Assembly: GCA_020200235.1 (NCBI GenBank)
Contig: JAIVJC010000009.1
Span: 1 to 40,475 of the forward strand
Origin: Acidobacteriota bacterium
GTDB lineage: Bacteria; Acidobacteriota; Blastocatellia; Pyrinomonadales; Pyrinomonadaceae
Direction of reading: 5' to 3'
Length of the DNA stretch: 40,475 bases
In this document: positions 1 through 40,475 of the stretch, piece by piece
Layout of the letters: every line of letters begins with the position of its first letter
Position numbering within the stretch: position 1 is the first letter of the stretch
Notes under the pieces: generated by a model
Database searches by the model: none
What the model was told of the DNA's origin: nothing
The model's input: only the letters and a program-made list of their open reading frames with translations
Position numbers and translations under genes: made by a program

Positions 1-342
1 CTGTGGTACAACGCGCCGCCCGCGGACGTCTTCATGGGCGACGTGGGCAGCCTCGCCATCGGCGGCGCGATCGGCACGATCGGCGTTTTGACGAAGCAGG
101 AGTTCATCCTGGTTCTGGTCGGCGGCGTGTTCGTCCTCGAAGCGGTGTCGGTGATGATGCAGGTCTCCTTCTTCAAGATGACGAAGTGGCGCACGGGGAA
201 GGGGCGGCGGCTCTTCGAGATGACGCCGCTGCACCACCACTTCGAGATGCGCGACTGGAAGGAGTCGAAGATCGTCTTCCGGTTCCTGATCCTGGCGATC
301 CTGTTCGCGCTGCTGAGCCTCTCGACTCTGAAGCTGCGCTAG
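1..342 (+). CDS. mraY: MraY, phospho-MurNAc-pentapeptide transferase (3' part only)
   Basis: Integral membrane enzyme that moves phospho-MurNAc-pentapeptide from UDP to undecaprenyl phosphate, giving lipid I. The reading frame is open from base 1, so the 5' two thirds lie outside the window. Visible are the conserved loop with GDVGSL (Asp and Gly of the active site), two hydrophobic segments, and the C-terminal histidine motif PLHHHFE followed by a last membrane helix ending in LKLR. These are family hallmarks. It is the first gene of a dcw run, 57 bp ahead of murD. Function is known from the family; the rest of the gene cannot be judged here. Confidence 0.95.
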
Positions 343-354
343 GGGGTCGGCGAG

Positions 355-396
355 AAGTTTTTAAGATATGGGATTTAAGATTTCGATTTAACACGC
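355..396. repeat. AT-rich 7-bp-periodic stretch between mraY and murD
   Basis: A short AT-rich stretch in a GC-rich setting that reads as imperfect 7-bp words of the GATTTAA / AGATTTC kind. It resembles a single arm of the heptad palindromes found elsewhere in this window but has no inverted partner. It occupies most of the mraY-murD gap, and no clear Shine-Dalgarno sequence is left for murD. Could equally be plain AT-rich leader. Confidence 0.3.
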
Positions 397-399
397 CGG

Positions 400-1815
400 A
401 TGGAACTGAGCGGCAAAAAGGTTCTGGTCGTGGGGGCGGGGTTGAGCGGCGCGGCTGCCGCGAGGTTTCTCGCCGCGCGCGGCGCGGTGGTCGCCTTGAA
501 CGACCGCAAGCCGCTCGAAGAGTGGTCTGACGAGGCGCGGTCTTTGAAAGACGAGGGCGTCGGGCTCCTCGCGGGCGACGCTCCCGTGTGGCTGCTCGAT
601 CAGATCGAGCTCGTCGTCCTGAGCCCCGGCGTGCCGACGAAATCTATCCCGGTGCGCTACTGCGAGCGCGCGGGCGCGGAAGTGATCGGCGAGGTCGAGC
701 TGGCGGCGCGTCACTTGCGCGGCCGCCTCGTCGCCATCACGGGCACGAACGGGAAGACGACGACGACGACGCTCGTCGGCGAGTTGTTGCAAGGCGCGGG
801 GCTCGACGCGCAGGTCGGCGGCAACATCGGCACCCCGCTCACCTCCCTCGTCGAGTCTTCGGCGGACGACGGCTGGACGGTCGTCGAAGTGTCGAGCTAC
901 CAGTTGGAGACGATCCGGGATTTCCACCCGCAGGTGGCGATAGTTTTGAACCTGATGCCCGACCACATGGATCGCTACGAGACGCTGACGGACTACGCCG
1001 CGGCGAAGCACAACGTCTTCCGCAACCAGACGGAGGGCGACATCGCGATCCTGAACGCCGACGACGAGATTATTTCGTCGTGGGCTTCGGGCTTGAACGC
1101 GCACGTGACGCTCTTCAGCGTCCGGCGCGAGCTGGAAGACGGTCTCTTCCTCCGCGCCGGTCGAGAGATCGTCTCGCGCACGCGCGACGGCGAGAAGGTT
1201 CTGCTCGCGCGCGAGGAGATACCCTTGCGCGGTCTGCACAACGTCGAGAACGTGATGGCGGCGCTCGCCGCGGGTCTCGCGTGCGGCGCCGATCCCGGGT
1301 CGATGCGCGAGACGGTTAAAAACTTCCAGCCCGTCGAGCACCGCCTGGAGTTCGTCGCCGAAATAGACGGCGTGAAGTTTTACAACGACTCGAAGGCGAC
1401 GAACGTGGACGCGGCGGTCAAAGCCTTCGAGGCTTTCGCGGACGAGCCCGGTCGCGTCGTCCTCATCCTCGGCGGGCGCGGCAAGAACGCGCCCTACGCG
1501 CCGCTCGCGCCGCTGGTCGAGAGAAAGGCGCGCGCCCTCGTCACGGTCGGCGAGGACGCCGACCGCATCGAGGCTGAGTTGAAAGCCGTCGCGCCGACGA
1601 TACATCGCGCGACCGACATGGCGGACGCCGTGCGCCGCGCGCGCATGAGCGCAAAGCCCGGCGACACAGTCCTGCTGGCGCCCGCCTGCGCCAGCTTCGA
1701 CATGTTCGAGAGTTACGAGCACCGCGGGAGAGTATTCAAGGAGGCGGTCAACAAATTGCGGAATGCGGATTTCGGATTGCGGATTGAAGAGACGGAAGAG
1801 ACCAACGCGCGCTGA
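400..1815 (+). CDS. murD: MurD, UDP-N-acetylmuramoyl-L-alanine--D-glutamate ligase
   Basis: Cytoplasmic ATP-dependent Mur ligase adding D-glutamate to UDP-MurNAc-L-Ala. Rossmann-like N-domain starts with KVLVVGAGLSG (residues 7-17); the ATP loop GTNGKT is at 115-120; the C-domain carries the FYNDSKATN motif. At 471 aa it is about 30 residues longer than the E. coli enzyme. The last residues, from about NKLRNADFGLRIEE on, are encoded by the left arm of repeat A1 and do not look like a conserved MurD end; the stop codon lies in that repeat's loop. Start ATG follows an AT-rich leader with no clear Shine-Dalgarno. Part of the dcw run, between mraY and ftsW. Confidence 0.96.
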   Translation: MELSGKKVLVVGAGLSGAAAARFLAARGAVVALNDRKPLEEWSDEARSLKDEGVGLLAGDAPVWLLDQIELVVLSPGVPTKSIPVRYCERAGAEVIGEVELAARHLRGRLVAITGTNGKTTTTTLVGELLQGAGLDAQVGGNIGTPLTSLVESSADDGWTVVEVSSYQLETIRDFHPQVAIVLNLMPDHMDRYETLTDYAAAKHNVFRNQTEGDIAILNADDEIISSWASGLNAHVTLFSVRRELEDGLFLRAGREIVSRTRDGEKVLLAREEIPLRGLHNVENVMAALAAGLACGADPGSMRETVKNFQPVEHRLEFVAEIDGVKFYNDSKATNVDAAVKAFEAFADEPGRVVLILGGRGKNAPYAPLAPLVERKARALVTVGEDADRIEAELKAVAPTIHRATDMADAVRRARMSAKPGDTVLLAPACASFDMFESYEHRGRVFKEAVNKLRNADFGLRIEETEETNAR

Positions 1816-1873
1816 GAAGGCGAACGCTCTTTTGTTTTCTAATCCGCAATCCGCAATCCGCAATCCGAAATTG
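1755..1873. repeat. Palindromic heptad repeat A1 (murD end to ftsW)
   Basis: Left arm 1755-1786 is four 7-bp words (ATTGCGG, AATGCGG, ATTTCGG, ATTGCGG). Right arm 1841-1873 is the inverted complement with the same period. The 54-nt loop (1787-1840) contains the murD stop and aligns with the loop of copy A2 at 12570-12615. The element covers the last codons of murD and the whole gap to ftsW. Confidence 0.85.
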
Positions 1874-1877
1874 AGAA

Positions 1878-3089
1878 ATGGCTAAGAAATTACAAGCCGA
1901 TGAGTGGTTGTTCGCGGCGACGGCGGCGCTGGCGCTGTTCGGCGTCGTGATGGTCTACAGCGCGTCCGCCGACATCTCGTTCCAACAGTTCGGGAGTCAG
2001 TATTACTACGTCAAGCGGCAGGCGGTGTGGACTATCGCGGGGCTCGCCCTGATGCTCGTCGCCGCGCAGGCGGACTATCGTGTGCTCAGCCGGCGCTTCA
2101 TCGTCATCGGGCTGCTGATCACGACCGTCATCATGCTCGTCGCCGTCTTCGGCTTCCCGCCGGTCAACGGCGCGCGCCGTTGGATCAGGCTGCCGGGCGG
2201 CTTCACGTTCCAGCCATCGGAGTTCTCGAAGATCGTGCTGGCGATCTACCTCGCCAGGCTGTTGGAGCGGCGCGCGGGCGAGGAAGCGTCGTTCAAGCGG
2301 ACGTTCGTGCCGTGCCTCGTGGTGACGGGCGTGCTCGCCGGGCTCGTCGCGAAGGAGCCCGATCTCGGCACGGCGATGATGCTCGGCGTGGTCTGCCTCG
2401 TGATGCTCTACACGGCGGGCGCGCGCCTCGCGCACCTCGGGATGCTCGGCGGGCTGGGCTTGGCGGGCGTGGTCGGGATGCTCGTCACGTCGCCGTGGCG
2501 CATGGGTCGCATCTGGGCGTACCTCCACCCGTGGGACGACGCGCAGGGCAAGGGCTTTCAGGTCGTGCAGTCGCTGATCGCGGTCGGGTCGGGCGGCACC
2601 GACGGGCTCGGCTTCGCCGAAGGGAGGCAGAAGATGTTCTTCCTCCCCTTCGCGTACTCCGACTACATCTTCGCGGTCGTCGGCGAAGAACTCGGTTTGG
2701 TCGGCGCGCTGACGGTGCTCGCGGTCTTCGCGCTCTTCCTCTGGCGCGGCATCCGCGCTGTCAGGCGCGCGCCGGATCGTTTCGGGATGCTGCTGGGGAT
2801 GGGCATCGTATCGGGGATCGTCGCGCAGGCCCTCTTTAACATGAGCGTGGTGCTGTCGCTCGTGCCGTCGAAGGGGATCCCTTTGCCGTTCATCTCCTAC
2901 GGCGGCTCGTCGATGCTGCTGACGCTCGGCGCGGTCGGCGTGCTCTTGAACATCTCGCAGCAGGGGACCGAACAGTCGGTGCTGTTGCAGGAGAGAGCGT
3001 TCGCGCAGGCGGCGGACGCCGTCCGGGCGAAGTCGGAAGTGCGCCGTCGCCCGCCCGTCACGCAGACGTGGCGACCGGAGGGTCGTTAA
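1878..3089 (+). CDS. ftsW: FtsW, septal SEDS peptidoglycan glycosyltransferase
   Basis: SEDS-family polytopic membrane protein that polymerises lipid II at the septum together with a class B PBP. At 403 aa with about ten hydrophobic segments it has family size. The N-terminal helix carries VVMVYSAS, the middle has VAKEPDLGTA, whose Asp is the catalytic residue in the family, and the C-terminal part has PSKGIPLPFISYGGSS. Place between murD and murG in a dcw cluster favours FtsW over RodA. The ATG follows repeat A1 by a few bases and no Shine-Dalgarno is visible. The C-terminal tail after about residue 370 is cytoplasmic and basic. Confidence 0.95.
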   Translation: MAKKLQADEWLFAATAALALFGVVMVYSASADISFQQFGSQYYYVKRQAVWTIAGLALMLVAAQADYRVLSRRFIVIGLLITTVIMLVAVFGFPPVNGARRWIRLPGGFTFQPSEFSKIVLAIYLARLLERRAGEEASFKRTFVPCLVVTGVLAGLVAKEPDLGTAMMLGVVCLVMLYTAGARLAHLGMLGGLGLAGVVGMLVTSPWRMGRIWAYLHPWDDAQGKGFQVVQSLIAVGSGGTDGLGFAEGRQKMFFLPFAYSDYIFAVVGEELGLVGALTVLAVFALFLWRGIRAVRRAPDRFGMLLGMGIVSGIVAQALFNMSVVLSLVPSKGIPLPFISYGGSSMLLTLGAVGVLLNISQQGTEQSVLLQERAFAQAADAVRAKSEVRRRPPVTQTWRPEGR

Positions 3090-3094
3090 AAGTA

Positions 3095-4177
3095 ATGCGC
3101 GTGCTCTTCGCCGCGGGCGGGACGGGCGGTCACATCTACCCCGCGATCGCGGTGGCGAACGAGGTCGTGCGGCGCGACAAGGATTCGTCAGTCAGGTTCG
3201 TCGGCACGGCGCGCGGGCTGGAGACGAAGCTGGTGCCGCAGGCGGGGTTCGAACTTTCGCTCATTGAAAGCGCGGGGCTCATCAACATGGGTTGGGGCGC
3301 GCGACTGCGCGGGCTGAGCCTCCTGCCGAAAAGTTTTCTCGACGCGCGGCGGCTCATACGCGAGTTCCGACCCGACGCCGTGGTCGGCGCGGGCGGCTAC
3401 GTCTCGGGTCCCGTCCTGATGACGGCGGCGCTGTTGCGGCGACCGACGCTCGTGATGGAGTCGAACGCCGTGCCGGGTTTCACGAACCGCAGGCTCGCGC
3501 GCTTCGTGGACGCGGCGGCGGTCTCCTTCGAGGCTTCCGTGCCTTACTTCAATGGTAAGGCGGTCGTCACCGGCAACCCCGTCCGCCGCGAGTTCTTTGA
3601 CATCCCCGCTAGACGGCGCGACCCGTCGCGAGTTTCACTTCTGCTCTTCGGCGGCTCGCAGGGCGCGCGCGCGGTGAACGAGGCGATGATCGCCGCGCTC
3701 CCGCACCTGGAAAATTACCGGGGGCGGCTGAGTGTGACGCACCAGACCGGCAAGCTCGACTTCGAGCGCGTGCGCGACGCTTACGCGGCGGCGGGGTGGG
3801 CGGAGGACTCGCGGGTGCGCGAGTACATCGACGACATGATGAAGGAATTCGCCGACGCCGATCTGATCGTCTCGCGCGCGGGCGCGACGACCACCGCCGA
3901 GCTGATGGCGGCTGGCAAGACCGCCGTCATGGTGCCGCTCCCCGGTCAGATGGAGCAGCAGCGCAACGCCGAGGCGCTCCGCGACGCGGGCGCGGCGGCG
4001 ATGGTCACGCAGGCGGAGCTGACGGGCGAACGGCTCGCCGGCGAGATCGCGAAGTTGATTGACGACCCCGAAGAGATCACGCGCCGCGAACGAGCCGCGC
4101 GGCGTCTGGCAAAACCCGACGCGGCGGCAGCCGCGGTTGACATGATCGAGAAGTTGATAGTTGTCCGTGGTCAGTAG
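3095..4177 (+). CDS. murG: MurG, lipid II synthase (GlcNAc transferase)
   Basis: Peripheral inner-membrane GT28 enzyme that adds GlcNAc to lipid I. The N-terminus has the G-loop GGTGGH (residues 8-13), then VGAGGYVSGP; the UDP-GlcNAc side carries GGSQGA and SRAGATT. I chose ATG 3095, five bases after the ftsW stop, because the protein then begins MRVLFAAGG as in the family; GGAGGG at 3077-3082 lies 12 bases upstream. A GTG at 3068 would add nine unconserved residues and overlap ftsW. The last residues (VVRGQ-stop) are encoded by the left arm of repeat B1, so the native C-terminus may have been altered by the element. Confidence 0.95.
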   Translation: MRVLFAAGGTGGHIYPAIAVANEVVRRDKDSSVRFVGTARGLETKLVPQAGFELSLIESAGLINMGWGARLRGLSLLPKSFLDARRLIREFRPDAVVGAGGYVSGPVLMTAALLRRPTLVMESNAVPGFTNRRLARFVDAAAVSFEASVPYFNGKAVVTGNPVRREFFDIPARRRDPSRVSLLLFGGSQGARAVNEAMIAALPHLENYRGRLSVTHQTGKLDFERVRDAYAAAGWAEDSRVREYIDDMMKEFADADLIVSRAGATTTAELMAAGKTAVMVPLPGQMEQQRNAEALRDAGAAAMVTQAELTGERLAGEIAKLIDDPEEITRRERAARRLAKPDAAAAAVDMIEKLIVVRGQ

Positions 4178-4260
4178 TCCGTAGTCAGTTGCTCTTAGCT
4201 GACATGCGGCACATTGAAGACCACGTTCAACTACTGACCACGGACAACTGACCACTGACG
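4160..4260. repeat. Palindromic heptad repeat B1 (murG end to murC)
   Basis: Left arm includes a 19-base core at 4160-4178 whose exact reverse complement is at 4230-4248. Words repeat every 7 bp (GTCCGTG, GTCAGTA, GTCCGTA). The murG stop TAG (4175-4177) is inside the left arm. The right end stops five bases before the murC ATG. Confidence 0.85.
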
Positions 4261-4264
4261 TTTT

Positions 4265-5662
4265 ATGTTTCGTCGAATCCAACACGTCCACCTCGTCGGC
4301 ATCGGCGGCATCGGCATGTCGGGCATCGCCGAGGTGCTGTGTAATCTGGGCTTCCGCGTCTCGGGCTCGGATTTGAAGCGCTCGGGCGTGACCGACAGGC
4401 TCGTCTCGCTCGGCGTCGATTTCCGCGAAGGGCATCGCGCGGAGAACGTCGGCGACGCGCAGGTGGTCGTTCGCTCCACAGCCGTGCGCGACGACAACCC
4501 GGAGATCGTCGCGGCGCGCGAGCAGTCAGTCCCCGTCGTTCCGCGCGCCGAGATGCTCGCGGAGCTGATGCGACTAAAACTTTACACGGTCGCCGTCGCG
4601 GGCTCGCACGGGAAGACGACGACGACCTCGATGGTCGGGATGGTCTTGGGCAAGGGCGGGCTCGACCCGACGGTGGTGGTCGGCGGCGTCGTCGGCGCGT
4701 TCGGCTCGAACGCGCGTCTGGGGAAGAGCGATCTGATGGTCGTCGAGGCTGACGAGAGCGACCGCACGTTCCTGATGCTCGCGCCGACTTTCGCCGTCGT
4801 GACCAACATCGACCGCGAGCACATGGACTACTACGCCGACATGGAGGACATGCACGACTGCTTCACGAAGTTCGTCAACAAGGTGCCGTTCTACGGCGCG
4901 GCTGTCCTGTGCCTCGACGATCCGCACGTGCAGATGGTCATCCCGCACGTCAAGCGCCGCCGCATCACCTACGGCTTGAGCGCGCAGGCTGACATCTCGG
5001 CGCACGGCATCCGCTACGCCCAGTCGTTCGGCTCGACCTTCACGCTGCGCCGCGGCAGCGACGTGGTCGGCGACGTGACCTTGCGCGTGCCGGGCCTCCA
5101 CAACATCTACAACGCGCTCGCCGCCATCGCCATCGGCTTCGAGCTGGACGTGGCGTTCGCCGAGATCGCCGAAGGGCTGCACGAGTTCACGGGCGTCAAC
5201 CGGCGCTTCCAGACGAAGGGCGACGTGGGCGGCGTGCTGGTCGTCGACGACTACGCGCACCACCCGACCGAAATCCGCGCGACGCTCGCCGCGGCGAAGC
5301 TCAGTTCGGCGGGTCGCCGCATGGTGGTGCTGTTCCAGCCGCACCGCTACACGCGCACGAAGGATCAGATGGACGAGTTCGCGCGCTCCTTCAACAACGC
5401 CGACGTGCTTCTGATCTCTGACATCTACGCCGCGAGCGAAGACCCCATCGAGGGCATCTCGGCGGAGACCCTGACCGAGGCGGTCAAACGCTACGGGCAC
5501 AAGAACGTCTTCTACGTCGGCAGCCTCGAGACGGCGGTCAAGGCGCTTTTGAGCGAGGCGCGACCCGGCGACATGGTCTTCACGCTCGGCGCGGGCAACG
5601 TCTCCGGCGCGGGCGAGCAGTTGGTCGAGCTGTTGAAGCGGAACGGGAAGGAAGGGAAATGA
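4265..5662 (+). CDS. murC: MurC, UDP-N-acetylmuramate--L-alanine ligase
   Basis: First of the Mur ligases, adding L-alanine to UDP-MurNAc in the cytoplasm. The 465-aa length is normal. The N-terminal UDP-binding part has [12 protein letters not shown] (about 9-20); ATP loop GSHGKTT starts at 113; later [12 protein letters not shown] and FQPHRYTR, all MurC-specific. The start ATG lies right after repeat B1 with only a T-rich spacer, so no Shine-Dalgarno is present. The stop TGA touches repeat C1. Murein order murG-murC-murB is common in dcw clusters; no ddl is seen between murB and ftsQ. Confidence 0.96.
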
Positions 5663-5738
5663 TGAACGCGGAATGATGAATGATGAAGTAAAAACCTTTT
5701 GTCTTTCAGTTCATCGTTCATCGTTCATCATTCATCGT
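5661..5738. repeat. Palindromic heptad repeat C1 (murC end to murB)
   Basis: Left arm 5661-5689 (GATGAAC, GCGGAAT, GATGAAT, GATGAAG) and right arm 5710-5738 (TTCATCG words) are imperfect inverted complements with 7-bp period. The 20-nt loop read on the - strand starts CTGAAAG, as does the loop of copy C3 read on the + strand, so C1 lies in the opposite orientation. It fills the murC-murB gap. Confidence 0.8.
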
Positions 5739-5746
5739 TGCTTGTG

Positions 5747-6760
5747 ATGACTGAAGCGCAAAAAACTTTAGACCGCGAGACGCGCGACCGTCTGGTCGAA
5801 GAGATCGCCGCGCGCGTGGGCGTGCGCGCCGAGCGCGGTCGCCGCTTCGCGGAGCTGACGAGCTTGCGCGTCGGGGGGGAGATCGACTGGGTCGTCGTGC
5901 CGGAGACCGAGGAGCAGGCGGCGCGGGTCGCGGGCGCGCTCGACGAGGCGAACGTGCCTTGGCGCGTGCTCGGCGCGGGCAGCAACGTGCTCGCCGACGA
6001 CGAGCGGCACGGCTACGTCGTCCTGACGATGCGCGAGGTGAAGGGCGGGGCGCGGTTCGACGGCGAAAAAGTTTCCGTCAGCGCGGGCTACTCTCTGCCG
6101 CGCCTGTGCGTGGACGCGGCGCGGCAGGGCTTGTCGGGGATCGAGGGCTTGAACGGGATTCCGGGGACGGTCGGCGGCGCGCTGTGGATGAACGCGGGCG
6201 CGTTCGGTCACGAGATCGGCAACGTCGTCGAGTCGGTGCGCGCCGCGCGCGGCGGCGAGGTCGTCGAAGTGCCGGGCACGCAGATCAAGTGGGACTACCG
6301 CCACACCTCCTTCCGCGACGGCGAGCTGCTGCTCGGGGCGACGCTGCGCCTCGTCGCGGACGACGCGGAGAAGATCGCGGCGCGGATGGAGGAGTCGAAG
6401 CGGCGGCGGATGGAGACGCAGCCGCACGGCTCGCGCAGCGCGGGCTGCTTCTTCAAGAACCCTCCGGGCTCAGGCTTGAGCACGGGCAGGATGATCGACG
6501 AGATGGGCATGAAGGGCGAGCGTCGCGGCGGCGCGCAGGTCTCGCCCGTCCACGCGAACTTTATCGTCACGGAAGGCAAGGACGCGCGCGCCGCCGACGC
6601 CCTCGCCCTCGCCGAAGAGATACGCGAGCGCATCCGGCGCGAGCGCGGCATCGAGTTGGAGTACGAGGTCGAGCTGTGGCGCGGCGGCGCGCCGGACGCC
6701 GAGACGGCTGACGCGACGCAAAAGGGCGGCGCGGCGGACGAGGCGGCGAAAGAGGATTAG
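5747..6760 (+). CDS. murB: MurB, UDP-N-acetylenolpyruvoylglucosamine reductase
   Basis: FAD- and NADPH-dependent cytoplasmic enzyme making UDP-MurNAc. Motifs: TSLRVGG near residue 38, the FAD-binding GAGSNVLADD, GLNGIPGTVGGALWMNAGA, and SAGCFFKNP. In E. coli MurB the residue in the last motif is the catalytic serine; here it is cysteine, a substitution I believe occurs naturally in some MurB proteins. I chose ATG 5747 (337 aa) because the 16 codons upstream in frame are read from repeat C1. No Shine-Dalgarno precedes it. The C-terminal tail after residue about 312 is an unconserved Ala/Gly/Asp-rich stretch. ftsQ starts two bases after the stop. Confidence 0.94.
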   Translation: MTEAQKTLDRETRDRLVEEIAARVGVRAERGRRFAELTSLRVGGEIDWVVVPETEEQAARVAGALDEANVPWRVLGAGSNVLADDERHGYVVLTMREVKGGARFDGEKVSVSAGYSLPRLCVDAARQGLSGIEGLNGIPGTVGGALWMNAGAFGHEIGNVVESVRAARGGEVVEVPGTQIKWDYRHTSFRDGELLLGATLRLVADDAEKIAARMEESKRRRMETQPHGSRSAGCFFKNPPGSGLSTGRMIDEMGMKGERRGGAQVSPVHANFIVTEGKDARAADALALAEEIRERIRRERGIELEYEVELWRGGAPDAETADATQKGGAADEAAKED

Positions 6761-6762
6761 CG

Positions 6763-8016
6763 ATGTTGAAAGAGCAAGTCATTTCAGCGAGGGGCGGCGG
6801 CAGCGGCGGCACGGGGCGAGGCGGCAGGGGCGGCGGGGACGACCGTGTCATCGTCGTGACGACCGAGGGTCGCGCCGGGAAGATCACGCAGAGACCTTCG
6901 GCTCGGCGCGACGCCGGCAAGGCGAAGGGCGCGGCGGCGCAGCGCGCGAAGTCGAAGCGCGGCTCCTGGCGCAAGGCTCTCGCGTGGACCCCGGCGGTCG
7001 CGAAGGTGCTCGTCGCCGTGTGTGCCGGGCTCGTCCTCTTCAAAGGCTACCGCGCGGCGGCTTCGTCCACGTTCTTCGAGGTGCGTTCGGTGGACGTGAG
7101 CGGCGTCTCGCAGGCTTCCGAAGATCAGATCAAGCAGATCGTCCGCCGCGGCGCGGCGGCGGGCGTGTGGAAGACCGACCTCGCGGCTTTGAGCGCGGAG
7201 ATCGAGCGGCAGCCGTGGGTGCGGACGGCGGTCGTCACGCGCGTCCTGCCTTCGGGCTTGCGCGTGCGCATCTCCGAGCGCGTCCCGCGCGTCGTGGTCC
7301 GCACCACGGCGGGGCACTTCGTGTGGGTTGACGACGACGGCGTCGCGGTCGGCTCCTTGACGCCCGCGCAGCAGCACCCGACGTTCTTCATGCGCGGCTT
7401 CGACGAGTCGGGCACGGACGCGGCGCGCGCGGAGAACCGCGAGCGCGTGAAGACCTTCATGGCGCTCGCGGGCGAGTGGGAGGCTGCCGGCTTGGCGGCG
7501 CGCGTGAGCGAGTTGAACCTCGACGACCTGCGCGACGTGCGCGCGCAACTCGCGGGCGACGACTCGCAGATCGAAGTGCGACTCGGCAAAGAGGACTGGA
7601 CGAAACGCCTGAGCCAGGCTCTCGGCAAGCTCGACGAGCAGCGGCAGACGCCGCGCGGCGCGCTCATCACCTACATCGACATGACGCAGGGCAGGCGCGC
7701 CGTCTTCGGCTTCAACCCGCACGCGCAGTCGCCCGCCGCCGGCGAGACCGGAGCGGCGGGCGAGTCTTCAGTCAACGCGTTGACGACGAACGCGAGCCTG
7801 ACGAGTGCGGACGCCGTCGCGCCGGCGCGACGCACGCCGGACGACTCGAAGGGCGCGGCGGGCGCGAAAACGGAAGCGCGCGCGGCGAAGCCGGACGCGA
7901 AGAAGTCCGACCCGAAGAAGTCGGAGAAGAAAGAGAAGTCGCGCGGCGGCGCGCAGTCGGCGGTGCAGTCGCGCACGGGATCGGAGCGGCCGCGGCGCGT
8001 GACGAAGAGCGGGTGA
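6763..8016 (+). CDS. ftsQ: FtsQ, divisome membrane protein with POTRA domain (extended)
   Basis: Bitopic division protein linking early and late divisome parts. Residues 1-75 are a Gly- and Arg/Lys-rich cytoplasmic tail, one membrane helix spans about 76-98, and a POTRA-type domain follows (FEVRSVDVSGVSQASEDQI, then the AALSAEIERQPWV region), ending in the FtsQ beta domain with an ALITYIDMTQ-like strand near residue 300. At 417 aa it is far longer than the roughly 280 aa of E. coli; the extra C-terminus from about 330 is low-complexity Ala/Lys/Ser. GAGGA inside the murB end serves as ribosome site. Position between murB and ftsA supports the call. Confidence 0.88.
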   Translation: MLKEQVISARGGGSGGTGRGGRGGGDDRVIVVTTEGRAGKITQRPSARRDAGKAKGAAAQRAKSKRGSWRKALAWTPAVAKVLVAVCAGLVLFKGYRAAASSTFFEVRSVDVSGVSQASEDQIKQIVRRGAAAGVWKTDLAALSAEIERQPWVRTAVVTRVLPSGLRVRISERVPRVVVRTTAGHFVWVDDDGVAVGSLTPAQQHPTFFMRGFDESGTDAARAENRERVKTFMALAGEWEAAGLAARVSELNLDDLRDVRAQLAGDDSQIEVRLGKEDWTKRLSQALGKLDEQRQTPRGALITYIDMTQGRRAVFGFNPHAQSPAAGETGAAGESSVNALTTNASLTSADAVAPARRTPDDSKGAAGAKTEARAAKPDAKKSDPKKSEKKEKSRGGAQSAVQSRTGSERPRRVTKSG

Positions 8017-8081
8017 CGGCGGTCGGGCGAAGTGGGGCGGATTAAAAACCCCAACCGTTTCGGAGGAGGGCGAGGCACAGG

Positions 8082-9344
8082 ATGGCGAAACGCGGGACTC
8101 ACACGGTGGGCTTGAGCATCGGCACGAGCCGCGTGACGTGCATCATCGGCGAGCCGGGCGACTCGGGCGCGTGCGAGATCGTCGGCATCGGCGAGGCTGA
8201 GGCGCGCGGGCTTCGCAAGGGCGTCATCGTCAACCCGGAGAACGCCGTCGAGGCGATCCGCCACGCCGTCGAGTCGGCGGAGCGCATGAGCGGGCTCGAA
8301 GCGGGCGAGGTCACGATCAACCTCGCGGGCTCGCACATCATGGGCTTCAACGGTCAGGCGATAGTCGCCGTCTCGGGGCGCGACCGCGAGATCAGCTCCG
8401 ACGACGTGCGCCGCGCCATCGACTCCGCCTGCGCGATCCAACTGCCCGCCGGGAGGGAAATAGTCGATCGGCTCCCGCAGGAGTTCATCGTCGACGATCA
8501 GGACGGCATCAACGACCCCGTCGGCATGATCGGCGCGAGATTAGCCGTCAAAGTCCACATCGTGACGAGCCCCGTCACGGCGCGGCAGAACGCGATCAAC
8601 GCGGTCAACCGCGCCGGGCTCGTCGTCTCCGACATGGTGCTCGATCAGCTCGCGTCCGCCGAGGCGTCGCTCACCGACGAGGACAAGGAGTTCGGCTCGG
8701 CGGTGGTGGACATCGGCGCGGAGACGACCGGCTTAGTCATCTACCAGCGCGGCGCGGTGCAGCACACGGCGGTCTTCGCGCTCGGCGGCTCGCACTTCAC
8801 GAACGACATCGCGTTCGGCTTGCGCACGCCGATCCCCGAAGCCGAGAAGATCAAGCGCGCGGTCGGCTACGCCTCGAGCGCGGGGCTGGGCGAGATAGAG
8901 CGCGGCGAGCTGGTCGAAGTCCCTTCGGTGGGCGGGCGCGCGCCGCGGCAGCTCTCGCGGCAGATACTCTGCGACATCCTCCAGCCGCGCGCGGAGGAGG
9001 TTCTGATGCACGTCGCCGACGAGATACGCGAGTCGGGATGGGAGCGGCAGCTCTCGTCGGGCGTGATCGTGACGGGCGGCGGCGCGCTCCTGGGCGGGAT
9101 GGTCGAAGTCGCGGAGCAGGTCTTCGACGCGCCGGTGCGCGTCGGCTACCCGGAGAGGGATCGCTTCGGCGGTCTCGTCGAGGACGTGCAGTCGCCGGCG
9201 TGGACTGCCGCCGCGGGGCTCTCGCTCGTCGCGCAGCGCGCGCAGGCGAGCGAAGCGCGCGCGGCGGCGGGCAAACGCGGGGCGGCGGGGGGCTTGGGGG
9301 CGTTCGTCACGAAATTTCGTGATCGTTTCAGTGGTATTTTCTGA
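8082..9344 (+). CDS. ftsA: FtsA, actin-like divisome protein
   Basis: Actin-fold ATPase that tethers FtsZ to the membrane and recruits later division proteins. At 420 aa it has family size. Seen: the phosphate-1 start [10 protein letters not shown], the SHS2/1C region after [16 protein letters not shown], phosphate-2 [10 protein letters not shown], the adenosine motif [12 protein letters not shown] near residue 328, and a C-terminal amphipathic stretch ([13 protein letters not shown]) that fits the membrane-targeting helix. A strong GGAGGAGGG lies at 8062-8070 and GAGG nearer at 8072-8075. ftsZ follows after a 144-bp gap in which I see no other gene. Confidence 0.96.
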
Positions 9345-9488
9345 GAAGATGTTGTATGCTGCCGCGCCAGCCGGCACAAGATGTTGTCCGCAATATATTG
9401 GTGTCACCGGCGCGCGTAGCCCAAAATAACCGCGATGCGCTTTCCACAAGCGGCGGGCGTAAACAGAAATGAAAGGACTCAGGATCAC

Positions 9489-10637
9489 ATGACACCGGAA
9501 AGCCGTGAGCCGGGCAGCAAGCTCAACTTCTACATCGACGACGAGCCGCCGATGACGGGAGCGCGCATAAAAGTGATCGGCGTGGGCGGCGGCGGGGGCA
9601 ACGCCGTCAACCGCATGATCGAAGCCGGGATCGAGGGCATCGACTTCCTCGTCGCGAACACCGACCTGCAGGCGCTGAAACGCTCGCGCGCGCCGATCAA
9701 GATTCAGCTCGGCGGCAAGCTCACCAAGGGCTTGGGCGCGGGCGCGAACCCGGAGGTCGGTCGCAACGCCGCGCTCGAAGACACCGAGAAGATCATCGAG
9801 GCTCTGGAAGGCGCGGACATGGTCTTCGTCACGACGGGCTTGGGCGGCGGCACGGGCACGGGCGCCGCCCCGATCATCGCCTCGCTCGCCACCGAGCTGA
9901 ACGCGCTGACGGTCGCCGTCGTCACGAAGCCCTTCCACTTCGAGGGCAAGCGGAGGATGGAGCAGTCCGAGCAGGGCTTGAGAGAGCTGCGGGAGTGCGT
10001 CGACACGGTCATCACGATCCCGAACGAGCGGCTGCTCGGCACGGTCGACCGCACCGTCTCGCTGCAGGACTCCTTCAAGCTCGCCGACGACGTGCTCCGC
10101 CAGGCGGTGCAGGGCATCAGCGATCTGATCACCGTGCCGGGCCTCATCAACCTCGACTTCGCCGACGTGAAGTCGATCATGCAGGGGATGGGGATGGCTC
10201 TGATGGGCGCGGGGCGCGCCTCGGGAGAGGATCGCGCCTTGAAGGCGACGCAGCAGGCGATCTCCTCGCCGCTGCTGGAGGAGGCGACCATCGAGGGCGC
10301 GAAGGGCGTGCTCATCAACATCACGGGCGGTCCCGATCTCACGCTCTACGAGGTGAACGAGGCGTCGTCAATCATCCGCGAGGCGGCGGACGTGAACGCC
10401 AACATCATCTTCGGCGCGGTCATCGACGAGTCGATGCGCGACGAGATGAAGATCACGGTCATCGCCACGGGCTTCGACAAGGAGGTCTCGGACACGGGCG
10501 TCATCACCAACTCCAGCACCCACCCGAACAACGCGTCGCGCTACATGGGGCGCGAAGAGCTGCCGTCGCGCGGCGGGGCGCAGGGGCGCGCCGACGATCT
10601 GGACGTGCCCGCGTTCATCCGCAAGAAGGCGGACTGA
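9489..10637 (+). CDS. ftsZ: FtsZ, tubulin-like division GTPase
   Basis: Cytoskeletal GTPase forming the Z ring. GTP-binding signature GGGTGTG at residues 119-125 (chosen start), N-terminal [15 protein letters not shown], synergy loop [11 protein letters not shown], and the conserved C-terminal peptide [10 protein letters not shown] that binds FtsA. I chose ATG 9489 because it has AGGA five bases upstream and the protein then starts shortly before the conserved core; an upstream in-frame ATG at 9435 would add 18 residues without family character. Length 382 aa. Last gene of the dcw run, followed by an intrinsic terminator. Confidence 0.97.
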
Positions 10638-10665
10638 AGGGCAGGCAGGAAGCAGGAACCGGGAA

Positions 10666-10706
10666 GGGTGAAGCGACGGCTCACGTCGCTTCACCCGTCT
10701 TCTTTT
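10666..10706 (+). terminator. Intrinsic terminator of the dcw cluster
   Basis: Perfect 13-bp stem: GGGTGAAGCGACG at 10666-10678 pairs with 10684-10696 across a 5-nt loop, followed by a T-rich tract (GTCTTCTTTT). It lies 28 bases after the ftsZ stop. Confidence 0.85.
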
Positions 10707-10787
10707 GATCGCCCGCCGTCCGTCGGATTTCTGTTCACCATTCGTCCGTCACTTCGTCGTTTCATCGCCCGCCCGCCGCAGTCAGCC

Positions 10788-10816
10788 TTGCCAAACGCGG
10801 ATCGCTCGTGTAGCAT
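10788..10816 (+). promoter_or_regulatory. Candidate sigma-70-type promoter for hfq
   Basis: TTGCCA at 10788-10793 and TAGCAT at 10811-10816 with a 17-bp spacer, about 200 bp before hfq. The remaining 10707-11015 has no convincing ORF. Prediction from spacing and hexamers only. Confidence 0.4.
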
Positions 10817-11015
10817 TGCGCCAATTCCTGACAGGATTGTAATTCAACAACGGAACGACCGTCCCCGTCTTTCGACACCGTCGCCTGCGCCGTAAGCAGG
10901 CTGCCATTACCAGCGCGCTCCCGTGTTCGACACGCCCTTTAGCATCCCGCGTTGAACCCGTCGTCGCCCGCGTGTGCGGCTTCCGTTGCGAGACAAAGTT
11001 GGAGGTAGGTGAAAG

Positions 11016-11510
11016 GTGAACCGCAAGCTAATACGACCCACACTGGCGGACGTGAAGAACCGCGAAGCCGTCGCGCCGGCTGGCGACAGAGACGCGGACG
11101 CGCCGCGCGAGCGCGAGCGTGACCGCGAGGGCTCGAGCCCCCGCGGCGTCGGCGGCGGCTACGCCCCGCGCCCCGGCGGCTCGTCGCACTCCAGGCCCGC
11201 GCCCCCGAGGGACGGCGGGATGATGTCGTCCTCGCGCGACGCGATCCAGAGCGGGCGCAAGCGCGTCCCGCCCGCGGAGACGAACGCCGAAATCTTCTAC
11301 TACAAAAAACAGATGGACTCTCACACGCAGATGGTCATCGTACTGATGGACGGCGAGGAGATCGAGGGCACTATCGAGTGGTACGACCGCGCCGCGCTCA
11401 AGGTCAACCGCCGGGGCGCGCCCAACATCCTCCTCCTCAAGCACAACATCAAGTACATGTTCAAAGCCGAGGATCGCGACGGCGGCGGCGACTCCGGCGG
11501 CAAGAGCTAA
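11016..11510 (+). CDS. hfq: Hfq-like Sm RNA chaperone with long N-terminal extension
   Basis: Sm-fold protein expected to form a hexamer and pair small RNAs with mRNAs. The Sm core is residues about 88-152: [18 protein letters not shown], then [20 protein letters not shown] (Sm1), then [13 protein letters not shown], which keeps the KH of the canonical YKHAI motif (Sm2). The first 85 residues are charged, Arg/Pro/Gly-rich and probably disordered, so the protein is about 60 aa longer than E. coli Hfq. Start GTG is set by GGAGGT at 11001-11006, nine bases upstream. pdxA follows in the same frame 33 bases after the stop. Identity as Hfq is by pattern; it is a divergent member. Confidence 0.8.
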
Positions 11511-11543
11511 CCGACCCGTCCGAACTTCCGTTTCGGCGGCACG

Positions 11544-12536
11544 ATGGGCGACCCGGCCGGGATCGGTCCCGAAGTCGTCCTGAAGGCGGTCGCGGAGGAG
11601 AGCGTGAGACGCGCCTGCGCGCCCGTCATCGTCGGCGACGCGCAACTGCTCGCGCACACCGCGCGCAAGCTCGACCTCCGGTGCGGCTACGAGATCGTCC
11701 GGCGCGGCGAGAGCCTGCCGGACGATCTGGACGAGCCCGTCATCTTCCACCTCGACAACATCCGCGACCGCGTCGAGCCCGGCGTCGAGTCGGGCGCGGC
11801 GGGTCGCGCGGCGGGCGAGTACATCGAGGCGGCGGTCGAGCTGTGCGCCTCGGGGCGCGTGGACGCGATCTCGACCGCGCCGATCAACAAGAAGGCGCTC
11901 TTCCTCGGCGGCTACAGCTTCCCCGGACACACCGAGTTCCTCGCGCACCTGACGGGCGCGCCGGAAGTCGCGATGGCGTTCGTCGCGGCGAACCTGCGCA
12001 TCGTGCTCATCTCGACGCACGTGCCGCTGGCCGAGGCGATCCGGCTCGTGCGGCGCGATCTCATCGAGCGCGTGGTGAGGCTCACGGATCGCGAGCTGCG
12101 GAGGTGGGGCATCGACGAGCCGCGCATCGCGGTCGCCGCGCTGAACCCGCACGGCGCTGAAGGGGGGCTCTTCGGCGTCGAGGAGGCGGCCGAGATCGCC
12201 CCGGCGGTCGAGGCGTGCCGCGAGCGCGACCGCGTGGACGTGCGGGGACCCTTCCCGGCGGACACGGTTTTCCTGCGCGCCTCGCGCGGGGAGTTCGACG
12301 CGGTCGTCGCGTGCTACCACGATCAGGCGATGATCCCCGTCAAGTGCCTGTCGTTCGGCGAGGCGGTCAACGTCACGCTCGGCTTGCCTTTCATCCGCAC
12401 CTCGGTCGATCATGGGACGGCGTTCGACATCGCCGGGCGGGGCGTCGCCGAGCATTCGAGCATGGTCGCCGCCATCGCCCTCGCCGCCGAGCTGGTGCGC
12501 ACGGACGACGCGGGACGAACGGTTGAAGCAACCTGA
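11544..12536 (+). CDS. pdxA: PdxA, 4-hydroxythreonine-4-phosphate dehydrogenase
   Basis: NAD-dependent, metal-dependent enzyme of pyridoxal phosphate synthesis. Begins MGDPAGIGPEVVLKA; has FPGHTEFLAHLTG and CYHDQAMIPVKCL (family metal-ligand histidines) and TSVDHGTAFDIAG. Oddly, the family normally has about eight residues forming the first strand before this GDPAGIG motif, and here the only start in the frame is the ATG inside it; the frame upstream is open to the hfq stop but has no ATG, GTG or TTG. No clear Shine-Dalgarno. It may be translationally coupled to hfq. The stop TGA directly abuts repeat A2. Length 330 aa is otherwise normal. Confidence 0.92.
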   Translation: MGDPAGIGPEVVLKAVAEESVRRACAPVIVGDAQLLAHTARKLDLRCGYEIVRRGESLPDDLDEPVIFHLDNIRDRVEPGVESGAAGRAAGEYIEAAVELCASGRVDAISTAPINKKALFLGGYSFPGHTEFLAHLTGAPEVAMAFVAANLRIVLISTHVPLAEAIRLVRRDLIERVVRLTDRELRRWGIDEPRIAVAALNPHGAEGGLFGVEEAAEIAPAVEACRERDRVDVRGPFPADTVFLRASRGEFDAVVACYHDQAMIPVKCLSFGEAVNVTLGLPFIRTSVDHGTAFDIAGRGVAEHSSMVAAIALAAELVRTDDAGRTVEAT

Positions 12537-12647
12537 GATTGCGGAATTCGGATTGCGGATTGCGGATTGATAAAGACCAGCACGGGCTGAGACGGCAAGC
12601 ACTTCTTAATTCCTGAATCCGCAATCCGCAATCCGAATTCCGCAATC
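12537..12647. repeat. Palindromic heptad repeat A2 (after pdxA)
   Basis: Left arm 12537-12568 and right arm 12616-12647 are perfect reverse complements over 32 bases. The arm is made of 7-bp words GATTGCG, GAATTCG, GATTGCG, GATTGCG. The 46-nt loop aligns with the A1 loop: 24 of the first 32 aligned bases agree by eye, including GCTGAGA and GGC. It starts at the base after the pdxA stop codon. Confidence 0.9.
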
Positions 12648-12668
12648 TGAAAGCCGGAGGGTTTCGGA

Positions 12669-13076
12669 GTGTCTGCCAAGAACGATAAAAAAGCGAGCCG
12701 GGTTCTCGTCGCCGACGACGACCCGGCGATCCTGCGTCTGGTGACGACGCTCGTCGAGAAGGAAGGTTACTCGGTGGTGACGGCGCGCGACGGGCGCGAG
12801 GCGGTCAAGCTGATGAAGGCTGACGCCGACTTCGCCGCCGCCATCTTCGACGTGGTGATGCCGCACATCGAGGGACCCGAGCTCGTCCGCTACATGCGCT
12901 CCGAGAAGCGGCTGATGAAGATCCCCGTCATCATGATGACCGCCGAGCAGAACCCGAAGCTCACCTCCGACAGCTTCGCCGCGGGCGCGGTCGTCTTCCT
13001 CCCCAAGCCCTTCACCTCCTCGCAGCTCCAGGTCATGCTCCGCATGATCGTCAGCCAAGCCAGGAAGAAAGACTGA
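12669..13076 (+). CDS. Single-domain response regulator (CheY-like receiver)
   Basis: Stand-alone phosphoacceptor receiver of a two-component pathway, 135 aa. Acidic pocket D16-D18 (VADDD), phosphoacceptor D61 in IFDVVMP, T91 in MMTAEQ and K113 in LPKPF are all present, so it should be functional. There is no output domain and no histidine kinase in the window, so its partner is unknown. Start GTG 12669 follows GGAGGG about 10 bases upstream. Repeat A2 lies just upstream, separating it from pdxA. Confidence 0.9.
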   Translation: MSAKNDKKASRVLVADDDPAILRLVTTLVEKEGYSVVTARDGREAVKLMKADADFAAAIFDVVMPHIEGPELVRYMRSEKRLMKIPVIMMTAEQNPKLTSDSFAAGAVVFLPKPFTSSQLQVMLRMIVSQARKKD

Positions 13077-13114
13077 CCCGCCCACGGCGCTATCGCGAAA
13101 CTTCCCGACCCCGC

Positions 13115-14152
13115 ATGGACAGACCCCGACCCAGATCGATTCTCACGCGCGCGACAGCCTCCGCCCTCGCCTGCCTGCTCTGCCTCGCGTCTTCGGGGCG
13201 CGCGGGCGCGGCGAAGGGCGAGCTGAAGAAGTCGGACGCGCAGAAGCTGATCGCCGCGCTGTCGCTGCTCGAACTCAGCAAGGGCGCGGTCACGGTCAAA
13301 GAGATCACCTCCGACGCGTCGTCGGCGACCGTCAACGCCGCCGTGAAGATGGGCTTCCGCTACGAGCGCGACGCGAAGGGCGTGTGGCACGTCGCGGAGG
13401 TGCGCGTCGGCGAACGTCAGTGGGAGGAGTTCGATCTGCTCGCGCGCGCCGCCGGGGCTGACGCCGTCGCGCGCGCGCGCGCCGCGCTCGACTCGGTCGC
13501 CGCGGAACTCGTAGAGCTGAGCCTCGCGAAGAAGAAGCGCGACGACGAGGAGAAGAAGAAGAAAGAAGCGAGCCGCGAGGACGCCGCCGCGGCAGAGAAG
13601 GGCGGCAAGGGTAAGAAGAAGTCGGGCGCGGCGGACAAAAAGGCGGAGGGCGCGGCGGATAAAAACGGATCGAATGATGACGCGCTCGTGCGCGGCGCGT
13701 TGCGCGTGAAGAGCCCTGAGACCGCGCTTTCGGGGATGGGCAAGTCGGCGGTGGTCGAGGCTGAGGTCGAGGGCGTGTTCGAGTTCGTCCGCGACGGAGG
13801 CTCTTGGCGAGTCGCCGCCGCCCGGCTCGGCGGCGAGCGCCTCGCGGACTTCGACGCGACGGTGCGCAAACTCGACTCGGAGAAAGCGGCGCGCGCGCGC
13901 GCAGACCTCGAATCACTCGCCGCCGCGCTCGAAGCCTTCCGGCGCGAGCGCGGCTTCTACGTCGTCGCCGATTCGGGGGTCGTGCTCGTCGATCACCTCA
14001 ACCCGCGCTACACGGATCGCTTCATCCGCCTCGACCCGTGGCACAGGCAATACGAGTACGAAGGCACGCCCGAACGTTTCACGCTGCGCTCCCTCGGGGC
14101 GGACGGCAAGCCCCACACGGTTGACGACATCGAAAGGCGCGGCGGGCGTTGA
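13115..14152 (+). CDS. Secreted protein with two repeats and a pseudopilin-G-like C-terminus
   Basis: 345 aa, function unknown. Residues 1-32 are a cleavable-type signal peptide (positive start, hydrophobic LACLLCLASS core), not a type IV pilin leader. A module at about 50-125 recurs at about 190-275: both have an AV-A-V strand, a Y/F-E/V-RD turn, W-x-V, a G-E-R-x-x-x-F-D segment and end in A-RAR-A-L-S-AA-L. A 60-residue Lys/Glu/Ala linker lies between. The C-terminus (about 275-340) matches the type II secretion pseudopilin G pattern: long helix, GFYV, DPWHRQYEYEG, LRSLGADGKPHTVDDIE. I infer a periplasmic or surface protein that borrowed this fold. No T2SS genes are nearby. Confidence 0.75.
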   Translation: MDRPRPRSILTRATASALACLLCLASSGRAGAAKGELKKSDAQKLIAALSLLELSKGAVTVKEITSDASSATVNAAVKMGFRYERDAKGVWHVAEVRVGERQWEEFDLLARAAGADAVARARAALDSVAAELVELSLAKKKRDDEEKKKKEASREDAAAAEKGGKGKKKSGAADKKAEGAADKNGSNDDALVRGALRVKSPETALSGMGKSAVVEAEVEGVFEFVRDGGSWRVAAARLGGERLADFDATVRKLDSEKAARARADLESLAAALEAFRRERGFYVVADSGVVLVDHLNPRYTDRFIRLDPWHRQYEYEGTPERFTLRSLGADGKPHTVDDIERRGGR

Positions 14153-14198
14153 GAACTTGAGCCTGACGCTCACTCGGACAGCCGCCAGGGCTTTTTTC

Positions 14199-14227
14199 TT
14201 GACGCTCTCGCGCCGCGTCTGTTAGCT
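14199..14227 (+). promoter_or_regulatory. Candidate promoter for the 14.2-kb receiver gene
   Basis: TTGACG at 14199-14204 and TTAGCT at 14222-14227, 17-bp spacer. The predicted transcript would begin near 14234. GGAGGG at 14248-14253 followed by GTG 14260 then forms a normal ribosome site downstream of it. Confidence 0.45.
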
Positions 14228-14234
14228 TTCAAAG

Positions 14235-15689
14235 GTGCCCTTTTCTTGGAGGGCCACGAGTGGAAAATCTCGCCCCGCGTCGTTCCCCCTTGAGCCGCAC
14301 GCAGATGCGCCGAGGAAAGTTAAGCCGCCCCCGGAACGCACGCTCACCCCAAAAGGGAGTTACACTTGCCCACGCCTCACCTTCGACGATGAAGGCTTCA
14401 CGGTCATCGCCGTCGGCGGCGGCTCCGAGGCGCTCGAACAGTTGGGGCGCATCGTCCCGGACGTTGTCCTCGCGGACGTACACATGCCCGCGCCCGGCGG
14501 CTACGAGCTGTGCGAGCGCATCAAGCGGGACGCGCGCACGCGCCACGTCCCAGTCATGCTGCTCGTGGGCGCGTTTGAACCATTCGACGAAGCGGAGGCG
14601 CGCAGAGTTGGCGCGGACGAAGTCTTGACCAAACCTTTCCAATCCATACGCGATCTGGTGAACAAAGTCGGCGGGATGCTCGGCGGTCAACCCGACCCCG
14701 TGAGGACCGACGCGCGCGACGCCGAAGGCGCCGCCCGCGGGGACGATTCCGCCCCGCGCGCGTTCGACCCCCTCGCTAACGAGCGCGCCTCAGACGCGGC
14801 GGGCTCACGCGCGTTCGAGACATCAAAGGACGAAGGCGCGCGAGCAGTCGCCGCCGCACCCGCGTTCGCCGACTTCGGCGTCGACGACGAGGGCATCGAG
14901 ACCGCGACGCCCGACGAGTTCGCCGCGCGCAGCCACACGCACGACGCGGAGTTGGCGGAGCCGCGCCCGCCGGTCAGCGCCGCGCCGAAGAGTTTCGCCG
15001 CCACGGCGTCGAGCGCCGCGCCGCGCACGCAGACCTTCGAGTCGCGCGCGGACGCCGCCGCAGCAGCCGACGACGCGCTGCTCGAACTCGGCGACTTCGA
15101 TTCGCCGATCGCGCGCGACACCTCGTCGGACGACTTCGTGCTCGACATGGGCGACGCCGACGCTTACACCGCGCCGCGCGCCGCAGCCGCCGAGCGCGTC
15201 GTGGACGAGCCCGTCTATGCCGCTGACGCTTACGCCGACGACGCGCCCTCGGCGGTCGAGACGATGGGAGCGGGCAGCCTCTCGATGGCTGAGCCGTCCG
15301 TCGCCTGGGACGACGCCGAGGAGTTCGCCGTCTCGCCCGAAGCGATCACAGAGCCAGTCCAGCCTCCGGCGCATGAAGCGGAGACGACCGCCGTACATTT
15401 CGACGACGAGGCGCAGCAGGCAATCGAAGCGCGTGGCGCGGCGACCTCCGACGAGTCCGCGCCGTCAGAGTCGAAGGGGATGAATGGAGTTGCGAGCGTC
15501 GAGCCGGGCGCGCACGCTCAGTTGGGCTCGACGGAGCTGTCGCCAGAAGCGATCGACGCGATCGCGCGCAGGGTCGTCGAGCATCTGTCGGAGCGCGTCG
15601 TGCGCGAGATCGCGTGGGAGGTCGTGCCCGACCTCGCCGAACGACTCATCCGCCGCAAGCTCGCCGAGGAGGAGACGCGGTCGAAGTAG
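14235..15689 (+). CDS. Response-regulator-like protein with damaged N-terminus
   Basis: From about residue 47 a receiver domain is clear (RLTFDDEGFTVIAV, phosphoacceptor D81 in LADVHMP, GAFEPFDEAEARRVGADEVLTKPFQS with K133). The first strand and its acidic pair, normally just before the RLTF-type helix, are absent and replaced by about 45 unrelated residues. The best start signal, GGAGGG plus GTG 14260, is in a different frame from the receiver, so a frameshift or rearrangement between 14260 and 14370 is likely; the in-frame GTG 14235 has no ribosome site. Residues 150-430 are a long acidic Ala-rich disordered region, and the last 50 a conserved-looking amphipathic helix (VVREIAWEVVPDLAERLI). 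May be a pseudogene or an atypical receiver. Confidence 0.7.
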   Translation: MPFSWRATSGKSRPASFPLEPHADAPRKVKPPPERTLTPKGSYTCPRLTFDDEGFTVIAVGGGSEALEQLGRIVPDVVLADVHMPAPGGYELCERIKRDARTRHVPVMLLVGAFEPFDEAEARRVGADEVLTKPFQSIRDLVNKVGGMLGGQPDPVRTDARDAEGAARGDDSAPRAFDPLANERASDAAGSRAFETSKDEGARAVAAAPAFADFGVDDEGIETATPDEFAARSHTHDAELAEPRPPVSAAPKSFAATASSAAPRTQTFESRADAAAAADDALLELGDFDSPIARDTSSDDFVLDMGDADAYTAPRAAAAERVVDEPVYAADAYADDAPSAVETMGAGSLSMAEPSVAWDDAEEFAVSPEAITEPVQPPAHEAETTAVHFDDEAQQAIEARGAATSDESAPSESKGMNGVASVEPGAHAQLGSTELSPEAIDAIARRVVEHLSERVVREIAWEVVPDLAERLIRRKLAEEETRSK

Positions 15690-15716
15690 AGAGACGAAAA
15701 GTTTTTCGCCAGAGGC

Positions 15717-15760
15717 GAAGAGACGCGAGGGGCATTCAAGCCTTCGCGTCTTTTCTATTT
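15717..15760 (+). terminator. Intrinsic terminator after the receiver gene
   Basis: AGACGCGAGG at 15721-15730 pairs with CCTTCGCGTCT at 15741-15751 with one bulge, followed by TTTTCTATTT. It lies about 30 bases after the stop. Confidence 0.6.
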
Positions 15761-15796
15761 GCATGAACGAAAAAGTTGAAGACTAGAAAAGAGACT

Positions 15797-15929
15797 CACC
15801 CCAGAGGCGCAGAGGGCGAACCAAACGATGAAGTAGGAACGATGAACGATGAAGTAAGAATAGAGGTCTTCACTTCATCGTTCATCGTTCCTACTTCATC
15901 GTTCAATCCCCTGCGTCTGCGGCGGTGGG
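15797..15929. repeat. Composite palindrome with heptad repeat C2 at its centre
   Basis: The core is a perfect 31-bp inverted repeat, 15824-15854 with 15873-15903, built of CGATGAA / GTAGGAA 7-bp words around an 18-nt loop. Outside it, 15797-15818 and 15907-15929 form a weaker inverted pair rich in GCAGAG / CTCTGC words, suggesting one element type nested around another. It occupies the gap between two convergent genes. Confidence 0.8.
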
Positions 15930-15963
15930 TTCTTTAGTCCTGACGTGAGCGCGCTTCCCCGTT

Positions 15964-16818
15964 TCAGAGGCGACGCCACGACGAGAGCGGGGCGCACGAG
16001 CCGCCGCGTCTTTGGGCGACGATCTCGGCGAGGATGGAGAGCGCGACCTCTTCGGGCGTGACCGCGCCGATGTCGAGCCCGACGGGCGCGCGCACCGCGC
16101 GCAAAAACTCTTCCCCCACGCCCGACTCGCGCAAACGCTCCAGCACGATGTTCGTCCGCCGCCGACTCCCGATCATGCCGACGTAGTCGGGCCGCGCTTC
16201 GAGCACCGCGCGCAGGCACTCCTCGTCCTCGTTGTGCCCGCGCGTGACGACCGCGACCGAGACGCCCCGCCCCGCCCCCACCGTCTCGCGCACGGCTCTC
16301 GCCCACCCGTCCGCCGCCGCGACGAGCGCGAGACCTGCGTCGGGGAATCGCCCGCGCGTGACGAAGTCGGCGCGGTCGTCGATGAGCGTGACGCGGTAGC
16401 CGAGAGAGCGCGCGAGCCGCGCCAGAGCCGCGCCGACGTGACCCGCGCCGCAGACGACGACGTGCGGCTCCGGCTCGACGCGCTCGAACAGCACGCGCGC
16501 CGCGCTCCACCCTCCGAGCGCGGGCGCGAACTCCCCGACCCTGTGCGTGCTCGCTTCGTCGCGTGCGGAGAGGAAAACGACGGCGCGCGCCGCGACCGAC
16601 TCGTCGAGCGCGTCGTCGCCCAGACTCCCGGAGCGCGAGCCGTCCGTCCGCACGAGCATCTTCGCGCCCACTCCGTGCGGCGATTCGACGAGCGTCGCGA
16701 GCGCGGCGACCGCGCCTCCGCGCAGGACTTCGGCGATAGCCCCGGCGAGCGCGCTCGGATTGTTTTGCGAAGGCCCGTCGGCGGGGCGCGCGGCGGGCGC
16801 ATCGCCTGCGTCGTTCAT
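15964..16818 (-). CDS. XdhC-type molybdenum hydroxylase maturation factor, Rossmann half
   Basis: 284 aa. Residues about 20-110 are a weak XdhC/CoxI-like N-part (GVGAKMLVRTDG). The C-part is a Rossmann domain of XdhC type: HVVVCGAGHVGAALARLA near 130, LIDDRADF, then VVTRGHNEDEECLRAVL, YVGMIGSRRR and the end motif VGLDIGAVTPEEVALSILAEIVA. Known members help insert sulfurated molybdenum cofactor into xanthine dehydrogenase or CO dehydrogenase. Its ATG overlaps the stop of the DUF962 gene (ATGA), so the two are coupled. The matching CoxI-type half is a separate gene at 17317-17667. No molybdenum hydroxylase structural gene lies in the window. Confidence 0.88.
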   Translation of the reverse strand: MNDAGDAPAARPADGPSQNNPSALAGAIAEVLRGGAVAALATLVESPHGVGAKMLVRTDGSRSGSLGDDALDESVAARAVVFLSARDEASTHRVGEFAPALGGWSAARVLFERVEPEPHVVVCGAGHVGAALARLARSLGYRVTLIDDRADFVTRGRFPDAGLALVAAADGWARAVRETVGAGRGVSVAVVTRGHNEDEECLRAVLEARPDYVGMIGSRRRTNIVLERLRESGVGEEFLRAVRAPVGLDIGAVTPEEVALSILAEIVAQRRGGSCAPLSSWRRL

Positions 16819-17135
16819 CTTTTCGTGAGTCGTTCGTCGCGCGCGGGGGCGTGAGCCTTGCCGACGCCGATCGCGCCGAGCGCGCGGCGCGCGAGCCACG
16901 CGGGTCCGACGAGCAGGTAGACGGGGTTGCGGAAGAATGCCGGCTGGTTGCCCTCGATGAGGTGACCGGCGAACTGCAAGACCCAGCCCGCGACGAAGAG
17001 CGCGAGCGCCCAGCGCCAGTTGAAGAAGAAGAGCGGCAGCGAGATGACGATCAGGGGAATCCCGATGCTGTGCGACAGGCGGTTCAGCGGGTGGCGGTGC
17101 TTCGACTTGTACTCTTCGATGAACGACGTGGGCAT
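16815..17135 (-). CDS. DUF962 / Mpo1-like small membrane protein
   Basis: 106 aa. Begins MPTSFIEEYKSKHRHPLNR, with SHSIGIPLIVISLPLFFF, then WVLQFAGHLIEGNQPAF, the histidine pattern of the Mpo1/DUF962 family; yeast Mpo1 is a dioxygenase acting on 2-hydroxy fatty acids. Two to three membrane helices. Start ATG 17135 is set by GGAGGT five bases upstream; a longer frame starting upstream would be read from repeat D1. It lies between the two halves of an XdhC system, overlapping the second by 4 bp, so they are probably co-transcribed, though a functional link is not evident. Confidence 0.85.
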   Translation of the reverse strand: MPTSFIEEYKSKHRHPLNRLSHSIGIPLIVISLPLFFFNWRWALALFVAGWVLQFAGHLIEGNQPAFFRNPVYLLVGPAWLARRALGAIGVGKAHAPARDERLTKR

Positions 17136-17145
17136 CGGAACCTCC

Positions 17146-17336
17146 GTGACGGGTAAACGGTGACAGGTAACAGGTCGAACATAAGATAGAACTTTTCCCA
17201 TCACCTGTCACGGTTCATCAATCCAACCCGTTCCTTTCACTCGTTATCTATCACTATCGAAACCCTTACTCGTCATTCGTCATATATCACCTGTCTAAAC
17301 TCTTGCTTGTCACTTGTCACCTGTCACCCGTCACGG
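17146..17336. repeat. Long heptad repeat D1 (between CoxI-type gene and DUF962 gene)
   Basis: About 190 bp of 7-bp words. Left block 17146-17177 reads GTGACGG, GTAAACG, GTGACAG, GTAACAG. Right block 17283-17336 is the inverted complement with words GTGACGG, GTGACAG, GTGACAA. A second, shorter inverted block lies at 17199-17219, and the middle is degenerate. The stop codon of the gene at 17317-17667 lies inside the right block, and the DUF962 ribosome site touches the left end. Confidence 0.75.
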
Positions 17337-17667
17337 CTTTCCCGTCCCACACGTCGATGAAAATCTCCATCGTGCCGCCGCAGACCATGCCCTCCTCGCT
17401 CGCCTCGTCCGCCGTGAGGCTGAAGCGGTGGAGCGCCGCCCTCCCGGTGCGCAGGGTCTCGCGCGCCTCCGCCCAGACCTCCGCCTCGATGCAGCCGCCG
17501 CCGACCGTGCCCGCCGTCCTGCCGTCCGCGAAGAAGAGCATCTTCGCGCCGCGCCGCTGCGGCGTCGAGCCGCGCGTGTGCGCCACGGTCGCCACGACCA
17601 CGCGCTCGCCCCGCGACCGCGCCTCATCGATCATCCGGTAGAGTTCGAGTTGTGGGATGGTAGACAT
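17317..17667 (-). CDS. XdhC/CoxI-family protein, N-terminal-domain only
   Basis: 116 aa matching the XdhC_CoxI domain: VVVATVAHTRGSTPQRRGAKM, then FADGRTAGTVGGGCIEAEV and EEGMVCGGTMEIFID, including the conserved GGGC and CGG segments. Family role is molybdenum cofactor handling for molybdenum hydroxylases, normally as one chain with a Rossmann domain; here that domain is a separate gene two genes on. The final residues (KAVTGDR-stop) come from repeat D1. The ATG at 17667 lies six bases from the arm of repeat C3 and has no Shine-Dalgarno. Confidence 0.85.
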   Translation of the reverse strand: MSTIPQLELYRMIDEARSRGERVVVATVAHTRGSTPQRRGAKMLFFADGRTAGTVGGGCIEAEVWAEARETLRTGRAALHRFSLTADEASEEGMVCGGTMEIFIDVWDGKAVTGDR

Positions 17668-17673
17668 AAAAAG

Positions 17674-17756
17674 AAACGATGAAGTAGGAACGATGAACGA
17701 TGAACTGAAAGCCGCACGCTTTTACCTCATCGCTCATCGTTCCTACTTCATCGTTT
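17674..17756. repeat. Palindromic heptad repeat C3
   Basis: 30-bp arms 17674-17703 and 17727-17756 match as inverted complements at 29 of 30 positions, with the same CGATGAA / GTAGGAA words as C2. The 23-nt loop begins ACTGAAAGCC. It fills the gap between the coiled-coil gene, whose stop TAA (17755-17757, - strand) it overlaps, and the next gene's ATG. Confidence 0.9.
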
Positions 17757-18576
17757 ACATCGGCGGTGGCGGTGTCGCCGCGGGGGTCGGGCTGGGCGCG
17801 GGGGTGCGCGTCGTCGTCGGCGTCGCAGGGCGGGCGACGGTCGTGGTGCCGTCCTCGCCTTCAGCCTCGCGGCGCATGGCGACGTCGAGTTCAGAGCGCA
17901 GCCGCTCGGCGAGCTGCTGCGCGGTGACGAGCGAGGATTCGAGCTGCTGTCGGCGCGTGTTCTGTACATCAATTTGAGCTTGAACGCCCTTTTTTTCGCT
18001 CTCAAGTCTGCGGCGCAGGGCGTCCCGAGCCTCGTCAGGGCGGAACGTCCCAACGGTCGCCACGGCATTATTCAAACTCTCCGGTCTCATCGCATCGTCA
18101 AGCTGGTCGGCTCGCATTTGTAAGGTCGCCTGCTTCTCCATCACCTCGCTCATCTGCGTCTGCAGAGCCTCGACGCGCTGCTCGGCGCGTGTGAGCCGCT
18201 CCTGGATGAGATCGGTGCGCCGCTGCTGCTCCATCTGATCGACCTTCTTGTTGAGCTGCTTGAGCTGCGTCGAGAGCTGATCCACCTCCCTGCGCGACTC
18301 CGCCTCCTTCGCGTCGGCGGCGGCGCGCGTGTTGCGCCGGGTGGACGGGCGCGCCTCTTCCTGCGGCTGATCCTCCGCGCTGCTGATGAGCCGCGGCTCG
18401 CTCGGGTCGGGCGTCGCCGTCGGCGTGGGCGCGGGCACGTAGGTCGGCGTCACCGGGTTGGTCGCGCGGCGCGAGGGGCGCCTGCGCCGCTGCGTCTGCA
18501 CGCCGACGACGCTCGCGACCAGCGACAGCAGAAGGGCGCACAGCGCGACGAGTTTGAAAGTTGATCGGGCGAACAT
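17755..18576 (-). CDS. Secreted coiled-coil protein of unknown function
   Basis: 273 aa. Residues 1-28 are a signal peptide (MFARSTFKLVALCALLLSLVA). Then a basic Arg-rich patch, a Pro/Thr-rich linker, and about residues 90-235 of predicted coiled coil rich in Gln, Glu, Arg and Leu with two helices separated near PESLNNAVATVGTFRPDEA. The C-terminus is again Pro/Thr-rich. No enzyme motif is seen. A spacer or scaffold in the periplasm is an inference. GGAGGT upstream of ATG 18576 gives a good start. It lies downstream of nadC on the same strand, separated by repeat B2. Confidence 0.7.
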   Translation of the reverse strand: MFARSTFKLVALCALLLSLVASVVGVQTQRRRRPSRRATNPVTPTYVPAPTPTATPDPSEPRLISSAEDQPQEEARPSTRRNTRAAADAKEAESRREVDQLSTQLKQLNKKVDQMEQQRRTDLIQERLTRAEQRVEALQTQMSEVMEKQATLQMRADQLDDAMRPESLNNAVATVGTFRPDEARDALRRRLESEKKGVQAQIDVQNTRRQQLESSLVTAQQLAERLRSELDVAMRREAEGEDGTTTVARPATPTTTRTPAPSPTPAATPPPPM

Positions 18577-18596
18577 GGCGAACCTCCGAAAGAGCT

Positions 18597-18695
18597 GTCA
18601 GTCGTCAGTCGTCCGTGGTCAGTTGTTCGACTCGCCTGAGCGCGATTCTCGTTAGCCACATGCAACTGACAACTGACCACGGACAACTGACAAAG
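18597..18695. repeat. Palindromic heptad repeat B2 (between nadC and the coiled-coil gene)
   Basis: Arms 18604-18626 and 18669-18691 are inverted complements over 23 bases with one mismatch, with words GTCAGTC, GTCCGTG, GTCAGTT. The central GTCCGTGGTCAGT is shared with B1 and B3. It begins about 47 bases after the nadC stop and ends before the ribosome site of the coiled-coil gene. Confidence 0.85.
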
Positions 18696-18742
18696 AACAA
18701 CTAATCTCCGAACTTACACGCTTGACGCGGCACCGCGTTCCA

Positions 18743-19593
18743 TCATCCCGGCTGAATCTTGAAGCTGATGTCCATGGCGCGCGCCGAGTGCGTGAGCGCG
18801 CCGACGCTGACGAGATCGACGCCCGCCTCGGCGTAGGCGCGCACGTTCGCGAGCGTGATGCCGCCCGAAGATTCGAGCAGCACGGCGGGCGACAGCTCGC
18901 GCGCGATCCGGACGAAGCGCGCCGTGTCTTCGGGCGACAGGTTGTCGAGCAGGAGGATGTCCGCACCCTCTTCGATCGCCTCGCGCAAGTCCCTCTCGGT
19001 CGAGACCTCGACCTCGACCTTGTGCAGGTGCCCGACCGACTCCTTCGCGCGCTTGACCGCCGCCCCGACTCCGCCCGCGAGCGCGATGTGGTTGTCCTTG
19101 ATGAGCACGCCGTCGTCGAGGCCGAAGCGGTGGTTGCGCCCGCCCGCCGCCTGCACCGCGTATTTTTCCAGCATCCGCAAGCCCGGCGTCGTCTTGCGCG
19201 TGTCGACGATTGCTGCGTTCGTGCCCTCGACGGCGTTGACGAACTCGCGCGTGAGCGTCGCGATGCCGGAGAGCCGCTGCAACAGGTTCAGCGCGAGGCG
19301 CTCGCCCGCGAGGAGCACGTCGGCGAAGCCGTTAGTGCGCGCGATGACCTTGCCCGCCTCGATCTCCTCGCCGTCGGAGACGAAGGATTCGAGCTGCTGC
19401 TGCGAGTCCAGAGTGGCGAAGACCGACTCGGCGGCTTCGAGCCCGGCGACCGTCATCGCCTCCTTCGCGACGAAGCGGCCGCGCGCGTGGGAGTTGCGCT
19501 TGACGCACGCCTGCGTCGTGATGTCGCCGCGCCCCAAATCTTCGCTGAGGAACGCGCCGATCTGGTTGAAGAGCGCGCCTTCGTCGAGCCAGC

Positions 19594-19597
<4 letters not shown>
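18743..19597 (-). CDS. nadC: NadC, nicotinate-nucleotide pyrophosphorylase (carboxylating)
   Basis: Converts quinolinate and PRPP to nicotinate mononucleotide in de novo NAD synthesis. 284 aa, normal length. Motifs: EDLGRGDITTQ near residue 19, ERLALNLLQRLSGIAT, DTRKTTPGLRMLEKYAV, GGRNHRFGL, IKDNHI, and ESSGGITLANVRAYA, which together are diagnostic. The start codon overlaps the valS stop by 4 bp (ATGA), so nadC is translated with valS. No nadA or nadB is in the window. Confidence 0.96.
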
Positions 19598-22290
<2,693 letters not shown>

Positions 22291-22299
22291 CTGCGAGCG

Positions 22300-22305
22300 A
22301 GTATA
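22300..22305 (-). promoter_or_regulatory. Candidate -10 element of valS
   Basis: TATACT read on the - strand, ten bases before the valS ATG. No good -35 hexamer is seen at normal distance. Lies in the 90-bp divergent gap shared with the MFS gene. Confidence 0.35.
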
Positions 22306-22343
22306 GGAAAGGCGCGGGGCAAAAGTAAAAAGGCTGGGCGCGT

Positions 22344-22372
22344 TTGAAACATCGGGCGGGCAATGGTATCAA
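22344..22372 (+). promoter_or_regulatory. Candidate promoter of the MFS gene
   Basis: TTGAAA at 22344-22349 and TATCAA at 22367-22372, 17-bp spacer. Transcription would start near 22379, next to the ATG at 22381, again suggesting a very short leader and arguing against the in-frame ATG at 22363. Confidence 0.4.
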
Positions 22373-22380
22373 GGTTGGGC

Positions 22381-23697
22381 ATGGCAACCGTCGAGATCGA
22401 GCAGGGCGCGGAAGGGGGCAGGGCGGCGGGCGGCGGCGGGGCGTTCAGCTCGCTCGCGCACCGCAACTTCCGCCTGTTCTGGGCGGGCGCGTTTCTGTCG
22501 AACACGGGCACGTGGATGCAGACGCTCGCCCAAGGGTGGCTCATGCTGATGCTGACGAACTCGGCCTTCTGGCTCGGCTTCGACGGCTTCGTCGCCACCG
22601 CGCCCGGGCTCGTCCTGCTGCTCCTCGGCGGCGTCTTCGCCGACATCTTCGACCGCAAGATGCTCCTCATCGTCTCGCAGGTGGTCGCGGGCGCGACCGC
22701 GCTCGTTTTGGCGATCCTCATCTGGGCGAACGTCATCCACTTCACGATGATTCTCGCCGCCTCTTTCATCACGGGCTGCTGCTTCGCGCTCGCGTCGCCG
22801 TCGTACCAGGCGATCACGATCGATCTGGTCGGGCGGCGCGATCTCTCGAACGCCATCGCGTTGAACTCGGCGCAGTTCCAACTCTCGCGCGTGCTGGGTC
22901 CGACGCTCGCCGGCATCGCCTTCAAGTTCCTCGGCGTCGCGGGCTGCTTCTTCATCAACGGCATCTCCTACGTCGCCATCGTCGTGTCGCTGATGCTGGT
23001 CAGGATTCCGAAGGCCGGGGTCGCCGTCGGCGCGGCCGACGCCACGGGGTCGGGCGCGGAGGTCGCGGTCCCGCGCCCGGCGGTCGACCGCCGCTCCGTG
23101 TGGCGCGACATCAAGGACGGCTTCCGCTACGTCGTGCGCCGCCCGCGGGTGCTGACGCTGCTCTCGATCTCTTCGGTGACGAGCCTCTTCGGCGCGCCCT
23201 ACATGACGATGATGCCGCTGTTCGCGCGCGACATCCTCAAGCTCGACGCCTCGGGGCTCTCGCTCCTGATGGGCACGGCGGGCGCGGGATCGTTCTTCGC
23301 CGCCGTCCTGATCGCGCTTCTGGGGAACGTGCCGCGCAAGGGCTGGTTCGTGCTGGGCGGCTCTTTCATGTTCGGCGCGTGCGTCGTCGGCTTCGCCCTG
23401 TGGCACACGCTCGCCGCCGCGCTCGTCTTCCTCTTCCTCATCGGCTTCGGCATCGTCTCGTCGGTCGCCGTCGTCAACATCCTCATCCAGCAGCTCATCA
23501 CCGACGAGATGCGCGGGCGCGTGATGAGCATGTTCATGCTCTCGTTCTTCGGCGCGTTCCCCATCGGCAACTACGCCGCGGGCGTCGCCGCCGACCGCTT
23601 CGGCGCGCCGCACACGCTCGCCGCGGGCGGCATCATCACCACCGTCTTCGTCGTCCTCGTCGCCGTCTTCAACCCGCGCCTGCGCGCGATGGACTAA
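22381..23697 (+). CDS. MFS transporter (EntS/enterobactin-exporter-like)
   Basis: 438 aa with about twelve hydrophobic segments. After a short Gly-rich N-terminus comes FSSLAHRNFRLFWAGAFLSNTGTWMQTLAQGWLML, partly shown, typical of the DUF894/EntS branch of the major facilitator family. The loop after helix 2 has GGVFADIFDRKMLL, and the second half repeats the pattern around DEMRGRVMSMFML. Substrate cannot be read from sequence; relatives export siderophores, drugs or unknown solutes. Start ATG 22381 has AAGG upstream; ATG 22363 lies inside the predicted promoter. Divergent from valS. Confidence 0.88.
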   Translation: MATVEIEQGAEGGRAAGGGGAFSSLAHRNFRLFWAGAFLSNTGTWMQTLAQGWLMLMLTNSAFWLGFDGFVATAPGLVLLLLGGVFADIFDRKMLLIVSQVVAGATALVLAILIWANVIHFTMILAASFITGCCFALASPSYQAITIDLVGRRDLSNAIALNSAQFQLSRVLGPTLAGIAFKFLGVAGCFFINGISYVAIVVSLMLVRIPKAGVAVGAADATGSGAEVAVPRPAVDRRSVWRDIKDGFRYVVRRPRVLTLLSISSVTSLFGAPYMTMMPLFARDILKLDASGLSLLMGTAGAGSFFAAVLIALLGNVPRKGWFVLGGSFMFGACVVGFALWHTLAAALVFLFLIGFGIVSSVAVVNILIQQLITDEMRGRVMSMFMLSFFGAFPIGNYAAGVAADRFGAPHTLAAGGIITTVFVVLVAVFNPRLRAMD

Positions 23698-23771
23698 CGC
23701 GCCCCGTCTGTCGGAAGGGAACAACTGCACCGGGCTGGCGTCTAAACCTCCGGAGACTTTCGGAGGGCGAC

Positions 23772-24227
23772 ATGAAACATGACGACACACGGATCGCGCG
23801 GTCGGTGCTCGCGCCAAAAGCCATCATCTTAGGCGTCGCTACTTTCCAATTCGGGTGGGCGCTCTCGAAATACGTGCTGCCGCCAGAGGAGAGTTATTCC
23901 CGCGATCAAGAACCCTTCCTGTTCCTGTCCTTCGCGCTCCTAATAGCTTCCGCCTGCCTGACGACGAACGGCACGTGGGGCCGCTTCTGGGCAGCCTTCT
24001 TGTGCGCCCCGATGCCACTCCTACACGTATTCCTTTTCTGGGCTCCGCGGCCTCGCTCGGAAGTGTCCTTCCTCAGCGTTGAGCACATACACGTTTGGCT
24101 GGGAGAATTGGCGGACATGAACGCGAGCATTTGGATGTTAACCGCGGTCTCGTTCGCGATCCTCGCATCCGCCGGGGCATCCACATTGCGACCGCCCTCG
24201 GGGCGTGAAACGATCCGCCGGTCTTAG
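23772..24227 (+). CDS. Small membrane protein of unknown function
   Basis: 151 aa with four hydrophobic segments: AIILGVATFQFGWAL, FLFLSFALLIASACL, FWAAFLCAPMPLLHVFLFW and SIWMLTAVSFAILASAGAS. N-terminus MKHDDTRIAR is cytoplasmic in character. GGAGGG at 23762-23767 supports the ATG. No family recognised. It follows the MFS gene by 74 bp on the same strand. Its codon use looks less GC-extreme than that of its neighbours, so it may be a later arrival. Confidence 0.65.
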   Translation: MKHDDTRIARSVLAPKAIILGVATFQFGWALSKYVLPPEESYSRDQEPFLFLSFALLIASACLTTNGTWGRFWAAFLCAPMPLLHVFLFWAPRPRSEVSFLSVEHIHVWLGELADMNASIWMLTAVSFAILASAGASTLRPPSGRETIRRS

Positions 24228-24367
24228 CCCTCCCGAACGCGAATGGGGTGGCGAGGCGCGCCGCCCGGTGCAAGAACCCGCCGCCGCCCCCGTTCTACCA
24301 AGCAGAGGGGTGCGATCATTTCCTCGCGCGCCCCGTAAAAACTGCCTTGTGAGGAGTCTCAAAAGTC

Positions 24368-26641
24368 ATGCGCCAGAATCGCACCGCCGCCCTTTTCGCC
24401 CTCCAACTCTTAATCGTTCTCGCCTTCGCCACAGCCGCGCGGGCGCAGGGCGTGATCGTGCCGCGACCGCGACCGTGCCCCGACTGCCCCGTGCGCCAGC
24501 TGCCGCGCGCACTCCCCATCAAGTCGATCAAGATCGACACGAAAATCGCGCAGCAGGTGGCGACCACGCACGTCGAGCAGGTCTTCCGCAATGACACCGA
24601 CGTCGTGCTGGAAGGCACCTACTTCTTCCCCGTGCCGGAGTCGGCTTCCGTCTCCGAGTTCGCCATCTGGGACGGCAACCGCCGCCTCGTCGGCGAGGTG
24701 CGCTCGCGCGAGGAGGCGCGCCGCATCTACGACGAGATCGTGCGCCGCCAGCGCGATCCGGGTCTCCTGGAATACGCGGGCAAGGACCTGTTCCAGGCGA
24801 GCATCTTCCCGATCCCCGCGCACTCCGACAAAAAACTGGAGCTGACCTACACGCAGGTCCTGCGCGCGGAATCAGGCACGGTCTCGTACCGCTACCCGCT
24901 CGGCACGGGTCACAACCTGACCTCAATCGGGCAGGTCTCCGGCTCGGTCGAGATCGAGGGCAGGGAGCCGATCCGCAACGTCTACTCGCCGAGCCACGCG
25001 GTCGACCTCACGCGGCGCGGCGACGAGCGGCGGGCGCGCGTCTCGTTCGAGTCGCAGGCGGGACGCGATCCGCAGGACTTCCAACTCTCCTACTCGCTTT
25101 CGGGCGAAGACTTCGGGATGTCGCTTCTGACGCACCGTGAGCCGGGGCGCGACGGCTACTTCCTCCTGATGATCTCGCCGAAGGACAACTGGGCTGAGAC
25201 GGAGTACGCGGCGAAAGACATCGTCTTCGTGCTCGACACTTCGGGCTCGATGGCGGAGGCGGGGAAGATGGAGAAGGCGCGCGCCGCGCTGCTCTTCGGC
25301 ATCAGGACGCTGCGCGAGAACGATCGCTTCAACGTCGTCTCCTTCGCGGGCGAAGAGAGGTTGATGGAGGGCGGTCTCATGCAGGCGGACGCGCGCGGGC
25401 GGCAGCGCGGCGCGGAGTTCGTCGAGCAACTCCGCGCCAACGGCGGCACGAACATCAACGGCGCGCTCCTCGCCGCGCTCCGACAGTTCGACGGCGGCGC
25501 GAATGACAGACCGAAGATGCTCGTCTTCATGACGGACGGCTTGCCCACCGTCGGCGAGACCAACGCGCAGCGCATCGTCGAGAACGCCCGCCACCAGAAG
25601 CGCGAGGGCGTGCGCCTCTTCACCTTCGGCGTCGGCTACGACGTGAACACCGTGCTGCTCGACAAGCTCGCCGCCGAGAACGGCGGCACATCCGACTACG
25701 TCGAGCCGAAGGAAGATCTGGAAGTCAAGGTCTCGAACTTTTTCGCGAAGGTCAACTACCCAGTCCTGACCGACCTCGGTCTCGACTGGGGCGGCGTCGA
25801 AGCCGATCTCGTCTACCCGCGCCGGACGCCCGATCTGTTCCGCGGCACGCAGGTCACGCTCATCGGTCGCTACCGCAACGCCTCAGACTTGAGGAACGTG
25901 CGCCTGCGCCTGTCGGGCAAGACCGGCAGGGAGGCGCGCAGCTTCGCCTACGAGAACCTGCGCTTCCCTTTGAACTCCGACGACAACGACTTCCTGCCGC
26001 GGCTGTGGGCGACGCGGCGCGTCGGCTGGCTGATGGAGCAGATACGCACGAACGGCGATCAGAAGGAGCTGCGCGACGAGATCGTCGATCTCGGCACGCG
26101 CTACGGCATCGTCACGCCCTACACCTCCTACCTCGCGCTCGAAGCGAACGCGAGCGCGGATCAAGTGATGCAAATCGCGCCGGGCACGGGCGGCGTGCGC
26201 CGCAGTCGCGCGGGCGGAGCCACGAACGCCAGGCAGGCGGCGGACTTGAACGCGCCGCCGCCCGCGGCGACGCCGATCCCGATGCCGGTGCAGCAGAGCG
26301 CGACGGCGCCGATGAACGCGCCGAAGGTGTCGGGCGCGGGCGCGGTGCGGGAGAGCGTGTCCGTGACCAAGATGAAGGACGCGGAGCGCGCCGACACGGA
26401 GGGCCGCTCAACGGCCGTTCGGAACGTCGGGGGCAAGACCTTCTACCTGCGCGAGGGCGAGGTCTGGACTGACGCCGAGTTCAAGGCGGACGCGAAGCTC
26501 GCGGAGACCTCCGTCGCCTTCGGCACTGACGCCTACTTCGACCTGCTCAAGCGCGAGCCGAAACTCGCCAACTACTTCGCTCTCGGCGAGCGCGTCGTCG
26601 TCGTCTTCAAGGGGCGCGTCTACCGCGTGACCTCGAAGTAA
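24368..26641 (+). CDS. Secreted VIT and VWA domain protein
   Basis: 757 aa with signal peptide (cleavage near ARAQG, about 27). VIT domain about 45-175 (THVEQVFRNDTDVVLEGTYFFPVP is the family core, shown in part), with the YDEIVRRQRDPGLLEY motif. VWA domain from about 284: MIDAS residues DTSGSM at 290-295, a Thr in NGGTNINGAL and Asp in FMTDGLP, so metal-dependent ligand binding is likely. The C-terminal 250 residues include a second beta domain and an Ala/Pro-rich linker ending in FYLREGEVWTD. Related proteins are surface or periplasmic; role unknown. GAGGAG lies upstream of the ATG. Its stop is six bases before repeat E1. Confidence 0.9.
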   Translation: MRQNRTAALFALQLLIVLAFATAARAQGVIVPRPRPCPDCPVRQLPRALPIKSIKIDTKIAQQVATTHVEQVFRNDTDVVLEGTYFFPVPESASVSEFAIWDGNRRLVGEVRSREEARRIYDEIVRRQRDPGLLEYAGKDLFQASIFPIPAHSDKKLELTYTQVLRAESGTVSYRYPLGTGHNLTSIGQVSGSVEIEGREPIRNVYSPSHAVDLTRRGDERRARVSFESQAGRDPQDFQLSYSLSGEDFGMSLLTHREPGRDGYFLLMISPKDNWAETEYAAKDIVFVLDTSGSMAEAGKMEKARAALLFGIRTLRENDRFNVVSFAGEERLMEGGLMQADARGRQRGAEFVEQLRANGGTNINGALLAALRQFDGGANDRPKMLVFMTDGLPTVGETNAQRIVENARHQKREGVRLFTFGVGYDVNTVLLDKLAAENGGTSDYVEPKEDLEVKVSNFFAKVNYPVLTDLGLDWGGVEADLVYPRRTPDLFRGTQVTLIGRYRNASDLRNVRLRLSGKTGREARSFAYENLRFPLNSDDNDFLPRLWATRRVGWLMEQIRTNGDQKELRDEIVDLGTRYGIVTPYTSYLALEANASADQVMQIAPGTGGVRRSRAGGATNARQAADLNAPPPAATPIPMPVQQSATAPMNAPKVSGAGAVRESVSVTKMKDAERADTEGRSTAVRNVGGKTFYLREGEVWTDAEFKADAKLAETSVAFGTDAYFDLLKREPKLANYFALGERVVVVFKGRVYRVTSK

Positions 26642-26646
26642 GTAAA

Positions 26647-26732
26647 AAAGCCGTGAACCGTGAACCGTCAACCGTGACAGGAGAAATCAGTTTCTCCCTC
26701 GTCACGGTTGACGGTTCACGGTTCACGGCTTT
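26647..26732. repeat. Palindromic heptad repeat E1
   Basis: Perfect 32-bp inverted repeat, 26647-26678 with 26701-26732, built of GTGAACC, GTGAACC and GTCAACC words. The 22-nt loop holds its own hairpin, GGAGAAA at 26680-26686 with TTTCTCC at 26691-26697. It starts six bases after the stop of the VIT/VWA gene. Confidence 0.9.
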
Positions 26733-26837
26733 GACTTGTCTCGCGGGCTCGAGTTCGTGTACAAACGTCGGCGTCGCACTCTCCCGCTCGACGCTCTTCG
26801 ACGCCCGTGAGTTAGATTCTTCCGAACCGTTCGCAAC

Positions 26838-27848
26838 ATGAAACCCGATCTTATCAGCACGGCGCGCTTGCGGAAGGCGGGCGCGCGTTCGTCGATCTTC
26901 GTCTGCCTCGTCGCGTGCGTCGCCTCGGTCGCGGCGCAGGCGGGGTGGGTCGCGGAGCGGCGCGGCGAGGCGGGGAAGGATTTGAACGCCGTCTACTTCG
27001 CCAGCGAGAAGCGCGGCTGGATCGGCGGCGACGGCGGGCAGGTCTGGCGCACGGAGGACGGCGGGCGCACGTGGTCGCGCCAGCAGACCGGCGTCGAGGA
27101 GAGCGTCAACGACATCTACTTCCGCGACAAGGAGGACGGCTACCTGCTCGCGGGGAATAAAATTCTGCTCACCGAGGACGGCGGCGCGGCGTGGCGCGCG
27201 GCGCACACCTTCGCCCCGGCGGAGTTCGGCGGCGCGTCGCCGGAGCTCTACAGCGTGCGCTTCGCGTCGAAGAAGCGCGGCTGGGTGGTCGGCTCGGTGA
27301 GCCGCGGCGACAACGTCGTCGACAGCCTGCTGCTCTACACGGACGACGGCGGCTCTTCGTGGCTGCGCCGCACCACGCCCGTCAGCGTCGAGCTGCTGCA
27401 CCTCGACTTCGACGGCGAGAAGCGCGGCTGGATCGTCGGCGACCGCGGCACGATCCTCCACACCGACGACGGCGGCACGACCTGGGCGCGGCAGACCTCG
27501 AACACGACGGCGACGCTCTACCACGTGGACTTCGTCGACGACGAGAACGGCTGGGCGGTCGGCGAGCGCTCGACGATCCTGCGCACGAACGACGGCGGGC
27601 GCACGTGGTCGCGCGCGCAGGCGGCGTCGGTCGGCGCGAACGCGACGCTGTTGAGCGTCGCGTTCACCGATCGCGACGAGGGCTGGATCGTCGAGCGCGG
27701 CGGCGCGATCCTGCGCTCCCCCGACGGCGGGCGCACGTGGATCAGGCAGGAGTCGGGGACGAAGCAGCGGCTCTACGCGCTCTTCTTCAACAAGAAGAAC
27801 GGCTGGGCTGTGGGCGGCGACGGCACGCTGCTGCGCTACGAGAGGTGA
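26838..27848 (+). CDS. Ycf48-like secreted beta-propeller
   Basis: 336 aa. N-terminal signal peptide (SSIFVCLVACVASVAAQAG, about 18-36). The rest is six or seven repeats of about 42 residues of the form GW-hydrophobic-VG-G-T-hydrophobic-L-T-DGG-TW, for example RGWIVGDRGTILHTDDGGTT. This is the Ycf48/BNR pattern of photosystem assembly factors and many secreted propellers. A photosynthetic role is not implied; no photosystem gene is here. Binding of a protein or glycan partner in the periplasm is an inference. Next gene follows after 7 bp. Confidence 0.85.
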   Translation: MKPDLISTARLRKAGARSSIFVCLVACVASVAAQAGWVAERRGEAGKDLNAVYFASEKRGWIGGDGGQVWRTEDGGRTWSRQQTGVEESVNDIYFRDKEDGYLLAGNKILLTEDGGAAWRAAHTFAPAEFGGASPELYSVRFASKKRGWVVGSVSRGDNVVDSLLLYTDDGGSSWLRRTTPVSVELLHLDFDGEKRGWIVGDRGTILHTDDGGTTWARQTSNTTATLYHVDFVDDENGWAVGERSTILRTNDGGRTWSRAQAASVGANATLLSVAFTDRDEGWIVERGGAILRSPDGGRTWIRQESGTKQRLYALFFNKKNGWAVGGDGTLLRYER

Positions 27849-27855
27849 GCCGGGG

Positions 27856-28350
27856 ATGAAGGACGCGCTCGAAGATTTTCGGGGCACGGTCGAGGGCGGC
27901 GCGGAGCGGCTGCTCGCGTTGAGCGAGCGGGAAGCGCGGCGGCGGCGCGGCGGCGGGGAGGACTGGTCGGCGAAGGAGATCGTCGGTCACCTGATCGACT
28001 CGGCGGCGAACAACCACCGCCGCTTCGTCCTCGCGCAGCTCAAGGACGATCTGATTTTCGAAGGCTACGCGCAGGAGGACTGGGTGCGCGTGCAGACTTA
28101 CGCGGACGCGCCGTGGGCGGGGCTCGTCGAGCTGTGGCGCGCCTACAACCTGCACCTCGCGCACGTCATGGCGTCCGCGCCGGAAGAGACTTTGAAGAGA
28201 GCGCGCGCCGCGCACAGCCTCGACCGGATCGCATTTCACACGGTCGGGGCGAGCCAGCCCGCGACGCTCGAATACCTGATGCGCGACTACATAGATCATT
28301 TAAAACACCACCTCGCGCAGATTCTCACTGCCAAAGCGGGCTTGAATTGA
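27856..28350 (+). CDS. DinB-family putative metal-dependent protein
   Basis: 164 aa, four-helix-bundle pattern of the DinB superfamily. Metal-ligand candidates are H45 in EIVGHLIDSAANNHRR and H148 / H152 in DYIDHLKHHLAQ. Members include thiol-S-transferases using bacillithiol or mycothiol and many uncharacterised proteins, so substrate is unknown. No signal peptide. The start follows the propeller gene by 7 bp, so the two are probably co-transcribed. Confidence 0.85.
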   Translation: MKDALEDFRGTVEGGAERLLALSEREARRRRGGGEDWSAKEIVGHLIDSAANNHRRFVLAQLKDDLIFEGYAQEDWVRVQTYADAPWAGLVELWRAYNLHLAHVMASAPEETLKRARAAHSLDRIAFHTVGASQPATLEYLMRDYIDHLKHHLAQILTAKAGLN

Positions 28351-28401
28351 CCAGCGCCCAGGCTCATAATCCCCTTAAATCCTCACCGACAGGAGATTGC
28401 T

Positions 28402-28845
28402 ATGAGCGAAGATCGCACACAGAACCTGCCCGACGACTCATTAGGGCAAATCCTCACGCAGCTGAATTCAATCAACACGCGCCTCGAAGGGATAGAGATG
28501 CGACTCGACACAATGGAAGCGCGTCTCGACGGCGTCGATTCGCGACTCGAAGGCATGGACGCGCGTCTCGAAAGGCTCGAAGCGCGCGACTACGACACGA
28601 AGCCGATTTGGGAGAACGCGCTCAAGGGGATCGCGGACGCGCGCGCCGAGGCGCGCGAGGGCTTCGAGAAAATGCGTGCCGAGATGCGCGAGGGCTTTGA
28701 GAAAATGCGCGCTGAGATCGACGCAGGGGCGCGCAAGGTAGCGAGGCAGATTGACGTGATGCACCGCAGCATTCTGGAAGTCCAGGCGGATCTGCGGTAC
28801 ATGGACGACCGCGTGACCAAGCTGGAGGCACAGCCGTCGCAATAA
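28402..28845 (+). CDS. Short heptad-repeat coiled-coil protein
   Basis: 147 aa, no signal peptide or membrane segment. Residues 25-65 are near-perfect seven-residue repeats of the form (A/S)RL(D/E)G(M/V)(D/E). A second block has two copies of AREGFEKMRAE / MREGFEKMRAE (about 80-105), then another coiled stretch to VTKLEAQ. Such proteins resemble hemolysin-XhlA-like or DUF1640-type coiled coils, but I do not assign a family. Forms oligomers by inference. GGAG upstream supports the ATG. Ends 22 bases before a strong terminator. Confidence 0.7.
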   Translation: MSEDRTQNLPDDSLGQILTQLNSINTRLEGIEMRLDTMEARLDGVDSRLEGMDARLERLEARDYDTKPIWENALKGIADARAEAREGFEKMRAEMREGFEKMRAEIDAGARKVARQIDVMHRSILEVQADLRYMDDRVTKLEAQPSQ

Positions 28846-28867
28846 AAAACGCGCGGGCGAGATCGGT

Positions 28868-28911
28868 AAAAAGTCACGGGGGCAGTCGTTCGACTGCCCC
28901 CGTGACTTTTT
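28868..28911. terminator. Two-way intrinsic terminator
   Basis: 21-base arms 28868-28888 and 28891-28911 are perfect inverted complements with A-run on the left and T-run on the right, so it can stop both converging genes (ending 28845 on + and 28929 on -). Confidence 0.92.
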
Positions 28912-28928
28912 TCGTCTTGCCCTGCGGC

Positions 28929-29690
28929 TCAGATTTTGATCGGCTTGCGGTTGTTGAGGTCTTTGAGGTTGGTGCAGAAGAATTTGTCGTCGAGGTACTT
29001 GCGCTCGTAGGAGCGCACGTCGTAGTGCACCCAGGTCGGCGCGATGTCGCCGGGCTCGAGCGACTTGCGGTTCGTCGCCAGCCAGCCGATCTGCGCGTTC
29101 GCCGTCTCGACGAGCTTGCCGCGCAGCGCGTTGCACTTGTCCGCGTCGTCCCGCTTGTCCTCGCCGGGCTTGAGCGCCGCGTCGATGTCCACGGCTTTGC
29201 CGTGGTGGTTCGTGCTCGATCTGCCGTGGTTGATGTTGTCGATGCTGCAGCGGTAGCAGGAGTTGAAGCCGAACTTCTCGTCGGGGACGTAGAAGAAGAG
29301 GGCGCGCGCCGCCCAGAGGATCATGCGGTGGATGCCGGGGTACTCGTAGCGGTAGAAAGCCTCCACCTTCGGCTTGTTCGACAGGTAGAGACCTTTGAAC
29401 TTGCCCTGCCCGAACCCGCCGCACTTCCCGCACCGGCACTTCAGGTCGGCGAAGGTGATGGGGTAGTCGTCGGCAAACTTGTCGATAGATCTCATCGTGT
29501 CGCCGTCCACGGTGCCCGTCGGCGTCTCCATCTTCATGTAGTCGCGCTGGAAGGTGACGACCTGCAACTCCGTGCCCGAGCCGAAGCCGCCGTCGGGCAC
29601 GGTGCCGCGGAAGCCGGCGAGCCGCAGTTGCAGCTCGGCGACGTCGTCGCCGCTCAAACCCTTCTGGAGAATCCTCTCACCATACTCCAT
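28929..29690 (-). CDS. Peptidoglycan-binding and M15-like peptidase, cysteine-rich
   Basis: 253 aa. Residues 7-70 are a PG_binding_1 domain (KGLSGDDVAELQLRLAGF, GTVDGDTMRSI). Residues about 100-235 resemble M15 D,D/L,D-carboxypeptidases: NHHGKAVDID (161-170) and WVHYD (220-224) offer H162 or H163, D168 and H222 as zinc ligands. Cysteines at 85, 87, 90, 145, 148, 186 and 239 suggest an extra metal site or disulfides. No signal peptide, as in phage endolysins and secreted effectors, yet no phage or secretion genes are near. AGGAG lies ten bases before ATG. A strong promoter is at 29888-29917. Confidence 0.78.
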   Translation of the reverse strand: MEYGERILQKGLSGDDVAELQLRLAGFRGTVPDGGFGSGTELQVVTFQRDYMKMETPTGTVDGDTMRSIDKFADDYPITFADLKCRCGKCGGFGQGKFKGLYLSNKPKVEAFYRYEYPGIHRMILWAARALFFYVPDEKFGFNSCYRCSIDNINHGRSSTNHHGKAVDIDAALKPGEDKRDDADKCNALRGKLVETANAQIGWLATNRKSLEPGDIAPTWVHYDVRSYERKYLDDKFFCTNLKDLNNRKPIKI

Positions 29691-29887
29691 AACTTTTTCG
29701 CTCCTTTCGGCTGCGGGGGAAGGCTCGGTCGGGCGCGGGCGAGGCTTGCGCGCACGCGGCGGCGCCCCGGCGCGGCATGTCGTCTGTGGTCGGAGACGTG
29801 AAGCTGCCCCACGCGGGCAGTAGCGGTAGTAATGACTTGCGAGGACTAAAGATCGTGAGACTCTGCGGCGAACCGAAATGCGGCGGG

Positions 29888-29917
29888 ACTATAGAGCCGC
29901 GCCCCGCGCGGTGTCAA
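29888..29917 (-). promoter_or_regulatory. Strong candidate promoter of the M15-like gene
   Basis: On the - strand TTGACA (29912-29917) and TATAGT (29888-29893) with an 18-bp spacer, near consensus. Leader would be about 190 nt. The rest of 29691-29887 holds no ORF I can support. Confidence 0.7.
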
Positions 29918-29933
29918 GATTTTTTACCCCGCA

Positions 29934-29983
29934 CAAAAATACGGCGCGCGCACATGTCTGATCGTAAACATGGGCGCGCGCCG
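29934..29983 (-). terminator. Intrinsic terminator of the DUF885 gene
   Basis: 16-base arms 29942-29957 and 29968-29983 pair with one mismatch; on the - strand the stem is followed by TATTTTTG. It sits 48 bases after the DUF885 stop and just before the next promoter. Confidence 0.85.
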
Positions 29984-30030
29984 CCTGTCTTGAGAGACGC
30001 CGTCCGAGGCGCGGGGACGCGTTTGTCAGA

Positions 30031-32046
30031 TCACTTTTTCTCCTGAATCTTCCTCAGCAGCTCGTCGCGGAAGTAGCCGGTGGGGATCGTGCCCTGCTGC
30101 ATGAAGAGGAGGTGGAAGTCTTTGGCGGAGAAGCGTTCGCCGAGCAGCCGCTGCGCTTCGGCGCGCAGGGCGTAGATCTGCTCCTTGCCGAGGCGGTAGG
30201 TGATCGCCTGCGTGGGCCACTTCGAGTAGCGGAAGATGGCGCCCCGCGCCCCGGAGCAGCTCGCGCCCTTCGCCTCGTTCTTCACGGCTTCCGTATCGCG
30301 GCAGGAGCCGGGCAGGAAATCGACGACCTGCGAGAAGAGATCGACGGCGTCGTCGTAAGAGAGCCGACCCGTGTGCAGCCCCGTGTCGATTCTCACGCGC
30401 AGGTCGCGGTAGAGCTTGCCGCGCAGTTGGTAGAGTCGCTCCTCGGGGGTGTAGAAGCCGTCGGGGAAGCCGGGCTGCGGCTCCGCCATGAGCGCCTCGC
30501 TGTAGAGCGCGTAGCCCTCGGCGGCGATAGAGTCTTCCCACATCGACGAAGAGCCTTCGACCTCGCCGGGCGTGAGCCAGCGCACGGCGGCGATCTGATC
30601 GCGGAACTTCGTCATGGTCTTGTAGTGCCAGTCGTGACCGGGGAAGCCCTCGTGGGCGGAGAGGTCTGCGAGCGCGGCGCGGTTGTTCTCCTTGAGGATG
30701 CCCTGATCGTCGTTGCCGGAGGTGGTGACGTAGAAGCGCCCCGTCCCGCTCTGCTTGAAGGGCGGCGCGGGGTAGTAAGCCGCGCCATCGATCGCCGCGC
30801 GCAGGGGCGGAGGGGTCTCGACCACGTCGAGCTTGTAGTCGGCGGGCACGTCGAAGACGCCGGACTTGCGACCGTAATCGACGAGACGGCGCGCGGCTTC
30901 CTCGTACCACTTGACCATCTCGGCGTCGGCCTTCGGGTAGTCCTTGCCGAGTTCATCGAAGACGGCGCGGACGGTCGCCTCGCCGGTCGGAGCCGTGATC
31001 TTGCGCCGCGCGGCGATCTCTCCCGCGAGCTTGATCATCTCCTGCCGCGTCGCTTCGACGACGGGCATCGACTCCTCGTAGAGCTGCGCGGCGGTCTTGT
31101 CCGTGATGCGGAGGTTATTGTTGAGCGCCCAGTTGTACTCGTCCTCGCCCATCGCGAAGCGGTCGGCGCGGAACTGTTGCTTTACAGTCGGCGCGATGTT
31201 CAGGAACGTGCCGGGTCCTTTTATGTCCTCGAAGAAGTTCTGTGCCACGAAGTCGTGCAGACCCTGGTAAGCGTCGGCGGCGGAGCGTGAGGCGTCGTTG
31301 AGTTGTTTTAGAAGATCGTCGCGCTGCGCCCCTGAGATTCGCTCGGCGGCGATGCCGGGTAAAGTGATCTTGAAATACTTCGCGTTAGCCTCGGCGGCGT
31401 CGAGACCGTTCTTGCGCAGCATCCGCCAGTCGGGCGTGTTGCCCGATTTGATCCCCGCCGACAGTTGATCCTGCGCGACCTGCATGTAGCGCGGGACGGC
31501 TTGCAACCGCTTGACGACGAGCGACCACTCTTCGGGCGTGCCGTAGGATTTGTCGCCCGTCTGCGTCATGCCCTGCATCTGCCAGTCGATGGCGCGGAAG
31601 GGCTCGTCCACGTAAGTGTCGAGCGCGCGCTCCTGATAGCGGCGCGTCTGGTGCTGGCGCAGGAGGAACTTTATTTGCGCGAGCGAAACCTCTCGGTCGA
31701 TGCGCGCCGAGGCCGAGAGCGAGTTAACATCAATCGACTCGAACTTCTTCTGCGACTCGGCGAGCCAGCGGTCTTCCGCTTCGAGCGCCGACGCGGAGTG
31801 GTCGCGCAGTAGTCCCTCGACCTCGCGCAAGGAGGGGTCGAGCCCCCCGCCGCCGAGGTAGGTGTTGACGACGGGGAAGCGGCGCAGGAACTCCCTGACG
31901 TAGGCGTCCTGTGCGGTCTTGAACGCGGCGTCGCCGCCGCCCGCGGGCGCGGCGTTCGAGGCGGGCTGGTTCGTCGTCGGCTGGACGCAGGCGGCTATGG
32001 AGAGCAGGAGCGAGAGCGCGAGAGCCAGACTGAGTTTACGCATCAT
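30031..32046 (-). CDS. DUF885 lipoprotein, putative metallopeptidase
   Basis: 671 aa. N-terminal lipoprotein signal with lipobox LSIAAC, Cys20 as acylated residue, so membrane-anchored in the periplasm or outer membrane. Whole-length match to DUF885: DRWLAESQKKFESID, AYYPAPPF, and the catalytic-type motif HEGFPGH at 465-471, a zinc-binding variant with His465, Glu466 and His471. Later EGYALYSEAL and the C-terminal ITYRLGKEQI are typical. Substrate unknown; relatives degrade peptides. Own terminator downstream. Upstream 295 bp are described separately. Confidence 0.92.
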   Translation of the reverse strand: MMRKLSLALALSLLLSIAACVQPTTNQPASNAAPAGGGDAAFKTAQDAYVREFLRRFPVVNTYLGGGGLDPSLREVEGLLRDHSASALEAEDRWLAESQKKFESIDVNSLSASARIDREVSLAQIKFLLRQHQTRRYQERALDTYVDEPFRAIDWQMQGMTQTGDKSYGTPEEWSLVVKRLQAVPRYMQVAQDQLSAGIKSGNTPDWRMLRKNGLDAAEANAKYFKITLPGIAAERISGAQRDDLLKQLNDASRSAADAYQGLHDFVAQNFFEDIKGPGTFLNIAPTVKQQFRADRFAMGEDEYNWALNNNLRITDKTAAQLYEESMPVVEATRQEMIKLAGEIAARRKITAPTGEATVRAVFDELGKDYPKADAEMVKWYEEAARRLVDYGRKSGVFDVPADYKLDVVETPPPLRAAIDGAAYYPAPPFKQSGTGRFYVTTSGNDDQGILKENNRAALADLSAHEGFPGHDWHYKTMTKFRDQIAAVRWLTPGEVEGSSSMWEDSIAAEGYALYSEALMAEPQPGFPDGFYTPEERLYQLRGKLYRDLRVRIDTGLHTGRLSYDDAVDLFSQVVDFLPGSCRDTEAVKNEAKGASCSGARGAIFRYSKWPTQAITYRLGKEQIYALRAEAQRLLGERFSAKDFHLLFMQQGTIPTGYFRDELLRKIQEKK

Positions 32047-32119
32047 TCAACCTCACTTGCGGGGGCGCGGAAATATTTCGCGGGCGCTGCGGGCAACGCG
32101 CGGCGTCGCGCGCGCCATC

Positions 32120-32195
32120 CGAACGGGTGAGCATAGCAAGAACCCCGAGGGTCGCCGGGAGGGGTTTTGACCCGAAGGGTATTCTCCTGTGGTTT
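32120..32195 (+). ncRNA. Possible structured RNA ahead of an orphan terminator
   Basis: AACCCC (32141-32146) can pair with GGGGTT (32161-32166) and GGGTC (32149-32153) with GACCC (32169-32173), an interleaved pseudoknot topology. A + strand terminator follows although no + strand gene lies upstream. The same pairings can form in a - strand leader of the DUF885 gene. No known riboswitch recognised. Speculative. Confidence 0.25.
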
Positions 32196-32236
32196 CCGCC
32201 CGGCGTGAAGAGCACGCGCCGGGCGGGTTTTTTCTT
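32196..32236 (+). terminator. Orphan intrinsic terminator on the + strand
   Basis: CCGCCCGGCG at 32196-32205 pairs with CGCCGGGCGG at 32217-32226, followed by a run of six T and CTTT. The T-run is on the + side, yet genes on both sides are on the - strand. Confidence 0.6.
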
Positions 32237-32350
32237 TGTCCGTGGTCAGTAGTCAGTAGTCCGTTGTCGATCAGTCAACATAACCTTCAAGCTTTCAACT
32301 CTGCATGGCAGACCAACTGACCACTGACCACGGACAACTGACTACTGACC
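32237..32350. repeat. Palindromic heptad repeat B3 (end of M16 gene)
   Basis: Left block from 32237 and right block about 32311-32350 are inverted complements over 22 bases with one mismatch (core GTCCGTGGTCAGT). The M16 stop TAG (32342-32344, - strand) lies in the right arm and is read from the same GGTCAGTAG word that ends murG in B1. Confidence 0.85.
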
Positions 32351-35300
32351 GATCTTCCTCCCCGTGAACTTGAGCGCGGGCGCGGGGATGGGCAGGTTGC
32401 TGACCTTGATCGTGCCCGTCATCTGAGAGCCCTCGACGCGGGCTAAGACCTGCGCGTCGAAGGTGCGACCCTGGAGCGCGAGCGTGACGACGGCGCTGAC
32501 TATCTCGCCCTCGACGCGCGTCTGGCTCAGCTCGCCGTCGCCGAGCTGCGACTTGATCGAGCCCGCCACCTCGCCGCCCACCGCGCGCGCGAGCGTGAGC
32601 GTCGCCGGGTGCTGACCGAAGGGCGTCTTCACGTCCAGCTCCCACGTCCCCAGGAGCGCGTCCGATCCATTCGCCGCCGCGCCGACGCCCGCGCCCGCCG
32701 CGCGGCCCGTCCCGTTGTTCTGTTTAGCTACCACTTCTCCTCCTCGTTCTTTGCGCCTGCCGTTGTGATCGTAGAGCTCGACCGCCTCGGCGTAGGGTTT
32801 GATCTGATCGCCGAGGGCGGCCGCGTCGCCGACGATGACGATTGCCGCCCGGTCGGGCGTGACGTACTCGCGCGCCGCGCGGCGCACCTCCTCCCGCGTC
32901 ACAGCCTGCACGCGGTCGCGGTAAGTCTCCAGGTAGTCCCTGGGGAGATCGAACATCCTGATCTGGACGAGCTGATCGATGAGACCGTCGAGCCCTTCGA
33001 GCCTGATGGGGAAGATGCCCGTCAGGTAGCTCTTCGCGTCGCGCAGCTCCTTCTCCGAAACGTCTTCTTCGCGGATGCGCTCGAACTCGTAGAAGAACTC
33101 TTTGAGCGAGTCGCCCGTCACGGGCGTGCGCACCTCGGCGGTCGCGCGGAAACTCCCGGCGCCGCGCCGCGCGTCGAGGTTCGAGTAGGCGCCGTAGGTG
33201 TAGCCCTTCTCCTCGCGCAGGTTCATGAAGAGGCGGGAGGACGCGTTCGCGCCGAGGATGGTGTGCATCACGAGCGCCGGGAAGTAGTCGGGGTGCGTGC
33301 GCGCGATCGCCGAGTTGGCGATGATGATGTTCGACTGCGCCGAGCCCGGTCGATCGACCAAGTAGGCGGCGCGCGACTCGCGCGCGGGCGGGGCGGGGAA
33401 GTCGCCTCCGAGCGGTTCCGCGCGTTGCCACGCGCCGAACAACTCTTCGACGCGGCGCAAAAGTCTCCCGCGGTCGAAGTCGCCGCCGCAGACGAGCACG
33501 GCGTTGTTCGGGATGAAGACCGCGCGGTGGAACGCGGCGACCTCGTCGCGCGTCGTGGCTTCGACGGATTCGGGCGTGGGCGCGACGACGTGGTAGGGGT
33601 GCGCGCCGTAGATGACCTGTGAGACGCGCTCGCTCGCGAGGAACGACGCCTGACCGCGCTGCGCGATCAGGTTTTGCAGCGTGTTCTGCTTCGTCAGCTC
33701 CAGCTCGTCTTCGGGGAACGACGGGCGCAGGCAGACGTCCGCCATCAGCTCCAGGATTTCGTCGGCGAAGTTCGAGAGCGAGGAGGCGGCGACGGTCGTG
33801 TAGTCGGAGTTCGCGCCCGCGTTGAGGGTCGCGCCGATGCGCGCCACCTCTTCGGCGATCTGCCGGCTCGTGCGCGACCCCGTGCCCTCGTTGAGCATCC
33901 CGGCGACGATGTCCGTCAGGCCGGGGCGATCCGCGGGGTCGTGCGAGTTGCCGGTGGGGAAGGCGAGCCGGAGGCTGACGAGCGGGAAGCGCCCGCTCTC
34001 GACGAGCACGACGCGCAAGCCGTTGGCGAGCGTCAACTCTTCCACAGCCGGCAGGTTCAGCGCGTCCGCGGGCTGCGCGGGTTTTTCGGGGTGCGGCCCG
34101 TCGTGCGCGAGGGGCGAGGCGGGCGTCTCGCCGGTCGGCGCGGGGGGCTGCGCGGGCGGGCGCGGCGGAACCTGCGGGGGCGGCGCGCCGGGCTGTTCGG
34201 CGCCGCCCGTCTCCGCGGCAGAGGTTGATGGGGCGGCTGTCCCGGCGGTCGGAGTCTCCGCGTCGTCGGGCGCGGGCACGACCTCGATGAGCGAGAAGTT
34301 GTCGCTGGAGAGGAAGCGCGCCGCCGCTTCTTTGATCTCTTCGGGCGTGACGCGCAGGTAGTGCTCCAGCTCCGTGTTGATGAGATCGGGATCGCCGTCG
34401 TAGAGCGTGTACTCGGCGAGCATCTGCGCGCGGAACATCGTGGACTGGCGGCCGCGCACGGAGTCGTTGAGCAGGTTGTTGCGCAGCTTCTCCATCTCCC
34501 CAGGCGTAGCACCCTCCGATGCGAGCCGGTCGATCTCCCCCATGATCGTGGCGCGGATCTCGTCGGTCGTCTTGCCCGGCTTCGGGATCGCGAAGAGGTA
34601 GAGCGACGAGGGGCCGCGCCGCTCGCCCATCCCGCCCTGCACGGCGACGACCGACTCGTCGCCTTTGACGAGCCGCTGGTAGAGCCGCGAGCTCTCGCCT
34701 TCGAGGAGGAGATCGGAGGCGAGCGCGAGCGCGTAGAACTCTGGCGTGCGGCGCACGGGCGCCTTCCAGCCGAGCATCAGCGCGGGCAGCTGCGCGAAGC
34801 GGTCGGGGTACGACTCGAAGCGCGCGGCGACCTCCGCCGACTCGTCGACGTTGACGACGGGCGGCGCGGGCTGCCGCGGGATCGACGCGAAATACTTCTC
34901 GACGAGGGAGCGCGCCTCCGCCGGGTCGAAGTCGCCGACGATCGAGAGCACGGCGTTGTTCGGCGCGTAGTAGATGCGGAAGAACTCGCGCACGTCTTCG
35001 ACCGAGGCGGCGTCCAAGTCTTCCATCGAGCCGATGGTCGAGTGCGCGTTCGCGGGGTTGCGGAAGACCATCTCGTTCAGGCGCAGGAACGCGCCGGAGT
35101 AGGGGCGGTTGTCGTAGGTGAGCCGCTTCTCCTCCTGCACGGCGTGGCGCTGGTTGTCGAGGTTCTCCTGCGTCACCTTGAGGGAGCGCATCCGGTCGGA
35201 TTCGAGCCAGAGCGCGAGCGGGAACTGGTGCGAGGGCAGCGTCTCATAGTAGTTGGTGCGCTCGGTCGAGGTCGTGCCGTTCATCGTCCCGCCGGAGTTG

Positions 35301-35536
35301 AAGACGTACTGGAAGTGCGCCGCCTTCGGCACGTTCTCCGAGCCCTGGAACATCATGTGCTCGAAGAGGTGCGCGAAGCCGGTGCGCCCCTCGCGCTCGT
35401 TGCGCGAGCCCACGTCGTAGTAGACGGCGACGGAGACGACCGGGACGGCGTGATCTTCGCTCAGGATGACGCGCAAGCCGTTCTCAAGTGTGAACTGCTC
35501 GGCGGGCACGCGAGGGACTGCGACGGTTTCGGGCAA
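32342..35536 (-). CDS. Fused two-half M16 zinc peptidase with extra C-terminal domain
   Basis: 1064 aa. First M16 half has the inverted zinc motif HLFEH (56-60) with the distal Glu in HAVQEEK (about 135). A Pro/Ala-rich linker at about 425-500 leads to a second M16 half that lacks the zinc motif (LTDIVAGMLNEG) but keeps the GYTYGAYS-type substrate region. After about 950 comes a roughly 100-residue beta-rich module (GTWELDVKTPFGQ, VEGSQMTGTIK). Active and inactive halves form a chamber in this family. Start TTG is supported by GAGGT seven bases upstream, overlapping the TonB-C gene stop. No signal peptide is visible. The end IGQ-stop comes from repeat B3. Confidence 0.93.
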   Translation of the reverse strand: MPETVAVPRVPAEQFTLENGLRVILSEDHAVPVVSVAVYYDVGSRNEREGRTGFAHLFEHMMFQGSENVPKAAHFQYVFNSGGTMNGTTSTERTNYYETLPSHQFPLALWLESDRMRSLKVTQENLDNQRHAVQEEKRLTYDNRPYSGAFLRLNEMVFRNPANAHSTIGSMEDLDAASVEDVREFFRIYYAPNNAVLSIVGDFDPAEARSLVEKYFASIPRQPAPPVVNVDESAEVAARFESYPDRFAQLPALMLGWKAPVRRTPEFYALALASDLLLEGESSRLYQRLVKGDESVVAVQGGMGERRGPSSLYLFAIPKPGKTTDEIRATIMGEIDRLASEGATPGEMEKLRNNLLNDSVRGRQSTMFRAQMLAEYTLYDGDPDLINTELEHYLRVTPEEIKEAAARFLSSDNFSLIEVVPAPDDAETPTAGTAAPSTSAAETGGAEQPGAPPPQVPPRPPAQPPAPTGETPASPLAHDGPHPEKPAQPADALNLPAVEELTLANGLRVVLVESGRFPLVSLRLAFPTGNSHDPADRPGLTDIVAGMLNEGTGSRTSRQIAEEVARIGATLNAGANSDYTTVAASSLSNFADEILELMADVCLRPSFPEDELELTKQNTLQNLIAQRGQASFLASERVSQVIYGAHPYHVVAPTPESVEATTRDEVAAFHRAVFIPNNAVLVCGGDFDRGRLLRRVEELFGAWQRAEPLGGDFPAPPARESRAAYLVDRPGSAQSNIIIANSAIARTHPDYFPALVMHTILGANASSRLFMNLREEKGYTYGAYSNLDARRGAGSFRATAEVRTPVTGDSLKEFFYEFERIREEDVSEKELRDAKSYLTGIFPIRLEGLDGLIDQLVQIRMFDLPRDYLETYRDRVQAVTREEVRRAAREYVTPDRAAIVIVGDAAALGDQIKPYAEAVELYDHNGRRKERGGEVVAKQNNGTGRAAGAGVGAAANGSDALLGTWELDVKTPFGQHPATLTLARAVGGEVAGSIKSQLGDGELSQTRVEGEIVSAVVTLALQGRTFDAQVLARVEGSQMTGTIKVSNLPIPAPALKFTGRKIGQ

Positions 35537-35546
35537 ACAAATGACC

Positions 35547-36020
35547 TCAGTAGACGTTGAAATTGTACTCGACGATGACGTACTGCGAGACCTTGCGGAC
35601 GCCCTTCATCGCGGGCTCGAACTCGATCCGCCGCGCGGCAGAGATCGCCGCCTCGGTGACGCCGTAGGGGAGCGACCGCTGCACCTCGACGCGGTCGTCC
35701 ACGCGACCGTCGGCGCGCAGGATGATCCTGAGACGCACCGTCCCCTGCACACGCCTGCGCCGCGCCTCGCGCGGGTAGGCGGGCTCCGGGCGCGTCCTGA
35801 TGATCGCCTTGCGCGTGACCTCGCGACCCGCGTAGACCCCGTTCTCGTCGGCGGGCGACCGGTCTTGCTTGTCGCCCGCGCGCTCGCCGCCGCCGCCCCC
35901 CTGACCGGGTCCGACCGGCTGCGCGGGTCTGCGACCCGACTGCGCGGACGCGCCCCTCGCCGCCGCCCCGGCGGGGCAGGCGAGGAGCGCTGCGAGCGTG
36001 AGAGTCGAGATGAGTCTCAT
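35547..36020 (-). CDS. Secreted TonB C-terminal domain protein
   Basis: 157 aa with signal peptide (TLTLAALLACPAGAAARGASA). A Gly/Pro/Arg-rich linker to about 70, then a TonB C-terminal fold: RPEPAYPREARRRRVQGTVRLR, DGRVDDRVEVQRSLPYGVTEAAI, AARRIEFEPAMKG. Classical TonB keeps an N-terminal membrane anchor and contacts outer-membrane receptors; here the leader looks cleavable, so it may be a free periplasmic variant. No ExbB/ExbD or TonB receptor is in the window. The stop lies ten bases before the M16 start: one operon. Confidence 0.85.
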   Translation of the reverse strand: MRLISTLTLAALLACPAGAAARGASAQSGRRPAQPVGPGQGGGGGERAGDKQDRSPADENGVYAGREVTRKAIIRTRPEPAYPREARRRRVQGTVRLRIILRADGRVDDRVEVQRSLPYGVTEAAISAARRIEFEPAMKGVRKVSQYVIVEYNFNVY

Positions 36021-36088
36021 CGTGAAAGACCTCCGCGGCGTGGGCGCGGCGGGAGCCCGGACGGTCGGGCGTTTGCGAGAGCCCCGCC

Positions 36089-36559
36089 TCAGCCCTGCGG
36101 CGTCGAGCCCGCGTTGACGATGCCGCGCAGCTCGGCGCGCAGCCGCTCGATCTCGCCGAGCTTCTGCTGCACGCGCTCGAAGAGCGCCGACTGCGCCTTG
36201 ATGCCCTCGTCGATGAGGAACGCCGCCGCCTCCGCGCGGCTGCGGAAGACGCCCGCCTGCACGAGCTGTTCGAGCCGCTCCTGCGCCTCGTGCGAGACCT
36301 TGACGGCGACGACGTAGTCGTCCTTCGCCGACATCGCGCGCTCGATGGTGCGGCTGATGTCGCGCCCGATGGAGGAGAGCGATTCGGGGATGCGCGAGGC
36401 GATGTCGCGCACGGACGAAGACATCCGGTCGCGCTCCGAGCCGTGCCCCCCGGCGTCGTCGTCCTGGAGCATCAGGTCGTCGAGCGGCTCCGCGTCGTGC
36501 GGCGCTGGCGAGGCGGGCGGCGGGTAGTTCGGGTTGTTCGGATCGTAAGGATTGCTCAT
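36089..36559 (-). CDS. Putative ribbon-helix-helix-like protein, function unknown
   Basis: 156 aa. Residues 1-60 are Asp/Pro-rich and disordered, starting MSNPYDPNNPNYPPP. A middle amphipathic stretch (SVRDIASRIPESLSSIGRDI) is followed by VVAVKVSHEAQERLEQLVQ and SRAEAAAFLIDEGI, a strand-helix-helix pattern like ribbon-helix-helix regulators, and a C-terminal coiled coil. DNA binding is an inference. ATG 36559 has GGAGGA upstream; 44 further codons of open frame before it lack family character. First gene of the operon with the TonB-C and M16 genes. Confidence 0.72.
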   Translation of the reverse strand: MSNPYDPNNPNYPPPASPAPHDAEPLDDLMLQDDDAGGHGSERDRMSSSVRDIASRIPESLSSIGRDISRTIERAMSAKDDYVVAVKVSHEAQERLEQLVQAGVFRSRAEAAAFLIDEGIKAQSALFERVQQKLGEIERLRAELRGIVNAGSTPQG

Positions 36560-36632
36560 CGACTGAATCCTCCAGAAATCTTCAGCGGGAACGCCCGCGC
36601 GCCGCCGTGCGATCCGGGCGCGCCGAGCCTTC

Positions 36633-36661
36633 TCATTACACAAACTGGGAGAGCTTGAAAA
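36633..36661 (-). promoter_or_regulatory. Weak candidate promoter for the RHH-TonB-M16 operon
   Basis: On the - strand TTTTCA (36656-36661) and TAATGA (36633-36638), 17-bp spacer, 74 bases before the ATG. Confidence 0.3.
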
Positions 36662-36803
36662 CCTGTCGATCATTTTAGTTGACGGGCGCATGAAGTGACA
36701 AACGGCGAAGAGCCCGCCTCGCGGCGCGCGTGGCTGCGCGCGTCCATCCGGCAGTGAAAATATTAACGCCCGCCGCGCCCTTTCGGCGTCGCCCGGCGCA
36801 ACC

Positions 36804-36832
36804 TTGCCGCCCGTTCAGTCATCAACTACACT
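36804..36832 (+). promoter_or_regulatory. Candidate promoter of the S41 protease gene
   Basis: TTGCCG at 36804-36809 and TACACT at 36827-36832 with 17-bp spacer, about 100 bases before the start codon, in the divergent gap 36692-36934. Confidence 0.5.
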
Positions 36833-36934
36833 ACGAAAACCTGCCACGGCGGGCGTCTTTCGCGGGTGTCTGCGTCGAGACTGAGGCGACGACGGGTCGG
36901 CGGGGGCGAGTCTTCCGAGAGGTCTTAAAAAGCA

Positions 36935-38677
36935 GTGAATAATAGACTGTCACGTTCCACGCTCGCGCTCCTGTCGCTCGCGCTCACGGTCTCCTTCGTC
37001 TCCGCGCAGCAGACGGCCCCGCCGCGCCGCGGCGAGGCTCGCACCACGCCGAACGCGACCACGCCGCCCGCCTCGCGCGGGGCGCGCGACCGCGCGCGCA
37101 ACTCGCCGAACGCCACCTCCGCCCTCGAAGAGGACTTCGCCGAAGCCCTCTCCATCGTGCAGGACAACTACGTGGACGGCGTCAAGCTCGAGTACAACAC
37201 GGTCTTCAAGTCGTCGATCATCGGGATGCTGCGCTCGCTCGACCCGCACTCGAACTACTACGACGCGAAGGAGTTCGAGGAGCTCCAGACCGACTGGCGT
37301 TCGGAGTACTACGGCGTCGGCGCGTCGATCAACAACTACGAGTTGAACGGCACGACCGAGACCTACGTGCTCGGCACTTTCGAGAACTCGCCCGCGGCGA
37401 AGGCGGGCCTGCGTTACGGCGACAAGATTCTCGCCGTTGACGGCAAGGAGGCGAAGGGTAAGCCTTCGGCCGAGGTGCGCGACTGGATTCGCGGCCCGAA
37501 GGGCTCGACCGTCAAGATGACTCTGGAGCGCGCGGCGACGGGGGCCAAAGAGACGGTCGAGATCACGCGCGCCGTGGTGCCGCAACCGACCGTGCCCGAC
37601 GCTTACATGATCAAGCCGGGCGTCGGCTACATCGACATGCAGCGCGGCTTCAACCGCACGACCGCCGACGAGTTCGTCGCGCGGCTCGAACAGCTCCACA
37701 AGCAGGGCATGACGCAGCTCGTCATCGACCTCAGGAACAACCCCGGCGGGCTGCTGGATCAGGCGGTCAAGGTCGCCGAGCGCTTCCTCGCGCGCGGTCA
37801 GCTCATCCTCTCGCAGCGCGGCCGCATCGAGGGCACGGATCGCTCCTACAACTCGACGAACAACAACCCGAACCCGATCCCGCTCGTCGTCCTGGTCAAC
37901 CGCAACACGGCTTCCGCCTCCGAGATCGTCGCGGGCGCGCTCCAGGATCACGACCGCGCCCTCGTCGTCGGCGAGACCTCTTTCGGCAAGGGGCTCGTGC
38001 AGTCGATCATCCCGATGGACTACGGCACGGCGCTGACGCTGACCTCGACGAAGTACTACACGCCTTCGGGCCGCCTCATCCAGCGCGACTACTCGAACGA
38101 GGGGCTCTACGACTACTACACGAAGGGGCAGGGCGTGGGCGGCGGCGGCAGCGCCGCGGCGCAGAAGCCGACGGGTCCGGAGAGCCTAACCGACACGGGG
38201 CGCAAGGTCTACGGCGGCGGCGGCATCTCGCCGGACGACGCGGTCAAGCCGCGGCTCATCACCCCGGCGCAGAGGCGGCTCCGCGACCCGATCTTCGGCT
38301 TCGTGCGCGAGCTGGTCAACGGCCGCCCCAAGGGGTTCGAGGACTACAAGGTCGGGCGCGCCATCGAGTTCGATCACGTCGTCAAGGCCGACGAGTACCC
38401 CGTGACCGACAACCTGTTCAAGGCGTTCAAGGCTTACGCGCTCGCGGACACCTCGAACAATCTGACCGACGCGCAGCTCGACAAGGCGCGCGAGTTCATC
38501 ACCCGCCAGCTCCGCTTCGAGATCACCACCGCCGCCTACGGCACGGTCGCCGCCGCGCAGGTGCTCGTCGCCACCGACCCGGAAATCTCGAAGGCGATTG
38601 ACGTGCTGCCGCGTGCCCGCGAACTCGCCCTCGCCGCGCAGCGCGGCCGCAACCCGCAGACGAAGAGCTTCGAGTAA
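36935..38677 (+). CDS. CtpA-type S41 carboxy-terminal processing protease
   Basis: 580 aa, signal peptide (STLALLSLALTVSFVSAQ, about 8-25). PDZ domain about 125-210 (YGVGASI, NSPAAKAGLRYGDKILAVDG). Protease core: GYIDMQRGF, VIDLRNNPGGLLDQAV, then NTASASEIVAGAL (about 324-336), which carries the catalytic serine, and K352 in SFGKG as the general base. The family cuts periplasmic proteins at hydrophobic C-termini. A Gly-rich insert and a 200-residue tail ending NPQTKSFE follow. Start GTG 36935 has AGAGGT upstream. Confidence 0.93.
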   Translation: MNNRLSRSTLALLSLALTVSFVSAQQTAPPRRGEARTTPNATTPPASRGARDRARNSPNATSALEEDFAEALSIVQDNYVDGVKLEYNTVFKSSIIGMLRSLDPHSNYYDAKEFEELQTDWRSEYYGVGASINNYELNGTTETYVLGTFENSPAAKAGLRYGDKILAVDGKEAKGKPSAEVRDWIRGPKGSTVKMTLERAATGAKETVEITRAVVPQPTVPDAYMIKPGVGYIDMQRGFNRTTADEFVARLEQLHKQGMTQLVIDLRNNPGGLLDQAVKVAERFLARGQLILSQRGRIEGTDRSYNSTNNNPNPIPLVVLVNRNTASASEIVAGALQDHDRALVVGETSFGKGLVQSIIPMDYGTALTLTSTKYYTPSGRLIQRDYSNEGLYDYYTKGQGVGGGGSAAAQKPTGPESLTDTGRKVYGGGGISPDDAVKPRLITPAQRRLRDPIFGFVRELVNGRPKGFEDYKVGRAIEFDHVVKADEYPVTDNLFKAFKAYALADTSNNLTDAQLDKAREFITRQLRFEITTAAYGTVAAAQVLVATDPEISKAIDVLPRARELALAAQRGRNPQTKSFE

Positions 38678-38708
38678 AACCGGAACTCACGAACCGGCAA
38701 AGATGAGA

Positions 38709-38750
38709 AGGGGTCGCCACTCGGTTGAGTGGCGACCCCTCCTCAGTTTT
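38709..38750 (+). terminator. Intrinsic terminator after the S41 gene
   Basis: Perfect 14-bp stem, 38709-38722 with 38727-38740, GGTT loop, then CCTCAGTTTT. It lies between converging genes. Confidence 0.85.
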
Positions 38751-38771
38751 AAGCAGCTCCGGTGCGCCTGT

Positions 38772-39440
38772 TCAGCCGCTGCCCGTCTCGCCGTGCGGCG
38801 CGTCCACGGGCTTCGACTCGGGCGAGCCGCGCTGGCGCAGCCAGATCGAGAGCAGGACGATCGCCGCGACCGAGAGGAACTCGCTCTGCCAGTTCTGGAA
38901 CGACTCGAACCAGAAGCGCGAGCCCGCGACGTACTGCCAGAACGTGATCGTGGGCTGCCCGTGCTCCCGCTGCTCGCTGTTGTACTCGTTGACGCCGCCC
39001 GCGGCGTGCAGCGCGAAGGAGAAGAGGAAGAGCAGCGCGAAGGCGATGAAGAGGGAGTTCTCGTAGAGCTTCAGGACGATCCCGCCGCGGCGCACGGGCC
39101 CGGGCGCGTCGCGCCGGTTGCGCGCGCGGCTCGGATCGCGGTCGACCTCCTCCCGCGCCTTGTCCGGGTCTTTCGATTCCGACGAGCCGCGCTGGTAGAG
39201 GAACGCCGTGAGCATGACGTAAGCCGCCATCTGGAGGAACTCGCTCTCCCAGTTCTCGAACGTCGCCTCGACGAAGTGGCCCGTCGTCAGGTACTCGGAG
39301 TAAGCGACCTCCGGCTGGTGGTGCTCTTGCCGATCCTCGTTGTACTCGTGATGACCCGTGAGGCTCTGACCCAGTAGGGAGAGGATGAAGAGCGTGAGCA
39401 TGGTGATGCTCAGCCCGTTGTCGCGGAAGAATCGTCGCAT
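38772..39440 (-). CDS. DUF6766-type membrane protein, internal duplication
   Basis: 222 aa made of two homologous halves of about 85 residues. First half: one helix near LSITMLTLFILSLLGQ, then YNEDRQEHHQP, an F-E-NWESEFLQMAAYV segment and a second helix ending LYQRGSSESK. Second half repeats this as LFIAFALLFLFSF, YNSEQREHGQP, FQNWQSEFLSVAA, LRQRGSPESK. A charged linker lies between. So four membrane helices with paired external loops. I recognise it as the DUF6766 family; function unknown. It is downstream of the outer-membrane-type gene on the same strand, 74 bp apart. Confidence 0.82.
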   Translation of the reverse strand: MRRFFRDNGLSITMLTLFILSLLGQSLTGHHEYNEDRQEHHQPEVAYSEYLTTGHFVEATFENWESEFLQMAAYVMLTAFLYQRGSSESKDPDKAREEVDRDPSRARNRRDAPGPVRRGGIVLKLYENSLFIAFALLFLFSFALHAAGGVNEYNSEQREHGQPTITFWQYVAGSRFWFESFQNWQSEFLSVAAIVLLSIWLRQRGSPESKPVDAPHGETGSG

Positions 39441-39514
39441 GAAACTCTCCTCAAGGGTTCGGAATCGTTAAAGCCCCGCCCCGCATCGCGGTCGTTCGCG
39501 ACCTGCCGTCGAAA

Positions 39515-40405
39515 CTACTTCGCGCGCCTGTAGAGATCGGCGACGCCGACGCTCAGCCCGCCGAAGACGCCGGCGCGCGGAGCCTCCGGGTTCAGACCGA
39601 AGCGCACGCCCCAGTCGAGGCTCATCCCGGAGATTTCCGCCTCCACGCCGAAGTCGTTCTCGAACTCGCGCGAGACGGCGAAGGCTGCCAGCCCGCCGTG
39701 ATCCCACCCCGCCCCGCCCTCCTCGCCGTCGGCGAGGAAGCCCGCGTTGAAGTCGAAGTCGGTCTTGCCGATCTTCTTACTCAGGAGGAAGAGTAGTTCG
39801 TGATCGAAGCGGCCCGTGCCGAGACGCTTCCGCTCGCTCGCGGCGGGGAGCTTCAGGCGGTAGGAGAAGGCGAGTGCCGGGTGCGCCTCGGTGTCTTTGA
39901 GCGCGACGATCTGGAAGCCCAAACGCGCGTCGCCGACGCCCGCGCGGCGCTCGCGGGTTTCGTTGTCGGTCTCGGACTTGAAAGAGTCGATCTCGAAGGC
40001 GAGGAGCAGGCGGCTCGACGCGGCGAAGCGCAGGGAGAGCGGCGCGGTGTGCTCGGCGCGAAACTCTTCGGAGCGGAAGTTGCCGTCGTAGCCGAACTCG
40101 ACTTGCAGCACGCCCGGCTTCTGAATCTCCGCCGGGCTGGCGACCGTCGGGCGATCGGGCTTGATGAAGTCCTCTTCCTCTTCTCCCGACTTCGCCGGTG
40201 CTGCCGGGGCGCGCCCCGCCGCGTCGCTCTTAACGCGCGCGACGGCAGCCGCGAGCGAGTCCGTCACGGGCACGTCCTTCAGCGAGCTGATCTGCGCGGG
40301 GTGCGACTGCTGCGCCCTCGCGGGCGGGACGCAGCACAGTGCGAACGCTATCGTGATGAGCGAGCTGCCGACGGCGCACGCCCGTCTTCCTGCGTCTTGA
40401 GACAA
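39515..40405 (-). CDS. Predicted outer-membrane beta-barrel protein (phenol-MetA-like)
   Basis: 296 aa. Signal peptide with hydrophobic core SLITIAFALCCVPPARAQQ. After an acidic linker (EEEEDFIKPDRPTVASPAEI) come alternating strands typical of the transporter family once named after MetA-pathway phenol degradation: LQVEFGYDGNF, LLLAFEID, GVGDARLGFQI, ALAFSYRLKLP, DFDFNAGFLADG, ending LSVGVADLYRRAK. Transported substrate unknown. Start TTG 40405 is supported by GGAGGG five bases upstream; no ATG is available in frame near there. The 70 bases to the window end show nothing further I can support. Confidence 0.78.
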   Translation of the reverse strand: MSQDAGRRACAVGSSLITIAFALCCVPPARAQQSHPAQISSLKDVPVTDSLAAAVARVKSDAAGRAPAAPAKSGEEEEDFIKPDRPTVASPAEIQKPGVLQVEFGYDGNFRSEEFRAEHTAPLSLRFAASSRLLLAFEIDSFKSETDNETRERRAGVGDARLGFQIVALKDTEAHPALAFSYRLKLPAASERKRLGTGRFDHELLFLLSKKIGKTDFDFNAGFLADGEEGGAGWDHGGLAAFAVSREFENDFGVEAEISGMSLDWGVRFGLNPEAPRAGVFGGLSVGVADLYRRAK

Positions 40406-40475
40406 GTTTTCCCTCCGCGCGTCGAGAATAAGGGGAGATCGTTTAGCCGGGGGACGGTTAAGTACGTTGAACTTG

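Follow-up and report, generated by a model that had tools for sequence, protein, structure and literature searches.

Heptamer-built palindromes at gene 3′ ends as the probable source of the shared Gly-Gln-stop tails of MurG and an M16 peptidase in an Acidobacteriota bacterium

The window (the whole stretch of DNA analyzed, 40,475 nt) contains murG on the forward strand (3068-4177; Pfam Glyco_transf_28 and Glyco_tran_28_C) and an M16 peptidase gene on the reverse strand (32342-35536; Pfam PF00675/PF05193). The murG product ends in ...IEKLIVVRGQ-stop, and its TAG (4175-4177) lies within the left arm of a palindromic element, B1 (4152-4256), which starts 26 nt before the murG end and finishes 8 nt before the murC ATG (4265). 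B1 has arms of the heptamer GTC[CA]GTN, with a core pair (4159-4178 and 4230-4249) that is 100% complementary and encloses a 51-nt loop. A second element of the same arm family, B3 (32236-32351), spans approximately the last two codons and the stop of the M16 gene, whose product ends in ...FTGRKIGQ-stop with the TAG (32344-32342, reverse strand) in the outer arm of B3. As the original prediction had claimed, both Gly-Gln-stop ends were read from one word, GGTCAGTAG (4169-4177, forward strand; 32342-32350, reverse strand). B1 contributed approximately 8 codons to murG (..LIVVRGQ-stop), whereas B3 contributed approximately 2 to the M16 gene. The predicted RNA folds had energies of -55.1 kcal/mol (z = -7.2) for B1 and -55.6 kcal/mol (z = -5.5) for B3. 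Across the 4.08-Mb genome, GGTCAGTAG was present in 21 copies vs. 8 for the backwards word, and the arm pattern GTCCGTNGTCNGTNGTC occurred 245 times vs. 0 for its reversed control. The latter pattern was patchy among relatives (36 of the 97 genomes searched).

Several further elements were found in the window, which gave no Rfam match above the gathering score. Two belonged to the GGATTGC family: one (1754-1872) ends 5 nt before the ftsW ATG, and the other (12536-12648) begins at the final base of a stop codon. The GATGAAN family was represented between murC (stop 5660-5662) and murB (ATG 5747) by an element at 5658-5739, and by two more at 15824-15903 (not abutting a stop; 134 and 60 nt away) and 17674-17756. 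A B-family element was located at 18597-18691 and a GTGAACC-family element at 26647-26732. Three other gene ends had been predicted to lie inside repeats, with different outcomes. The murD stop was indeed inside the element at 1754-1872, in the loop (1813-1815) and not in an arm, being reached after 19.7 codons through an arm free of stops. The proposed overlap with a coiled-coil gene was looser: the TAA (17755-17757, reverse strand) shares only 2 nt with the arm edge of the element ending at 17756. If the repeat named for a CoxI-type gene is the one at 26647-26732, this example was also looser, the stop (26641) being 5 nt outside the arm and the gene encoding a VIT/VWA protein, not CoxI, according to Pfam. 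Four direct repeats of approximately 97 nt were also observed inside coding sequence at 26990-27752, where they probably belong to a repeat-domain protein.

The size of the repeat population was assessed in 1.23 Mb of contigs, representing 30% of one draft genome (4.08 Mb, 258 contigs). We used a home-made detector of inverted repeats with 7-bp-periodic arms, which misses one-sided arrays, and a home-made codon-usage gene caller, whose stops are reliable and whose starts are approximate. The sample contained 163 heptamer-arm palindromes, so that the genome is estimated to hold a few hundred copies (approximately 540 by proportion). The typical element was approximately 80-115 bp long, with a variable loop flanked by two arms in inverted orientation, each a tandem series of imperfect 7-bp repeats. 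Median lengths were 28 nt for the core arm, 30 nt for the loop, and 91 bp for the whole element. In a tandem-lag scan, lag 7 gave 49 islands and its multiple, lag 14, gave 33, compared with 2-15 for lags 3-13 and 15. Arm families included GTCNGTN (B1 and B3), GATGAAN, GGATTGC, GTTAGCT, GTGACAN/GTGAACC, and AGTCGGG, and the arms grouped into sub-families. Arms at least 95% identical were found at unrelated loci with unrelated loops in 67 of the 163 elements. The loops had only heptamer-derived words and weak GAAGAC/CTTTCA motifs in common.

Heptamers are the commonest longer simple sequence repeat in many bacteria, with slippage as a proposed origin (reviewed in PMC4679880), and the tandem 7-bp units found here are those of a heptanucleotide SSR or STRR-type repeat. 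The arrays could accordingly have grown in place by replication slippage until they met coding sequence. We regard this as improbable. An ordered series of non-identical words (AACGATGAAGTAGGAACGATGAACGATGAA) recurred at many loci while the loops differed, which indicates that they are copies that have dispersed, as opposed to products of slippage at each locus; in addition, the elements remained on the stop side where space was free. The idea that the two arms of an element were made from each other in place was also rejected, since in 92 of 163 cases the arms resembled another element more closely than they resembled each other.

The elements abutted or slightly overlapped stop codons and avoided gene interiors. 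In the first 965 kb, one of 128 elements was inside a coding sequence, and the outer edge was between -12 and +10 nt from the facing stop in 91 of 136 cases, with the mode at +3 to +5, i.e., outside the gene. When the free space in the gap was 30 nt or more, 30 of 62 elements abutted the stop (≤6 nt), compared with 5.1 expected under uniform placement (0 of 20,000 simulations). The same placement test showed no anchoring to start codons (4 of 61 vs. 5.9 expected). Non-heptamer palindromes of the same genome (n = 119) peaked instead at +20 to +40 from the stop. Stop abutment was replicated in syntenic pieces of ten other genomes (8 of 17 vs. 1.0 expected). Given these edge positions, B1 and B3 represent the overlapping tail of a distribution centered just outside the stop, and because most elements begin just past the stop, supplying a stop codon is a minority outcome.

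Location after stop codons is also what transcription terminators, intrinsic or bidirectional, would show, but the elements were abundant in tight operons (e.g., murD-ftsW-murG-murC-murB), and were not enriched between convergent genes (23/162 vs. 125/940). An intrinsic terminator has a G+C-rich stem with a T-run behind it, at the ends of transcription units; here, five or more T in the 8 nt after the stem were present in 13 of 76 elements vs. 6 of 60 other palindromes, with no clear excess. The separate palindromes at +20 to +40 resemble the real terminators. With both the T-run and the convergent enrichment missing, the terminator reading was rejected as very improbable.

Approximately a fifth of the elements contained the stop codon of a gene (32 genes), mostly after 0-6 repeat-encoded codons; the extremes were 11 and the 19.7 of murD, which is read through an arm of the stop-free family. 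Read inward, the B arm offers a sole stop, the TAG in (N)GT-CAG-TAG or GT-CCG-TAG. Because this TAG follows CAG or CCG, genes that end in a B arm end in Gln or Pro; for the same reason, the Gly-Gln coincidence between MurG and the M16 peptidase is not independent evidence. Gln was the last residue in 8 of the 32 genes stopped in elements vs. 43 of 946 others (P = 1e-4). This enrichment argues against a chance encounter of two native Gly-Gln C-termini with unrelated repeats, as does the position of both stops within complementary arms. Gly-Gln-stop did occur elsewhere (three of seven such genes in the sample were outside elements), as a chance origin would have it; nevertheless, we give that reading hardly any credence, the tails of relatives having already disfavored it (see below).

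On average, 1.71 frames were stopped by arms read inward, 0.93 by arms read outward, and 1.28 when the units were permuted; because the copies are related, this difference amounts to a trend rather than a rigorous test. A stop is contained in the GATGAAN, GTGACAN, and GTTAGCT units, and as a 7-nt period does not divide evenly into codons, units with TGA or TAG interrupt every reading frame. The GGATTGC unit has no stop; therefore, these repeats cannot all be described as "stop cassettes."

To compare tails, we used 29 murG orthologues and the M16 orthologues from relatives with and without the repeat. MurG orthologues were conserved as far as the ...LIEKL motif, after which the genomes diverged, and most M16 orthologues were conserved to ...FTGxR plus 0-4 residues before diverging. 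Many murG stops were located in the genome's own, differently worded repeat, with the endings ..GRGQDTEHRIRN (L002), ..RSEIRGQ (L006), ..LLAVSR (L014), ..GRKQ (L019), ..VVSGQ (L020), and ..SGEQ (L029). MurG proteins without a visible element ended in ..SGKGK, ..RKVVGK, and ..IKERKV. Gly-Gln-stop was not observed in repeat-free relatives; it occurred only with an own GGTCAG-worded element (L006 and L020). This comparison indicates that, where the repeat is present, the tail is repeat-encoded and only a few unconserved residues are altered. Replacement of the native C-terminus, also part of the original prediction, therefore holds in a weak sense: a few unconserved residues were lost, but conserved motifs were kept.

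The same junctions lacked an element in some relatives. The murC-murB gap, which is 84 nt with the element of the window, measured -4 nt in each of two genera, and another two had gaps of 0 and -1 nt. At the junction of the element at 12536, four genomes had gaps of -4, 5, 7, and 24 nt, and two others carried differently worded elements. These short or overlapping gaps support insertion at stop/start junctions, with different words apparently occupying the same junctions repeatedly. Together with the clustering of element edges on stops, they gave strong support to the predicted insertion at gene ends.

Some junctions showed further variation. At murG-murC (L002-L030), most genera of the family carried a differently worded heptamer element, in the manner of a hot spot. 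The one further genome of this genus among those searched (G001, contig C29, L161) had a GGATTGC element at murD-ftsW similar to that at 1754-1872 of the window and an unrelated one at murG-murC, so that, between these two genomes, one site was kept and one replaced within the genus. Long one-sided heptamer arrays (AAAGGGC and AAAGACC) with no inverted partner were found in the murC-murB gap of G029 and the murG-murC gap of G034 (L169-L171 and L174-L176), that is, at junctions that hold palindromes in other genera.

These observations lead us to consider it likely that B1 and B3 belong to a large population of palindromes dispersed through the genome, almost all of them outside genes and most at gene 3′ ends, from which both the Gly-Gln tails and the split Shine-Dalgarno (SD) sites described below follow. 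That two unrelated proteins share a tail is a side effect of repeat position and no special device. The repeats would have spread by copying, and copies would persist where the harm is least, at the stop or a few codons from it. A copy beginning ahead of the native stop would usually end the frame with its arm within a few codons, and the B unit, offering only ..CAG TAG or ..CCG TAG, would produce Gly-Gln-stop tails. In operons, many copies separate the SD of the downstream gene from its AUG, and the folded hairpin would restore spacing as in T4 gene 25.

Alternatively, the hairpins may be functional 3′ elements selected at stops, either stalling ribosomes and lowering translation in the manner of E. 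coli REPs close to a stop or stabilizing mRNA 3′ ends. The tight stop anchoring fits the ≤15-nt rule reported for REPs (PMC12306157, citing Liang 2015), B1 and B3 have strong predicted folds, and in many genera differently worded elements occupy these junctions. Arm mismatches, in contrast, showed no G-U bias (24 G-U, 43 A-C, and 90 other) and most deviations affected one arm only. Hence, there was no sign of selection on an RNA hairpin, and pairing maintained by selection was rejected; orthologous junctions were also often empty. We consider functional 3′ elements unlikely.

SD sites were analyzed in 41 same-direction gene pairs with an element ending 0-10 nt before the start codon, the SD core being defined as at least 4 nt of AAGGAGGT. 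A core was present upstream of the start in 2 of the 41 real sequences, compared with 18 of 41 after in-silico excision of the element. The frequency in element-free gene pairs was 0.53 (gap ≤20) and 0.45 (gap >20). Splicing the flanks of elements far from starts gave an SD in 0.20 of cases (0 of 500 replicates attained the observed value), and random gene-end flanks at the same offset gave 0.23 (1 of 500). When functional spacing was required, the count was 12 of 41 vs. 5.6 expected (4/1000), compared with 7 vs. 5.9 for the reversed motif. In other genera, the core was found in none of 10 real sequences and in 6 of 10 after excision. The near-absence of SD cores beside near-start elements and their restoration on excision are new here. 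Because the core returns on excision, many elements sit between the SD and the AUG; an SD upstream of the hairpin with an AUG just downstream was a statistical property of the set of 41. For instance, AAGG (5652-5655, forward strand), a candidate murB SD, is upstream of the element at 5658-5739, and it would be 9 nt from the murB ATG (5747) with the element folded out. B1 was not a clear split case, with no 4-nt SD at murC after excision.

Folding of the hairpin could return the SD to a working distance of the AUG. In T4 genes 25 and 38, a structure between SD and AUG reduces the effective spacing from 27 to 11 nt and from 22 to 5 nt, respectively (PMC3014915). The elements would resemble these cases in having an RNA structure that shortens the spacing, but the T4 cases are two phage genes with small structures and experimental demonstration, whereas ours are dozens of repeat-made candidates drawn from sequence alone. 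Our tentative proposal, which we hold at somewhat below even confidence, is that dozens of operon genes, some of them essential, have had their ribosome-binding sites split by the repeat, whose own hairpin folds the SD back and keeps translation going. This would be a genome-wide counterpart of T4 gene 25 and might explain why insertion exactly at stop/start junctions is tolerated. The elements would thus provide a countable set of natural candidate split ribosome-binding sites, which makes hairpin bypass between SD and AUG directly testable in an ordinary bacterium. For this group, a rule for gene ends also emerges: a C-terminal tail that varies, or a final residue that proteins share, may be repeat-encoded and should not be taken as a functional signal.

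When compared with known repeats, the elements are best filed as a REP-like heptamer-repeat variant. Like REP/BIME sequences, which comprise hundreds of extragenic palindromes, some ≤15 nt from a stop, they were extragenic, palindromic, and of high copy number. REPs are 20-40 bp long, with GTAG/CGTC tags and RAYT transposases (PMC3733652, PMC12306157); the elements here were longer (median, 91 bp) and heptamer-built, with ends varying by family and no GTAG or CGTC tag. The search of the Y1 family identified no associated transposase: the two Y1_Tnp genes (L203 and L204; G000 contigs C186 and C133) had no heptamer palindromes in their 3.3-kb loci, and mobilization by a Y1/RAYT enzyme was rejected because these genes are not flanked by the repeat. 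Nor was the target-site duplication of a MITE found, flanking direct repeats showing no excess over shuffled flanks.

The TAACTGA repeats of Beggiatoaceae and Cyanobacteria (MacGregor 2015) contain a stop in each of the three frames when read in one direction, and MacGregor drew attention to this property as we do for the arms here; their arrays overlap upstream stops in 13 cases, and one array is at a MurG end (PMC4679880). The likeness extends to 7-bp units, intergenic location, stop overlap, and few SDs by repeat-adjacent starts. TAACTGA repeats, however, are single direct arrays of one word near start codons (PMC4679880), whereas the elements here pair their arrays in inverted orientation, use many other words, and are anchored to stops, and the SD remains on their upstream side. 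The GGGAATC and GGGGA(C/T)T heptamers of Xanthomonas and Nostoc are similarly of high copy number and located between aligned genes, with some inverted pairs and some copies over stops, but they are G-rich, G-quadruplex-forming, and of other sequence; stop anchoring at 3-5 nt and SD splitting are not among the features described in the portion of PMC4692102 available. We found no account of such elements in Acidobacteria in the open-access literature. A second, non-heptameric palindrome family with the core GCCCCGAAGGGGCGGAATAAG was observed in the same genome (L082, 863-945; L085, 9748-9808; L094, 13088-13146; and L091, 5266-5430).

Follow-up and report, generated by a model that had tools for sequence, protein, structure and literature searches.

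A predicted GspG-type pseudopilin head on exported, non-pilin proteins of Acidobacteriota

The prepilin leader is marked by a GFTLIE-type motif. GspG (PulG, EpsG) is the major pseudopilin of the type II secretion system (T2SS) and is described by the models PF08334 and TIGR01710. In the E. coli protein (3G20), calcium is held by the main chain of P114 and V119 and by the side chains of D117, T122 and D125, as given in an excerpt of the structural report (PMC3396595). Foreign domains are grafted onto the pilin in modular pilins, while the major pilins of Geobacter consist of stick and head as two proteins, both according to an excerpt of a single paper (PMC10191384).

The protein described here has the predicted head fold and the calcium-loop residues in common with GspG. 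In contrast to GspG, it lacks the prepilin motif and the membrane helix, carries an exported module ahead of the head, is encoded outside a gsp operon and scores below the equivalog cut-off. Like the modular pilins it joins a pilin head to another domain, but those keep the assembly helix, whereas here the helix is missing and the head itself is the graft. As in the split pilins of Geobacter the head stands apart from the helix, yet there it belongs to the pilus and here it is fused to an exported module. No description of this architecture was found in the open-access literature searched at the level of titles and beginnings of abstracts.

The gene lies at 13115..14152 (+) of a 40,475-nt stretch of DNA analysed as a whole (the window) from a soil bacterium (Acidobacteriota bacterium; Blastocatellia; Pyrinomonadaceae; GCA_020200235.1, contig JAIVJC010000009.1, positions 1-40,475); together with its relatives in other genomes it is called the target. 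Its reading frame, its PF08334 match and a structure model describe an exported protein of 345 aa with an ATG start, composed of a signal, two modules, a Lys-rich linker and a GspG head, all encoded on the plus strand. The sequence-only reading had proposed a cleavable N-terminal signal, and inspection by eye agrees: residues 1-32 (13115..13210) resemble a Sec-type signal with a basic start, a hydrophobic stretch and an A-x-A ahead of AKGE, the likely cleavage falling between AGA and AK. This signal contains no lipobox by our own rule and no prepilin motif by motif scan. Module 1 (residues 37-112, 13223..13450), delimited by a profile match, is predicted to form one helix and three long strands (DSSP of the model: H39-47, E59-66, E70-85, E91-98). 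It is followed by a helix at residues 115-163 (13457..13603; H115-163 in the model), which by the repeat alignment would be a remnant of the pseudopilin helix of unit 1 continuing as a charged helix, and by a Lys/Glu-rich linker at about residues 138-189 (13526..13681), with a pLDDT of 54-69 over residues 161-190. Module 2 (residues 190-245, 13682..13849), recognised by the same profile and as a repeat of module 1, is without the leading helix of the latter. The T2SSG head (13865..14125) is without the membrane half of helix 1.

The GspG-type C-terminus, also claimed in the sequence-only reading, is borne out by several comparisons. PF08334 (T2SSG) matches residues 251-337 at E 5.4e-9, scoring 36.5 bits where the cut-off is 21, and gives E 4.7e-9 for the target in a search of its genome. 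It is the sole Pfam match of the target at E 1 or better, and within the same limit it is found in all 17 members of alignment A4 (best E 2.4e-10). TIGR01710 is matched with E 3.3e-8 and 33.6 bits, under its equivalog cut-off of 88.85, and from model position 29 onwards, which indicates that the head is present and that leader and membrane helix are absent. GspG structures also head a phmmer search of PDB sequences (2kep, E 1.6e-4). The AlphaFold2 model of the window protein (24 sequences; mean pLDDT 84.1, pTM 0.72) aligns first with PulG in VIA-align (1t92_A; Z 10.1, 1.9 A over 87 aa), and GspG-type structures fill the next five rows. The model of a single-module relative, L042 (17 sequences; mean pLDDT 76.1, pTM 0.55), again finds PulG 1t92 first (Z 10.6, 2.1 A over 88 aa) and other GspG structures next. 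Structure prediction thus returned a pseudopilin fold rather than the foldless C-terminus that would have contradicted the earlier claim. Plain Foldseek gave no significant match for the window model, mostly low-probability immunoglobulin-like rows with a C. difficile PilA1 fusion at rank 50; for L042 it ranked EpsG first, with probability 1.00 but E 0.05. A single PF08334 match, the target itself, occurs in the window's own genome (87.6% complete), and the prepilin motif is present in 0 of 90 relatives scanned. Taken together, sequence matches and models support the reading of the target as an exported non-pilin protein that ends in a GspG-type head.

The putative calcium loop, LGADGKPHTVDD (residues 327-338, 14093..14128, +), places L327, K332, D330, T335 and D338 at the positions of P114, V119, D117, T122 and D125 of E. 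coli GspG. Across 90 proteins, the window's own included, D330 and D337 are each Asp in 90, position 335 is Thr in 78, Ser in 11 and Asn in one, and position 338 is Asp in 81 and Glu in nine. The candidate calcium-site residues thus appear largely invariant in the family.

The sequence-only reading had also noted a duplicated module and a Lys-rich linker. Both stand, with the refinement that unit 1 extends into the start of the pilin helix. Aligned over 83 aa, residues 37-135 share 39% identity with residues 190-275 (Smith-Waterman score 118, against a maximum of 53 among 1000 shuffles), and the modules are predicted to adopt a small alpha+beta fold present in two copies. Their resemblance to NTF2-like folds (the CaMKII hub and the ARC6/PARC6 domain) is weak, with VIA Z-scores of 4.3 for the window model and 7.1 for L042, below the level at which kinship can be told from a shared arrangement; no NTF2-like Pfam match is found among A4 members. 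The profile search suggested earlier, run with an HMM built from the 15 single-module relatives of alignment A1, matched the target twice (model 10-125, E 3e-26, at 13160-13510; model 58-195, E 6e-56, at 13727-14140) and reached relatives across the phylum. At the start of the pseudopilin helix, unit 1 ARARAALDSVAAEL aligns with unit 2 ARARADLESLAAAL. Since the repeat includes the first turns of that helix, unit 1 would be a truncated copy of the module plus pilin start, and one interpretation is that the Lys-rich linker occupies the place of its remaining head.

The basic form of the family is a protein of about 200 aa with a signal, one module and a GspG head. The two-module state requires three changes on a 90-row tree, in nine rows that include the window (SH-aLRT 94), in four rows (96) and in G409, whose long branch makes its placement unsure. 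Unit 1 ends at model 125-133 in the window's group and at 107-108 in the four-row group, and these differing boundaries support separate duplications. Judged from the sequences, the duplication arose late, within the branch that holds the window. In three genomes of one genus (G046, G054 and G050) the signal and module are kept and the reading frame stops with no GspG head behind them (L180:4183-4611, L181:4694-5119, L182:4649-5203; A1 HMM match and frame reading). Partial extra GspG heads lie downstream of the intact gene, with other genes between, at L038:12009-12347 and L042:14714-14983. A pattern R-x-G-D-x-x-W-E, considered as a family-wide motif, was dropped, being present in 39 of 43 proteins of the window's class and 22 of 47 from elsewhere in the phylum.

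The spread of the family was surveyed within Acidobacteriota genomes. Matches to the window protein occur in 45 of 60 genomes of its class, its own included and G046 by the module alone, and in a draw of 396 genomes from the phylum the A1 HMM finds matches in 226, a count in which full-length relatives are mixed with partial matches to ordinary GspG. Beyond the drawn genomes, a related-locus search with the window protein alone as query found no match, and one with alignment A1 found 24 loci, all from the one degenerate pattern on which this broader search rested. The 90 proteins extracted, the window's included, comprise 43 of the class and 47 from non-class Acidobacteriota. The former come from 41 genomes plus HR08 and HR10, both placed inside the class by the tree; class genomes with a match that were left out are G046, which has the module alone, and four that were partial or not extracted (G031, G052, G057 and G059). 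The latter come from 40 genomes with the target at E < 1e-25 and seven weaker full-length cases from families f9 and f35, taken from among the weak matches listed. The quick tree of these 90 rows largely groups by family code, with a single change between class and non-class (SH-aLRT 95), and descent appears to have been mostly vertical. By these sequence comparisons, the target is a member of a family found in many Acidobacteriota lineages and no one-off. The earlier idea of a secretion fold reused outside a T2SS locus holds.

The membrane anchor differs between the two sets of proteins. A lipobox is found in 45 of 47 non-class and 2 of 43 class proteins by a second rule, which was adjusted by eye once the first counts had been seen; its predecessor, which missed plain lipoboxes, had yielded 28 of 47 and 6 of 43. 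Lipobox state changes five times on the 90-row tree. In E. coli, the residue after the lipoprotein Cys determines the membrane to which the protein is sorted. In the 47 positives this residue is G, A, S or F and never D, which by the E. coli rule indicates the outer membrane.

Because the polymerising part is missing and the gene usually lies away from machine genes, the head has apparently been put to a different use. The architecture and the reuse of the head are well supported; it is also fairly probable, from sequences and models, that the target is a non-polymerising pseudopilin head employed as a calcium-clamped binding domain in the envelope. On this view, the head of a T2SS major pseudopilin would have parted from its prepilin leader and its polymerising membrane helix and come to follow an exported alpha+beta module. 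After export by Sec, the protein would reside in the periplasm in the window's class, and in other classes it would be held by a lipid anchor, probably one at the outer membrane. Entry into a filament along the normal prepilin route would be closed to it. Calcium may lock the head loop, and the head together with the module may serve for binding or as an adaptor. A T2SS-type machine may have been the original partner, with the target persisting where no canonical GspG is found.

Another explanation, possible but unlikely, gives the target a dedicated accessory role in a T2SS or type IV filament machine: as a pseudopilin reduced to a tethered head, it would make contact in the periplasm with the pseudopilus or its tip, with the secretin or with the substrate. 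The predicted head fold and the calcium-site residues have been retained, as such a role would favour. Outside the class, canonical GspG (E < 1e-20, with confirmation by the prepilin motif in 22 head-tree rows only) occurs in 37 of 47 target-bearing genomes. This count, raw, based on self-chosen cut-offs and ignoring kinship, fits an accessory role in T2SS better than full independence and makes a T2SS-type partner a live alternative, but co-occurrence could also come from shared ancestry. The ten target-bearing genomes without canonical GspG are G132, G292 and G344, all 82% complete or less, and seven of f9 or f35. The 40 stronger target genomes fall into 14 family codes, each of which also has canonical GspG, and 12 further genomes of the 396-genome draw have it with no target match at E < 1e-25. 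Families f20, f69 and f71 have canonical GspG without the target and f9 and f35 the reverse, which speaks against a dedicated accessory.

The window's class also speaks against it. The target is common there, yet no canonical GspG was seen in the 60 class genomes, weak matches at G002:C251, G013:C76, G018:C17 and G058:C19 aside. Five strong extra PF08334 matches in the class (L056-L060) were considered as canonical GspG and rejected, being zinc-ribbon membrane proteins instead. They form a second non-pilin use of the GspG head: frames of 224-266 aa with a zinc ribbon, a linker, one membrane helix and a T2SSG head (G049:C34, G052:C359, G044:C19, G057:C24 and G041:C79), four of them seen in full and L060 known through the motif filter and its head-tree row. 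Like the target they carry a GspG head on a non-pilin, but their zinc ribbon is of the cytoplasmic type, their membrane helix is internal and they fall on the canonical side of the head tree. In that tree, 31 targets and the 22 canonical GspG rows that passed the motif filter, of 30 fetched loci, lie on opposite sides of a branch with support 100/99.

A filament-machine partner would nevertheless be available in the class, given its ATPases, secretins and gspF-E-D clusters. The type II/IV ATPase family is present in 60 of 60 class genomes and a secretin in 59 of 60, the window's own included; against an accessory role, the 12 of 37 genomes of the window's family without the target keep both. 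The GspD equivalog TIGR02517 exceeds its cut-off in 0 of 60 class genomes, which is no proof against a T2SS-like machine because gspD-like genes are present. The window's own genome has six N-methyl prepilins, all away from the target, a pilMNOPQ-like set and a gspD-E-F-like cluster, with names given partly by sequence and position. Of seven comparison stretches, L226, L227, L228 and L232 of the class each contain a gspF-E-D cluster with two prepilin motifs, and L229 shows one; L230, from a target-less genome, has the F and E genes only, and L231 is a gsp operon from a non-class genome. A compact cluster recurs in L226, L227, L228, L232 and L183, consisting of PilC/GspF-like and GspE-like proteins, a long secretin, two prepilins and a PilM-like protein; the own-genome version (G000:C191) also has two prepilins.

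The neighbourhood survey proposed by the sequence-only reading bears on the same question. A tblastn search with 18 machine proteins over 60 target stretches, the window among them, found no gsp or pil machine gene near the target in 54 places; in each of its two matches canonical GspG had picked up the head of the target itself, and positive controls gave 31. A prepilin motif scan of the 60 stretches added two sister loci, each with three tandem pilA-like genes downstream of the target (L037:5589-7339 and L038:12655-14405). These two are the sole exceptions to a machine-free neighbourhood and the only adjacency in favour of an accessory, with 52 of 54 places clear. It is doubtful, and less likely than an accessory role in general, that a widespread, membrane-tethered head-only pseudopilin is an unrecognised part of the Acidobacteriota type II/IV filament machines, later freed for some other task in the envelope where lineages lack canonical GspG; such a tethered head might perhaps cap the growing pseudopilus at a fixed point or give it a place to dock.

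Much less probable is a periplasmic sensor part that works with neighbouring response regulators or cell-division genes, a reading suggested by the frequent neighbours of the target in the window's family. A single-domain response regulator (12669..13076, +; PF00072, E 1e-25) lies 38 bp upstream of the target. Downstream is a gene for a response-regulator domain (14235..15689, +; PF00072, E 5e-15), a long low-complexity region and a conserved C-terminal segment, IARRVVEHLSERVVREIAWEVVPDLAE. The 44 context stretches include six same-place pairs and so represent 38 places, 30 of them in the window's family or its context and the others being L047, L048, L055 and L100-L104. In this family the target is usually found downstream of the cell-division cluster, in the dcw/pdxA neighbourhood: pdxA is upstream on the same strand in 28 of 30 places (L043 is cut off and L095 has a different context), and of the 25 places with at least 4.5 kb of upstream sequence, 23 have ftsZ no more than 8 kb upstream (L045 and L095 do not). 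An Hfq-like C-terminal domain behind a Gly/Pro/Arg-rich region is encoded at 11016-11510, just under the Pfam cut-off, by a gene usually conserved downstream of ftsZ. The upstream response regulator adjoins the target in 24 of 30 places and fails to do so in six (L039, L044, L050, L051, L052 and L095), and the downstream regulator is absent from L037, L038, L041, L042 and L095 despite a long stretch. Outside the window's family the contexts differ, which also argues against a sensor: in one the target is near mfd, a small membrane protein, a TPR protein, a CAP protein and ispE, and in another, among the matches listed, near recG/rsmD/coaD, a thioredoxin-like protein and ribA (mfd, ispE, recG, rsmD, coaD and ribA being named by our own reading of the sequences). 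In class members outside that family (L047, L048, L055, L100 and L102), a gene for a small hydrophobic protein of 160-175 aa has its start overlapping the target stop by 4 bases. The target itself contains nothing to carry a signal across the membrane.

The sensor reading is weakened further by the downstream regulator, which remains where the target is gone. Twelve of 37 genomes of the window's family have no target match; pdxA is present in 11 of the 12, and so is the downstream regulator at E 1e-32 or better, G032 having weak regulator matches only. In nine (G006, G009, G014, G017, G020, G022, G024, G027 and G033) pdxA and the regulator share a contig, with 121-667 bp between the matched parts, space for a response regulator but hardly for the target too; in G018 and G025 they are on separate contigs. 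The target can therefore be cleanly missing from its locus in this family.

Least credible are a divergent true GspG with a misread start or unusual leader, to which the head's matches to GspG models could point but which is opposed by the lack of a prepilin motif in all 90 proteins, the folded module ahead of the head in the models, the lipobox of non-class relatives and the separate canonical GspG match in most of their genomes, and, equally improbable, a chance similarity of the calcium loop, a motif also found in unrelated peroxidases according to the excerpt of PMC3396595, whereas the match here spans the whole head (251-337) in sequence and predicted structure.

It is easy to read a T2SSG match as a sign of type II secretion, and here such matches fall on proteins unable to be ordinary pilins. 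In the window's class, four weak cases aside, T2SSG matches belong to the target family or to the five zinc-ribbon proteins, so that T2SSG alone could miscount secretion systems. The arrangement is the reverse of modular pilins, a pilin head placed on another exported protein with its calcium-site residues kept. Genomes with and without the target at one locus offer a natural comparison.
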